Shown in pieces: positions 1 to 54,592 of a DNA stretch of 54,592 nt (position 1 is its first letter; each line of letters opens with the position of its first letter). Source of the stretch: Lentisphaerae bacterium GWF2_38_69 (lineage in GTDB: Bacteria > Verrucomicrobiota > Lentisphaeria > Victivallales > GWF2-38-69); contig MHBE01000008.1 in the NCBI GenBank assembly GCA_001803205.1, positions 1 through 54,592 of the forward strand, written 5' to 3'. The notes beneath the pieces are model-generated. The model made no database searches. It was not told where the DNA came from and was given only the letters and a program-made list of their open reading frames with translations. The position numbers were made by a program, and so were the translations under genes.

Positions 1-1
1 C

Positions 2-1936
2 GATTTTGGAGCTCAAGGCACATTCAACGCTACTGGAGGGACGATAGACTTTACCGGAGCAGGAAGACTGTTGCTATCAGGAAGTACAGTGACCAGCCTT
101 GGAAACCTTGACAGTGCAATGGGAGCAGTATGGTATTGTGCAGGAGGGAGTCAGACAATTCTGGCAGACACTTACAGCACGCTTGTAGTAAGATACGGAG
201 GGATCAAGACACTGGGTGGAACTGTGACAGTAAACAATGCTCTGGGAGTGTATGCAGGATCAACACTATCGGTTGGAGCAAACACGCTGACAGTGAACGG
301 GACTTCAAATATAATAGGTACCCTTACACTAGGAACAGGAACCATAGATGCGAATAGTAAATTCAATGCCACAGGAGGGATAATAGACTTTACCGGAGCG
401 GGGAACCTTAGGCTTGGAGGCAGCACAATAACAAGTCTTGGAACGCTTGACAGCGCTTTAGGAACAGTATGGTATGACAGAGCAGGTGCCCAGACATTAT
501 TAGCCGATACATATTATAATCTTACGACATCTGGAAGCGGAATAAAGACATTAGGCGGAACTGTTACAGTAGAAAATACTCTTGCAACGGGAGCTACAGA
601 GTTTGCTCTGAACAATAATATTCTTAACATCGGAAGCTTAAATATCGGAACAGGAACATGGACAAACACAGCCGCTTTTTCCAAAGGGACAGGAGCTGTA
701 TATTATGCCGACTCAACAGACCAGACAATCCTTGCATTGAACTATTGTACTCTCGGAGTTTCCGACAGCAATAAGACCTTTGCCGATGGAACAACAAAAG
801 TTGACAACGAGATTTTAATTTCTTCAAATATGTCCGGCAAAACTCTTACTGGAAGTTCGGCTTCGGCAGTAACAGTTCAGGTGACAACTCCGGGAATAGG
901 CGGAACAGCTTCAAGGGTATTCAATGTTGAAATAGGTGATGGTAATACAATCACAATCTCCAGGATGACTATTAAAGGGGGAGATATTTCAGGGAAACCG
1001 CACCCCAACGAAGCTGGCGGAGGAATTTATGTTTGGAGCGGAACATTGAATTTAGACGCTTCCAGTGTTTCAGGTTCAAAGGCAGTTTATGGCGGCGGAA
1101 TTTTTTCTTGGAGAACAATGACGATTACCAATTCGACAGTGAGCGGAAATACTGCTGGAGCTGGCGGCGGGGTTTATTCTGTTCAAACGGCTATGATCAC
1201 TAACTCGACTGTGAGCGAGAATAGTTCTGCTGGGGACGGTGGCGGGATTTATTCTTCTGCTTCAGGACTAATGACGATCATCAATTCGACTGTGAGCGGG
1301 AATAGTTCTGCAGGAAGCGGTGGCGGGATTTATTTTTATTCCGGATATTTTTATATGCTCAATACAATAATAATTAATAATGTAGCCACTGAAGGAGGCG
1401 ATATATACAATTATTTAGGAACAGAAGTCAACACCTACTACTGCTGGTATCATGATACACATGGCGGACCAACCGGCGGATTACAAAACCAGACCTCAGC
1501 TTACGACGGAAGCCTCGGATCACTTGCTCTTAATTCTCCTGGAACAACTGAAACAATGGCTGTTTCAACAGGGACTGCGCTAGGCAACGGAACCTGGACA
1601 TATAATACTAATAACACTCCGGACGGATATTATTTTCTTTCCATTGATGGGAGATATCATCAGTTGACAAACTATGCTACCTCTCAGGAATCTGAACCTA
1701 TTGGAAAAATCACAACCGACCAGCGCGGAGTGACGAGAGGAACCCCTGTAACTATTGGAGCATATCAGACTGCTGAGATATTGCCTATTACTCTATTGGC
1801 ACTGCCGTTTGCAAGAAGAGTCAAAAAAGGTTCAGAAGAAGTCCTTTCCTCCCTTGGAAAAGGGATCAGTGCAAAACTGCATAAACATGACCTTTTCAAA
1901 ACAGAAATAGACCACCTCATTGAAGCTATAGCATAA
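2..1936 (+). CDS. Repetitive secreted/surface beta-helix protein, 3' part (5' end outside window)
   Basis: The frame is open to the left edge, so this is the C-terminal part of a larger protein. It starts with a 113-residue repeat (FNATGG at base 23 and again at base 362), and a third, weaker copy follows near base 690. Each copy carries a core like WY...QT(I/L)LADTY followed by KTLGGTVTV. Four short repeats follow at about 1010-1340, of the type NSTVSGNSSAG-GGGIY, which resemble chlamydial Pmp-like and other right-handed beta-helix repeats. Near the C-terminus is DQRGVTRG...IGAYQ, seen before the anchor in 'choice-of-anchor Q' proteins. A short hydrophobic stretch (LPITLLALPFARR) and a charged tail end the protein. 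It is probably exported and surface-attached. Its ligand or adhesive role is unknown. Confidence 0.8.
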   Translation, partial: DFGAQGTFNATGGTIDFTGAGRLLLSGSTVTSLGNLDSAMGAVWYCAGGSQTILADTYSTLVVRYGGIKTLGGTVTVNNALGVYAGSTLSVGANTLTVNGTSNIIGTLTLGTGTIDANSKFNATGGIIDFTGAGNLRLGGSTITSLGTLDSALGTVWYDRAGAQTLLADTYYNLTTSGSGIKTLGGTVTVENTLATGATEFALNNNILNIGSLNIGTGTWTNTAAFSKGTGAVYYADSTDQTILALNYCTLGVSDSNKTFADGTTKVDNEILISSNMSGKTLTGSSASAVTVQVTTPGIGGTASRVFNVEIGDGNTITISRMTIKGGDISGKPHPNEAGGGIYVWSGTLNLDASSVSGSKAVYGGGIFSWRTMTITNSTVSGNTAGAGGGVYSVQTAMITNSTVSENSSAGDGGGIYSSASGLMTIINSTVSGNSSAGSGGGIYFYSGYFYMLNTIIINNVATEGGDIYNYLGTEVNTYYCWYHDTHGGPTGGLQNQTSAYDGSLGSLALNSPGTTETMAVSTGTALGNGTWTYNTNNTPDGYYFLSIDGRYHQLTNYATSQESEPIGKITTDQRGVTRGTPVTIGAYQTAEILPITLLALPFARRVKKGSEEVLSSLGKGISAKLHKHDLFKTEIDHLIEAIA

Positions 1937-1942
1937 GAAAAG

Positions 1943-2030
1943 TGTTGACAGTTAACTGTTCACCGTTGACCGTTTCGAATACAGAAAAACCCAGACATGT
2001 TAACGGTAAACAGATAACGGATAACGCTTA
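1943..2030. repeat. Intergenic GTTAAC/ACCGTT-type short repeats in inverted arrangement
   Basis: The left half contains GTTAACTGTTCACCGTT and the right half GTTAACGGTAAACAG. The halves are made of near-identical units in opposite orientation and could form a long imperfect hairpin. A related run, TATCAACTATCAACGG, lies at 40450-40472. It has no coding potential and lies between the surface-protein gene and the permeases. Confidence 0.45.
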
Positions 2031-2103
2031 CTATAAAGGAAAAATAATACATAAATAACAAGATTTTCCCAGACAGCAGTAAAGATTACTTTAATTAAAT
2101 CAA

Positions 2104-2146
2104 GACTTCCGGTGTCCTGAAATATGGCGCCGGAAGCTTTTTGTTT
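2104..2146 (+). terminator. Rho-independent terminator after the surface-protein gene
   Basis: The stem CTTCCGGTG pairs with CGCCGGAAG (one G-T wobble) around a 13-base loop and is followed by a T-rich run (CTTTTTGTTTT). It lies in the only sizeable gap between the surface protein and the permease genes, so these are separate transcription units. Confidence 0.6.
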
Positions 2147-2191
2147 TATACTTTTCCCATAAACTTAGCACAAAATATGAAATAACAATAA

Positions 2192-3115
2192 ATGTTTGCT
2201 TTCCTTCTTAAAAGAATACTGCATGCCATACCTGTTTTGCTTATTGTAGCAACGATTACTTTTTTTTTAATAAGGGCGGCTCCTGGAGGGCCTTTCAGCG
2301 AAAACAAAATTATGCCGCCTGAAGCTATAGCGAGCATAAATAAGCACTATGGTCTGGATAAGCCTTTATATGAACAGTATTTCAGCTATATGTGGGGATT
2401 GCTAAAAGGAGATCTGGGGCCATCTTTCCAGTATCCGAACAGGACTGTAGCAGGGATGATAGCCGATGCTTTTCCTGTTTCATTTGAGTTAGGTATTATG
2501 GCTATGGTTTTTGCTATATTTATTGGGATTGTGCTTGGAGTAACTGCTTCGACTAAACCTAACAGCATGCGGGACTATGTTTGCATGTTTTTTGCCATGA
2601 TAGGCATATGCATACCTCCTTTTGTTCTGGGGCCGATAATTATCTGGGTGTTTGCAATAAAATTTGAATGGTTCAATGTTTCCGGATGGGGAACTTTTCA
2701 CGATGCGGTTCTTCCAGTAATTACTCTTGGAGCTATATATGCTGCTAATGTCGCAAGGCTTGGAAGGGCTGGGATGCTTGAGGTTCTTTCTCAGGACTAT
2801 ATCCGGACTGCGCGGGCAAAAGGAGTGCCGGAATATAAAGTTATTCTCAAGCATTCCATCAGAGGAGGGCTGATGGGCGTTGTTTCATATATCAGCCCTG
2901 CCATAGCGGGAGTCATAACAGGTTCATTTGTAGTCGAAAGTATTTTTCAGATTCCTGGTCTTGGCAGGCTATTTGTGTTAGCCGCCTTCAACCGTGACTA
3001 TACGATGATTATGGGAACTGTTCTCTTTTTTTCCGTTATGATTTTAATTTTCAATACAATATCCGATGTTATACAGATACTTATCAATCCTAAACGATCA
3101 TTTACAGAAGGCTGA
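2192..3115 (+). CDS. ABC transporter permease, OppB/DppB family
   Basis: This is an inner-membrane permease subunit of a peptide/nickel-type ABC importer. At 307 residues it has the normal family length. It shows the N-terminal signature LLKRILHAIPVLLIV and the APGGP loop, about six membrane segments, and the cytoplasmic EAA loop (DYIRTARAKGVPEYKVILKH, residues about 208-227) that contacts the ATPase. C-terminal GSFVVESIFQIPGLG is also diagnostic. Shine-Dalgarno pairing is weak. The OppC-type partner follows about 40 bases downstream. No binding protein or ATPase gene is in the window, so the substrate cannot be assigned. Confidence 0.93.
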   Translation: MFAFLLKRILHAIPVLLIVATITFFLIRAAPGGPFSENKIMPPEAIASINKHYGLDKPLYEQYFSYMWGLLKGDLGPSFQYPNRTVAGMIADAFPVSFELGIMAMVFAIFIGIVLGVTASTKPNSMRDYVCMFFAMIGICIPPFVLGPIIIWVFAIKFEWFNVSGWGTFHDAVLPVITLGAIYAANVARLGRAGMLEVLSQDYIRTARAKGVPEYKVILKHSIRGGLMGVVSYISPAIAGVITGSFVVESIFQIPGLGRLFVLAAFNRDYTMIMGTVLFFSVMILIFNTISDVIQILINPKRSFTEG

Positions 3116-3155
3116 TGATAATGTTGAATTTTGAATGTTGGGTTTTGAATTAGAT

Positions 3156-4052
3156 ATGTTCAAGATTAAAGAAAAACTAGAAAATATGCAGATGGAGCTT
3201 GAAGAACCCGGAAATTCTCTTTGGAAGGCTACTTTGCATAAACTCTGTATGAATAGGTTTGCAGTATTTGGTATTTTCGTTCTTCTCTTTCTTGTTCTTT
3301 TTTCTATATTCGGTCCTTATATGGTAGCCTTCAACTATTATCAGCAGAATCTTTCCCTCGGGGCAAGTGAACCCAGTTTGACACATTTTTTTGGCACGGA
3401 TCAGCTTGGAAGGGATTTGCTCGTAAGGATGATGTATGGAGGAAGAGTTTCACTTGCCGTAGGGATATGCGCGACATTAGTCTCACTTACCATTGGAGTC
3501 ATATATGGCGCTTTATCCGGATATTTCGGGGGCAGGGTGGATTCAGTTATGATGAGATTTGTAGATGTGATGTACGCCCTTCCTTTTACAATGCTGGTGA
3601 TAGTTCTCATGGTCTGGCTTGGAAGGAATTTTATTCTGATATTTGTAGCCATAGGGGCGATAGAGTGGCTGACTATGGCTCGTATTGTTAGAAATGAAGT
3701 CTATTGCATCAAGAAAAAGGAGTACATCGAAGCAGCCAGAGCTATCGGACTGCCGGGATGGAAGATTCTTTACAGACATATTATTCCAAACCTGCTTGGA
3801 ATAGTTATTGTTTATGTGACACTTACAATTCCAAGGGTAATGATGATAGAAGCTTTTCTGAGTTTTCTTGGACTGGGCATACAGCCCCCCATGAGTTCCT
3901 GGGGGCTTCTAATCAAGGATGGAGCTCAGGTAATGGAAGAGTACCCATGGATGCTTTTTTTCCCGAGCTTAGTTTTTTCTCTTACTCTTTTTAGCCTCAA
4001 TTTTCTTGGTGACGGCCTGCGCGATGCTCTAGATCCACGCTCAAAAGAATAG
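3156..4052 (+). CDS. ABC transporter permease, OppC/DppC family
   Basis: This is the second permease of the pair. It has the OppC N-terminal helix (NRFAVFGIFVLLFLVLFSIF), the conserved HFFGTDQLGRDLLVRMMYGG, and the EAA loop (EYIEAARAIGLPGWKILYRH). The C-terminus, with GIQPPMSSWGLLI, is typical. The first methionine in frame is at 3135, but the 35 bases before 3156 look like a TTGAAT-type intergenic repeat. I therefore prefer ATG 3156 (MFKIKEKLEN); the choice is uncertain by seven residues. With the upstream gene it forms an orphan permease pair, because no opp ATPases or binding protein follow. Confidence 0.92.
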   Translation: MFKIKEKLENMQMELEEPGNSLWKATLHKLCMNRFAVFGIFVLLFLVLFSIFGPYMVAFNYYQQNLSLGASEPSLTHFFGTDQLGRDLLVRMMYGGRVSLAVGICATLVSLTIGVIYGALSGYFGGRVDSVMMRFVDVMYALPFTMLVIVLMVWLGRNFILIFVAIGAIEWLTMARIVRNEVYCIKKKEYIEAARAIGLPGWKILYRHIIPNLLGIVIVYVTLTIPRVMMIEAFLSFLGLGIQPPMSSWGLLIKDGAQVMEEYPWMLFFPSLVFSLTLFSLNFLGDGLRDALDPRSKE

Positions 4053-4254
4053 GTGCTTGTCAGGCTAAAAATTATTTTTGTACCTTTTAATCGTGTCGCT
4101 ATTCTTTAGCCTTACATCCATTTGCGGACAAATGCCCTTATTTGAGAACAGGTAAAAAATGACTCTGTGTTTGTTGTTTTTTCCTCAAGTTTATTTCTTG
4201 TTAAGATATTTGTTGTATATTTATCAGAATTTTATTATTTTAAACTCTTTTTAT

Positions 4255-5379
4255 ATGAATGAATATTTAACACTTACTGAGACTCCAGCATTATTTGAAG
4301 ATTTTGTTAGTCAAGATAACACTAACACAGATTCCAACTTTGTTGAGCCTGAAAATAATTATTCTATACTTGAATTATTTGCAGGTGCTGGCGGTTTAGC
4401 TGTAGGAATGGAAATGGCTGGTTTGGCATGTGTTGCCTTGAATGAAATTGATAAATGGGCTTGTCAAACTTTACGAAAAAATCGTCCAAATTGGAATGTT
4501 TTGGAAGGTGATATTAGGTCTTTTTACTTTTCGGAATACTATAATAAGGTTGATGTGGTTACAGGAGGTTTTCCTTGCCAAGCCTTTAGTTATGCGGGCA
4601 AAAAACTGGGTCTTGCAGATGCAAGAGGAACGCTTTTTTATGAGTTTGCCAGAGTTGTAAAAGAAGTCAATCCTCCTGTTTGTATTGGTGAAAATGTTCG
4701 TGGATTATTAAGTCACGAAAATGGTAAAACTTTACAAGGAATGATTTCTGTTTTGGATGACATCGGATATAGTGTCGCTCCTGTGAGAGTTTTGAAAGCT
4801 GTTAACTATAAAGTTCCACAGAAAAGAGAGAGGTTAATTTTAGTAGGAATTAGAAAAGACATTGATTTAAAATATCAATACCCAAAACCTTACAAGAAAA
4901 TATACAATTTAAAAGATGCTTTGAAGAAAGGCGAATTGTATGATTGTAATGTTCCTAAGTCGCAGGGTGCACAATACCCACAGACTAAAAAGGTTGTATT
5001 AGACTTAATACCTCAAAAAGGTTATTGGCGAGATTTACCATTGGATATTCAAAAAAAGTTTATGGGTGGTAGTTTTTATTTAGCTGGTGGTAAGACAGGC
5101 ATTGCAAGAAGAATTGGTTGGGATGAGCCTTGTTTAACACTAACTTGTAGTCCTGCACAAAAACAAACAGAAAGATGTCATCCTGAAGAGACTCGTCCTT
5201 TTACTGTTCGCGAATATGCGAGAATTCAGACTTTTCCTGATGATTGGGAATTTCAAGGATCAATTGCTCAACAATACAAGCAAATTGGGAATGCAGTTCC
5301 TGTAAATTTAGGCAGAGAAGTAGGCTATTCAATTGTGAAGTTTTTGAATCGATACTACAATTTATCGAAGCCTAGATAG
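4255..5379 (+). CDS. DNA (cytosine-5-)-methyltransferase, type II
   Basis: This enzyme transfers a methyl group from S-adenosylmethionine to C5 of a cytosine in a short target. The ordered motifs are present: motif I LELFAGAGGL (about residue 40), motif IV GGFPCQAFS with catalytic Cys108, motif VI ENV (146-148), motif VIII QKRER (189), and motif X QIGNAVP near the C-terminus. I chose ATG 4255 because the frame upstream to 4159 encodes an unlikely Phe/Leu/Tyr-rich leader. The end overlaps the convergent endonuclease gene by 25 bases, so the two form a compact restriction-modification unit. The pair is visibly more AT-rich than its neighbours and uses many TTA leucines, suggesting horizontal acquisition. 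Confidence 0.95.
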   Translation: MNEYLTLTETPALFEDFVSQDNTNTDSNFVEPENNYSILELFAGAGGLAVGMEMAGLACVALNEIDKWACQTLRKNRPNWNVLEGDIRSFYFSEYYNKVDVVTGGFPCQAFSYAGKKLGLADARGTLFYEFARVVKEVNPPVCIGENVRGLLSHENGKTLQGMISVLDDIGYSVAPVRVLKAVNYKVPQKRERLILVGIRKDIDLKYQYPKPYKKIYNLKDALKKGELYDCNVPKSQGAQYPQTKKVVLDLIPQKGYWRDLPLDIQKKFMGGSFYLAGGKTGIARRIGWDEPCLTLTCSPAQKQTERCHPEETRPFTVREYARIQTFPDDWEFQGSIAQQYKQIGNAVPVNLGREVGYSIVKFLNRYYNLSKPR

Positions 5380-6119
5380 TAGCTGTAATTTTCAAATGTA
5401 ATCTGATCTAAAATACTTCTTTTTGAGGCATTAATTTCTACTTTAATTTCATCTAATGCGGAATTTTTAGCTATTTCTTCACTGTTGTCAAACGAGTTTA
5501 AATAGTCTCTGATTGCAAGTGGTAAAGCTTTGTATAATTTGAATAAAGAGTCTTCTTGTTCAGTAAGCAGAGCATAAAATCGGTCTCCCGAAATTTTGTA
5601 AACTTTGCTGTGACTATATTCTTTACCATTAATATCACCACTCCACAACTCGCAAAAACTTTCTTTGGCTAAAATTTGAACCCAATAGCATTTTGCTTTT
5701 TTGTAACTATCTGCATAACGAGCCAATTTCTGAAAAAGTGCTTCGGCGGCACTACTGTTCATTGTGTTATGCTTATTCTTAATATCGGCAAATAAGGTGT
5801 TATCTTTTGCTTTAATATCAAAACCACTCAAATTACCTATTTCAAAGCCTTTAATGCCACCCAGAATTTGTTCGTGAAATGTACCTATAGAGTTGTTAAT
5901 TGATTTATCAATTTGTCGTAAGATCTCTGATTGTATAAGATTTTCTTCGTCTACACTGTTGAATTCTGAGTCAAAAGTTAGCTTAATTGTATCAATTTTG
6001 TTGTTGTAAAAATTCTTTTTAGTTATGTTGTTTTTTGCTTTTAGATATGATTTATGAAGATTGGCAATGCAATTGAGCAAATGCTCGTTTGAAATGAAGT
6101 TTACATATTTATTTTTCAT
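5355..6119 (-). CDS. Type II restriction endonuclease, Eco47II/Sau96I-like
   Basis: This is probably the nuclease partner of the adjacent C5-methyltransferase. The central block GFDIKAKDN...FADIKNKHNTMNSS resembles the catalytic core of Eco47II-family enzymes, and Asp101 followed by Asp112-x-Lys114 fits a PD-(D/E)xK nuclease. Members of this family cut GGNCC, and their partner is a C5-methyltransferase, as here. I chose ATG 6119 because it has an AAAGG ribosome site eight bases upstream; a TTG seven codons earlier is less likely. The gene is convergent with the methyltransferase and is AT-rich. The exact target is inferred from family resemblance only. Confidence 0.8.
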   Translation of the reverse strand: MKNKYVNFISNEHLLNCIANLHKSYLKAKNNITKKNFYNNKIDTIKLTFDSEFNSVDEENLIQSEILRQIDKSINNSIGTFHEQILGGIKGFEIGNLSGFDIKAKDNTLFADIKNKHNTMNSSAAEALFQKLARYADSYKKAKCYWVQILAKESFCELWSGDINGKEYSHSKVYKISGDRFYALLTEQEDSLFKLYKALPLAIRDYLNSFDNSEEIAKNSALDEIKVEINASKRSILDQITFENYSYYLGFDKL

Positions 6120-6207
6120 TAAATTTGCCTTTAGCGTCAAGTAGCAACACCACTAAAAAAGTTTGATTATCTGGAGACTACAATCAAAAAATATAGTTCA
6201 AATAGTT

Positions 6208-6771
6208 CTATATCTGCATGAGTTCTTTTTCTTTGGCTGCAAGAACCTTGTCAACATCAGCTATGCTAGCGTCTGTAAGTTCCTGAATATCCTTTAACAT
6301 CTGTTCTAGCTCGTCTTCAGTAATTTCAGTGGCTTTCTGAGCTTTCTTGGCAAGTTCATTGCCTTCTCTTCTTACATTTCTTATTCCGACTCTTGTTTCT
6401 TCGGCTTTGGAAGAGACTTGTTTAGAGAGGATGGCTCTTCTTTCCTGGCTGAGTTCAGGAATAGGGAGTCTCAGGATTTTTCCATCACTAACCGGGTTTA
6501 TCCCTATATTTGAAGCGCGGATAGCCTTTTCAATTGTTCCTACTGAACTTGGGTCATAGGGCTGGATTACAAGCAGTCTGGCTTCAGGAGTAGTTATCCC
6601 AGCCATTTCTTTGAGTTTAACAGTGGTGCCGTAGTACTCTATAGTAATGTGTTCTACCAGTGAGGGTGAAGCTTTGCCTGTTCTGATTGTGGCAAATTCA
6701 TGCTTCATGTGTTCTACGGCTTTGTCCATTCTGTCAGAAAGCTGTTCAAGGAGGTTTCCTGTGTTACTCAT
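6208..6771 (-). CDS. frr: Ribosome recycling factor
   Basis: With EF-G, this factor splits post-termination ribosomes. The protein is 187 residues, the normal length. Conserved features include the N-terminal MDKAVEHMKHEFATIRTGKA, IEYYGTTVKLKEMA, and the C-terminal helix with RNVRREGNELAKKAQK. ATG 6771 has an AAAGGA site upstream. The longer frame beginning at 6870 adds an unrelated Phe/Leu-rich leader. The usual neighbours pyrH and tsf are absent, so the gene stands alone, divergent from the RarD-like gene. Confidence 0.97.
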   Translation of the reverse strand: MSNTGNLLEQLSDRMDKAVEHMKHEFATIRTGKASPSLVEHITIEYYGTTVKLKEMAGITTPEARLLVIQPYDPSSVGTIEKAIRASNIGINPVSDGKILRLPIPELSQERRAILSKQVSSKAEETRVGIRNVRREGNELAKKAQKATEITEDELEQMLKDIQELTDASIADVDKVLAAKEKELMQI

Positions 6772-6905
6772 AAAAGAATCCTTTGTTAGAATTAGTCTAT
6801 ATTTTAATTGTCCAGGAAGAAAAATAGTAAAAAGAGGGCTTTTTAACAAGAAGAATTCTATATAAATCATATAAAATTGATTAATAGTTAAAAAAGGCGG
6901 TGATA

Positions 6906-7412
6906 ATGGTACTTGATTATAATTTTATGAAGAAAGAGAAAAGAAAGGGGTTTTTGAACGCTCTTCTTGCTTATATCATGTGGGGTATTCTGCTTATCTA
7001 CTGGAAACTAATGAAGGATATCCCATCGATGGATATTCTCTGTTACCGTATAGTGTTCAGCGCATTATTTATGATAATAGTTCTAGCGGCTGCAAAAAAC
7101 TATTATGAACTAAAAACACTGTTTTTCTCTATAAGAAATTTTATTCTGATTCTATTGAGATCTTTTTGCATGGGAGCAAACTGGCTGATTTATATTTGGG
7201 GAATAAACAACGATCATGTCATAGATTGCAGTTTCGGCTACTTCATCATGCCTCTTGCTGTAATTATTTTGAGTTTTATTTTTCTGAAGGAAAAGCTTGG
7301 TGTCTTTCTTTACAAGGAGCGCTTCTCAGAGAGTATGCTTATTACTTTTATTCTTATATGGACAAGTGTGATTGTTTACATAATTCATAGGTTCAGGAAT
7401 AGCCTGGGATAG
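6906..7412 (+). CDS. RarD/EamA-family permease with a large internal deletion
   Basis: RarD-type proteins are about 290-300 residues with two EamA halves; this one has only 169. The N-terminal half is recognisable (ALLAYIMWGILLIYWKL, CYRIVFSALF, NWLIYIWGINNDHVID, FGYFIMPLAVIILSFIFLKE). Right after FLKEKLG the sequence jumps to FLYKERFSESMLITFILIW, which resembles the very end of RarD. Roughly 130 residues in between are missing, yet the frame is intact. ATG 6906 has an AAGGCGG-like ribosome site. It is either a degenerate gene or a reduced transporter working as a homodimer. Loss of function seems more likely. Confidence 0.7.
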   Translation: MVLDYNFMKKEKRKGFLNALLAYIMWGILLIYWKLMKDIPSMDILCYRIVFSALFMIIVLAAAKNYYELKTLFFSIRNFILILLRSFCMGANWLIYIWGINNDHVIDCSFGYFIMPLAVIILSFIFLKEKLGVFLYKERFSESMLITFILIWTSVIVYIIHRFRNSLG

Positions 7413-7474
7413 AAAATCTGATAGAATTAAAGCTATAAATTATCAACTAAAACAAATAATAAAATGAGGAAGTT

Positions 7475-8638
7475 ATGGCTCTAGCACCTAAAACCAACCT
7501 GAAGGATAAATTTCACAGCTTATATGGAGTTGATCCTGATGTGATGGCTTACGCGCCGGGAAGGATTGAGATTCTAGGCAACCATACTGACTATAATGAA
7601 GGGCTTGTGCTCAGTTCAGCTACAGACCTCTATACCTATGTAGCTGTAAAAGAGTGCAAGAGCAATAGTGCCAAGATTCACTCTTTTGACATGGCCAATA
7701 CTGAAGAGTTGAAACTTGATGATTCATTGAAAGTAAAGATTCCCGGAAAGTGGTCAAATTACATAAAAGGTGTACTGCTTGAACTTGGGAGACTAGGAAA
7801 ATTGACCCCTTTTAAAGCTGTTATTTACAGCGAAGTGCCTTTGTCTGCAGGGATGAGCAGTTCTGCCGCCCTGGAGGTTTCTTCATGTTTTGCGTTTGGA
7901 AAACTTTTTGGCATTGAATTGGACAAGAAAGAGTGGGCAAAACTGGGGCAGAGGGTAGAGAATAATTACATGGGATTAAAGAGCGGGCTTTTGGATCAGT
8001 TCAGCTCGATTTACGGAGAGAAAGACACCCTGATTTTGTGTGATTTCAGAAAAATTGAAGTAATTGATAAAGTAAAATTTCCTTCTGACTATGTATTTGT
8101 GATAGTTAACTCAATGATAAAGCACAATCTGGTCGAATCAGATTACAATCTTCGCAGGGAAAGCTGTGAAAGGGCTGCCGCCTCAATACAGAAGAAATTT
8201 CCGGAAGTAATGAAACTCAGGGATGTGACTCCTGAAATGCTTGAAGAATGCAGAGGGACAGTTGATTTTACTGACTACAAAAGAGCCGCGCATGTTGTTT
8301 CAGAGGGGGATTTGGTCATCAAAGGCATAGAAGCTCTCAGGAAAGGAGATATTAAGCTGTTCGGTTCATACTTGTATGCCTCTCACGCAAGTTCAAAGGT
8401 CAATTTTGAGAATAGCTGTCCTGAGCTGGATTTCCTGGTTGAAGTTTCAAGAAGCATTCCCGGATGCATTGGAGCAAGGCTGAGCGGCGGAGGCTTTGGC
8501 GGCATATCTATTCATCTGGTAAAAAAAGAGATGGCTGACGATTATAGAAAGCGAATTGCTGTGGCATATAAAACTCAGACTGGTAAAGAACCTCAAACTT
8601 TTGTTTGCGGCGTAGGGTGCGGTGCAGGCGTATACTAA
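7475..8638 (+). CDS. galK: Galactokinase-like GHMP kinase
   Basis: This is probably the ATP-dependent 1-phosphorylation of galactose (Leloir pathway). The three GHMP signatures are in place: PGRIEILGNHTDYNEG (about residues 29-44), PLSAGMSSSAALEVS (the ATP loop, about 122-136), and GARLSGGGFGGISIHLV near residue 335. GLLDQFSS carries the expected catalytic Asp. At 387 residues it has family length. ATG 7475 is preceded by GAGGAAG. The sugar-binding motif reads GNHTDY where classical GalK has GEHTDY, so a Glu that contacts the sugar is Asn; the substrate could differ. No galT or galE is nearby. Confidence 0.88.
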   Translation: MALAPKTNLKDKFHSLYGVDPDVMAYAPGRIEILGNHTDYNEGLVLSSATDLYTYVAVKECKSNSAKIHSFDMANTEELKLDDSLKVKIPGKWSNYIKGVLLELGRLGKLTPFKAVIYSEVPLSAGMSSSAALEVSSCFAFGKLFGIELDKKEWAKLGQRVENNYMGLKSGLLDQFSSIYGEKDTLILCDFRKIEVIDKVKFPSDYVFVIVNSMIKHNLVESDYNLRRESCERAAASIQKKFPEVMKLRDVTPEMLEECRGTVDFTDYKRAAHVVSEGDLVIKGIEALRKGDIKLFGSYLYASHASSKVNFENSCPELDFLVEVSRSIPGCIGARLSGGGFGGISIHLVKKEMADDYRKRIAVAYKTQTGKEPQTFVCGVGCGAGVY

Positions 8639-8738
8639 GTTCATGCTGAACTGGATTTACACCTGAAAAAGCACCCGTAGAAGGATCGTATCACATTGTA
8701 AATATGTGTGGGTGATGGAAGCGTACATATTCATGCAG

Positions 8739-8760
8739 GAGACGCAAAATATTGCGTCTC
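8739..8760. repeat. Hairpin repeat with GAGACGCAA / TTGCGTCTC arms
   Basis: This is a perfect 9-bp inverted repeat around a 4-base loop in the gap between galK and the gcvH-like gene. Arms of this kind (GTAGAGACGCAA family) are widespread as dispersed intergenic repeats in unrelated bacteria. It may also act as a weak terminator between these convergent genes. Confidence 0.6.
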
Positions 8761-8827
8761 TACAAATAGCCTCAACGGACATGTGAAGTAAAAATTTTAG
8801 TGAATACTTCCCTGTGTCGCAGTAATA

Positions 8828-9214
8828 CTATAGCTCTCGTTCTGCTTCTTCTATATAAGTAGCCTGGTCAAGGAGCATTTCCAGTTCATCAGAATCGTCA
8901 AATTCCATTTCGAAGAGCCATCCTTCCTTATAGGGCGATGTCTGAACGAGCTCTGGAGAAGTTCTGATAGCAGGATTTACTCTGGTTACTCTACCTGTTA
9001 GCGGAGCAGGAAGATCATAGAATCCGCCAGGGTGTTGGATTGAAACACAGTTATCTCCTATAAAAAGCTCATCGCCTTTATGGGGTAGTTCAACTTCTTC
9101 TATAGATTCTAACATTTCCTGAAGATTATCAGTAATGCCTATTACTACTGTGTTGCCATTTTTTCTCGCCCAGGCATGTTCAATTGTGTAGAGTAAATTC
9201 TTTGGAATTTGCAT
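8828..9214 (-). CDS. Glycine cleavage H protein-like, lacking the lipoyl lysine
   Basis: The 128-residue fold matches GcvH: YTIEHAWARKNGNTVVIGIT at residues 9-28, VELPHKGDE, then PLTGRVTRVNPAI and PELVQTSPYKEGWLFEM. In real H proteins the lysine of ESVKAAS carries lipoate. Here the matching stretch is VSIQHPGGFYDLP, so Gln60 sits at the lysine position and no lysine is close by. The protein therefore should not carry lipoate and cannot shuttle the aminomethyl group. No gcvT, gcvP or lipoate ligase gene is near. The ribosome site AAAGG precedes ATG 9214. It may have taken a new role or be a relic. Confidence 0.8.
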   Translation of the reverse strand: MQIPKNLLYTIEHAWARKNGNTVVIGITDNLQEMLESIEEVELPHKGDELFIGDNCVSIQHPGGFYDLPAPLTGRVTRVNPAIRTSPELVQTSPYKEGWLFEMEFDDSDELEMLLDQATYIEEAEREL

Positions 9215-9590
9215 CAGGAAAACCTTTAATGATTTATATTGGATTTTATGTATTGCGTAAACAATAGATATAAGGAGCGAAAAAAATATTGCAACATAAA
9301 AAATAAAAAAAAATTTATTTTTAAAAAATGAGTCTGGGAAAGGCTGTCGTGAATGATTTTTTCAACTATCTGTATTTTCGTGATTTAAGAATAAATTCAC
9401 ATTTAATTTAAGCATAATTGAAATTATATCCAGAATATATTGTTTTTACTGTTTTAGTGTTTTTGGCAAAGTTCTTTTTTAAAGATATTATAAACATACC
9501 TGAGGCAGGTCGTTAAATTATGAGTGAATGCAAAGAACATTAGCTAGACTTCAGGAGAGTAAAATTAGTAATCCTCTTTTCTTTTGAAAT
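9215..9590. other. AT-rich gap between divergent gcvH-like and recO genes
   Basis: These 376 bases hold long A/T runs. I see no convincing ORF, riboswitch or tRNA. It must contain promoters for both divergent genes, but no clear -35/-10 pair stands out. A small palindrome, CCTGAGGCAGG, lies near 9500. Confidence 0.4.
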
Positions 9591-10211
9591 ATGCATAGAA
9601 AAATTTTATCTACAAATTTTATAGTATTGAAAAAAACGCCTTATATGGAAAGTTCTCTTATTGTTTCAGGAATAAGCCCTGAATATGGGAAAATAGATTT
9701 TTTGATAAAAGGCGAGAGGCGTATTTCTAAAAAGAAGTCCCCTGAGATTGATCTCTTCAGAATTTTTAATGTAGAATATGCGGAGAAGAACAGTAACATT
9801 TTTAATCCGTTAGTGATGGAATATGTAAGAGGCTTTGATCGCCTTGCGTATTATCCCGATAAGTTAGTGAAGCTTTTGACGATTACTGGTTTTCTTCTAA
9901 GGAACATACATTACGCAGTTAGCTGTAAATCTGTCTATTCGGCTCTGACAAACCATTTGGAGAGAGTTATTCAGGGTATAGCATCACCTGTTATGTACAT
10001 AAAGCTTGCTTATCTGCATGAAAATGGTTTGTTAAGTGACTCTTTGTCATTCTCAACTTCAGAGGAGGAGAGACGAGGAAGAAGAGTAATTGCATTACTG
10101 CTTCGCCATATCATAGGTGAAAGAATTCCTGATTTTGATATTCCTGATGAATATATGAACAAACTCGAAGAGTGGGTTGATTCGCTTTGTTTGGCAAATC
10201 ACATTCTATAG
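9591..10211 (+). CDS. recO: DNA repair protein RecO-like, short form
   Basis: RecO helps load RecA on single-stranded DNA through the RecFOR pathway. The N-terminal OB-fold matches the family: ILSTNFIVLKKTPYMESSLI, then SPEYGKIDFLIKGERR (residues about 29-44). The rest is helical and poorly conserved, as is usual. At 206 residues it is shorter than the typical 240-270, and it lacks the CxxC...CxxC zinc motif found in many RecO proteins. ATG 9591 has no clear ribosome site. The assignment rests mostly on the N-terminal third. Confidence 0.72.
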   Translation: MHRKILSTNFIVLKKTPYMESSLIVSGISPEYGKIDFLIKGERRISKKKSPEIDLFRIFNVEYAEKNSNIFNPLVMEYVRGFDRLAYYPDKLVKLLTITGFLLRNIHYAVSCKSVYSALTNHLERVIQGIASPVMYIKLAYLHENGLLSDSLSFSTSEEERRGRRVIALLLRHIIGERIPDFDIPDEYMNKLEEWVDSLCLANHIL

Positions 10212-10292
10212 ATATTTTCCGGTATCGGATATTGATGTAACTGTAATGTCATTTTATAATTGCTCATATTTATAACTTTTGAGGATCTTGTT

Positions 10293-11906
10293 ATGAATTG
10301 CGAGGCTGGCATAATTGTATCGAGCATAGGAAGCTTGTCCGTTATAATTACACTGGCTGTTCTTTATGCTTTTATAGCCAAGTCGATTATTCCCATAGAG
10401 AAGCTCCGCTCTATTACAACCGGTTTCTTATACGGCCTGATGTGTATGATAATTCCAATGGCAGGGGTATTTTGTAAAGATTACTCTTATACCTTTGACG
10501 GAATGCCAATAATAGTTTCTACTGCAGGTATAATAGGAGGACTTTGGGGTGGTATTGTCTCTTGCGTTATAGGTGTTACATATAAAATTCTAATAGAAAC
10601 ATCAGTTGTCTGGAGCGATATTTCTGTTATTGCCATTGCTGCGATATTTGGAATAGTTTTTTTCTTCTTAAGGAAAAAATATGAAGCTTTAATCAAGCCG
10701 GCTAGTGTTCTTTTGTTTGTCTATATTTTATATGGTATTATTGCTCTAGGCATGATTTTTTTAAACAGGCAAAATCCTGATGTATCTTTTGAGAATCTTA
10801 TTCTGCCAATGCTTATTTTTTTCCCAATCGCAAATTTCTTCCTGATAATACTTCTGGATAATCTTGATAAGATTTTTCTAAGCCATTACGACCTGAAAAA
10901 GCTTAGCAGCAACCTTCAGGAGGCAAATAAAATTGCAAACCTGGGGCAATGGGAGTTTAATGTAATAAACAATCGACTTTCATGGACTGAAGAAGTATTT
11001 CGGATATTTGAAATAATTAACAGGCCTGCAAGAATTACTTATGAATACTTTCTAAGGTTTGTTCATCCTGAAGATGTAGCAAGATTGGAGGAAACTTATG
11101 TTTCTTCTCTAAGAGAAAAGAAGCTTTTCGAAATTGAGCATAGAATAACTACAGAAACAGGCAAATTAAAGTTTGTCCATGAGAGATGCGAAAATTTCTA
11201 TGACCAGAAAGGCAACCCTATTTGTTCAATAGGCATGGTGATGGATATTACTGATCAGATTTTAAGAGAACAACTTATTAAGAAACTCTTTATGCAAAGT
11301 ATCAATGCTGTGTCTAACGCACTTGAAAAGAAAGACCCCTATACCAGGCATCACCAAAGGCAGGTTGCTAATCTAGCTGTTCAGGTAGGCATGGAAATGG
11401 GATACGACAAGGATCGTCTGATAGGGTTATATATTGCCTCGCTTGTACATGATATTGGAAAGGTCGCAATTCCGAATGATATACTTGAAAAAACTGCTCC
11501 TTTAACAACAGAAGAGTATCGAATAATAAGGGAGCATCCGACTACCGGGTATGAGATTTTTAACGATTTTGACTCAAGATGGCCTATAAAGGAAATCATA
11601 TATCAGCATCATGAGAAACTTGATGGCTCCGGTTATCCAAGAGGTTTGAAAGGGGATGCAATTTTAGAAGAGGCAAGAATAATTAGCGTCTGCGATACTT
11701 TTGAAGCGATCGTAAATGACAGGCCATACAGGCAGAAACTAAGCGTCGACAGCGCTATCAAGGTCTTGAGAGACGGCATGAAAGTAAGCTACGATAAAAA
11801 AATATGCTCAATACTTATTGCATTTATAGAGAAAGAGAAAGTTCGCTTCGACACTCTGCCGCCTGAATTCGATAAAATTTATAATGACTATCTGTACAGT
11901 TATTAA
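10293..11906 (+). CDS. Membrane sensor with 5TM (5TMR-LYT), PAS and HD-GYP domains
   Basis: This is a likely cyclic-di-GMP phosphodiesterase. Residues about 1-205 form six or so membrane segments of the 5TM-LYT type (GLWGGIVSCVIGVTYKI, IFGIVFFFLRKKYEAL). A PAS domain follows (ANLGQWEFNVINNRLSWTEE, ending in GMVMDITD). The HD-GYP domain has HD at 386-387, EHPTTGYEIF, QHHEKLDGSGYPRGL with GYP at about 447-449, and DTFEAIVNDRPYR. I chose ATG 10293 because TGAGGA precedes it by seven bases; the frame extends upstream to 10260. The stop overlaps the convergent carboxypeptidase by four bases. The sensed ligand is unknown. Confidence 0.92.
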   Translation: MNCEAGIIVSSIGSLSVIITLAVLYAFIAKSIIPIEKLRSITTGFLYGLMCMIIPMAGVFCKDYSYTFDGMPIIVSTAGIIGGLWGGIVSCVIGVTYKILIETSVVWSDISVIAIAAIFGIVFFFLRKKYEALIKPASVLLFVYILYGIIALGMIFLNRQNPDVSFENLILPMLIFFPIANFFLIILLDNLDKIFLSHYDLKKLSSNLQEANKIANLGQWEFNVINNRLSWTEEVFRIFEIINRPARITYEYFLRFVHPEDVARLEETYVSSLREKKLFEIEHRITTETGKLKFVHERCENFYDQKGNPICSIGMVMDITDQILREQLIKKLFMQSINAVSNALEKKDPYTRHHQRQVANLAVQVGMEMGYDKDRLIGLYIASLVHDIGKVAIPNDILEKTAPLTTEEYRIIREHPTTGYEIFNDFDSRWPIKEIIYQHHEKLDGSGYPRGLKGDAILEEARIISVCDTFEAIVNDRPYRQKLSVDSAIKVLRDGMKVSYDKKICSILIAFIEKEKVRFDTLPPEFDKIYNDYLYSY

Positions 11907-13408
11907 AGACCGTATACTTCTGAGTATTTTTTATTCAGATATCCGGTATAGGCAGAGGGATTAATTTTAGAGCCTGTCACTTTTTCTACAAGTTCCTGCG
12001 GCTCAAATTTGGAGCCGTGAGAATGAATATTCTTTCTCAGCCAGTTTAAAAGCATTGAGAATTCTCCTTTTTCGATTTGAAGTTCCAGATCGGTAATATC
12101 TCGTAGGGCACATTCCCATAGCTGGGCAGAAACAAGGTTCCCAAGAGCATAGGTCGGGAAATATCCTATTGCTCCCATTGACCAGTGAATGTCCTGAAGG
12201 ACTCCATCGGAGTCTTTTTGTGGTTTGATTCCTAAATAGTCTTCCATTTTAGAGTTCCATATTTCAGGCAGGTCGGCAGCATGAATAGCTCCTTGCATTA
12301 AGGCAATTTCGATTTCCAGTCTCAGCATTACATGAAGATTATATGTCGCTTCATCGGCTTCGACGCGTATAAGCGAAGGCTTGACTTTATTTATACCTTT
12401 ATAAAATGTTTCAAGGCTGACATCCGATAGGTTTTCAGGGAAAGTATTCTGAAGTTCTCTGTAAAAATACTTCCAGAAGGCTTTGGAACGGCCGACGATA
12501 TTCTCCCAAAGGCGTGACTGTGATTCGTGAATAGCCAGAGAAGCTCCCCTGGCTAAAGGAGTCCTTCTTAAAGATCTATTAATTCCCTGTTCATACATGG
12601 CATGTCCTGATTCATGCATTGATCCGAAAAGGGCAGCAGGCAGATAGTTTTTCATAACTCTTGTGGTTATTCTCACATCGTCAATTCCAAAATTGGTAGA
12701 GAAAGGGTGAGTTGATTTGTCCTGTCTTCCCCTTGTCCAGTCATAACCGAAGCTGGTTATTGCTTTTTCTCCGATAGACCACTGTTTTGTTTCATCATAT
12801 TCTTTAAAGAGGAAGGAGTTGTCAATTTCATCTTTTTCGCTGATTTTTCTTATCAGTGCTACTTGTTGGGGTTTGAGCTCATCAAATATAGCTTTGATAT
12901 CTGCAGTTTTAAGCCCAGGTTCAAAATCATCAAGAAGAGGATCATAAATACTATCATAAGGCAGAAATATTTTCGCGTACTCTTTTTTTAGTTCAACTAT
13001 CTTTTTTAGTCCTGGTTTAAACTTTGAAAAATCGGATGATTTTTTAGCTTCGGCCCATGCTTGTTGTCCAAGGGAGGCTGCTTTGGACATTTCTGAAACA
13101 AGTGAAGAAGGGACTTTAATTGATTTGCTGTAGATTTTATCGAGCAGTTTTATGAGCCTTACATCGTCGGTTTCGTCATTGATATTTGTAATTTCCGTTT
13201 TAAGCTCTCCAATCAGGTCTCCGATTTCTTTTGAAGTGAATTTTTCATGGGATATTTTGCTCAGAGTTGATAACTGGTCGGCTCTGTCGTTTATGCCGCC
13301 TGCAGGCATATAAGTTTCCTGATCCCATCCAAGAACAGCCGCAGCCATATTAATATCGTTTATTTCATTGATGAGGCCTTTGAGTTTAATAAGTCTTGTT
13401 TCATTCAT
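11903..13408 (-). CDS. Thermostable carboxypeptidase 1 (M32, carboxypeptidase Taq family)
   Basis: This zinc metallocarboxypeptidase removes C-terminal residues in the cytoplasm. The zinc motif H265-E266-S-G-H269 lies in GSMHESGHAMYEQGI, and the family's DXRXT-equivalent region and ESQSRLWEN (about residue 293) follow. It is 501 residues, the family length, starting with ELKG/EIND and VLGWDQETYMP in the N-terminal cap. ATG 13408 has a GAGGG site. It is the last gene of a three-gene minus-strand run, 17 bases behind rsmE. Confidence 0.95.
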   Translation of the reverse strand: MNETRLIKLKGLINEINDINMAAAVLGWDQETYMPAGGINDRADQLSTLSKISHEKFTSKEIGDLIGELKTEITNINDETDDVRLIKLLDKIYSKSIKVPSSLVSEMSKAASLGQQAWAEAKKSSDFSKFKPGLKKIVELKKEYAKIFLPYDSIYDPLLDDFEPGLKTADIKAIFDELKPQQVALIRKISEKDEIDNSFLFKEYDETKQWSIGEKAITSFGYDWTRGRQDKSTHPFSTNFGIDDVRITTRVMKNYLPAALFGSMHESGHAMYEQGINRSLRRTPLARGASLAIHESQSRLWENIVGRSKAFWKYFYRELQNTFPENLSDVSLETFYKGINKVKPSLIRVEADEATYNLHVMLRLEIEIALMQGAIHAADLPEIWNSKMEDYLGIKPQKDSDGVLQDIHWSMGAIGYFPTYALGNLVSAQLWECALRDITDLELQIEKGEFSMLLNWLRKNIHSHGSKFEPQELVEKVTGSKINPSAYTGYLNKKYSEVYGL

Positions 13409-13425
13409 TATTTTTCCCTCATGTC

Positions 13426-14142
13426 TTATTTAAAAATTTTGCTTAAAAGCGAACATACGGCGTATTCTACTCTTAGAATCCTTTCGCCTAATGTTATAAC
13501 ACTAAAACCTAATTCTTTAAAAGTTTTAACTTCATAATCAGTAAAACCTCCTTCCGGTCCTACCGCAAGAGTTACCGGAGAATTAATCCTTTCAGGACAT
13601 GGAAGGGCTTTGTATGGATGAGCTGCAAGAGGAGTAGTTCCAGTTATGATTTGGTTAAGCTCATCTTCAGCGAAGGGCTTGAATCTTCTTCTGAACAGAA
13701 TTTCAGGTAAAACAGTGTCTTTTGCCTGTTCCAGTCCAAGAATGCATTGTTCTGTAAGTTCATTATTGTTAAGAACCGGACTTTTCCAGTAGCTTTTATC
13801 CACTTTCCACGATTCGATGAAATATATCTTTTTAACACCCATACAGCTTGCTATATGAACAACTTTTTTGAGAGTTTTTGGTCTTGGCAATGAAATGATG
13901 AGAGTCAGTGGAAGAGCCGGAGGAGGAGGTGTATTGAAGTTTCCAAGTTCAAAATTTACATAATTAGTTCCAATCTTATTAACTTTGCACTTGCCTATAT
14001 TTCCATTCAGTAGCCCTGCTGTAAGCTCTTTGCCAATCTCTGCCTTATGAACTTCGATTATGTGTTTTGCCCTCAATCCGCTTATCTCAGCAAGAGAACC
14101 GTCTTTGGATAAATCATCATTTAAAAACAATATGAGGTTCAT
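13426..14142 (-). CDS. rsmE: 16S rRNA m3U1498 methyltransferase
   Basis: This SPOUT-fold enzyme methylates U1498 of 16S rRNA. The N-terminal PUA-like part has HIIEVHKAEIGKEL, and the knotted C-terminal part has LAVGPEGGFTDYEV and LGERILRVEYAVCSLL. In most RsmE the last motif reads RILRTETA; here VEYA is a mild change. It is 238 residues, the normal length. Its start overlaps the upstream small membrane protein by four bases (ATGA), so translation is probably coupled. Confidence 0.92.
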   Translation of the reverse strand: MNLILFLNDDLSKDGSLAEISGLRAKHIIEVHKAEIGKELTAGLLNGNIGKCKVNKIGTNYVNFELGNFNTPPPPALPLTLIISLPRPKTLKKVVHIASCMGVKKIYFIESWKVDKSYWKSPVLNNNELTEQCILGLEQAKDTVLPEILFRRRFKPFAEDELNQIITGTTPLAAHPYKALPCPERINSPVTLAVGPEGGFTDYEVKTFKELGFSVITLGERILRVEYAVCSLLSKIFK

Positions 14143-14516
14143 AAGCGAAGTTGTTTGGAAGTATTCATGGTTCCCATCTGTTGAGGTGAATATATCTGGA
14201 TTTTCTTAGGGTGAGAAGGAACTCTGAAGAGAAATTTGAGTCCCATTACAGTTGACATGGTTCTAATTCCCTGGCTTATTTCTACCATAAGTTCTGAACA
14301 TACATCTTTGGCAAGTTTTTCACCAGTTTCCCTTACTTTGGAAAGTGTTGCCAAAGCGTAGACACCTATTATGCACGCTGTCAGAAAAGCTCCACTGGTA
14401 AGAACAAGCATTGTCTGAAAACAGACGCCATCGTAAATAAGAGCTTTTAATCCTGAAGCTGCATCCCTGTCGGTAATGTTAGCCTGAGGCTTTAGAAATG
14501 CTGATAATTTTTGCAT
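14139..14516 (-). CDS. Small membrane protein, probable internally deleted MFS transporter
   Basis: Residues about 18-50 (DAASGLKALIYDGVCFQTML then LTSGAFLTACII) resemble the first membrane segment of a subgroup of major facilitator proteins. Only one hydrophobic segment is present. The rest (KVRETGEKLAKDVCSELMVE through FRVPSHPKK) looks like a cytoplasmic tail. I infer that the N-terminus and C-terminal tail of an MFS protein have been joined after loss of the middle, as in the RarD-like gene. ATG 14516 has GGGAAG upstream, and the end overlaps rsmE by four bases, so it may still be translated. The family assignment is tentative. Confidence 0.5.
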   Translation of the reverse strand: MQKLSAFLKPQANITDRDAASGLKALIYDGVCFQTMLVLTSGAFLTACIIGVYALATLSKVRETGEKLAKDVCSELMVEISQGIRTMSTVMGLKFLFRVPSHPKKIQIYSPQQMGTMNTSKQLRL

Positions 14517-14738
14517 AACTTCCCATGGCTATTATAATTATAAGCCATATAAAATTGTTCGAAAGCACAAATTAGCAAATTTATCTGTCTTGAAAATGAC
14601 CTTTTATTTTTATAAATAACCGCAGAGAAGAGTCTTTGATGTTTTTTATCTGACTTATTGTCATTGAAGCAATTCAAGATAAAATTAACTCCACATACTG
14701 GTCAAATTGTTTGAGATAACCTTAAGAGAGAATATCGA

Positions 14739-16937
14739 ATGCTTAGTATAACTGAGTTTTTGAATTTAATGCCCGAGCTGAAAGCTTCTGATCTTTTTGT
14801 CACGGCTGACAAGAAGCCTATGTTCAAACTCAACTCCGGCCTTGAATCAAATAAATACATGGATTTGGTTACTGAAGAAGAAATAACCAATTTCAGGAAT
14901 TCCATTCTCTCTGAGGAACAAAAGAAACATTATGCAAGATATGGAAATGTGGATGCCAGCTATATGAGTGACAAGAGGGTAAAGTTCAGAATCAACTTTT
15001 TTATTTCCAAATCAAAATCAGAATTAGTTGCCAGAATACTTCCGATTTGGAATTTCAGTTTCAGGGATTTGGGGCTTCCCAAGGCTCTTGAAACGCTCTG
15101 CGATTATCCTTCAGGCCTGATAATAGTATGTGGCGCTGCAGGTGCCGGAAAAACTGTTACCATTTCAGCAATGCTGGATTACATCAACGAAAATTATAAG
15201 TATCATATTTCAACTATTGAAGACCCGATAGAATATGTCCATACAGATAAAAATTCATTAATAAGCCAAAGAGAGATAGGCACAGATGTATTGGATTTTG
15301 AAACCGCGCTAAACAATGTTCTCAGAGTCAGCCCGAATGTAATTATCGTAGGCGAAATGAGGAGCATAGAGTCAATTGATATCGCGATAAGTGCCGCGAT
15401 GAGCGGACATCTGGTAATAACTACTATGCACACGGGCAATGTCATACAGTGCCTGCAAAGGATAAGCAGCAGTTTTTCTGACACTGAAGTCCAAAGAATC
15501 CTTTTGGATCTTTCTTTGTGTTTAAGGGGAATTGTAGCACAAAGACTGGTAAAAAAGCAGGACGGCAGCGGCAAAATTCCTGCTGTTGAATTGCTTAATG
15601 TCACCCCGCTTATTTCAAAGTATATAGCAAATGGAGCTATTTCAGATATTGAAGATGGAATGAGATCTTCTTCAGAAGATATAACTGTAACATTTGACCG
15701 TTATCTGGCAGGTATGAAAAATAATGGAAGTATAACTTTTGAAGAAGCTTACCAGGCTGCGACAAACAAAGATGAATTCAATCTCATTATCGAGGGAATG
15801 GAAACAGGAGTGAGGAGCTTAAAAGCCTCTAAGGATGCTGAAAGCGCTTTTGATTCCAGTGTAGATATGAAGCTTCTCCTGAAAACTGCGCTTTACAATA
15901 ATGCCAGCGACCTGCTACTTACTGCAGGTGCAAAACCCTCCTTAAGAATAAACGGTTCTATTAAATATCTTGAATCAGGTATACTCGGGTCGATTGATAC
16001 AAAACGGCTGCTTTTCAGTATTCTATCAAGAAACCAGCGAGCTATGTTTGAAGAAAATAAGGAAATAGATCTGGCTCTTAGTTTACATATTGAATCCAAG
16101 AGGTTTGGAAACCGGAAAAACAGCCGATTCAGGGTCAATGGTTTTTATCAGAAAGGAAATATCGCAGCTGCGATAAGGTTAGTTTCTGAGAGGATACCAA
16201 CTCCTGAAGAGCTTCATCTGCCCAAAGCTCTTGTCAATATTATAAATAGGACAAGCGGTTTAATTCTAGTTACCGGTCCAACTGGGCATGGAAAGAGCAC
16301 TACTCTTGCAAGCTTGATAAACCAGATAAATCAGACTCGTTCAGCCCATATTATCAGCATTGAAGACCCGATTGAATATGTGCATGTGAACAAAGAGGCA
16401 ATAATAGAACAGAGAGAAATTTATTCTGATACAAAAAGTTATGCTAATGGGCTTAAATATATTCTGAGACAGAATCCTGATATAATAATGATTGGTGAAA
16501 TGCGCGACCCTGAAACCATAGCAATAGCTCTTACTGCTGCCGAATTGGGACATCTGGTGCTTTCGACTCTCCATACCGGAAGTTCCTATTCAAGTATTAA
16601 CAGGATAATAGATTCGTTTCCAAGTGAACAGCAAAATCAGATAAGAAATCAGCTTGCAGGTTCGTTACTCTGTGTTACATCTCAGAGACTGCTGCCTTCG
16701 GCTGACAATAGCTTCAGAGTTGCGGCGTTTGAGGTTCTTCTCGGAACTACGGCAATTAAGGCTCTTATCAGGGAAGCGAAAATCCATTTGATACCAACAA
16801 CGATTGAAACAGGAGCCAAAGACGGCATGATAACTATGGATATGGCATTGAATGATTTATATAAAAAAAATCTAATTTCAAAAGAAAGCATGGCAAATAT
16901 TCTTACTGACATAGATTACACGCAGAAAAAATCATGA
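14739..16937 (+). CDS. Double PilT-type ATPase (two fused twitching-motility ATPase domains)
   Basis: PilT hexamers power pilus retraction. This 732-residue protein has two complete secretion-ATPase units. Domain 1 (about 1-360) has Walker A GAAGAGKT (132-139), Asp box IEDPIEYVH, Walker B VIIVGEMR (about 201) and His box HLVITTMHTG. Domain 2 (about 370-732) has Walker A GPTGHGKST (about 512), the same Asp box, Walker B IIMIGEMRDPE and HLVLSTLHTG, plus the PilT C-terminal block LIREAKIHLIPTTIETGAK. Domain 1 lacks that block. Classical PilT is about 350-380 residues. The stop overlaps aroB by four bases, and dprA follows. Confidence 0.92.
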   Translation: MLSITEFLNLMPELKASDLFVTADKKPMFKLNSGLESNKYMDLVTEEEITNFRNSILSEEQKKHYARYGNVDASYMSDKRVKFRINFFISKSKSELVARILPIWNFSFRDLGLPKALETLCDYPSGLIIVCGAAGAGKTVTISAMLDYINENYKYHISTIEDPIEYVHTDKNSLISQREIGTDVLDFETALNNVLRVSPNVIIVGEMRSIESIDIAISAAMSGHLVITTMHTGNVIQCLQRISSSFSDTEVQRILLDLSLCLRGIVAQRLVKKQDGSGKIPAVELLNVTPLISKYIANGAISDIEDGMRSSSEDITVTFDRYLAGMKNNGSITFEEAYQAATNKDEFNLIIEGMETGVRSLKASKDAESAFDSSVDMKLLLKTALYNNASDLLLTAGAKPSLRINGSIKYLESGILGSIDTKRLLFSILSRNQRAMFEENKEIDLALSLHIESKRFGNRKNSRFRVNGFYQKGNIAAAIRLVSERIPTPEELHLPKALVNIINRTSGLILVTGPTGHGKSTTLASLINQINQTRSAHIISIEDPIEYVHVNKEAIIEQREIYSDTKSYANGLKYILRQNPDIIMIGEMRDPETIAIALTAAELGHLVLSTLHTGSSYSSINRIIDSFPSEQQNQIRNQLAGSLLCVTSQRLLPSADNSFRVAAFEVLLGTTAIKALIREAKIHLIPTTIETGAKDGMITMDMALNDLYKKNLISKESMANILTDIDYTQKKS

Positions 16938-18022
16938 AAAAACTAAGAGTAAAACTTAAAGAAAATCCTTACGATATATGTATTTCCGAAAACTCTGAAG
17001 GACTCTTTTCTAAAATATTAGCACCGGCTCTTAAAGAAAAGAAAGTCTTTTTGGTTTCAGATTCAAATGTATATGAAATTTACGGAAAGAGTTTTTCTGA
17101 ATATCTTAAATCAGTATCTTATTTCTCAGGTGATTATATTTTTCAAGCAGGAGAAACTAGCAAAAACTTCCATACTTTTGAATGTCTTGTCAGGAGCATG
17201 GTACATGCGGGATTGGACAGAAAGTCGATTGTACTGGCTTTGGGGGGAGGAGTATGCGGCGATATAGCCGGTTTTGCTGCTTCCACTTATATGAGAGGAA
17301 TAGACTATATACAGCTTCCTACGACTCTTCTTTCAATGGTTGACTCCAGCGTTGGAGGCAAAACTGCCATAGATATTCCCGAAGGAAAGAATTTGATTGG
17401 AGCTTTTCACCAGCCGAAAAGTGTCCTAATAGATGTTTCCAAACTTAATTCATTGCCCGAAAGAGAGTTCTCAGCAGGAATGGCAGAAGTTATAAAATAC
17501 GGAATGATTCTGGACAAAGATTTTTTCTATTTTATCAAACAAAATGCAGGAAAGATTAAAGACAAATCGGGAAAAGCGCTTACTGAATTAATAAGCAGAA
17601 GCTGCTTTTTGAAAGCAGCAGTTGTTTCCGAAGACGAAAAGGAAGAGTCTTTGAGGGCTATTTTGAATTTTGGTCATACATTCGGACACTCTCTGGAAAT
17701 GGTTTCATCTTTTAACACTTTTTTGCATGGCGAAGCAGTTGCTCTGGGAATGCTTATGGCGTGTGAACTGGGCGTAAATCTTGAGCTTGTCAAAAAGGAT
17801 ATAACAATTGAACTAGAAAACCTTTTAAAAGAATTTCACCTGCCTGTAAGAATTGGAATGAATATAGATCCTGAAAATATCTATCAGGCAATGTTCGCCG
17901 ACAAAAAAACAAAAAGCGGGAAAATAAATTTTGTAGTGCCTGAAAGAGATATTGGGAAAATAAGAATTATTTCAGGTATTCCAAAGGATGCTGTCATAAG
18001 GGCAATAGAGGCGTATTTATGA
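16934..18022 (+). CDS. aroB: 3-dehydroquinate synthase
   Basis: This is the second step of the shikimate pathway, converting DAHP to 3-dehydroquinate with NAD and a divalent metal. It has LALGGGVCGDIAGFAASTYM (NAD site), QLPTTLLSMVDSSVGGKTAI, EVIKYGMI, and the metal-binding histidines in NFGHTFGHSLE and FLHGEAVALGM. At 362 residues it has family length. It is coupled to the double PilT gene (ATGA overlap) and to dprA (ATGA overlap). aroB next to pilus genes is known from other bacteria, so this linkage need not mean a shared function. Confidence 0.96.
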   Translation: MKKLRVKLKENPYDICISENSEGLFSKILAPALKEKKVFLVSDSNVYEIYGKSFSEYLKSVSYFSGDYIFQAGETSKNFHTFECLVRSMVHAGLDRKSIVLALGGGVCGDIAGFAASTYMRGIDYIQLPTTLLSMVDSSVGGKTAIDIPEGKNLIGAFHQPKSVLIDVSKLNSLPEREFSAGMAEVIKYGMILDKDFFYFIKQNAGKIKDKSGKALTELISRSCFLKAAVVSEDEKEESLRAILNFGHTFGHSLEMVSSFNTFLHGEAVALGMLMACELGVNLELVKKDITIELENLLKEFHLPVRIGMNIDPENIYQAMFADKKTKSGKINFVVPERDIGKIRIISGIPKDAVIRAIEAYL

Positions 18023-19137
18023 CTGAAAGAGAAGCGATAATTGCTCTTAATATGCTTAATGGTTTCGGTTCTTCCAGATATAAGTCCCTGCTTGCCGCGT
18101 TCGGTTCAATAGAATCAGCCCTTGCCGCGTCGACAAAGAGTCTTTCCACTGTTGAAGGCATAGGAGATACGCTTGCTCAAAATCTCAGTAATTGGAAAAA
18201 TTCAATTGACCTTAATAGAGAGCTTGAAATGCTTAACCGCAGCGGGGCGACAATAACTACGCTTATTGACGAGAATTATCCATCCCAGTTGAAAGAGATC
18301 AAGGATATGCCCCTATGCCTCTACATCAGAGGAGAGTTAAATGCTGATTTTAATAATACTATAGCTGTAGTGGGTTCAAGAAAAATGACTTCATACGGCC
18401 GGGAAGTTTGCGATTTTATTGTGTCAGGTTTATCCTGTGCCGGATGGACGATTGTCTCTGGTCTGGCAATGGGAATCGATGGATCTGCTCATCAGGCTGT
18501 TTTGGATGCAAAAGGAGCTACAATCGGAGTTTTGGGCGGAGGACTTGCGAGATTTCACCCTCAGGAACATGTAGAACTTGCAAGAAAAATGATTGAATCA
18601 GGCGGAGGAGTAATAACAGAGTTCCCAATGGAATTTTCTCCAAACAGGCGTTCTTTTCCAATGAGAAACAGGATAATATCAGGACTTTCCAGGGGAGTTC
18701 TAGTAATTGAAGCAGGGATTCAGAGTGGCGCTTTGATTACAGTAGACTTTGCTCTCGAACAGAATCGACAGGTTTTCGCGATTCCGGGAAGAATAAACAA
18801 TCCTTCTTCACAAGGCTGCAATAAGCTTATAAAGAACGGGGCAAAACTTGTAGAGAATATAGATGATATTTTTGAAGAATTTGAATTTCTGCCCGGATTT
18901 GTGCCTTTTGATAAAAACCAGAAAACAGATTCCTCTTCTGAAAAAGATTTTCGCAATCTTTCTTTATCCCAGAATGAAGTCAAGATACTTGAATCCTTGA
19001 AACTGGAAGAAAAAAGAGTCGATGTTATTGCGGCAGAGACAGCGCTTCCTATCGGCTGCCTTCTAGCTGTTTTACAGCAGATGGAATCCAGAAAAATCAT
19101 TAAACAGCTTCCCGGCAAGCTATATAAACTCTTTTGA
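18019..19137 (+). CDS. dprA: DNA processing protein DprA
   Basis: DprA binds incoming single-stranded DNA and loads RecA during natural transformation. The N-terminal part has a helix-hairpin-helix (VEGIGDTLAQNLS). The Rossmann core shows AVVGSRKMTSYGR, SGLAMGIDGSAH, LGGGLARFHP, ITEFPM, FPMRNRIISGLSRGVLVIEA and GALITVDFALEQNR. A winged-helix tail (about residues 310-372, ending KQLPGKLYKLF) closes it. It overlaps aroB by four bases. In one operon with a pilus ATPase it points to DNA uptake, although no other competence genes are in the window. Confidence 0.95.
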   Translation: MTEREAIIALNMLNGFGSSRYKSLLAAFGSIESALAASTKSLSTVEGIGDTLAQNLSNWKNSIDLNRELEMLNRSGATITTLIDENYPSQLKEIKDMPLCLYIRGELNADFNNTIAVVGSRKMTSYGREVCDFIVSGLSCAGWTIVSGLAMGIDGSAHQAVLDAKGATIGVLGGGLARFHPQEHVELARKMIESGGGVITEFPMEFSPNRRSFPMRNRIISGLSRGVLVIEAGIQSGALITVDFALEQNRQVFAIPGRINNPSSQGCNKLIKNGAKLVENIDDIFEEFEFLPGFVPFDKNQKTDSSSEKDFRNLSLSQNEVKILESLKLEEKRVDVIAAETALPIGCLLAVLQQMESRKIIKQLPGKLYKLF

Positions 19138-19216
19138 CATTAGCTTTAGAGAAAAATAGTTGTAAAAAAACAATTTTACCCTATAACAGCTTGAGTATTT
19201 TTAAACTGCGTAGGTT

Positions 19217-20905
19217 ATGAAGCTTAAGAAGAAATTTACAATCATATTTATTTCTGCAATAATTATTTTTGCAGTGCTCAATTACTGCATTCAGTATTTT
19301 ATTATAGTGCCAAGCTATGAAAGGATTGATAAATTTCTATCTATACAAGATATACATAGAGTGGAACTGGCAATGAATTTCATGAATGATAATCTGCAGA
19401 GGCTGGCTGTTGATTATGGCATATGGGATGACGCATATGAATATCTATCTTTAAGAAATGGGGAATTTATAGAGAAAAACCTGTCTGAAAGTACTTTTGA
19501 GAGCAATGATGTGGATTTTATTTTAATATTCGATTTGGATGAAAACCTCGTATGGGGAAATGGGATTACTCCAAAGGCTGAAGATTCTCACCCGAATATT
19601 GAAGATTTAATTTCTGTTATCAAAAAAGATTACAGTGGAACTTTGTCTAATCATAGAAACTTGGGCAAGCAGAGCTTTAGCGGATTGATAAAAATGGATG
19701 GTTTTATCGTGGCACTGGGAACTACTTCTATTTGTCCTTCTAAAAGCATTGTAGATTCCATAGGCACGATTGTTATGGCAAAAGTTATGGACTATGAAGA
19801 ACTTAAAGATTTAGCAAAAATTGTTATACTCGATTTCTCTATCCGCCCTGTTGATGAGAAAGATAAGATGCAGATCTCCAATAAGCCGATCGATAATGAA
19901 AATACTTTCAGCGTAATTCCTGTATCAGATCAGGTTTTTGAAGTTGTCGCTATGTATCCTGATATAAAAGGGAATATTGAATTCAAGATAAAGGCAATTG
20001 TTTCAAGAGAGATGTTTATAAAATCAAGGAATATTGCAAATATAATGTTTTTTGTTTTCCTTTGTTCAGGCATTGTCCTGTTGGTGATTATCGCGTTTGC
20101 CACAGAGCATATGATTATTTCTCCTTTAATAAAAATAACTGAATATGCAAAAAAAATCAGAGTAAAAAAAGATTACACTCAAACGCTGTCTCTCAAAAAT
20201 AGAGACGAAATAGGACTTCTTAACAGTGAATTCAATCAGCTTTTAAGCGAAATCAAAGACAATAGCGACAGCCTTGAAGAACTTGTAAGAAACAAGACCG
20301 AAGAAGTTCACCAGTCTAGAACTGAAATGGTTTACAGACTGGCATCCGCGGCAGAGGAGAAAGATTATTCTACCGGTTTACATCTCAAGAGGATGTATTT
20401 GTACACTAAACTTCTTGCGTCCAAATGCAATATTCCTGATGAATACGCAGAACTTATCTCCCTCGGAGCTATTTTGCATGATGTCGGGAAAATAGGGATT
20501 CCTGACAGCATACTTCTTAAACCTGGCAAACTGACCCCTGATGAGTATGCGATAATCAAGACTCATACCCTTCTTGGAGGTAAAATCCTGGAAAACGGCA
20601 ATTCAAATCTAATCATTACAGCTCATGATATAGCCCTTCATCATCATGAAAGATATGATGGCACTGGCTACCCTCACAGTCTTAAAGCAGATAATATTCC
20701 GCTACCAGCAAGAATAGTTGCTGTTATTGATGTTTTTGACGCTCTTATATCAAAAAGATCTTACAAGGACGCCTGGGATATAAAACAGATTATAAAATTT
20801 TTTAATGAAGAGAAAGGAAGAATGTTTGATCCCCAGATAACTAATTTATTTTTGCTGGATATTGACAGTTTTATTAGAATTAGAGAAAAATATGCGGACA
20901 TTTGA
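19217..20905 (+). CDS. CHASE4-HAMP-HD-GYP signalling protein
   Basis: This is a likely cyclic-di-GMP phosphodiesterase with an external sensor. A first membrane helix (about 7-29) precedes a roughly 240-residue extracytoplasmic domain with the CHASE4-like DYGIWDDAYEYLSLRNGEFI. A second helix (about 277-299) leads to a HAMP linker (ISPLIKITEYAKKIRV, DEIGLLNSEFNQLL) and a short coiled coil. HD-GYP follows: LHDVGKIGIPDSIL, KTHTLLGGKIL, HHHERYDGTGYPHSL and FDALISKRSYK. ATG 19217 has only a weak ribosome site. A gap of 79 bases separates it from dprA. Confidence 0.92.
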   Translation: MKLKKKFTIIFISAIIIFAVLNYCIQYFIIVPSYERIDKFLSIQDIHRVELAMNFMNDNLQRLAVDYGIWDDAYEYLSLRNGEFIEKNLSESTFESNDVDFILIFDLDENLVWGNGITPKAEDSHPNIEDLISVIKKDYSGTLSNHRNLGKQSFSGLIKMDGFIVALGTTSICPSKSIVDSIGTIVMAKVMDYEELKDLAKIVILDFSIRPVDEKDKMQISNKPIDNENTFSVIPVSDQVFEVVAMYPDIKGNIEFKIKAIVSREMFIKSRNIANIMFFVFLCSGIVLLVIIAFATEHMIISPLIKITEYAKKIRVKKDYTQTLSLKNRDEIGLLNSEFNQLLSEIKDNSDSLEELVRNKTEEVHQSRTEMVYRLASAAEEKDYSTGLHLKRMYLYTKLLASKCNIPDEYAELISLGAILHDVGKIGIPDSILLKPGKLTPDEYAIIKTHTLLGGKILENGNSNLIITAHDIALHHHERYDGTGYPHSLKADNIPLPARIVAVIDVFDALISKRSYKDAWDIKQIIKFFNEEKGRMFDPQITNLFLLDIDSFIRIREKYADI

Positions 20906-20967
20906 ATGTCATAAGATAGAATATTTTTATTTAAACTTACTTTAATGAAATCTAAGGAGATTTAGTT

Positions 20968-22344
20968 ATGTCAGATAAAGAAAAGCTGTCGAAAGAACCA
21001 GCTCAGCAACCCTCTCTAGAAAAAAACGCAACAGAGAAAACTCAATATGAATTTGCCGTCAAAAAAGTAGGGATTCCTTCGATTCCTTCACCTCTTTCTG
21101 AACTTAAACATTTTGATCTAAAAGATACCTCTTTCTATGTGAGCGATAGGGGTGACAGAGTTATTCTCGATTCAAAGGTAAGTGTAAAGGATCACCCTCA
21201 TGTAAGGAGTTTCGAGAGAGCCGGTCCCAGATCCAAAATTTTTTATGATTCTGACGAAGTAAAAGCAGGTATTGTTACATGCGGAGGAATATGCCCTGGA
21301 CTCAATGATGTTATTCGTTCTGTTGTCCTTGAGCTTTCACAATGGTATAAAGTACGGAGAATTATAGGATTCAAGTACGGTTATGCGGGTATGGTGCCAA
21401 ACACCAAATTCCAGCCTATTCCTCTTACTCCAGAAGTCGTTGAAAGTATTCATTTAAGAGGCGGCAGTATCCTTGGAAGTTCCAGAGGTTCCCAGGCTGT
21501 CAAAGAGATGGTAAAAAATCTTGTTGATAGAAACATTAATATGGTTTTTTGCATAGGCGGTGATGGGACTCTGAAAGGCGCTCATGCTCTTGCTGAAGAA
21601 ATAGCAAAACAGCAACTTGAAATATCGATTATCGGTATTCCGAAAACTATCGACAATGACATTCCGTTTGTGGAACGCAGTTTCGGTTTTCAGACAGCTG
21701 TAGAAGTTTGCCGGGGAGTTCTGGAATGCGCAAAAATTGAAGCAAGCTGTGCCCCTAATGGAGTGGGCATAGTCAAACTCATGGGTCGCGATGCGGGATT
21801 TATAACTGCATATGCAACCAGGGCGAATGGAAATATCGATTTTTGCTTGATTCCTGAGATGAGAATTCCTATATATGAAAAAGGCGGGCTCTACGACAGC
21901 GTTAGAAGAACTATAGGAGAAAAAGGGCATGCTGTAATAGCAGTAGCCGAGGGCGCAGGGCAGGATATAATAGGTACTAGCGGAGAAACTGATGCTTCAG
22001 GGAATCAGAAGTTTAATGATGTAGGGCAATTCCTCAGATATGACATAGCTAAACATTTTAAGGAAAAATTTGATACTGAAATCAATGTGCGCTATATCAG
22101 CCCTAGTTATGTGATAAGGAGCGTTCCTTCGAATAGTCAGGACAAGATTTTCTGTGCTGACTTGGCTAGATACGCAGTTGACGCGGCCATGGCCGGCAAG
22201 ACGGATATGATGGTGGGCTACTGGCACGGAGAATTTACCAATGTGCCTCTTGAAGCTCTCAATATCAAAAAGAGAGTAGAACGCTTCAGCAGAGAGTGGC
22301 TGAGCGTTCTTGCTACTACAGGACAGCCTCCGGAATGGTGGTAA
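20968..22344 (+). CDS. 6-phosphofructokinase, long form, probably ATP-dependent
   Basis: This glycolytic enzyme phosphorylates fructose 6-phosphate. Core motifs are VTCGGICPGLNDVIRS, GGDGTLKGAHAL (197-), GIPKTIDNDIPFVERSFGF, KLMGRDAGFI and PEMRIPIYE. An N-terminal extension of about 90 residues is typical of the plant/spirochaete/trypanosome-type group. Gly200 in GGDG with Lys226 in PKT matches the group that uses ATP although it carries the lysine usually seen in pyrophosphate-dependent enzymes. PPi use cannot be fully excluded from sequence. ATG 20968 has a strong AAGGAG site. Confidence 0.92.
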   Translation: MSDKEKLSKEPAQQPSLEKNATEKTQYEFAVKKVGIPSIPSPLSELKHFDLKDTSFYVSDRGDRVILDSKVSVKDHPHVRSFERAGPRSKIFYDSDEVKAGIVTCGGICPGLNDVIRSVVLELSQWYKVRRIIGFKYGYAGMVPNTKFQPIPLTPEVVESIHLRGGSILGSSRGSQAVKEMVKNLVDRNINMVFCIGGDGTLKGAHALAEEIAKQQLEISIIGIPKTIDNDIPFVERSFGFQTAVEVCRGVLECAKIEASCAPNGVGIVKLMGRDAGFITAYATRANGNIDFCLIPEMRIPIYEKGGLYDSVRRTIGEKGHAVIAVAEGAGQDIIGTSGETDASGNQKFNDVGQFLRYDIAKHFKEKFDTEINVRYISPSYVIRSVPSNSQDKIFCADLARYAVDAAMAGKTDMMVGYWHGEFTNVPLEALNIKKRVERFSREWLSVLATTGQPPEWW

Positions 22345-22530
22345 AACCAGCTTTAATAACCATATAAATTAGCAGTTTATTAGATATTTCTTATGTTTGG
22401 AGCATGGCCGCATCCTGATCATTTTGTTGCGAGTTAGCTAATCAATCGGTTAATTACACGGAAACAAATAAAGAATTAGTACTGCTGTTCCAGGCTGCTG
22501 CTTTGATAACAATTAAAGATAAAGGAACTT

Positions 22531-22932
22531 ATGAAAGGAAGAGAATTTTTTACTCTTGGAGCGTTCCTTGTGAGCACTGTATTGCTCGCGGAGGGAATAT
22601 CTGTAAGCACTATGGCTTTAAAAACTATTTCGCCGAAAGAAATTTATTTTACAGGGAAAGTCATTTTTGCCGAAAGCGGCAACCTTTCTTTTGCTGTTGA
22701 CAAGGGGATTATTGAAAATACTAAACAAGTCGGAGATGTAGTTTTTCCTAATATTTATAATTCTGATGGTTCCATTGCCAGAAAAGGTTCAGTTGTAGGG
22801 AAAGTTGTAAACTACGAAGAAATTGCAGCTTATGAAGCAGCTAGAGATATCTACGAGCGTCATCTTCAGTCAGGCAAAAATTTTAGCAAAATGAAACTGG
22901 AACAGGATAAAATGAAGGTTTTGGCACGATAG
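22531..22932 (+). CDS. Membrane-fusion-like adaptor, N-terminal piece
   Basis: This 133-residue protein has an N-terminal signal-like segment (FFTLGAFLVSTVLLAEGISV). It then matches the full-length adaptor at 42791-44251: the stretch GDVVFPNIYNSDGSIA with KGSVVGKV aligns with GTPVMSQITDKNGNVV with GSKVAQI, which is the biotinyl-lipoyl half domain. It stops just after entering the predicted coiled coil. ATG 22531 has AAAGGA. The C-terminal part of the same protein type starts 14 bases later in another frame. Compared with the paralogue, about 65 residues are missing at the break. Either it is a broken gene or a true two-piece protein. Confidence 0.65.
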   Translation: MKGREFFTLGAFLVSTVLLAEGISVSTMALKTISPKEIYFTGKVIFAESGNLSFAVDKGIIENTKQVGDVVFPNIYNSDGSIARKGSVVGKVVNYEEIAAYEAARDIYERHLQSGKNFSKMKLEQDKMKVLAR

Positions 22933-22946
22933 CAAGAAGGAATCCT

Positions 22947-23936
22947 ATGATAGTAAAAATCCCGTTTGCCAGCGAAATAGTGCAGTTAATCGGTAAGGAC
23001 AATGTAGTAAAAGTCTTTCCCTTGGGCAGCGACCAGCCAAAAGCCGCCTGGATTGAAATTAATCCTGTCGATCCATTTTCACTTTATGCGTTTGTAGAAA
23101 ATGAAATAGTTCCTGATCTTTCCTATCTTACGCCAGAACAAAAGAAGCTTCCAAGAGTATACGGACTGTATCCAGTAAAATATTTTTATGATAAACGGTA
23201 TTTTACAAAAATTGAAACAGAAAAGGATTTTGTAATTGATAATTTAACAGAAGAGCAAAAAAATATGCTTGCACTTCCGGAATCTGCCATATTTCATGAT
23301 GATCAGAGTGATTTTGTCTACAGAGCTAAAGGACAAAAGGCTTTCGATATGGATAAAGGCATAAGTCTTGATTTTGATATTGAGAAGGTTCGTATTAAAA
23401 AGGGTATTTTATACAGAGAGTTTAGCTATGAGGTTGGCCGTGCGCTCAAGATAATAAACTTGACTGACTCATCTTCTCTTTCTGCAGATGATGTAATTTG
23501 CATGTATCCTGATAAGGGATTAAAAGACGCAGATCATGTCTGCTATACAAGGACAAAATGGTTGTTTCTTCCTGAGGACCAGATTCCCGTAGTAATTCCC
23601 GATCTTGTAAAACCAGGTTTTTATGTGCCTCCATCTGCAATTATCCATGCTGCGGAAGGAGCTAATTTTGTTTATATTAATGATAATGGAAAAGCCAAAC
23701 TTTTACAGGTAAAACTTGTGGGTCGTGCGACAGATACATATGCTATAGAAGCAGATGGCCTGAAAGAAGACACCCAGATAATTGTTATTGAAGACAAAAG
23801 CATATTGAACCAGCTTTACGATGGAGCGCCCATAACTGTTAAGGGAATTGTTAACCCTCCTTATATTCTGGAAAAAAGACGGGTTCTTCCGATTGTTCCC
23901 GTTGAACAGCTGGAACCTTATAGCTTCTTTAACTGA
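22947..23936 (+). CDS. Membrane-fusion-like adaptor, C-terminal piece
   Basis: This 329-residue frame corresponds to the second two thirds of the adaptor at 42791-44251. Shared blocks are KVFPLGSDQP / KVFPLDSDEA, FVYRAKGQKAF / FVWTAVGQKVF, KPGFYVPPSAIIH / KPGFYVPASAVIS and YAIEADGLKEDTQ / YRIEADALKDGVK. Its ATG has its own ribosome site (AAGGAATCCT), yet the protein has no signal peptide, so on its own it would stay in the cytoplasm. That favours a disrupted gene over two working subunits. No RND or MacB-type transporter gene lies next to it. Confidence 0.6.
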   Translation: MIVKIPFASEIVQLIGKDNVVKVFPLGSDQPKAAWIEINPVDPFSLYAFVENEIVPDLSYLTPEQKKLPRVYGLYPVKYFYDKRYFTKIETEKDFVIDNLTEEQKNMLALPESAIFHDDQSDFVYRAKGQKAFDMDKGISLDFDIEKVRIKKGILYREFSYEVGRALKIINLTDSSSLSADDVICMYPDKGLKDADHVCYTRTKWLFLPEDQIPVVIPDLVKPGFYVPPSAIIHAAEGANFVYINDNGKAKLLQVKLVGRATDTYAIEADGLKEDTQIIVIEDKSILNQLYDGAPITVKGIVNPPYILEKRRVLPIVPVEQLEPYSFFN

Positions 23937-24050
23937 TCAAGCTCTATTAGATAAACTTATTATAGAGAAAGAATATCATATCCTTTATAATTATTGAAGT
24001 TATTCTATAATCAGCACGAATAAAAACCCAAAACAGAAGGAACTAAAACG

Positions 24051-24743
24051 ATGAGTTTCAGTCACGAAGTAGAATGCATGTGTCGCGTGGCCAAAGGCCC
24101 GCATCACGGACCATCTCCAATCCCCCAGGAAGGGAAATGGACAAAAGCTTACGAAATAAAAGATATTTCCGGTCTTTCCAATGGAGTAGGCTGGTGCGCT
24201 CCCCAGCAGGGCGCCTGCAAATTAACACTCAATGTGAAAAACGGAATAATCGAAGAGTCCCTTGTTGAAACAATCGGCTGCAGTGGAATGACCCATTCTG
24301 CCGCAATGGCTGCGGAAATCCTTCAGGGAAAGACATTGCTTGAAGCGCTCAACACAGACCTTGTTTGCGATGCAATAAATGTAGCAATGAGAGAGATTTT
24401 CAAACAGTTTGCTTATGGTAGGACTCAAACTGCTTTTTCCGAAGGCGGACTTCCAATCGGAGCAGGGATGGAGGATCTTGGAAAGGGACTTCGTTCGCAG
24501 ATAGGCACAATGTACGGAACAAAAGCCAAAGGCGTAAGATATCTTGAAATGGCTGAAGGTTATGTTTTGAGTCTTGCTCTCGATGCCAATGACGAAGTTA
24601 TAGGATACAAGTTTGTTCATATCGGCAAGATGCTTGAAGCCATCCGCAAGGGAGTTGATCCCAAGGAAGCGCTTGAGAAGAATACGGGCACTTACGGCCG
24701 CTATGCTGAAGGCGTCAAACATATTGATCCGCGAAACGAGTAA
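24051..24743 (+). CDS. NifU-like iron-sulfur scaffold partner of GGGtGRT protein
   Basis: This 230-residue protein belongs to the family often annotated as iron-sulfur cluster assembly scaffold that travels with GGGtGRT proteins. A NifU-like core has GWCAPQQGACKLTLNVKNG and ETIGCSGMTHSAAMAAEIL, giving cysteines at about 48, 55 and 77 that could hold a cluster. An N-terminal block, ECMCRVAKGPHHG, adds a CxC and histidines. ATG 24051 has AAGGAAC. Seventeen bases separate it from the GGGtGRT gene, so the two are cotranscribed. The biochemical role is not established. Confidence 0.85.
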   Translation: MSFSHEVECMCRVAKGPHHGPSPIPQEGKWTKAYEIKDISGLSNGVGWCAPQQGACKLTLNVKNGIIEESLVETIGCSGMTHSAAMAAEILQGKTLLEALNTDLVCDAINVAMREIFKQFAYGRTQTAFSEGGLPIGAGMEDLGKGLRSQIGTMYGTKAKGVRYLEMAEGYVLSLALDANDEVIGYKFVHIGKMLEAIRKGVDPKEALEKNTGTYGRYAEGVKHIDPRNE

Positions 24744-24760
24744 AGGGGAAGGAGGAAATT

Positions 24761-25807
24761 ATGATTCATTTTGAAGGTTACGAAAGAAGGATAGACAAGA
24801 TAGAAAAGGCTCTGAAAGAATACGGTTTCTCCAGTCTCGAGGACGCAAAAGCTGTTTGTGCTGCCAAAGATATTGATGTCGACAAAATAGTTAAAGGCGT
24901 TCAGCAGATAGCTTTTGACAATGCCGTCTGGGCTTATACTCTCGGTTGCGCCATAGCCATGAAAAAAGGAATAACAAAAGCCGCGGACGCCGCCGAAGCT
25001 ATTGGTCTTGGGCTTCAGGCTTTCTGCATTCCAGGTTCAGTAGCTGAAAGTAGAAAGGTCGGTATCGGACATGGAAATCTGGCAGCTATGCTTCTAAGAG
25101 AAGAAACAAGATGCTTCTGCTTTCTTGCAGGGCACGAGTCTTTTGCGGCTGCTGAAGGAGCAATAGGTATTGCTAAATCAGCCAATAAAGTAAGAACTCA
25201 GCCACTAAAAGTCATTCTCAACGGTCTTGGAAAAGATGCGGCTTTTATTATAGCTAGAGTTAATGGTTTTACCTATGTCAAAACTCAGTTTGACTACTAC
25301 ACTGATATTTTAAAAGTCGTCGAGAAAAAACCATATTCCGACGGAGACAAATCAAAAGTGCTTGTTTACGGCGCTGACGATGCCTTGGAAGGCATGGCCA
25401 TAATGATTCACGAGAATGTAGATGTGTCTATTACCGGAAATTCTACTAATCCGACTAGATTCCAGCACCTAGTGGCCGGGACATACAAAAAGTGGGCTGT
25501 AGAGAATGGCAAGAAATATTTTTCAGTAGCCTCCGGCGGTGGCACTGGCAGAACCCTTCATCCTGACAATATGGCTGCAGGACCTGCTTCATATGGTCTT
25601 ACAGACTCAATGGGCAGAATGCACGGGGATGCGCAGTTTGCAGGTTCCTCTTCCGTTCCGGCTCATGTGGAAATGATGGGGCTTATCGGTATGGGCAATA
25701 ATCCCATGGTAGGAGCTACTGTAGCTCTTGCAGTGGCTGTGGAAATGAACGGCAAAACCTGTGTCACTGAACATAAGGAATCGGCTTGTCATAACTGCAA
25801 ATGCTAA
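24761..25807 (+). CDS. GGGtGRT family protein
   Basis: This is a 348-residue protein of the family named after the motif seen here at about 259-265 (ASGGGTGRTLHPDNMAAGPA). Other conserved parts are VGIGHGNLAAMLLREETRCF, GAAEGAIGIAKSANK-like AAAEGAIGIAKSANK, and the end SVPAHVEMMGLIGMGNNPMV. The last residues, ESACHNCKC, form a cysteine cluster suitable for metal binding. It has a very strong ribosome site (GGAAGGAGG). Its constant partner is the NifU-like protein upstream. Known members come mainly from anaerobes, and the function is undescribed. Confidence 0.9.
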   Translation: MIHFEGYERRIDKIEKALKEYGFSSLEDAKAVCAAKDIDVDKIVKGVQQIAFDNAVWAYTLGCAIAMKKGITKAADAAEAIGLGLQAFCIPGSVAESRKVGIGHGNLAAMLLREETRCFCFLAGHESFAAAEGAIGIAKSANKVRTQPLKVILNGLGKDAAFIIARVNGFTYVKTQFDYYTDILKVVEKKPYSDGDKSKVLVYGADDALEGMAIMIHENVDVSITGNSTNPTRFQHLVAGTYKKWAVENGKKYFSVASGGGTGRTLHPDNMAAGPASYGLTDSMGRMHGDAQFAGSSSVPAHVEMMGLIGMGNNPMVGATVALAVAVEMNGKTCVTEHKESACHNCKC

Positions 25808-25839
25808 AACAGTTTCTGGTATTAAGATTCATTTAATTA

Positions 25840-25871
25840 AAAAGCCGCTTAGTCAATCTGAGCGGCTTTTT
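25840..25871. terminator. Bidirectional hairpin terminator between GGGtGRT and PAP2 genes
   Basis: AAAAGCCGCT and AGCGGCTTTT form a perfect stem around an 11-base loop, with an A run before it and a T run after it. This works in both directions and fits the convergent genes on either side. Confidence 0.85.
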
Positions 25872-25886
25872 CAGCTTCAATTTGTA

Positions 25887-26591
25887 TTATTGGCAAGGGC
25901 GCTTGTTGTCATACAGCTTCATTGAGTAATAGAGCGCCAAGCCGACAAGATAGACTATTCCAAAAGACCAGATTACATCACTGGCAAAATGCCCTCCCTG
26001 CGCGATTCTGGCAATACCTACAATCGTGCCGTAAAGTGTACCTCCTGCCAATAAAAGATATGCCAATTTATTATTTTTTCTTCTGAAAAGAAAATAGGGA
26101 AATATCATTGAAAAGGCTCCGGAGGCATGACCTGAAGGAAATGACTTGTTATCAGTGTTGATTTGCCAGGCAGTCAATACATTTTTAAACTCATAATTGC
26201 CTTTGAATACTGAACATTGCACAGGCCTCGGGCGTCCTGTATTTTCCTTAAGAATTACATTTACGATGAGCCCTGGACCTAAAGCTATAAAAAGAATAAC
26301 GAAAAGAGAAGTCTTTCTATATCTTCTGTAATTTGTGCAGATAAAACTTTTAATAAAATAGAAAAGACTGATGATAAGCGAAACCCAAAGAGGAATCATT
26401 CCATAATTGTAAAAATAAATCCATGGCGCAGCTTCTTTGTTAAATCCATTATCGAAGAATAATGAGGATATCACAAGGTCAAGGTCAGTTGAAATAAAGA
26501 CATATGAGAGAATAAGCAAGAGAAAAATTGGGATTAAGAAATCTATAAGAATAAGAAGATAACCTGAGCGCTTGGATTTAGTTTCTGTCAT
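25887..26591 (-). CDS. PAP2-superfamily membrane phosphatase
   Basis: This integral-membrane lipid or undecaprenyl phosphate phosphatase has about six helices and 234 residues. The three active-site motifs are present: KENTGRPRP, SFPSGHASGAFS and RIAQGGHFASDV, which supply the Lys/Arg, the general-acid His and the nucleophile His. It follows hypD by seven bases and shares the operon, without an obvious functional link. The terminator downstream closes the unit. The substrate cannot be told. Confidence 0.92.
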   Translation of the reverse strand: MTETKSKRSGYLLILIDFLIPIFLLLILSYVFISTDLDLVISSLFFDNGFNKEAAPWIYFYNYGMIPLWVSLIISLFYFIKSFICTNYRRYRKTSLFVILFIALGPGLIVNVILKENTGRPRPVQCSVFKGNYEFKNVLTAWQINTDNKSFPSGHASGAFSMIFPYFLFRRKNNKLAYLLLAGGTLYGTIVGIARIAQGGHFASDVIWSFGIVYLVGLALYYSMKLYDNKRPCQ

Positions 26592-26598
26592 TTCTTCA

Positions 26599-27702
26599 CT
26601 AATTTTTTCTGTTGTATTTATAATACGCTGAACATGTTCCTTCCGAGCTGACCATGCAAGGGCCTACAGGGTTCAATGGGTTGCATTTTGCTGAAAAAAG
26701 TATGCATTCGGGAGGTTTTATTTTTCCTTTGAGCACATCTCCGCACCGGCATCCTTTATCATGTTTTCCGGGTTTTACTTCTATTTTAAATTTCTTTGAT
26801 GCATCATAGGCTGCAAATTCTTCTTTCAAGTCAAGCCCGCTTTTAGGAATTACTCCTATGCCTCTCCATGAAGCATCGCATTCTTTGAGATAGGTTCTAA
26901 AGAGTGTCTGAGCTTTTAAATTACCTTCTTTCTTAACCACCCGGTCATAATCATTTTCGACAAATGCTTTGCCTGAAACAATCTGTTTGAGTATCGAATT
27001 AACTCCAAGAAGGATTTCGACAGGTTCAAAACTAGCAATCACGCATGGGATATTGCATTTCCGGGCGATAGGTTCATAAGCATCTGCGCCTATTATAGCG
27101 CTTACATGGGCGGGGCAGAGAAAAGCATCTATTCTAAGTTCCGGGTCTGAAGTAAGGACATTAAGAGCAGGAGGGACAAGTTTAAATGCTGTCAGAATAG
27201 AAATATTTTTAAAGCCTTCTTTGATGGCTGAATCCAGCATACAGACTATCGGAGCAATGGTAGTTTCAAAGCCTATTGCAAGGAAAATGAATTCCTTATC
27301 AGGATTTGCACGGGCGTTTTCCAGAATGGTCATTGGAGAATAGCATACTTCAATATGGCATCCTTCGGAACGGCATTTAGAAAGAGTTTTGGCTGAACCT
27401 GGTACATTTATCATGTCTCCGAATGTTCCAATATTACAACCCTTTTGAGCAAGTTCTATGGAAGCATCAATATAGCCGGCATCAGTGACACAGACAGGGC
27501 ACCCGGGACCGCTTATGAGAGAAATATTTTCAGGGAGCAGTTCTCTTATGCCGAAACGCGAAATAGCCATAGTATGGCTTCCGCAGACTTCCATAATATT
27601 TATGATCTTTCCGGAATCAGCCAGAATGTCAGCATTCTTCCTGATTTCTTTTATAAGGAAAGCCGCAGTATCGCTGTTTCTGTATTCGTCAATGTATTTC
27701 AT
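26599..27702 (-). CDS. hypD: Hydrogenase maturation protein HypD
   Basis: HypD with HypC assembles the Fe(CN)2CO unit of [NiFe] hydrogenases. Family motifs are MEVCGSHTMAISRFGIRELL, SGPGCPVCVTDAGYID (with the redox cysteines), GFETTIAP, and C-terminal cysteines for a [4Fe-4S] cluster (GCRCGDVLKG, PPEC, KCNP, GPCMVSSEGTC). It is 367 residues, family length. It lies eight bases after hypC. No hypA, B, E, F or hydrogenase structural gene is in the window, so the other maturation genes must be elsewhere. Confidence 0.97.
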   Translation of the reverse strand: MKYIDEYRNSDTAAFLIKEIRKNADILADSGKIINIMEVCGSHTMAISRFGIRELLPENISLISGPGCPVCVTDAGYIDASIELAQKGCNIGTFGDMINVPGSAKTLSKCRSEGCHIEVCYSPMTILENARANPDKEFIFLAIGFETTIAPIVCMLDSAIKEGFKNISILTAFKLVPPALNVLTSDPELRIDAFLCPAHVSAIIGADAYEPIARKCNIPCVIASFEPVEILLGVNSILKQIVSGKAFVENDYDRVVKKEGNLKAQTLFRTYLKECDASWRGIGVIPKSGLDLKEEFAAYDASKKFKIEVKPGKHDKGCRCGDVLKGKIKPPECILFSAKCNPLNPVGPCMVSSEGTCSAYYKYNRKN

Positions 27703-27710
27703 CTTTCTGA

Positions 27711-27944
27711 TTAGTTTGGAGCAAAATTCATGCTTGCAAGCTCTCTGAAGAGCTCAATTTGTTTGTCTGCTGCTTCCTGGTCGAGTCTTTCAATGGCATA
27801 GCCGGCATGGATTATTACAAAATCTCCCGGCTGAGGATTGTCAATCAGAGCCACGCTTATACTTATCTTTGCTCCATCAGATTCAACTACAGCCATATTG
27901 TTATTTGTGAGCTCTATAATTTTCATAGGTATGGCAAGACACAT
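27711..27944 (-). CDS. hypC: Hydrogenase maturation chaperone HypC
   Basis: This is a small (77-residue) chaperone that brings the iron unit to hydrogenase large subunits with HypD. The invariant N-terminus MCLAIPMKI supplies Cys2, and the conserved PGDFVIIHAGYAIERLD follows. ATG 27944 has an AGGTGA site. It is first in the hypC-hypD-PAP2 operon. Confidence 0.96.
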   Translation of the reverse strand: MCLAIPMKIIELTNNNMAVVESDGAKISISVALIDNPQPGDFVIIHAGYAIERLDQEAADKQIELFRELASMNFAPN

Positions 27945-27979
27945 AGTTTTTCACCTAAGTTTAAGATGTTTGAATTAGT

Positions 27980-29236
27980 TTACTCGATAAATTTACTTAT
28001 ATGCTCTTCGTGAAGGATTTTTTTGTAGAGTTTGTACTTAATATGCGGGAACGGGATTTTAGAGAAAATTACAAGAAAAGCCACAAGAGCCCCGCCGCAG
28101 AAAACCAGGCTTACTACGAATAAGCCTATTATCGGGTTGTGGAAGTGAGTGGCCCATGTGGCGCATGCGGCGGCAAATATGCATTGTACCGCCATCAAGG
28201 TGCCCAGTGCCAGGCCTCCGCTCTTTTTAAAAAGATTGATGGCCACTACTTGAACTAATGACAAAATCAATCCCAAACCGAAACGCATGAGAGCGGCGCC
28301 TGCAATAATCAGTACTGCTATCATGTAGTCGCTTATTTTAAAGAGCGTGAAGATTAGCAATGCTGCTCCTACGAAATTAAGGATACATCCGTAAAGGATA
28401 ATTTTATGTTTGTCCATATCTATATTGTTAAAAACTCTCAGCAGGAAGTTGGATGTAAGATAAACTGCTGCCAATATCAAAAAAATAGTGGAATAGCTCA
28501 TTTGGGAATATCCCAGATGATTGATGAAGATAAAGCTGGAAATAGTTATAAAGGCAAAGTAGCCTCCATAGGCAAGGCTTGAAACCAGCACTACAGCATT
28601 GAATTCCCTATTGAGGAAGAAAAGAAAAACTGAGCCTATAGTTGTGATCGGGTGCTGAAATTCTTTTTTTTCTTTTAAAGTTTCTTTGAGAATTTTATTA
28701 ATGCCTATAAAAACAAGGAATTCCAAAATAAAAATAAATATGAAACACGATCTCCATGAGAAATGATAAGCCAAAAACGCTCCAAGGATTGGTGCTACAG
28801 CCGGAGATATTACAAATGAAGTGAAGATTATCGCATTTATATTTATTTGTTCCTTTTCATCAAACAGGTCTTTGATAATTTGCCTTGTAACAACTGAGAA
28901 GAATCCGCCGGCCAGGCCCTGTACAATTCTTAAAAGTATAAACATCTGGATATTAGGCACAAAAATGAGCAGGCCCGTTGATATGAGAAATACTATATTA
29001 GCATATTTTAAACAGGTCTTTCGCCCGAAATGATCGCTGAAGGATGCCGCGGCCAATCCGCTGAAAGCAAAGGCCACGATGTAAATACTGATTGTGAGCC
29101 CTGTCAGCATATTTGATGCTTTAAGAGATTTTGCTATGAATGGCAGAGACGGCACATAAATATCAGTGGCCATTCCCGCAAAAAGCAGTATGCCTGACAT
29201 AAGCATTATAAGTTTATTTTTATGTGATAATGTCAT
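27980..29236 (-). CDS. MFS multidrug transporter, Bcr/CflA family
   Basis: This 418-residue, 12-helix drug/proton antiporter has Bcr/CflA signatures: ATDIYVPSLPFIAKSL in the first helix region, SFSDHFGRKTCL (motif A), LLRIVQGLAGGFFSVVTRQI (motif B) and FVISPAVAPILGAFL (motif C). The exported compound is unknown. It is an independent minus-strand gene with a short gap on each side. The ribosome site is weak. Confidence 0.92.
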   Translation of the reverse strand: MTLSHKNKLIMLMSGILLFAGMATDIYVPSLPFIAKSLKASNMLTGLTISIYIVAFAFSGLAAASFSDHFGRKTCLKYANIVFLISTGLLIFVPNIQMFILLRIVQGLAGGFFSVVTRQIIKDLFDEKEQININAIIFTSFVISPAVAPILGAFLAYHFSWRSCFIFIFILEFLVFIGINKILKETLKEKKEFQHPITTIGSVFLFFLNREFNAVVLVSSLAYGGYFAFITISSFIFINHLGYSQMSYSTIFLILAAVYLTSNFLLRVFNNIDMDKHKIILYGCILNFVGAALLIFTLFKISDYMIAVLIIAGAALMRFGLGLILSLVQVVAINLFKKSGGLALGTLMAVQCIFAAACATWATHFHNPIIGLFVVSLVFCGGALVAFLVIFSKIPFPHIKYKLYKKILHEEHISKFIE

Positions 29237-29275
29237 AAAACTAATTCAATTCTTTCTAATTGCTTTAAATATACT

Positions 29276-31936
29276 CTATTTCGTAGCATTATTCAAAGTT
29301 AAGGCTTTTCCGCCGTAAATTAGTTTCTTGATTATTTCGAGAACCAGAATCATTATAAAGCCGCATGCGAAACAAACTATCCAGTCTATTATATTCAGAG
29401 GGACAACATTGAAGAAGACGCTTATTTCAGGAATGTAAATCACGCAAAACTGAAGGATGATAATTATTACTATCAGCCACATAAGTGCTTTATTGCCTTT
29501 AAAATAGTAGGAAAAGAAACTGTCTGTATTGGATCTTACTCCAAGGGACTGCCCTATCTGGATAATAGCAATTGAATTGAAAAGCATGCTTTCCCATTTT
29601 TCCGGCGCGATAATCAGATACAAGTATCCGACATCTAGAGCAATTATTCCAATTATAAACCCGACTACCAGAGTTTGTATCATTGCTCCTCCTGCAAATA
29701 TGGAAGAACCGCTTTTCCTGGGAGGCTTTTTCATTACGCCTGATTCAGGTTTTTCCACGCCCAATCCGACACCTAGAAGTCCGTCAGTAAGAAGATTAAG
29801 CCAGAGAAGTTGAATAGGAAACAAAGCTATTGCCACTCCAAAAAGGGGAGCGGCAAGCATTACTAGTACTTTGCCGAGGTTTCCGGCAATTGAAAAACAG
29901 ATATATCTTTTAATATTGTCATAGATAATCCTTCCTTCTTCCACTGCATTGACAATAGTCGAGAAGTTATCGTCGAGAAGTATCATTTTTGAAGCTTCTT
30001 TGGAAACATCACTTCCTGTTATTCCCATGGCAATGCCGATGTCTGCTTTTTTGAGGGCAGGGGAGTCGTTTACGCCGTCGCCTGTCATAGAGACTATGCA
30101 CCCTTTGGCTTGTAGTGTTTCAACTATCCTTAGTTTATCTTTTGGAGAAACCCTCGCAAATACGGAAGTGTCTGATACTTCTTCTGCCAATACTGAATCT
30201 GGAAGAGATTCAAGTCTTTCTCCCATCAGAACTTTTGGATTTTCGGATATCCCGATTTTTCTGGCAATTGCCTGCGCTGTTAAAGGATGATCGCCCGTTA
30301 TCATTATTGCCCGTATTCCGGCGCTCTTGCATTTGCTTATAGCTTCTTTTGCTTCAGCTCTTGGCGGATCAATCATTCCGAAAAGCCCGGCGAAAACCAG
30401 GTTGGACTCTGTTGGTTTAGCTGTATTTTCATAAACCTTGAAAGCGCCCCCAAGCACTCTGACTGCATGCGACGAAAGAGCATTGTTTTCTTTTAGGATT
30501 TTAGCCTTATCGTGGTCTGTGAGAGGTTTAATCCCTTCGGCAGACAAGAAACTATCGCAGACATTAAGCAAACCGTCCACAGAACCTTTAGTAAAAGAAA
30601 CGATGTCGCCCTTTGTAAATTTAAAAAAGGAATCTGAGTCAGCCCTGTGAAGAGTAGTCATCCTTTTCCTTTCAGAATCAAATGGAATTTCATCGATTCT
30701 CGGAAATGAAGAAAGAGTGTTGTCTATACGAAATCCCAGTTTCTCTGCGCCGTTGAGAATGGCAGTTTCTGTAGGATCGCCTGATGCTTCTGCATTTATT
30801 ATCTTGCCGTCATTGCAAAGAACACCGCAAAGAAGAAGAGTCTTTAGTTCAGGGGAGAGTTCATCGTCGATTTTTTGAGTTAAATCCAGAGACATACCGG
30901 CAGAAGAGATATGAACGAGAGTCATTTTGTTTTCTGTGAGCGTACCTGTTTTGTCCGAACAAATCACATTAACCGAACCGAGAGTTTCGACAGCTGAGAG
31001 TTTTCTTATAAGAGCTTTTCTTCTGAGCATTTTCTGAGCGCCGATAGCCAGAGTGATAGTTATTACCGCAGGCAGTCCCTCAGGAATTACAGCTACAGCT
31101 ACGCTTACTCCGCTCATCAGCAGGTCTTTGAATTTTCCACCCCCAAGATATCCTATTCCCATTACTACAAGTGCGCAAAGAGCGCCTATTATGGCGAGAT
31201 TTTTTCCGACCTTATCGAGTTCCTTTTGAAGAGGTGTCATGCTTTCTTTTATATTCTGAAGCATTGAAGCTATTTTGCCAAGTTCGGTTAGCATTCCAGT
31301 GCTTGTGACTACTGCTTCTCCTCTGCCGTAAGTAACAATTGTTCCCATATAAAGAAGGTTTTTTCTGTCTCCCAACGGGGAATTTTCCTTGGCTATAACT
31401 TCCAGGCTTTTCTCTATGGGTTCATTTTCCCCGGTCAGCATTGCTTCCTGAACTTTCAGGTTATGGATTTCAATAATACGGCAATCGGAAGGAACGATAT
31501 TTCCGGTTTCAAGTATTACTATGTCGCCTGGAACAATTTCATTGGCCGAAATCTCAAGCTGCTGCCCGTCTATCTTGAGTTTAACTTTTGGAGTAGAGAG
31601 TTTCTTTAGGGCTTTCATGGCTTTTTCAGCCCGGTATTCCTGTATAAAACCGAGGATGACGAAAAGTACTACAATAGCAAAAATAGCAAACATCTCTTTT
31701 TTGTCGCCAAGCAATCCGGCTACTGCTCCTGCTATGATAAGCAATACGACCATTGTGCTTAGAACCTGGTCAAGAATTATCCTTACAGGCCCTCTGCCAC
31801 CTTTTTCTTCCAGTTCATTTTTGCCGAACTTCCTAAATCTGGTTTCTCTCTCCTGAGTTGAAAGTCCTTTACTTGAACTCTTTAAGATTTCCAGAGTTTC
31901 TTCAGACGAAATTGTGTGAAAAGATTTTTCTGTCAT
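29276..31936 (-). CDS. P-type cation ATPase, Ca2+-transporting (P2A) type
   Basis: This is a membrane pump driven by ATP. It has TGENEP, PEGLPAVITITLAIGAQKM, phosphorylation site D328KTGTLTENKM, ITGDHPLTAQAIARKI, TGDGVNDSPALKKADIGIAMG and LWLNLLTDG in M6. The start ATG 31936 overlaps the GNAT stop by four bases (ATGA), which I prefer over the frame start 11 codons earlier inside the GNAT gene. The M5 segment reads GNLGKVLVML; most bacterial Ca2+ pumps have Glu where Lys is here, one of the cation ligands. It therefore may bind a single Ca2+ or another ion such as Mn2+ or Mg2+. Confidence 0.92.
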   Translation of the reverse strand: MTEKSFHTISSEETLEILKSSSKGLSTQERETRFRKFGKNELEEKGGRGPVRIILDQVLSTMVVLLIIAGAVAGLLGDKKEMFAIFAIVVLFVILGFIQEYRAEKAMKALKKLSTPKVKLKIDGQQLEISANEIVPGDIVILETGNIVPSDCRIIEIHNLKVQEAMLTGENEPIEKSLEVIAKENSPLGDRKNLLYMGTIVTYGRGEAVVTSTGMLTELGKIASMLQNIKESMTPLQKELDKVGKNLAIIGALCALVVMGIGYLGGGKFKDLLMSGVSVAVAVIPEGLPAVITITLAIGAQKMLRRKALIRKLSAVETLGSVNVICSDKTGTLTENKMTLVHISSAGMSLDLTQKIDDELSPELKTLLLCGVLCNDGKIINAEASGDPTETAILNGAEKLGFRIDNTLSSFPRIDEIPFDSERKRMTTLHRADSDSFFKFTKGDIVSFTKGSVDGLLNVCDSFLSAEGIKPLTDHDKAKILKENNALSSHAVRVLGGAFKVYENTAKPTESNLVFAGLFGMIDPPRAEAKEAISKCKSAGIRAIMITGDHPLTAQAIARKIGISENPKVLMGERLESLPDSVLAEEVSDTSVFARVSPKDKLRIVETLQAKGCIVSMTGDGVNDSPALKKADIGIAMGITGSDVSKEASKMILLDDNFSTIVNAVEEGRIIYDNIKRYICFSIAGNLGKVLVMLAAPLFGVAIALFPIQLLWLNLLTDGLLGVGLGVEKPESGVMKKPPRKSGSSIFAGGAMIQTLVVGFIIGIIALDVGYLYLIIAPEKWESMLFNSIAIIQIGQSLGVRSNTDSFFSYYFKGNKALMWLIVIIIILQFCVIYIPEISVFFNVVPLNIIDWIVCFACGFIMILVLEIIKKLIYGGKALTLNNATK

Positions 31937-32418
31937 AATATCAGCTGCCAATATTCTATATCTATCCATTTATTAAATTTAAATCCGGCCTCTTTAATAA
32001 TTCCGGCTTTCTGAAAGCCAAACTTCTTACATATTGACGCGCTCGGTATATTTGGAACAGCTATAACTCCCACGAGAGAGTGCATTCCTATTTTTCTACA
32101 TTCATCTATCAGCTTCGTATACAGTTTAGTGCCGATTCCTTTTGAGAGATGTTCATGCGATAGATAAAAAGAAGTCTCTAGTGTGTATTTGTAAGCGCAT
32201 CGTGATTTGAACTCACTGGCATAAGCGTAACCGATTATCTGCAAATTTTCTTCATATACAAGCCAGGGATGTCCCTTTGATTGTATATTACTTATTCTTT
32301 TTTCTATTTCTGAAGGAGCCAATGGCTCCTCCTCAAAAGTTATTGTAGTATTTTCTACATAATAATTGTATATCCGGCATATCTCAGCAGCATCTTCTAT
32401 AAAACATTCCCTTATCAT
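31933..32418 (-). CDS. GNAT N-acetyltransferase, phosphinothricin acetyltransferase-like
   Basis: This 161-residue acetyl-CoA-dependent enzyme has RECFIEDAAEICRIYNYYVE at the start, IIGYAYASEFKSRCAYKYTL in the middle and the acetyl-CoA loop HLSKGIGTKLYTKLI. The C-terminal NIPSASICKKFGFQKAG is typical. Relatives acetylate phosphinothricin, methionine sulfone or amino acids. ATG 32418 has AAAGGA. It is translationally coupled to the P-type ATPase downstream, an unusual pairing. Confidence 0.88.
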   Translation of the reverse strand: MIRECFIEDAAEICRIYNYYVENTTITFEEEPLAPSEIEKRISNIQSKGHPWLVYEENLQIIGYAYASEFKSRCAYKYTLETSFYLSHEHLSKGIGTKLYTKLIDECRKIGMHSLVGVIAVPNIPSASICKKFGFQKAGIIKEAGFKFNKWIDIEYWQLIL

Positions 32419-32578
32419 TGAAGCTATCCTTTAATTTAACTCTTTTTTTGATATGATTTAGTTTACCAAATAGTAGGGCTATTGTCAAAATTTAAAGGTG
32501 CTAGCAGAACTGACTCGTTATAAGTTTAATTTTAGTTTGCTAGTTTCAATGCACTATAAAATAGATAATATCCAATCT

Positions 32579-32743
32579 TTAAATCTGCAATGGCAAAGCT
32601 TTTGGAAAATCTAATACTCTAAGCAGTGCTCTTTTAACTTCATCTGAAAACTCATAGCCTAAATTTCCCTGTTACTGATTATAATATGATATTGTTTCTG
32701 TTAAGTCATTCTCTGCAGCAGAAAGTAATTCAATTGTTTTCAT
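32579..32743 (-). pseudogene. Broken RelE/ParE-family toxin
   Basis: ATG 32743 starts MKTIELLSAAENDLTETISY and reaches a TAA at 32672-32674 after 23 residues. Reading on in the same frame gives QGNLGYEFSDEVKRALLRVL then DFPKA, which is the normal continuation of ParE/RelE toxins, before another stop at 32579. The C-terminal part with catalytic residues is gone. The start overlaps the antitoxin gene by 14 bases, the classic arrangement. Confidence 0.75.
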
Positions 32744-32855
32744 ATCTTTCTTTTTCTGAATCTAAACTAAAGAACAAAGTTTCAATTAATTCGATTCTCT
32801 CAAGAGGCGGTAAAGTGATAGCTTTATCACATATTTTTTTAGTTTGTGCTAACAT
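32730..32855 (-). CDS. Putative addiction-module antitoxin (Unstab_antitox-like), 41 residues
   Basis: The frame encodes MLAQTKKICDKAITLPPLER followed by IELIETLFFSLDSEKERYE. The pattern of Leu-x-Pro-x-x-Glu-Arg-x-x-Leu and SLDS matches the short antitoxins of the TIGR02574/PF09720 type. GGAGGAA sits six bases before ATG 32855. Its toxin partner overlaps it and is broken, so the antitoxin is an orphan. Family members are about 70 residues, so this one may also be truncated at its end. Confidence 0.7.
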   Translation of the reverse strand: MLAQTKKICDKAITLPPLERIELIETLFFSLDSEKERYENN

Positions 32856-33017
32856 TTTATTTCCTCCATATTTGTTAAGCCAGTACTGTATTGTGCCAGT
32901 ACCTTTAATCCCATAGCTCTTTCAGTGCTTGTATGTTCCGGAAAATTTTCCGCTTTCCAATTCATTTACCACTTTTAACTTGAAGGCTTCGCTGTAACGA
33001 ACTACACTTCTTGTCAT
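32856..33017 (-). pseudogene. IS3-type transposase OrfA remnant
   Basis: From ATG 33017 the frame reads MTRSVVRYSEAFKLKVVNEL then ESGKFS, typical of the DNA-binding start of IS3-family OrfA. A TGA at 32922-32924 interrupts it. The same frame resumes with KSYGIKGTGTIQYWLNKYGG, the helix-turn-helix end of OrfA. The frame then runs straight into the antitoxin start. No OrfB, inverted repeats or target duplication were seen. The remnant is inactive. Confidence 0.7.
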
Positions 33018-33091
33018 AAATGTTTCTCTTGGCTTTAGGTTGTTTATCTGTCTACCTATATCAGGACAAGACAAAATTTGTGATATAAAAT

Positions 33092-34705
33092 ATGTCAGTT
33101 TCAAAGACAATAAAAATAACTGTAAGAATTATATTTTATTCTTTATTCGCTCTCTTCCTTCTCTATCTGGGATTATTTAATGGATATACTATCAAGTTTC
33201 TTGTTTTCCCTTACATCTCTTCACATACGGATTATAAAGTTTCTGCTGACTCCATAGAGATATCTCCTTTTACATTCGAATTTTATTTGAGCAATCTTAA
33301 AATAAGAAATGCTGCAAGCAAATTCGAGGCAGATATAGAACTTCTTGACTGTGATATAGGGTTATTTGAATGTCTTAAAAAAAGCATAACCTTTGATTAT
33401 GTCCTTATTAAAAATACACGCATAAGATTATCAGTCGACGATAAGAAGCTTAAAGAAGAAATTGTGACTTTTTTTACATCTAAGGAAAAACAGAATAACT
33501 CTTTGGATAAAGTCAGATTTGATATTAAAAAAATTGTTTTTGATAATGTGAATATTGAACTTTCCAAAACTTCTGAAGAGTCAAAAAGGGCTTCTCAATT
33601 GCAGTTAAATAAGATTAGTTTGTCAGGAAAAAATATTTCTACAGGCAAAAGCGGTGAAATAATTCTTGAGGCGGAATCAAATCTTTTTATAAAAGGAAAG
33701 ATGGATCAAGGCATTACGAATAAATTCTTTATTGTTTACAAGCAGCACTTCAATCAATTTAACTATCTGGATTTTTTTGCGTTCAACATAAAGTTTCTTT
33801 ATTCTGATAATAACAGAGCTGACATCTTTGGATATTTTTATATGCTCCCTGATAAAGACAAAACTATGGAAACCCCTTTTATTTTTGGCGCTAAGATAAA
33901 TCAAATCGAGCTTCTCCCTCTCTACAGGTTTTTCATAGATAATTCATATTCGGCATCAGACGGTATTCTCAAAGACGGAAGAGTCCTTTTTTTCGGCAAA
34001 AATTTATATGATTTGCAGTCATCTAATATCAAATACATTATGACTGTCGATATTGAGGATGTAACTATCCCCGTTTTTAGAAATAATATTGTTTTTACCA
34101 TGTTGCTGCTTCCGATTGAAATACTTGCCAATATCAATTCATATGTCGGCACTACTTTTGCCTCCTTGTTTTATTCTGATATTTCAGCTGACGCGTCTGA
34201 TTTTTTAACTAATATCGGCAGTTCTGTCTTCAGCCGGGTCATTTCTGAAATATCTTACTCGGAGAACAAGACATTTACTATTTATATGTTCTATATGAAG
34301 GGACAGCCTCCTTGCACAATTGACGATTTTTATATGAAGGGAAAAGCCGAATTGGACGGGCAGATAGATTTACAGAGCTCAATAACTCTTTCAGGAGTCT
34401 CAATGCCTCTTAATATTACAGGGACGATCAAGAAGCCGCATGCAAGCAAAGTATTGGCTGTAGCCAGAATATTCACTTACAACACAACACTGCTTTTAGA
34501 AAATATATTTCAGGACAAAGATAAGATAGAAACTGAGAGAAGAGACGAACTAAAATATTTCTACGATAATTTTTATCCTTTTTCCAGTAAACAGAAAAGG
34601 GAAGTCGAATTCAATATAAATAATATTTCAATAGAGAACATGCCTGCTTTAATTAAAAACTTGAATTCTATTGCTACAGAAGCGTACGGCTTTCATATTC
34701 TATAA
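33092..34705 (+). CDS. AsmA/DUF748-like membrane-anchored protein
   Basis: This 537-residue protein has one N-terminal membrane helix (about 8-35) and a long beta-rich extracytoplasmic part. DYKVSADSIEISPFTFEFYL with NLKIRN recalls the repeated strands of AsmA-like and DUF748 proteins, which sit in the periplasm and are linked to lipid transport to the outer membrane. SGVSMPLNITGTIKKPHASK near residue 445 resembles the AsmA C-terminal motif. No close functional assignment is possible. The ribosome site is weak. It stands alone between the toxin-antitoxin/IS remnants and guaB. Confidence 0.65.
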   Translation: MSVSKTIKITVRIIFYSLFALFLLYLGLFNGYTIKFLVFPYISSHTDYKVSADSIEISPFTFEFYLSNLKIRNAASKFEADIELLDCDIGLFECLKKSITFDYVLIKNTRIRLSVDDKKLKEEIVTFFTSKEKQNNSLDKVRFDIKKIVFDNVNIELSKTSEESKRASQLQLNKISLSGKNISTGKSGEIILEAESNLFIKGKMDQGITNKFFIVYKQHFNQFNYLDFFAFNIKFLYSDNNRADIFGYFYMLPDKDKTMETPFIFGAKINQIELLPLYRFFIDNSYSASDGILKDGRVLFFGKNLYDLQSSNIKYIMTVDIEDVTIPVFRNNIVFTMLLLPIEILANINSYVGTTFASLFYSDISADASDFLTNIGSSVFSRVISEISYSENKTFTIYMFYMKGQPPCTIDDFYMKGKAELDGQIDLQSSITLSGVSMPLNITGTIKKPHASKVLAVARIFTYNTTLLLENIFQDKDKIETERRDELKYFYDNFYPFSSKQKREVEFNINNISIENMPALIKNLNSIATEAYGFHIL

Positions 34706-34976
34706 ATCTTCCTGAGTTCGACCAAATAAGAGAGTGATTGATTTTTTTACGAATCCTTTAATCTGCTTCTGCTTCAGAAAATTTTCTCAAAACGATTTCG
34801 TGGTATAAATACGAAAAGCTGATAAAATGTGATACGGTTATGATGCGTATATGATAACTCTTTTTTATTAATGATTTAGATATAATTCAATATAGAATGG
34901 ATTTTACCTATGATATTAACTTAAAGTTTTTTATCCGATACTATTGCAAAGACATTTATATAGGAGTATTCGACTT

Positions 34977-36476
34977 ATGAAAAATAAAGGATTGGAAGCA
35001 TTCATGGGATCCTTCGCTAAAGAGGGGCTTACATTCGATGACGTTTCTCTGATAACAGCTTATGCTGATTTTCTTCCGGAAGAAACAGAAATAAAAACAA
35101 AATTTTCAACGAATATTGAGCTTAATATTCCTTTTGTAAGCGCGGCTATGGACACTGTTACTGAGAGCCAGATGGCAATAGCCATGGCCAGGCTTGGAGG
35201 GATAGGGGTGATTCATAAAAACCTCTCTGTTCAGCTACAGGCAGAAGAAGTCAGAAAGGTAAAAAATTATCTCAACGGGCTAATCAAAAAACCTGTTGTA
35301 TTTTCCCAGGAAGATACTGTGGAGCATTTGATACAGGAGCGTGAAGAAAAGAAATACGGCTTTTCCGGATTTCCGATAGTCAACGACGAAGGAATTGTTT
35401 TGGGAATAATATCAGGGTGGGATTTGAAGTTTGTGACTAATCCTAAACAAAAGCTGAAAGCTATTATGAGCAGGAAACTTATTACAGCTCCTGAAGATAC
35501 TCCAATAGCAAAAGCCTTTGATATAATGTTAAAAAACAAGGTAGGCAAGCTTCCCTTGACTACAAGCAAAGGAACCCTGGTAGGTCTTTACAGCCTGACA
35601 GATGTCAAATCAGTCATTGAAAATATCAATCCGCTCTTTACAAGAGACAAAGAGCACAGATTAAGGGTGGCGGCAGCAGCAGGACCCTATGATTATGAAA
35701 GAATACAAACTTTGATAGAAGCAGGCTGTGACGCGATTGTTATAGACACAGCCCACGGGCATTCCAAAGGAGTGATCGAAACTGTAATGCAGAGCAAGAA
35801 AAATCACCCTGAAATCGATATTGTGGCTGGTAATATTGGCACGGAAGAAGGAGCCGCGGCTCTTCTCAAGGCTGGAGCTGATGCCGTTAAAGTAGGCATT
35901 GGACCCGGCTCGATATGCACTACGAGAGTTGTCGCCGGTGTAGGAATTCCTCAGATAAGCGCGATTTATACGGCATCAAAAGGCGTCAAAAATGCAATTC
36001 CGATTATTGGTGACGGCGGTATAAAACAATCCGGCGATGTTTCCAAAGCTATAGCAGCAGGAGCTTATACGGTAATGATGGGTTCAGCTCTTGCCGGAAC
36101 TACGGAAAGCCCTGGAGAAAAAATATCCCATAAAGGCAAAACATATGTTATTTACAGGGGAATGGGCAGTTTGGAAGCCATGAAGTCCAGCCAGGGCAGC
36201 AGGGAAAGATACGGAGTTAAGGATGCAGACATAGACAAACTTGTTCCGCAGGGAGTTGAAGGAATGGTGCTTTACAGAGGGAAAGTGGAGGATGTCATAA
36301 ATCAGTACTCGGGAGGCCTTAAATATTCTCTCGGGTATTGCGGAACCAGAACTCTTTCAGAACTTAGGGCAAGGGCAAAGTTCATCAAAGTAACTTCAGC
36401 CGGGCTCAGAGAGGCTCACCCCCATGACATTGAAATAACAAAAGATGCTCCAAACTACTCAGTCGAAGGATATTGA
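34977..36476 (+). CDS. guaB: Inosine-5'-monophosphate dehydrogenase
   Basis: GuaB oxidises IMP to XMP with NAD, the first committed step to GMP. It has 499 residues from ATG 34977, which has TAGGAG upstream; an earlier in-frame start at 34944 lacks support. [17 protein letters not shown] opens the barrel, two CBS domains span about 95-215, and the catalytic loop is [11 protein letters not shown] with Cys314. The mobile flap [12 protein letters not shown] and the C-terminal [17 protein letters not shown] are normal. guaA follows after two bases. A TATAAT box at 34881-34886 may be its -10. Confidence 0.97.
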
Positions 36477-36478
36477 TA

Positions 36479-38029
36479 ATGAAAGAGAATATAAAATCAA
36501 TTGTAATTCTGGATTTTGGTTCACAGTACAGCCAGCTTATTGCCAGGCGCATACGCGAACTTAATATTTACAGCAAGATCCTTCCTTTTTCTGCAACTCC
36601 AAATCAGATTATGGAAGAAAATCCTTCCGGTATTATCCTGAGCGGGGGGCCGGCCAGTGTAACAGATCATAATTCTCCAGCATGCAATAACGAAATATTT
36701 TCATTGGGCTTGCCTGTTTTGGGGATTTGCTATGGGCTTCAGCTTATGGTAAAAGTTTTTGGCGGAAAAGTTGTAAAAAGCCCTTCCAGAGAGTATGGCA
36801 AAACTCTTCTTCATATCAAGAATGACAGTTTGCTGTTTCAGGGAATAGAACAAAATGATTTTAACATATGGATGAGCCACGGGGATAAAGTAGAATCCCT
36901 TCCTCATTCGTACAGGAGTATAGCCTCCACGCAGAATACTGAATTTGCCGCTATTGAGAGTACGGATAAGAATCTTTATGGAATCCAGTTTCATCCCGAA
37001 GTAGCTCACTCTGAAAACGGATTTGCTATATTACGGAATTTCTGCCTGAAAATATGCCATACAGAACAGAACTGGACGATGAAATCCTATATCGAAACTG
37101 CTATTAAATCCATCAGGGAAACGGTTGGAAAGGATAGTGTCATTCTTGCCTTGAGCGGCGGTGTAGATTCTTCTGTTTCTGCTGTACTGATAAATAAAGC
37201 CATAGGAAGACAGCTTATATGCGTATTCGTCAATAACGGAGTTCTGCGGAAAAACGAAGCCCAAAGAGTTCAGAGTCTTTATACCGAAAATTTCGATCTG
37301 GATTTAAGATATGTAGATGCGGAGGATAGATTTTTAAATAAACTTGCTCATGTATCTGACCCTGAACAGAAAAGAAAAATCATCGGAATGGAATTTATAA
37401 ATATTTTTGATGAGATTGCTTCAGGGATTGGTAATGTAAAGTTTCTTGCTCAGGGTACAACCTATCCCGATGTCATTGAAAGCGTTTCTATCGCGGGAAA
37501 TCCAAGCGCCATGATAAAAAGCCATCACAATGTAGGCGGGCTCCCTGAAAAAATGAAACTGAAACTGCTTGAGCCTTTGCGCTCTTTATTCAAAGATGAA
37601 GTCAGAAAACTTGGTCTGGAACTTGGTATGCCTGAAGATGTGGTATTTCGTCAACCGTTCCCGGGGCCTGGCCTTGCCGTAAGGCTTATCGGAGAGGTCA
37701 CTAAAAATGATCTGGATATCCTAAGGGAAGCTGACCAGATACTCATGGACGAAATGAAAAAAGCAGATCTCTACTACAAAGTATGGCAGTCTTTCGCTGT
37801 TTTATTGCCTGTTAAGACTGTCGGAGTAATGGGAGACGAGAGGACTTATGAAAAGGTTATAGCTCTCAGGATTGTTGAAAGCAGCGATGGGATGACAGCG
37901 GACTGGGTAAAAATGCCTTACGAACTTCTTGAAAAAATTTCATCAAGAATTGTAAGTGAAGTAAAAGGAGTAAACAGAGTGGTTTATGATCTGACCTCCA
38001 AGCCTCCAGGTACAATAGAGTGGGAATAA
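36479..38029 (+). CDS. guaA: GMP synthase (glutamine-hydrolysing)
   Basis: GuaA aminates XMP to GMP. The class I amidotransferase domain has LGICYGLQLM with nucleophile Cys84 and GIQFHPEVAHSE. The ATP-pyrophosphatase domain has ALSGGVDSSVSAVLINKAIG (near residue 225) and FRQPFPGPGLAVR, and the dimerisation end ...YDLTSKPPGTIEWE is complete. At 516 residues it has family length. ATG 36479 starts two bases after the guaB stop, and the TTG six bases earlier is less likely. guaBA form an operon. Confidence 0.97.
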   Translation: MKENIKSIVILDFGSQYSQLIARRIRELNIYSKILPFSATPNQIMEENPSGIILSGGPASVTDHNSPACNNEIFSLGLPVLGICYGLQLMVKVFGGKVVKSPSREYGKTLLHIKNDSLLFQGIEQNDFNIWMSHGDKVESLPHSYRSIASTQNTEFAAIESTDKNLYGIQFHPEVAHSENGFAILRNFCLKICHTEQNWTMKSYIETAIKSIRETVGKDSVILALSGGVDSSVSAVLINKAIGRQLICVFVNNGVLRKNEAQRVQSLYTENFDLDLRYVDAEDRFLNKLAHVSDPEQKRKIIGMEFINIFDEIASGIGNVKFLAQGTTYPDVIESVSIAGNPSAMIKSHHNVGGLPEKMKLKLLEPLRSLFKDEVRKLGLELGMPEDVVFRQPFPGPGLAVRLIGEVTKNDLDILREADQILMDEMKKADLYYKVWQSFAVLLPVKTVGVMGDERTYEKVIALRIVESSDGMTADWVKMPYELLEKISSRIVSEVKGVNRVVYDLTSKPPGTIEWE

Positions 38030-38223
38030 GAAAGCTTGAGTTGATTTTTAGAGGTCGATTAATTTATTAATAAACTGAGTTGCTATCATGCATAAATTAT
38101 AAAATTAAAACAGCGACAGAAATATTAAAATTTCTCAAACTCGAAACTAAAGCTATAAAATATGCGGTTGATATCAGATATAATAAATCAACTTGATAAT
38201 TTATTTAAATAGCAAAAGGAAGT

Positions 38224-39009
38224 ATGGAGTTTTTTGATACGCATTTTCACTATGAGGGGGATTTATCACCTCAAGTTATAGCTAAGGAGGCAGCAGCAGA
38301 AGGAGTCCAATACCTTGCCTGCATAGGAGGAGATTACAATTCTTCTCTTGAAGCAATGAAGTTTGCTGAAGCTGTCGAGAATTGCTACTTTACCGCCGGA
38401 GTCCATCCGCATTACGCGGCAAATGAAAAGTGGGATGCTGAGAAGTTTAAAATACTCCTTAGCCACCCGAAATGTAAGGCTGTAGGAGAAGTAGGGTTAG
38501 ACTTTTACTACGAGAATAGCGCAAAAGAACTCCAGCTTAAGATATTTCAATGTTTTTGCAAACTTAGCGCTTCACTCCATAAACCCGTTGTTGTTCACTG
38601 CCGTGATAAGGATAATTGTTTTGATGCCTACAATCTGGTATATGATATACTTTCTGAATATGTTTCCGATGGTATTGGTTCTTTCGTAATTCACTGTTAC
38701 ACCGGCAATCTGGAATGGATGATGAAGTTTCTCGATATTGGAGGATATATAGGCATTACAGGGATTGTAACTTTCCCGAAAGCTGAAAATGTCCGAGAGT
38801 TACTTGTCAGAATACCTGACAACAAATTGCTGATCGAAACAGATTCACCATATCTTGCCCCGAAGCCTTTTAGAGGAAAAACAAATTATCCGAAATATCT
38901 TAAATATGTGGCTCATGAAGTGGCCAGGCTCAAAGGATTATCCATAGAAGAGATTGCGGAAATAACAACTGAAAACGCCTTGAACTTTTACAGTATTGGA
39001 ACAGTTTGA
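38224..39009 (+). CDS. tatD: TatD-family metal-dependent hydrolase/DNase
   Basis: This 261-residue TIM-barrel hydrolase shows the metal ligands: DTHFH near the N-terminus, GEVGLDFYY, VVHCRD, VIHCYTG and ETDSPYLAPKPFRG. TatD/YcfH relatives act as 3'-5' exonucleases or deacylases; the exact role here is open. ATG 38224 is preceded by AAAGGAAG. The group II intron remnant begins 77 bases downstream. Confidence 0.92.
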   Translation: MEFFDTHFHYEGDLSPQVIAKEAAAEGVQYLACIGGDYNSSLEAMKFAEAVENCYFTAGVHPHYAANEKWDAEKFKILLSHPKCKAVGEVGLDFYYENSAKELQLKIFQCFCKLSASLHKPVVVHCRDKDNCFDAYNLVYDILSEYVSDGIGSFVIHCYTGNLEWMMKFLDIGGYIGITGIVTFPKAENVRELLVRIPDNKLLIETDSPYLAPKPFRGKTNYPKYLKYVAHEVARLKGLSIEEIAEITTENALNFYSIGTV

Positions 39010-39085
39010 CAATCAGTTATACCAGTTCCGTTTTGTTTTCCGAACTTATAGGTAGGGACGACTCCATGCAGAGCGTGGCAAACTC

Positions 39086-39480
39086 GTGCGTCAACGAAAA
39101 CATTATATCATGGAGGTGAAAGTCCACCAGAGGAAGACCTCTAAAGCCTGAAGCAGAAAGTAACTGCGTTGTCGTGAGGCAAGGTGGAGAGCAACTGGAT
39201 GCGAAGATACAGTCCGCAGGAAACGAACTCGATTCGGCTATATAGAATGACGAACCTGCTAGGGCATGGTGAAGTCCAGAACGCTGCAATGAATGAACGC
39301 TTTGATTAGCCAAGTTTTGCAGGGAAAGTCTGTTATGCTGAAATTACAAGGAATAAAAGCAATAGCAGAGTTCTATGGGGTGGTTGGAGGCAGAATGTAT
39401 CGAAGGTATGATGTTGTAAGTTGAGAGACCTGGTTGTGAAGCGACGCTGTTCATGCTCAAAGAGCCGAAGAAGCGACAGT
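39086..39480 (+). mobile_element. Group II intron remnant without reverse transcriptase ORF
   Basis: GTGCG at 39086 is the usual 5' start of bacterial group II introns. Conserved domain I stretches follow: ATCATGGAGGTGAAAGTCC near 39107, AACTGCGTTGTCGTGAGGC near 39163, GATGCGAAGATAC near 39198 and AACTCGATTCGGCTATATAG near 39225. A domain V-like start AGAGCCGAAGAAGCGACAGT sits at 39461-39480, but its second half is missing. No maturase gene is present. Immediately after it lies the middle of an MFS gene. The 3' end has therefore been lost by deletion or recombination. Confidence 0.65.
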
Positions 39481-39481
39481 C

Positions 39482-40090
39482 GTGCATATTTCCGGCAGGC
39501 TTTTTGACAAGGTCGGGGCAAGATCACCAGTAGTTTTCGGCCTGAGTCTGGTAGTCCTGAGTTACATAGTAGCGCCGATTGTTCTTCAGTTTCAAAGCAT
39601 ATATTTTATTCTTCCGTATATGGTTCTGCTTGGAGTAGGTACAGGTTTTGCCATAGGCCCTTCACAAACAGATGCTCTTAACAGGGTTCCTGCGACATTA
39701 AGGGGGCAGGCGGCCGGCCTGACTCAGACTTCACGGCAGCTTGGAGCCACTATTGGGTTGGCTTTGCTGTCCACTATTTTTAATCATTCAGACAAGGTAC
39801 GGATCGAAACAATTATGTCTTCTCTTTCCATAGATCCGAAATATTTTTATACGATAATGAAAACCTTGTCAATTCCTAAAGTTCTAAGAGACAAAGCGCT
39901 GATAGGGATAATAGCAGATGACAAAGTTCCGTTTCTTGTTTCAAAATTGAAAATGGCGATGTCTATAAGTATTTCCCTGGCGTACATCCTGGCAGCTTTA
40001 AGCGTGGCCGTTTCCTTGATAATCGCGATAAAGAAGCTTAAAAAAGGCAGACAGGAATCAGAAATCCATACTCATATCGTTTCAGATTAG
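39482..40090 (+). pseudogene. C-terminal half of an MFS transporter (DHA2/EmrB-QacA-like)
   Basis: The frame starts abruptly at the intron remnant with HISGRLFDKVGARSPVVFG, the motif A copy that lies in the middle of 12-14-helix drug exporters. PYMVLLGVGTGFAIGPSQTD, then VPATLRGQAAGLTQTSRQLG, matches the second half. About 200 residues of an expected 450-500 remain. The missing N-terminal half is not upstream, where tatD and the intron lie, so the gene was cut during the rearrangement. GTG 39482 is only formal. Confidence 0.8.
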
Positions 40091-40211
40091 TACTACTATC
40101 CGTAAAAAGCATGCAATAAAAACAAGCTTTTTACTTCTAGTATGTTGTTATTGTAGTTATACCTATGACGAAATGATTTTCGAATTTCATGCAGCTTAAT
40201 TCTGCTGTTTT

Positions 40212-40275
40212 AGGTAGGGTCAGATCTCCGAGCTGACCGTTCTTTGCGGACGCCTGCGGAGATGCGTCCCTACCT
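40212..40275. repeat. Structured intergenic repeat, outer stem with two inner hairpins
   Basis: Outer arms AGGTAGGG and CCCTACCT enclose two perfect hairpins: GGTCAG...CTGACC (40218-40238) and GGACGC...GCGTCC (40248-40269). Together they can fold as a three-way junction. There is no ORF. It shares design, not sequence, with the element at 40351-40402. Confidence 0.65.
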
Positions 40276-40350
40276 GTTTTTTAGAAAACCAATTCGACTA
40301 AGTTATAACTGTTACCAGTTTACCAATGCAGTTGAATTAGCGAAAAACCT

Positions 40351-40402
40351 GGAGGGACTTGCTCCTGCAAGTCCGTTCGGACGAGGTGGAACTCGTCCCT
40401 CC
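40351..40402. repeat. Structured intergenic repeat, outer stem with two inner hairpins
   Basis: Outer arms GGAGGGAC and GTCCCTCC enclose GGACTTGC-TCCT-GCAAGTCC (40355-40374) and GGACGAG-GTGGAA-CTCGTCC (40379-40398). The two inner hairpins share bases with the outer arms, so outer and inner pairing compete. With the previous element it fills the 369-base gap after the MFS remnant. The remainder of that gap, including TATCAAC repeats at 40450-40472, shows no gene. Confidence 0.7.
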
Positions 40403-40459
40403 ATTTCCTTAATTCAATGACATTGATCAGTTAGGTTTATTTCAATTTGCTATCAACTA

Positions 40460-41245
40460 TCAACTATCAACGGTAATTTGCTTTATTAATTTATCCAAAA
40501 TACAAAGCAAGATTTTGCCGGCATTTTTAGAGCTTCCAGCAACATCTGTTTTTTGTGTTTTATCCTCATTGCCTTTTGCATCCAGCATATTGCTAATTCC
40601 CCTCACCACTATGGCCTTTGTATTAAGCAGCCAGGCAGTTTGATAAATTGCGGATGTCTCCATATCGAGAGCTAACGGTTTTTGAGCTTGTATCTGTTTA
40701 AATAATGATGATGGCGATGGAAATGTATTGGTTGTAACAATGATGCCCCTGTGTATTTGTATGTTCTTCGGTAAATTTGTTGATTCAAGAGCTAAGTCAG
40801 CGATCAAATCAGTCAAACCAAAATCCATTAAATAATGTTCTTGTAAAGGCATCTCTTTAATAGGATGTATCAAGGCACCCTCAAAAGCGGTTCCTCTCAG
40901 TATTGGAAATGCTCCTTGTATTTCTGCTTCAAAAGCAGAGGCTGCAATAACCACATCACCAACATTAAGACAAGAATTAATTCCTCCCGCGGTTCCGGCG
41001 AAAAGAAAGTAATCCGGGGCAAACAGAAATTTGATAGATGCCATCATAGCTGCTGCATTAGTAGTTCCCATTCCAAGAGGGCTGACAAGTACTTTGTTCC
41101 CGTTATAATCGCAGATTTTAAAATCGCCAATTTCAGTTCTAACTTTTTCTCCTTCAGGAAGAATGCTGTTTATGTAATCAAGTTCTACAGGAATAGCAGA
41201 AATTATCGCAAAATCTACCTTGTTTTGTGTGCTTCCCAATATCAT
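40460..41245 (-). CDS. MTA/SAH nucleosidase-type or futalosine hydrolase-type nucleosidase
   Basis: This PNP/UDP phosphorylase-superfamily enzyme likely cleaves a purine nucleoside. It shows LVSPLGMGTTNAAAMM, FLFAGTAGGIN (GSAGG-like), LALDMETSAIYQTAW (the DMEsaA motif with the ribose-binding Glu) and VVRGISNMLD. MTA/SAH nucleosidases have ISD with a catalytic Asp; here it is ISN, as in futalosine hydrolase (MqnB) of menaquinone synthesis. I therefore leave the substrate open. I chose ATG 41245 because GGGGGAG precedes it; the frame extends 16 codons upstream. No mqn genes are adjacent. Confidence 0.75.
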   Translation of the reverse strand: MILGSTQNKVDFAIISAIPVELDYINSILPEGEKVRTEIGDFKICDYNGNKVLVSPLGMGTTNAAAMMASIKFLFAPDYFLFAGTAGGINSCLNVGDVVIAASAFEAEIQGAFPILRGTAFEGALIHPIKEMPLQEHYLMDFGLTDLIADLALESTNLPKNIQIHRGIIVTTNTFPSPSSLFKQIQAQKPLALDMETSAIYQTAWLLNTKAIVVRGISNMLDAKGNEDKTQKTDVAGSSKNAGKILLCILDKLIKQITVDS

Positions 41246-41324
41246 TGTTCTCCCCCTTTTCTGTTGTGGAAATTTCTGGCATCTCAGATTCATTTTATGA
41301 ATTATGCAAATTCTGATCAGACGA

Positions 41325-41368
41325 ATAAAAAAACTCCGGACTTGTTGTTTATGTGTTTAGTCCGGAGT
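41325..41368 (-). terminator. Rho-independent terminator for the secreted beta-helix gene
   Basis: ACTCCGGACT (41333-41342) and AGTCCGGAGT (41359-41368) form a perfect 10-bp stem. On the minus strand it is followed by a T run, ending the transcript of the gene at 41397-42329. Confidence 0.85.
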
Positions 41369-41396
41369 CTTCTCTTTATATCAATATGCGATTTGT

Positions 41397-42329
41397 TTAT
41401 TTTGTGCCACCTGGAGCGAAAATATTATCTTCGTATGTGTTGTCTCTGATCTCTTGATTAATTTCTGGTGCGCCTTGAGGAATTATTTTATAGAGGGTAT
41501 TAACTCTTGGATAGTTGTTGTGTTCTATATAATTTCCATAGAATCCAAAGTTCAATTCTTTATTTGCTTCTACTATGATCTGAGGATCATCACTATCCGT
41601 GATAGTGTTTCCAGTAAAATAACATCCAATAAATAATACTATCTTATATCGTGCTTGTATTGGCAAATCTGATATGTTGTTAAACTTGCAGTTTATGCAC
41701 CAAAAAGCATTACCGCGATCATACCCTTGACTCCAAAAATCTATTAGATATGGTCCTTGAAGAGAAGGTTCGCCAGAAGTCAGACGCTCAAAGTTCGAGA
41801 AAGTACACTGTGTGAGATTCAGGAAACTGGATTCTTTTTTTGAACTGGCTTGCAATATGTGTATAAAGGATTGATTAGAATTAGAAATTTTAGCATTAAT
41901 AAAATTAACATTAAAGATATGCAGATCACCATACAATGATATGAAATTGTCAAACTCCATATTCCCAAAATCAAATGTAACGGTTTGTTTGACTTTACCA
42001 CTATAATCTTTTGGGTTAATATTGAAATTAAAGCTATTTCTTCCGCAGTCGTTAGGAAAATTAATTCTAAGATCACTGGGTATTTTTATTACCGGTACTT
42101 CGTTTTTGTTCTCTGTTGGGATATCAAAAATTATGTTCTCTGTGAGCAAAATATCATCGCCGCATGTAGCCTTATACTTAATCGCATCGTTAACTGCAGC
42201 CCGTAATGAGCCGAGGCCTTCCATATTGGTATTTGTTACCGCAAAATCCTTAGTAACGAGTGCTGCGTTTATACCCATTGCTAACATAAAGAAAGCAGTC
42301 AGGCATGCTGTGAATTTTAAAATCTTCAT
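41397..42329 (-). CDS. Secreted hypothetical protein, beta-helix type
   Basis: This 310-residue protein has a clear signal peptide (MKILKFTACLTAFFMLAMGI, cleavage after about INA). VTNTNMEGLGSLRAAVNDAI is the entry motif common to right-handed beta-helix surface proteins (VTN-SGxGSLRxAI). Repeated short strands with N-x-F/C patterns (LHIFNVNFINAKIS, LTQCTFSNF, WCINCKFNN, FIGCYFTGN) suit stacked helix coils. It is probably periplasmic or outside the cell. Strong ribosome site (AAAAGGAG). The substrate, perhaps a polysaccharide, is unknown. Confidence 0.65.
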   Translation of the reverse strand: MKILKFTACLTAFFMLAMGINAALVTKDFAVTNTNMEGLGSLRAAVNDAIKYKATCGDDILLTENIIFDIPTENKNEVPVIKIPSDLRINFPNDCGRNSFNFNINPKDYSGKVKQTVTFDFGNMEFDNFISLYGDLHIFNVNFINAKISNSNQSFIHILQASSKKESSFLNLTQCTFSNFERLTSGEPSLQGPYLIDFWSQGYDRGNAFWCINCKFNNISDLPIQARYKIVLFIGCYFTGNTITDSDDPQIIVEANKELNFGFYGNYIEHNNYPRVNTLYKIIPQGAPEINQEIRDNTYEDNIFAPGGTK

Positions 42330-42790
42330 TTTCTTTTTCTCCTTTTTTAGATTGCTAAATGTCTTTGAGTTATCAGTTTTTCCGTACTGTTAGCTGTTGC
42401 TTTTATCACTTGTTCTGTTCTTCCCATTCATCCTCTTATTGTTAAAACTTTTTCATTTTAAGTCTTTTTGTGCAGCGTGTAAAAGATAAAATGGCGCAGC
42501 AGGAAGTCAATGGCTTTAGTAACAGGTAATGATTAATTCTATTAATGAAATATATTAAAATAACTAATGATAGAAAAACTTATATCACATTGAAAGATAA
42601 TGATTATTCCAATATTTTAAAAATTAACAAATAAGAAAAAATGAGGATTATACAAGAAACTAATTTATTAAAAACAATTACATGTAAATAATCTAAAAGT
42701 TGAGGTGATTTGTGATGATGAAATAAAAATAATTGGTATAGAAACATCGTACATAATCTAAATAATCAACAAAAAATTATGAGGTAGAAT
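42330..42790. other. AT-rich 461-base gap between divergent genes
   Basis: It contains A/T-rich sequence with no ORF that looks coding, no RNA gene and no clear hairpin. It must hold promoters for the secreted beta-helix gene and the adaptor gene, but no convincing -35/-10 pair stands out. Confidence 0.4.
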
Positions 42791-44251
42791 ATGAAAAAAC
42801 TAAACACCATTTTTTTTATGACTTTACTTTTTCCGGCATTAATTTATTCCGCGGAAAGTACAGTAAAAGTAATTACACTTACAAAAACCGAGGCGCCTGA
42901 ACTTGAATTCGCAGGGATTATAAAATCATTGCAGAGTTCAGATATAAAATTCAATACATGGGAAAAATGGTACGGAAGAGTAGCCGATACCAAAGCTAAA
43001 GGAACGCCGGTAATGTCTCAGATCACAGACAAAAATGGGAATGTCGTTAATCCGGGAAGCAAAGTTGCGCAAATAGAAGACAATGTCTTTAAATTTGATT
43101 TAAAAGAAAAACAAGCTGGACTGGAACAATCAACAGCTAATTTACTGAATGCTGAAGCGCAGTACAAAAGATATAAAGACTTAGTCGATAAAAATGCTGC
43201 CAGCAAGGAAACTTATGATAAGATTTATTCAGACTATCTGACAGCAAAGGCAGCATTCAGTGCCGCAGAGGGTGCAGTTTTAAACGCGGAAAATAATGTC
43301 AAACTCTGCAGTTGCACAACGACATATCCTGGAATAATAGATAAAGTTTACGCATTGCCGGGGGATTGGTCTGATATCGACTATTCAATAGTCAGAGTAA
43401 AAATGACAACTCCAATCGGCGTTGATATAAATATGAGCAGGACACTCTCCAACATGGTCTGGAGAAAAGACCCAATTAAAGTTTTTCCTTTAGATTCAGA
43501 TGAAGCTGTCGGAGTTCTAAACGATCACGACTATATAACTAAAAAAGGCATTTCAGTCACGCTTGATAATTATATTGTGCCTGTAAATATCGTTGATAAT
43601 AAATCCAATCTGCCTGTGATAAATGATTACGATGGGAGCATATTATATGTTTCACGCTTTTGCCTGCCGTTGAAAAATCAAGGAGTATTAGGAGTTCCTG
43701 TTGATTCATTAAAAAAAGACGATAAGGGGTATTTTGTCTGGACAGCTGTCGGGCAAAAAGTATTTCAGCCTGATTCGATAATTGCAGATAAATTTAAAGT
43801 TAAAAAAGTTTATATCACACCAGGTGAATTGAAAACTTATATCCCTGGCATCTGCAAATATTATATAGACCTGAAAAACCCGGCCTCCCTTCAGGAGTAT
43901 GATGTAGTATTGGGAGAGAAGATACCGGATAATCTTAAGAATGAGGACACGGTTATTTATCAGAGATGGAAATATTTGTTCAATTCAGGTGATGTGGTTC
44001 GAGTCGAAATTCCTGCTCTATCAAAACCGGGATTCTATGTTCCTGCTTCAGCAGTTATAAGCAAAACTACAGACAAACATTATGTCTATATTGTAAAGAA
44101 TGATAAAGCTGAAAAAGTTTATGTCAAAATCTCTGGAGGAGATAACGAATATTACAGGATTGAGGCAGATGCCTTAAAAGATGGGGTCAAACTCATAGCT
44201 GATCCTCTGAAAAATTGTATTACGGAAGGTCTTTCTGTTGATACAAACTGA
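42791..44251 (+). CDS. Periplasmic adaptor (membrane-fusion/HlyD-like), unusual long form
   Basis: This 486-residue exported protein has a signal peptide ending at about YSA-ES. Residues about 55-100 form a split lipoyl half (VADTKAKGTPV, VVNPGSKVAQIED). A coiled-coil hairpin follows (NAEAQYKRYKDLVDKNAASK, LTAKAAFSAAEGAVLNAENN) and the second half (TTYPGIIDKVYALPGDW). Two membrane-proximal-type blocks come after: VPVDSL...YFVWTAVGQKVF and KPGFYVPASAVIS...HYVYIVKND. Ordinary adaptors have one. ATG 42791 has a GAGGTAG site. No inner-membrane pump or outer-membrane channel is adjacent. It is the intact paralogue of the pieces at 22531-23936. Confidence 0.72.
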   Translation: MKKLNTIFFMTLLFPALIYSAESTVKVITLTKTEAPELEFAGIIKSLQSSDIKFNTWEKWYGRVADTKAKGTPVMSQITDKNGNVVNPGSKVAQIEDNVFKFDLKEKQAGLEQSTANLLNAEAQYKRYKDLVDKNAASKETYDKIYSDYLTAKAAFSAAEGAVLNAENNVKLCSCTTTYPGIIDKVYALPGDWSDIDYSIVRVKMTTPIGVDINMSRTLSNMVWRKDPIKVFPLDSDEAVGVLNDHDYITKKGISVTLDNYIVPVNIVDNKSNLPVINDYDGSILYVSRFCLPLKNQGVLGVPVDSLKKDDKGYFVWTAVGQKVFQPDSIIADKFKVKKVYITPGELKTYIPGICKYYIDLKNPASLQEYDVVLGEKIPDNLKNEDTVIYQRWKYLFNSGDVVRVEIPALSKPGFYVPASAVISKTTDKHYVYIVKNDKAEKVYVKISGGDNEYYRIEADALKDGVKLIADPLKNCITEGLSVDTN

Positions 44252-44292
44252 ATATAATTTTTAAGGTGATAGAAAAATCTTACATCTTAAGT

Positions 44293-44332
44293 ATATGCCA
44301 TTACATATTTCTCCTTCAATGTAATGGCATAT
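44293..44332. terminator. Bidirectional hairpin terminator between adaptor and LysR genes
   Basis: ATATGCCATTACAT and ATGTAATGGCATAT form a perfect 14-bp stem around a 12-base loop, with a T-rich run after it. It separates two convergent genes. Confidence 0.8.
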
Positions 44333-44360
44333 TTTATCTACGAAAAATATAGAAGAGAGA

Positions 44361-45251
44361 TTAACCAGGAAAAGTAATTCTCAGAAACTTTAGAAGGGTT
44401 TCTGCCTGACAGGAAAATATTTTATCTTTTCTGTACAAAATTCCAACTCTATCATATCCAAGAATATTGCTGATATCGACAACAGACAGGTCATCAATGT
44501 TCTCCTGTTGAAGCAAAGCTTTAGTGGCTATTCCTATGCCGATATTCATTTTTACAAACTTAAACAACTTGAGGAGCCCGGAAGTCTCCAATGAAATTTG
44601 ATAAGTCAGATTTTTTGATTTTATTAACTTGTCAAAGTTGCTGCGATAATAATTATCCATGGTATACATTGTTAGAGGGTATGAGACAAGCTCTTCAAGC
44701 CTAATGTTTTTCCTCTTAGCCAAAGGATGTTTTTTATCGGTTACAAGAAACCATTCGGATTTATAAAACTCATTATAAACAATGTCTTCAGGCACATTGC
44801 CAATGTATCCCAGACAAAAATCCGTTTCGTCGTTTCGAAGCAGTGATATGTACTTATCATGAGAAGGATTTGTAATGCTTAACTTAAGTCCTGGAATAAT
44901 ATTTTTTGTTTTTTCTATGGCGTCAGGAAGTATATAGGATGTAACAAAATCTCTACAGCATATTCTTATGGGTTTATCGCTGATTTTGTTTTTGGCGTAA
45001 AAAAACTTTTCTTTTATTGAACAGTTGTCGAGATAAAGTTTCTTAGTCAGATCCCTGAATAAAATGCCATCTGGCGTGAGCTCAACTTTTTTTGGGCCTA
45101 CTCTGTTAAAAAACTTTGATTCCAATTCATCTTCCAGAGACTTTATTTGCTGACTTACTGCAGACTGAGTACGAAAGGCTTTACCTGCAGCTTTGGAAAA
45201 ACTTTTATGCTCAGCAATTAAATGAAATAATTTTAACTGAATAAATTCCAT
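44361..45251 (-). CDS. LysR-family transcriptional regulator
   Basis: This 296-residue regulator has the N-terminal winged helix-turn-helix (LFHLIAEHKSFSKAAGKAFR, TQSAVSQQIKSLEDELESKF) and a periplasmic-binding-like effector domain (DKPIRICCRDFVTSYILPDA). It resembles CysB/CbbR-type members. It is downstream of the short-chain dehydrogenase gene with 38 bases between them and may control that gene. The effector is unknown. Confidence 0.9.
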   Translation of the reverse strand: MEFIQLKLFHLIAEHKSFSKAAGKAFRTQSAVSQQIKSLEDELESKFFNRVGPKKVELTPDGILFRDLTKKLYLDNCSIKEKFFYAKNKISDKPIRICCRDFVTSYILPDAIEKTKNIIPGLKLSITNPSHDKYISLLRNDETDFCLGYIGNVPEDIVYNEFYKSEWFLVTDKKHPLAKRKNIRLEELVSYPLTMYTMDNYYRSNFDKLIKSKNLTYQISLETSGLLKLFKFVKMNIGIGIATKALLQQENIDDLSVVDISNILGYDRVGILYRKDKIFSCQAETLLKFLRITFPG

Positions 45252-45289
45252 AATACTAATATTTTTAAGTTAGTTTTTCAAACAAATCT

Positions 45290-46063
45290 TTACAAAGGTG
45301 ATATTGTCATGCCGCCATCGAGTGGAAGAGACACTCCATGGACAAAATTTGCCGCAGGACTTGCGAGAAATAATGCGACATTTGCCACTTCTTGCGCTTC
45401 TCCGAATCGGTGTAAAGGGATTTTTTTTTCTTTTCCCTTTCTTTGTTCTTCCATTGTAGGATTATTCCAAATTTGTTGAGCCATTTCTGTTAGTATAATT
45501 GTTGGGCATATCGCGTTCACATGGATATTGTATGGGCCCCATTCAACAGCCATCGTTCTTGTAAGCTGATTCATAGCTGCCTTGGCCGCCGCATAGGATC
45601 CCAACCCGGGTGTGCCCACAAATGCGCCTATAGAGGAAATATTAATAATTTTCCCAGTTTTGCGTTTAATCATTTGAGGCACTATCATTTGAGCAAGTAG
45701 CAGCGTTGCTCTGAGATTAACGGCAAATGTATCATCCCATTCATCCTGAGTAATTTCTAACAGAGAATTTATCTTGCAAATCCCTGCGTTATTTACAAGG
45801 ATGTCCCACTCTGGAGATAGTTCTAAAGCTTTTTTGCCCGCTCTTCTAGCCCCTTCAATGGAAGCTATATCTTCTTTGATGACAAAACATTTTCGCTTAA
45901 ACTTCTCTACGGCAGTTTTTGCTTTTTCCAAACCATTAACATCTCTGCCGATAATTCCAATATCGGCTCCTGCTTCAGCAAATGTTTTAGCAATTGCCGC
46001 GCCAATACCTTTTGAACCACCAGATATTAGTGCTCGTTTGCCATCTAATCGAAAACTTTTCAT
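45290..46063 (-). CDS. Short-chain dehydrogenase/reductase (SDR, classical)
   Basis: This 257-residue NAD(P)-dependent oxidoreductase has the cofactor loop GGSKGIGAAIAK, NNAG, the catalytic Ser in NISSIGAF and YAAAK, and the C-terminal GVSLPLDGGMT. It resembles gluconate 5-dehydrogenase and FabG-type enzymes; the substrate cannot be told. ATG 46063 has AAGGGAC. It is cotranscribed with the LysR gene. Confidence 0.9.
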   Translation of the reverse strand: MKSFRLDGKRALISGGSKGIGAAIAKTFAEAGADIGIIGRDVNGLEKAKTAVEKFKRKCFVIKEDIASIEGARRAGKKALELSPEWDILVNNAGICKINSLLEITQDEWDDTFAVNLRATLLLAQMIVPQMIKRKTGKIINISSIGAFVGTPGLGSYAAAKAAMNQLTRTMAVEWGPYNIHVNAICPTIILTEMAQQIWNNPTMEEQRKGKEKKIPLHRFGEAQEVANVALFLASPAANFVHGVSLPLDGGMTISPL

Positions 46064-46133
46064 TTTAGTCCCTTTTTTAAGTACTTAAAAGTTAAGCATA
46101 TTTGCAGTTGTTGTCAATTCTCTGCTTGGGATA

Positions 46134-46379
46134 CTGTCTGTTTTTGATAAAAGAATTGTGGAACTTAAAGCTGTTTCGCAATTACTTCCTGAACATGAAG
46201 CACAACTGATGAATTATATTAGAATAACTAAACTGGAAGTAGGATACCTGATTAACTTTGGGAACACAGAAAAACTTGAATGGAAAAGATTTATAGTTAC
46301 GAACCACAGATTATCACTAATGAACACTAATATAAAACCTTTATCTGTCACCGAATTGAGCGAATTTATCGAAGTTTAG
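46134..46379 (+). pseudogene. GxxExxY-family protein, C-terminal fragment
   Basis: FDKRIVELKAVSQLLPEHEA followed by QLMNYIRITKLEVGYLINFG and LEWKRFIV matches the second half of GxxExxY proteins (PF13366, PD-(D/E)xK-like fold). The N-terminal half with the GxxExxY motif is absent; upstream frame is unrelated. Formal start is GTG 46158. It is a decayed fragment. Confidence 0.75.
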
Positions 46380-46421
46380 GTATATACAAGCTTTTTAAAA
46401 GCAACTTAAGCATAGCTTAAC

Positions 46422-46479
46422 AAGAAGACTGAAAAGTGAGAAATCTAAAATATATTTTGATTTCAACTTTCAGCTTCTT
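46422..46479. repeat. Imperfect inverted repeat (CTGAAAAGTG / CAACTTTCAG)
   Basis: AAGAAGACTGAAAAGTG and the complementary-like CAACTTTCAGCTTCTT flank an A/T core (AATC...GATT). A long imperfect hairpin can form. It may be a dispersed repeat of the AGCTGAAAGTTGAAA type or a terminator. Confidence 0.45.
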
Positions 46480-46557
46480 GGAAATAATATTATTATTTCG
46501 ATGCTTTTACTTAATTCGTTTAATTTGTGTAATTAGTTGACTGGTATTCCACAGGAG

Positions 46558-47703
46558 CTATTTCAGGAGTTTTCTGTAGTGATTGAATTCGCGAGCGCTG
46601 CCGACCATTTCTATGCCGTAAACAATTTCACCGTCATTAAGGATGGCTCTGTAAGAGGTATTTTCTTCTTCGAGTATAGAAGTTGTTTTATTTTTTAAGT
46701 TTTCATGATGGACATGACCGATAGAATGTATTTCAAAGTCCTTATATTTAAGGTCAAGAGAAATATGCCCTGGCTCGAATTTGGTTTTCTTATTCAAATT
46801 TGCAGCATTGATTCCTGCTGTTTTTCCCTGGGATAAAGCTCTGAGAACAGAGAATTGCCGGCTGGTATTTTTCAGATTTGCGCAATCTCCGGCTGCAAAA
46901 AATGCGGGAACGGAACTTTCCAGAAACCCATCTACAAAAAAACCGTATTCTTTCTCAATATCAGGAGAGATTTTGAATTGATCATTAGAAACACATCCTA
47001 CACTTAGAATACATAGTTCGGCTTTGAAAGTTTCGTTTCCAGTAATAATTTCCAGATAATCAGGCTTTGGTAAAATACTTTTGACCGTAGCCTCGGTTAT
47101 TACATTTATCTCTTTTATATGCAGAAGTCTTTTTATAGTTTCCGATCCTTTCAGAGAGAAGTTTCTTTCAAGAAGCCTGTGAGCTTTTTCAATAACGGTT
47201 ACTCTTAATCCTTTTTCGGCTGCTCTCAAGGCTGTTTCAAGCCCAATGAGTCCGCCGCCTATTACCGCGATGGTTTTTACATTCTCTATTTTACTGGATA
47301 TTTCCATAGCATTATCCAGCGTCCATAAAGGAGTGATTCTGCTGTCGTTTAAATGATTTGCGGCAAAACCTGGAATAATGGGTTTTGCGCCAGTGCAAAC
47401 TACTATAGAATCAAAGAGAAATTTGATGCCATTTGAAATAACACTGAAAGATTTTCCTTCCTGTTCAATAGCTTCCACTTTCGAATTCAGATTGAGTTCA
47501 ATATTGTTATCTTTATACCATCCGGCAGGGTGCATATAGACTTCTTCACTCCTGATCTGTCCAAATGCCGCGGCGATTATCCTTGGACGGTAATAAGGCA
47601 ATACGCTTTCTTCTGAAAACAAATGCACTTCAGCTCCGCTCTTTGCTGCTTCGAGAGCAGCGGAAACTCCCGCATATCCTGCGCCTATTATTCCGACTTT
47701 CAT
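46558..47703 (-). CDS. FAD/NAD-dependent oxidoreductase, NorW/rubredoxin reductase-like
   Basis: This 381-residue flavoprotein reduces small electron carriers with NAD(P)H. The FAD fold starts with GIIGAGYAGVSAALEAAKSG, PYYRPRI follows, the NAD fold has VIGGGLIGLETALRAAEKGL (about residue 147), and FFAAGDCA closes the FAD site. Relatives serve rubredoxin or flavorubredoxin in oxygen and nitric oxide defence. It lies two genes after hcp on the same strand, in keeping with a role in nitrosative or redox stress. The partner is unknown. Confidence 0.86.
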   Translation of the reverse strand: MKVGIIGAGYAGVSAALEAAKSGAEVHLFSEESVLPYYRPRIIAAAFGQIRSEEVYMHPAGWYKDNNIELNLNSKVEAIEQEGKSFSVISNGIKFLFDSIVVCTGAKPIIPGFAANHLNDSRITPLWTLDNAMEISSKIENVKTIAVIGGGLIGLETALRAAEKGLRVTVIEKAHRLLERNFSLKGSETIKRLLHIKEINVITEATVKSILPKPDYLEIITGNETFKAELCILSVGCVSNDQFKISPDIEKEYGFFVDGFLESSVPAFFAAGDCANLKNTSRQFSVLRALSQGKTAGINAANLNKKTKFEPGHISLDLKYKDFEIHSIGHVHHENLKNKTTSILEEENTSYRAILNDGEIVYGIEMVGSAREFNHYRKLLK

Positions 47704-47746
47704 TAGTTATTTTTTAACCTCAATTTATAAATCAGTAAAACTTATT

Positions 47747-48424
47747 TCAAAACCAATATTCCGGATATTTTCTGCCCTTCGCCAAATTGTTAATTGCCAG
47801 AGCAACAAGAAGCAATATTACAGCTCCTGAAGCTACAGGAAAAAGGATATATAGGTATCCCAGATTGTGGATATTGGTTCCTCCTATTACTGCTATTAAA
47901 GCTGTAGCGCCGCCCGGCGGATGAAGAGTCTTAGTCGCCAGCATAGCCATAATAGCTATTGAAACAGATAATGCAGCAGCTATCCAGATCATATATCCGA
48001 AAATCTGAAAACATATTACTCCAATTAAAGCTGAAATCAAATGCCCCCCAATCAAGTTACGAGGTTGAGCCAGAGGACTCTTAATCGCGCCGTAAATTAG
48101 TACTGCTGAAGCTCCGAATGAACCTATAAGAAGTGTCAAAGAAAATGGTTCTAGGAATTTATATGAAAAAAAAGCGCACAAGCCAATTCCCAAAAAAGAG
48201 CCTAATCCAGACCAGGCTATTTCTTTTAAGCCTACCCCGGGAGGGCTCAGGGGAATATGTTTCCGATGGATAAAGTTAATTCTTTTGTGGATGTGCTTGA
48301 ATGCAATTTCAAATAGATTTTTAAGATCTGTTTCGCTTATATCGATATAAGTTCCCATCTCTTTCATGGCTTCCTGAATATCTTCTTCAGAGAGAGTTAT
48401 CTGATTGTTGTAGTGTTTGTTCAT
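47747..48424 (-). CDS. HPP-family integral membrane protein
   Basis: This 225-residue protein has four membrane helices (from about residue 75) and the family motif TLHPPGGATALIAVIGG. Some HPP proteins have been linked to nitrite transport. An N-terminal cytoplasmic part of about 70 residues precedes the membrane part, with ISLSPPGVGLKEIAWSGLGS-like text (PLSPPGVGLKEIAWSGLGSF). It sits between the flavoprotein and hcp. No clear ribosome site is visible at ATG 48424. Confidence 0.85.
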   Translation of the reverse strand: MNKHYNNQITLSEEDIQEAMKEMGTYIDISETDLKNLFEIAFKHIHKRINFIHRKHIPLSPPGVGLKEIAWSGLGSFLGIGLCAFFSYKFLEPFSLTLLIGSFGASAVLIYGAIKSPLAQPRNLIGGHLISALIGVICFQIFGYMIWIAAALSVSIAIMAMLATKTLHPPGGATALIAVIGGTNIHNLGYLYILFPVASGAVILLLVALAINNLAKGRKYPEYWF

Positions 48425-48444
48425 AAGTGTATCACAAAGTTAAT

Positions 48445-48555
48445 TTGGAGTGCTATGACTCTTTAGATAAGCGTTTTAGCTTATTGTCATAGCTTTAAAA
48501 GTTCGAGGCATGCCTCGAATAAGAAAAAAGTGTAAACAAGTTTCCGCACTCCAAA
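48445..48555. repeat. MITE-like element with 10-bp terminal inverted repeats
   Basis: Perfect ends TTTGGAGTGC and GCACTCCAAA bound a 111-bp noncoding element. Inside are a hairpin GCTATGAC...GTCATAGC with nested ATAAGC/GCTTAT (48453-48493) and an 18-bp perfect palindrome TTCGAGGCATGCCTCGAA (48502-48519). It has no ORF and sits between hcp and the HPP gene. Confidence 0.7.
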
Positions 48556-48594
48556 GCATTCTAGATACATTTAATCGTTTTCGATAGGTCATGA

Positions 48595-48624
48595 TAAAAA
48601 AGCCGCGCTTTTAACAGCGCGGCT
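48595..48624 (-). terminator. Rho-independent terminator after hcp
   Basis: AGCCGCGCT and AGCGCGGCT form a perfect stem with a 6-base loop. On the minus strand a T run follows. It ends the tetR-ferredoxin-cupin-hcp transcript. Confidence 0.88.
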
Positions 48625-48646
48625 ATGTGATAGAGGCGATTGCCTC

Positions 48647-50269
48647 TTAGGACATTATGGCTTTTACATCGTCCTGAGCATTGCCAGTCGGAGTGATACT
48701 GAAGTTTTTGACAAGAACATCAACCACTGTCGGTGAGAGGAATGCCGGGACTGTAGGTCCGAGTCTGATTCCTTTTACACCGAGAGAGAGCAGGGCGAGC
48801 AATACTGCTACGGCCTTCTGTTCGTACCAAGCTATATCAAAAGCAAGAGGCAGATCATTAAGGTTCTTGAGTCCGAATGCTTCCTGAAGTTTGAGTGCGA
48901 TTACTGCAAGTGAATAGCAGTCATTGCACTGTCCGGCATCGAGAACTCTTGGAATTCCCCCGATGTCGCCGAGATTGCTCTTGATGTATCTGTATTTAGC
49001 GCATCCTGCTGTAAGGATAATTGTGTCTTTTGGGAGGGCTTCAGCTACTTCTGTGAAGTAACTTCTTGAAGGTTGTCTTCCGTCACATCCGCCCATAACA
49101 ACAAATTTTTTGATCGCTCCTGATTTAACAGCTGCGATGACTTTGTCTGCTACAGCCATTACTTGATTGTGAGCAAAACCTCCTACAATTTCACCTTTTT
49201 CAAGTTCTGTCGGAGCAGGGCGGGTCTTTGCAAGAGCTATAATTTCAGAGAAATCCTTCTTGCCTCCTTCTTTTCTGTCCGCAATATGTTTAACTTCGGG
49301 ATATCCTGCAGCGCCGGTTGTGAAGATTCTGTTTTTATAGGAATCTTTAACAGGTACTATGCAGTTAGTAGTCATAAGAATAGGGCCATTGAATGATTCA
49401 AATTCCTTGTCCTGATGCCACCATGAACCGCCGTAGTTTCCAACAAGGTTTGTGTATTTCTTGAATTTCGGGTAGTAGTGGGCAGGAAGCATCTCGCTGT
49501 GAGTATAAACATCTATGCCTGTGCCTTGTGTCTGCTCAAGAAGTTCTTCCATATCTTTGAGGTCGTGTCCTGAAATGAGTATTCCGGGGTTCTTGCCTGT
49601 TCCGATATTGACTTTAGTAATTTCAGGATTGCCGTAAGTAGTTGTATTGGCTTTGTCGAGAAGAGCCATTGTAGTAACAGCGGTTTTTCCGCACTCCATT
49701 ACGAGAGCTATCATTTCATCTACTGAGAGATTTTTGGTCGTTGAAGCTAGTCCTTTAACTATGAACTCATAGATTGTTACATCGTCATAACCCAGGATTG
49801 AAGCGTGTTTAGCATAAGCAGAGAATCCTTTGATTCCGTAAACAAGAAGTTCTCTAAGTGAGCGGACATCTTCATTTTCAGTAGAAAGAACTCCGATTGA
49901 TTTTGCTTTCGCTAGCATTTCAGCTTCTGTTTTTGCAGTAAAGACGACAGAGTCACATTCACAAGTTATAGGCCCGTATTTCTTTACAAGCGATTCTCTG
50001 ACTTCAAAAGCCTTTTCAATCTGAGCCATTATTGCCTGGTTTGAAAAATTAGCATTGGTAATTGTCATGAAGAGGGATTTGGTCATAAATCTCCCTGTTT
50101 CGATGTCAATTTTGCCTTCAGCTTTCTTTTCAAGTATTAGCGAGATTCCTCTGAGCGCGTGTACAAGCACATCCATAAGATCGGCTGTGTCTGACGGTTT
50201 TCCGCAAACGCCTTTTGCGAATCTGCATCCTTTGTTTCCAGCTGTTTCCTGACATTGATAACAAAACAT
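48647..50269 (-). CDS. hcp: Hydroxylamine reductase / hybrid cluster protein (prismane)
   Basis: Hcp reduces nitric oxide or hydroxylamine in anaerobes. The N-terminal cysteines C3-x2-C6-x8-C15-x6-C22 ([13 protein letters not shown]) fit the [4Fe-4S]-type group of strict anaerobes, not the [2Fe-2S] type of enterics. Hybrid-cluster ligands occur in [58 protein letters not shown] and later Glu/Cys. At 540 residues it is full length. It has a strong AGGAGG site. It is the last gene of the TetR-led operon. Confidence 0.97.
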
Positions 50270-50292
50270 AATTTCCTCCTATGTTTTCTGGG

Positions 50293-50628
50293 TTAATTTG
50301 ATTTAATCATTATTAGAACCATTTTGAACTTTTCCGGAGCTGCTACCGAGTGTGGTTTATTGGCAGGCATAATAATCTGTTCGCCTGCTTTCAACTCAAA
50401 CTTCTTTTCTTCTATAGTGATAAGAGCTTTGCCGTCAGTAATCTGAACAAGCGCATCGAATGGTGCAGAGTGAGTGCTGAGGCGCTGTCCGGCATCGAAA
50501 GCAAAAACAGTTACGGTTCCGGTTTTTTTATCGATAATGGTTCTGCTTGCTACAGTATCTTCCTGATAGCTGAGTAATTCATTGTATGTGAATGGCCTGG
50601 CTATCAGCTTATTTTCTAAAGTACTCAT
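50293..50628 (-). CDS. Cupin-domain protein
   Basis: This 111-residue single-cupin protein shows the two cupin motifs: GQRLSTHSAPFDALVQITDG and PANKPHSV. Cupins bind a metal via His and Glu. ATG 50628 follows GGGAGGG, so the frame start at 50640 is unlikely. It is tucked between the ferredoxin and hcp genes, and this order suggests a helper role in the hcp pathway. The substrate is unknown. Confidence 0.88.
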   Translation of the reverse strand: MSTLENKLIARPFTYNELLSYQEDTVASRTIIDKKTGTVTVFAFDAGQRLSTHSAPFDALVQITDGKALITIEEKKFELKAGEQIIMPANKPHSVAAPEKFKMVLIMIKSN

Positions 50629-50643
50629 ATTCCCTCCCATAGA

Positions 50644-51360
50644 TTATAATATATTTCCATCCAAACTTAATTTAACAAGGTTCAATGGAATGTTTTTCCC
50701 TGATTGAGACAGAGCTTCAGTGACAATTGCGACAAGCCCTCTGCAGCAGGGTACTTCCATATAAATAACTGTTAAATCTCTGAGATTGTTTTCTCGTATT
50801 ATTGCAGTAATTTTTTCAACATAATTGCTTGTATCATCGAGTTTCGGGCATGCGATGACAAGTTTCTTTCCTTTAAGGAGTTTTCCGTGGAAAGCGCCCA
50901 TGCTGAAGGCAGAGCAGTCCGCGGCGATAAGTACAGATGCGTTCTCCCAGAATGGAGCATTAACAGGGACGAGTTTCAGCTGTATTGGCCACTGAGTAAG
51001 TTCTGACGGGACTTCTCCTCTTGGAGAATTAACCGCTCTTACTGCTTCGTTTTTTGTAAAGCTCCTAATTGCCATTCCTGGGCACCCACTATGAGAAGAA
51101 GAATGATTTTTATGAGCTGCCTCTTTAGTATTCCTGGCTTTGACAGCTTTTTCGCTAAACTCCTCTGCTTCTCTTTCTATTATTCTAATGGCATCAACAG
51201 GGCAGTCTCCTATACAAGCTCCAAGTCCGTCACAATAGACATCGCTTACGAGTTTAGCTTTGCCATTGACTAATTGGATAGCACCTTCGTGACATGCACT
51301 TACGCATTGACCGCAGCCGTTGCATTTATCCTGATCTATTTCTATTATCTTGCGTTTCAT
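50644..51360 (-). CDS. Ferredoxin-type iron-sulfur protein with C-terminal redox domain
   Basis: This 238-residue protein begins with two ferredoxin cluster motifs: CNGCGQCVSACHEG (complete) and CDGLGACIGDCP, in which the second cysteine is Leu. The second cluster thus may be [3Fe-4S] or need another ligand. The C-terminal part (LIAADCSAFSMGAFHG, IACPKLDDTSNY, MEVPCCRGLVAI) is typical for this family. It likely donates electrons to Hcp. ATG 51360 has AAGGA. It lies 14 bases after the tetR gene. Confidence 0.9.
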   Translation of the reverse strand: MKRKIIEIDQDKCNGCGQCVSACHEGAIQLVNGKAKLVSDVYCDGLGACIGDCPVDAIRIIEREAEEFSEKAVKARNTKEAAHKNHSSSHSGCPGMAIRSFTKNEAVRAVNSPRGEVPSELTQWPIQLKLVPVNAPFWENASVLIAADCSAFSMGAFHGKLLKGKKLVIACPKLDDTSNYVEKITAIIRENNLRDLTVIYMEVPCCRGLVAIVTEALSQSGKNIPLNLVKLSLDGNIL

Positions 51361-51374
51361 ATATTAGTCCTTCT

Positions 51375-51959
51375 CTATAAAGAGTTATTTTTCAAAACAG
51401 TTTCTAGTGTTTTCCAGAGAGATTCAAATTCATCTTTCAGGCTGAACTGGTATTTATTAAGAAACCACTGGGTTAAAAGCAGTCTGAAAGAACCTAGTAC
51501 AATTCTAAAGAGTTCTTTCGGTTCAGAATCCGACCGTATTTCATTCTTCTCCTGTCCCTTTAAAATCAAAGAAAGGATAAATTCCTTATGCTTATGAATC
51601 GATTCAGCAGCCGAAACTCTCAGCTCTTCATCCTGCATGAAAATGTCCAGAGAGAGCATGATATAAGCTATTTCGGGGAAGTGTTCAAATTGTTCAATCC
51701 TTCTTAAAATAAGTTTCTTAAGTTCAGATAGAGCCGAAGGATTCTTCATTGATATTGCTTTGAAATCATTCTGGGACGACAAACTGAAGAGTTGTATGAT
51801 CCCTAAGAGTATCTCTCTTTTTGACTGGAAATGTCTATAGAGCGCCGCTTCGGTCAGGCCTATTTCTGAAGCTATGTTTTTTATCGTCATAGCTCGGACG
51901 CCATTCTTGGCCGCCAGCTTTACGCTTGCTTCAAGTATTTCTATCTGCCTGTCAGTCAT
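51375..51959 (-). CDS. TetR-family transcriptional regulator
   Basis: This 194-residue regulator has the HTH in MTIKNIASEIGLTEAALYRH with FQSKREILLGI. The C-terminal ligand domain is not diagnostic. It is the first gene of the ferredoxin-cupin-hcp operon, so it probably controls this operon and itself. The ribosome site AAGGA precedes ATG 51959. The promoter and palindrome just upstream support autoregulation. Confidence 0.92.
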   Translation of the reverse strand: MTDRQIEILEASVKLAAKNGVRAMTIKNIASEIGLTEAALYRHFQSKREILLGIIQLFSLSSQNDFKAISMKNPSALSELKKLILRRIEQFEHFPEIAYIMLSLDIFMQDEELRVSAAESIHKHKEFILSLILKGQEKNEIRSDSEPKELFRIVLGSFRLLLTQWFLNKYQFSLKDEFESLWKTLETVLKNNSL

Positions 51960-51974
51960 ATCAATCCTTATGTA

Positions 51975-51988
51975 AGTGAATATTTACT
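51975..51988. promoter_or_regulatory. Candidate TetR operator (AGTGAATATTTACT)
   Basis: This 14-bp near-palindrome has one mismatched pair between arms. It begins 16 bases upstream of the tetR start and just downstream of the predicted -10, so bound repressor would cover the start of transcription. Confidence 0.5.
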
Positions 51989-51995
51989 ATCATTA

Positions 51996-52023
51996 AAAAT
52001 AATCCAATATGATACTATGTCAA
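51996..52023 (-). promoter_or_regulatory. Sigma-70-like promoter of the tetR-ferredoxin-cupin-hcp operon
   Basis: On the minus strand TTGACA (52023-52018) and TATTTT (52001-51996) are 16 bases apart. The -35 is consensus and the -10 matches four of six. The transcript would begin next to the candidate operator. Confidence 0.55.
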
Positions 52024-52191
52024 TCTCATATAAATAAAAATTGTTAAATTTTCATAGAAGAGGGGGGTAAATGTTTTCTTTGTGTTAGTTTTTTAAAATT
52101 TATTTTTCTTGATAAAGCCTTATTCGTCAAAATATTTATAATATGCTGACAAATACATGAATTAATTCAAATATAAAAGCAGGCTAAATTT

Positions 52192-54438
52192 ATGGATTAT
52201 TTCTATCTCTTTGCTTTAATAGTAATTTTTACTTTAGCTATATCAGATCTAGTTGTTGGAGTAGGTAATGATGCAGTTAATTTTTTAAACTCTGCGATAG
52301 GTTCAAAAACGGCATCAATAAAAGTTATCATTGCCGTAGCCATTTTGGGAGTGCTTATCGGAGCTACATTTTCGGGTGGAATGATGGAGATTGCCAGGAA
52401 GGGGATGTTTTATCCCGAGAAATTTCTCTTTACCGAAATAATGGTTGTTTTTCTGGCAGTGATGTTTGCGGATGTTATACTTCTAGATTTTTTCAATACA
52501 GCCGGACTTCCTACATCCACTACAGTATCGATAGTTTTTGAATTGCTTGGATCGGCTTTTGCCGTAGCTCTCTTTAAAACTATCAGTACGGGGGCTGATT
52601 TAAGCGGCATATCTCAGTATATAAACTCTTCCAAAGCTCTTGGGATTCTCTCAGGGATTTTGCTTTCGGTCATAGTTGCTTTTACCTTCGGAGTAGTGAT
52701 TCAGTATATTGTAAGAATATTTTTTACTTTCAACTGGGAGAAAACTTGCAAATATTATGCTCCGTTGTGGGGCGGTTTCTCAATATCAGCAATAACATAT
52801 TTCCTTCTAATAAAGGGAGCTAAAGGCGCTTCTTTTACTACACCTGAAATGCTTCAGTTTATAAGCCATAATACTTTTTATATTCTATTAATAAGTTTTA
52901 TTGCATGGACAGTTCTTCTTCAGGTACTCAGTTCATTGTTTAAATTTAACATCCTTAAAGTTATCGTTCTTTTTGGAACATTTGCTCTAGCCATGGCATT
53001 TGCAGGTAACGATCTGGTCAACTTTATCGGAGTGCCTCTTGCTGCCTATGATGCTTTTAAAATAATGCTTTCTCAGGGTTTTAAAGTTCCTGATCTTTTC
53101 ATGGGAGGATTAAATCAAGCCGTAAAAACTCCTACTATATTCCTTCTTGCGGCCGGCATTATTATGTCGTTGACTTTGTGTTTTTCCAGAAAAGCCCGTT
53201 CAGTTGTTAAAACATCGGTTGACCTGAGCAGACAGACTGAAGGGAATGAAAAATTTTCGTCGAATCAATTATCCCGTTCACTTGTCAGGGTAGCTATTAA
53301 TGTGGGGGATGTCTGCAAAGCGATAGTTCCAGGTCGTGTCCAGGTGTATATCAATAAGCGGTTCAAGACAGAAGAGGAGAATAATAAAAAAATAAAAGAA
53401 AAAGACAAACCCGCTTTCGATATGGTGAGAGCTTCGGTTAATTTGGTCGTGGCAAGCGCTCTGATTGCAATGGGAACTTCCCTGAAACTTCCTCTTTCTA
53501 CTACCTATGTTACATTTATGGTAGCTATGGGAACATCTCTTTCTGACAGAGCCTGGGGAAGAGAGAGCGCTGTATTCAGGATATCAGGAGTTATAACCGT
53601 TATAGGGGGCTGGCTTTTTACAGGGATAATGGCTTTTTCCATGGCTTTTCTAATAGCCGCGATTCTTTATTACGGTGGAATATTCACCCTGGTGGCTATG
53701 ATTATTATTTCAATAATCCTCATGTACAGAACTTATATAATACACTCTAAGAAAGAGAAGAAAGAAGAGAAAGCAGTAACTGAACTTGATACAGTTACTA
53801 AGAAATCACAAATAGCCAAGTGTAATGTAAAATCAGTGAAATTTCTTAGAGAGCTTCCTATTGTCTTCAATAAAACAATCTTTTTCATGATACATCAAAA
53901 GAGAAGCAAACTTAAGAAAACAATCTCTGATTTCAAAGATGTAACTAAAGAAATCAAGGACATGAGAAGCAAGGCTCCTTATGTGATCAAGAAATTTGAA
54001 GACGAGTATATTGCCGGTCTTTACTATATACAAGTTCTTGATTATATGAAGGAAATTTCAGATGCTCTAGTGAGAATTCAGCATGATATCTGGGAATACA
54101 TTGATAATAATCATCCTGCCATAAATCATGAACAGGTTAAAGACTTGAAAATCCTCAGAAAAGAATTCGGTATTTTTATTTTAAAAATCATAAAATCAGC
54201 AAACAAGAAAGAAACTGTAAAAATATCGCCTCTAGAAAAAACAGGAGACGAACTTCATGAAAAACTAGAAGAGATGACAATGGCACAAATAATTATGGTA
54301 AAGAAAAATAAAATATCATCCAGAAATAGTTTGCTTATAACCAATCTTTTCCATGAGATGAAAAATATAGTAATTCACTCCATTAAATTCACTAAAGCTC
54401 TGAACAAACTCAACTTAGCCGGTGAAAAATCCAAATGA
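52192..54438 (+). CDS. PiT-family inorganic phosphate transporter fused to PhoU-like domain
   Basis: This 748-residue protein couples phosphate uptake to cation entry. Both PiT motifs are present: VGVGNDAVNFLNSAIGS near the N-terminus and AFAGNDLVNFIGVPLAA in the second half, with 10-12 membrane helices to about residue 520. From about 535 on the chain is helical and charged, and resembles PhoU-type regulators (NLFHEMKNIVIHSIKFTKAL), a domain often encoded by a separate gene. Such fusions are known in Bacteroidota and others. It may regulate itself. Confidence 0.9.
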   Translation: MDYFYLFALIVIFTLAISDLVVGVGNDAVNFLNSAIGSKTASIKVIIAVAILGVLIGATFSGGMMEIARKGMFYPEKFLFTEIMVVFLAVMFADVILLDFFNTAGLPTSTTVSIVFELLGSAFAVALFKTISTGADLSGISQYINSSKALGILSGILLSVIVAFTFGVVIQYIVRIFFTFNWEKTCKYYAPLWGGFSISAITYFLLIKGAKGASFTTPEMLQFISHNTFYILLISFIAWTVLLQVLSSLFKFNILKVIVLFGTFALAMAFAGNDLVNFIGVPLAAYDAFKIMLSQGFKVPDLFMGGLNQAVKTPTIFLLAAGIIMSLTLCFSRKARSVVKTSVDLSRQTEGNEKFSSNQLSRSLVRVAINVGDVCKAIVPGRVQVYINKRFKTEEENNKKIKEKDKPAFDMVRASVNLVVASALIAMGTSLKLPLSTTYVTFMVAMGTSLSDRAWGRESAVFRISGVITVIGGWLFTGIMAFSMAFLIAAILYYGGIFTLVAMIIISIILMYRTYIIHSKKEKKEEKAVTELDTVTKKSQIAKCNVKSVKFLRELPIVFNKTIFFMIHQKRSKLKKTISDFKDVTKEIKDMRSKAPYVIKKFEDEYIAGLYYIQVLDYMKEISDALVRIQHDIWEYIDNNHPAINHEQVKDLKILRKEFGIFILKIIKSANKKETVKISPLEKTGDELHEKLEEMTMAQIIMVKKNKISSRNSLLITNLFHEMKNIVIHSIKFTKALNKLNLAGEKSK

Positions 54439-54592
54439 CCAGAGTCGATAATTCTAACTCTAACTCTCTGCCTGAGACTCATCCTTTTTGAAATATTAAT
54501 TTCAGGCATCCTTACCTGACTAAAATTGTTTAATCATGGTAAGTGAATAAACTGTAAATGAATAAAAATATTTTTAGGATTTTTTTGGTTTA

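Follow-up and report, generated by a model that had tools for sequence, protein, structure and literature searches.

A conserved PilU-like/PilT-like tandem ATPase in the class Lentisphaeria, probably a type IV pilus retraction motor

Members of the TIGR01420 family usually carry one ATPase domain per chain and form homohexamers, but the window analyzed here, a stretch of 54,592 nucleotides from the 3.1-Mb draft genome of a Lentisphaerae bacterium, encodes a 732-amino-acid chain with two such domains. This locus raises the questions of whether the double motor is genuine, from which lineages its two halves derive, and how a chain of this kind could be built into a pilus machine.

Two ATPase domains in one chain

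The gene (positions 14739..16937) was delimited from the open reading frame list, profile matches, and orthologues, and encodes a tandem retraction-type ATPase composed of a PilU-like domain 1, a linker, and a PilT-like domain 2; its parts and the two genes that follow it (aroB and dprA) lie on the forward strand. HMMER searches matched TIGR01420 (PilT_fam) to two stretches of the chain with a total of 734 bits against a cutoff of 319.1, and the Pfam T2SSE profile also matched two stretches. The Walker A, Asp, Walker B, and His boxes were all found in each domain, which bears out the original prediction, made from the sequence alone, of two complete secretion ATPase domains in one polypeptide. 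Domain 1 (residues 1 to 356; 14739..15806), defined by alignments, trees, and a structure model, contains the Walker A motif GAAGAGKT (residues 132 to 139; 15132..15155), an Asp box (IEDPIEY), the Walker B motif NVIIVGEMRS with the catalytic Glu206 (15336..15365), and the His box GHLVITTMHTG with His224 and His231 (15405..15437). The inter-domain linker (residues 357 to 375; 15807..15863) was placed from the model and the orthologue alignment, and mostly 20 to 26 amino acids separate the columns of residues 354 and 377 among the orthologues. Domain 2 (residues 376 to 732; 15864..16934), supported by the profile match, the alignment to PilT, trees, and the model, contains the Walker A motif GPTGHGKS (residues 513 to 520; 16275..16298), the same Asp box, the Walker B motif DIIMIGEMRD with the catalytic Glu587 (16479..16508), the His box GHLVLSTLHT with His605 and His612 (16548..16577), and the AIRNLIRE retraction motif, here AIKALIRE (16752..16775), in which Arg678 is found in 127/127 orthologues and Glu or Asp at 679 in 126/127. 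The two Walker A motifs had been predicted to start at about residues 132 and 512 and do start at 132 and 513. That of domain 1 is deviant, as had also been anticipated: GATGSGKS is the class consensus, and GAAGAGKT is a lineage-specific variant.

Domain 1 had been described as lacking the PilT C-terminal block, a claim that did not survive alignment to known motors. Its residues 2 to 353 match Aquifex aeolicus PilT (2gsz, 2 to 353) along the whole length, its residues 5 to 355 match PilU (9n32, 24 to 374) with 212.6 bits, and the departure is confined to the AIRNLIRE motif, for which the window has LISKYIAN and the class consensus TPLVRKLIA. Domain 2 residues 377 to 714 match PilT (6ojx, 24 to 353) with 303 bits, and this half resembles PilT (6ojx and 2gsz) over its full length with all motifs, AIRNLIRE included. 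PilT itself differs in being a stand-alone protein of ∼350 to 380 amino acids that forms a homohexamer, whereas the fusion has a second ATPase at the N terminus of domain 2. In a structure search, the matches to PilT and PilU chains spanned roughly the length of a single domain, and the two modeled halves share their succession of helices and strands.

Conservation of the catalytic residues was counted over 127 aligned orthologues. The Walker A lysine is present in 127/127 in both domains, the Walker B glutamate in 125 (domain 1) and 126 (domain 2), the Asp-box glutamate in 126 and 127, and the two histidines in 124 and 123 for domain 1 and in 127 and 126 for domain 2. The catalytic glutamate of domain 2 is thus kept in all but one of the orthologues, so the original prediction is not refuted by absence of this residue in relatives. 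Judged from these motifs, both halves look like working ATPases across the class, and the suggestion in the original prediction that one half is regulatory lacks sequence support because both keep essentially all catalytic motifs. A reading in which domain 2 alone works as a motor and domain 1 has a regulatory or structural role is distinctly unlikely given the near-complete retention of the domain 1 lysine, glutamates, and histidines, although it can draw on several features: the rate of evolution is higher in domain 1 (mean p-distance, 0.53 versus 0.41 in domain 2), AIRNLIRE is missing from domain 1, and the in vitro ATPase activity of Vibrio cholerae PilU is likewise weak (PMC13142100). It can also cite the family of the window, a diverged branch whose domain 1 carries GAAGAGKT and GEMRS, with a tyrosine in place of the second histidine (His231) in one member (G001). 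In this family, domain 1 has diverged further than domain 2 and may account for a smaller share of the ATP hydrolysis. One further fused motor (L219; G116:C84:7152-9104) has decayed motifs, with SDMHE instead of GEMRD in domain 1, and is possibly a degenerating copy.

Distribution and gene neighborhood of the fusion

Lentisphaeria is a class of mostly uncultured bacteria, and the fused architecture was found in 142 of its 198 genomes, in 60 of the 82 high-quality genomes of the class, and in 26 of 41 close relatives of the source genome. This distribution rules out an assembly artifact or a one-off fusion, and a search for PilT-PilT fusions across genomes, which the original prediction had proposed as a check, thus recovered a genuine, conserved two-ATPase chain with nonidentical halves. 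Among 388 sampled genomes of the phylum, 90 fusion matches were obtained, all inside the class and none outside; since the class comprises only 198 genomes, at least 190 of the sampled genomes lie outside it and have no match. No fused match was found in 42 genomes from other groups that were reached through a GTDB species scan, a partial sampling of the phyla beyond its own. The scan set held 44 genomes, from which we removed a class member (G050), which carries the fusion with the same match place and score as G298 of the same order, and a near relative (G045) whose contig and match are identical to those of G001 and hence already counted. Gene-level checks of the scan loci found separate open reading frames only, apart from L039, which is the G001 locus. 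Adjacent PilT genes in Armatimonadetes (L040), Planctomycetota, and Ruminococcus were rejected as fusions for being separate open reading frames, and further fused motor pairs in the relatives (PilB-PilT or other), hinted at by long open frames, resolved into separate genes upon gene calling. In a plasmid search, the examined match has pilT and pilU as separate genes. Seven genomes (G196, G211, G273, G290, G454, G458, and G170) encode two full fused motors each, the second copy being ∼40 to 42% identical to the window protein.

In the window, the fusion gene is followed by aroB (3-dehydroquinate synthase; 16934..18022) and dprA (18019..19137), and the predicted 4-base overlaps were confirmed, at 16934 between the tandem ATPase gene and aroB and at 18019 between aroB and dprA. 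From these overlaps it had been proposed that the fusion is expressed together with DNA uptake. A dprA gene adjoins the fusion at 2 of 64 loci, the window and G001 (L143), which belong to the same family, and aroB does so at only one, the window. Elsewhere the neighbors include ispF, dnaG, gatB, and genes for an aminotransferase, a transporter, and hydrolases. Neither a conserved gene neighborhood of the fusion nor a linkage to pilus genes was found at the loci examined, which also do not show the consistent association with dprA or com genes expected of a competence operon. ComEC is encoded in the source genome and in 39 of 41 relatives, whether the fusion is present or absent. The proposed link to DNA uptake is unsupported because the dprA and aroB linkage is local and ComEC is independent of the fusion. 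We regard it as highly improbable that the fusion is a DNA uptake motor coexpressed with dprA for natural transformation, for which the overlaps in the window, the dprA gene after the fusion in G001, and the presence of ComEC could be cited, and against which stand the rarity of both neighbors, the variety of genes that replace them, and the near-universal occurrence of ComEC.

Several other genes were observed around these loci. At L222, ispF (YgbB) lies directly downstream of the fused motor (8345-8824), and a related same-strand downstream open reading frame of ∼157 to 162 amino acids recurs at roughly eight fusion loci. In the window, a CHASE4-HAMP-HD-GYP gene (19217-20905), similar to c-di-GMP phosphodiesterases, directly follows dprA, and a related open reading frame (10260-11906; 33% identical) is found ∼7 kb upstream of it.

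Origin of the two halves

Phylogenetic analysis of the separated halves was densest in a tree of 95 rows with 22 per half (IQ-TREE, LG+C20+F+G4). Domain 1 and domain 2 were each monophyletic (100/100), and a branch with support of 100/99 split them, placing domain 2 with PilT and domain 1 with PilU, Thermus PilT2, and a stand-alone Verrucomicrobiota family. Forcing all domain 1 and domain 2 sequences into one clade cost 50 log units (AU test, P = 0.00022), and internal duplication as the origin of the halves was rejected on this tree. The same constraint gave P = 0.042 in a careful tree with fewer tandem rows, the densest tree having twice as many, many of them from outside the order; in a quick tree the single clade was not rejected (P = 0.71), and the free search there had missed a better tree. 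With the smaller or quicker trees being weaker, the evidence that the halves derive from two different PilT family lineages is good but depends on a single model and choice of taxa.

Within its region of the tree, domain 1 forms a long-branch clade of its own, and the PilU references are closest to it in the densest tree (90/63, or 93/91 with one further row), so its closest kinship with PilU itself is only moderately supported. Domain 1 resembles PilU over the full length and in having no AIRNLIRE. Thermus thermophilus PilT2 (5fl3) and the stand-alone PilU-side proteins of Verrucomicrobiota share the tree region of domain 1 but are unfused. Pairwise distances of the two halves are correlated (r = 0.86) and each half forms one clade, the pattern that a single fusion event followed by joint inheritance of both halves should leave. 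The original prediction had suggested asking whether the domain pair forms its own clade with conserved dprA linkage, and although each half was recovered as a clade, the dprA linkage was not. A stand-alone PilU-side ATPase of 363 amino acids with the Walker A motif GTTGSGKS (L125, 8405-9496; G000:C12) is widespread in the order and has relatives in other Verrucomicrobiota. A stand-alone PilU-side protein of the window's own genome (G000:C12:20419-21483) is 36% identical to domain 1.

A candidate retraction motor and its possible architecture

PilU is a retraction ATPase that acts only when PilT is present (PMC6762196 and PMC6821130), and the kinship of the two halves suggests that the fusion is probably a PilU-like/PilT-like retraction motor. 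PilB-like matches, representing the extension ATPase, were found in 41/41 genomes of the relatives (E ≤ 1e-60), all of them just below the strict TIGR02538 cutoff. Three genomes estimated as 98 to 99% complete (G005, G013, and G028) have PilB-like genes, and apart from the fusion, a single divergent gene pair makes up all their PilT family content found at E ≤ 1e-30, which fits the fusion as a main retraction motor there. Other arrangements were also seen in the order. Two genomes (G034 and G039) have PilB-like genes but, at E ≤ 1e-30, lack both the fusion and a PilT linked to PilB, so that the divergent pair alone could serve as their retraction motor. This pair of adjacent PilT-like genes recurs in the order (L124, 9471-11926; G000:C62:25506-27619); the gene that is read first is extended at the N terminus by at least ∼100 amino acids, has the Walker A motif GPLGSGKT, lacks a GExR Walker B motif, and may encode a noncanonical or inactive ATPase. 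At another locus, two PilB-like genes are followed by PilT (L123; G000:C5:12912-17365), and many genomes of the order share this PilB-PilB-PilT arrangement.

How the two halves would be arranged can be considered in the light of PilT and PilU in other bacteria. PilU is a separate protein whose gene is usually downstream of pilT (PMC6762196), an order also found in an Acinetobacter record. The fusion is reversed with respect to this operon, since the PilU-like half comes first and its C terminus leads through the linker into the N terminus of the PilT-like half. V. cholerae PilT and PilU form independent, interacting homohexamers rather than heterohexamers (PMC6821130). The discussion of PMC13142100, citing other studies, reports PilU-like density directly below PilT in tomography of the V. 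cholerae machine, modeling in which the PilU C-terminal domain sits on two PilT N-terminal domains, and a salt bridge between PilT K36 and PilU D366; the basis for stacking is thus tomography together with modeling. The position of PilT K36 is a lysine in domain 2 of the window but a lysine or arginine in only 11/27 orthologues, and so is not conserved as a basic residue. The order of PilU-like then PilT-like half matches this published stack, and an arrangement of six chains in two tethered rings is therefore favored.

We hypothesize that the fused PilU-like and PilT-like ATPases power type IV pilus retraction, with six chains assembling into two stacked hexameric rings, one PilT-like and one PilU-like. 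The PilT-like ring would engage the PilC platform, the PilU-like ring would sit directly beneath it, and the linker of ∼20 residues would substitute for the noncovalent contact between the PilU C-terminal and PilT N-terminal domains. Fusion would set a 1:1 stoichiometry, such that the PilU-like ring would be obligatorily coupled to PilT and add force. We give the two tethered rings an even chance of being the true arrangement, with the variable K36 position, the undefined domain orientation in the structure model, the unstable coevolution signal, and the absence of pilus gene linkage at the examined loci weighing against them. The original prediction had instead pictured a hexameric motor built as a trimer of tandem units; with the halves as assigned here, this would be a single-ring pseudohexamer of three chains with alternating PilU-like and PilT-like positions, which we find somewhat unlikely. 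The contact between the C-terminal domain of one subunit and the N-terminal domain of the next, the strongest interface in PilU rings (∼40 nM; PMC13142100), could also join covalently linked neighbors, the C3 OCOCOC states possible for PilT and PilU rings (PMC6858323 and PMC13142100) have the symmetry expected of such a ring, and linker length varies little. Nevertheless, the halves fall with the two lineages that form independent homohexamers in V. cholerae, and the two halves were not confidently packed against each other in the structure prediction: the AlphaFold model of the tandem (mean pLDDT, 84.8) had a pTM of 0.51 with the domain orientation undefined and low confidence over residues 353 to 367, in a monomer run for which the domain 1 alignment was shallow. 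In the coevolution analysis between the halves, aimed at telling one ring from two, the apparent top pair (324-413) lost rank under other residue alphabets.

The full picture, a covalent PilU-PilT double-ring motor of six two-motor chains with an obligatory 1:1 ratio, fixed early in one class and needing no separate PilU, is offered tentatively, at slightly less than even likelihood. A full-text search of the literature collection used here found no description of a PilU-like/PilT-like fusion. The component parts are known; what appears to be new is their covalent combination, which occurs widely in the class. The fusion bears on the question of how the two ATPases are accommodated in a single pilus apparatus, and a natural joining of both lineages is evolutionary evidence that the two act as one unit. 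As a single polypeptide with fixed stoichiometry, it would open the architecture to cryo-electron microscopy and half-by-half mutation, and may offer a natural test of how the two motors fit together.
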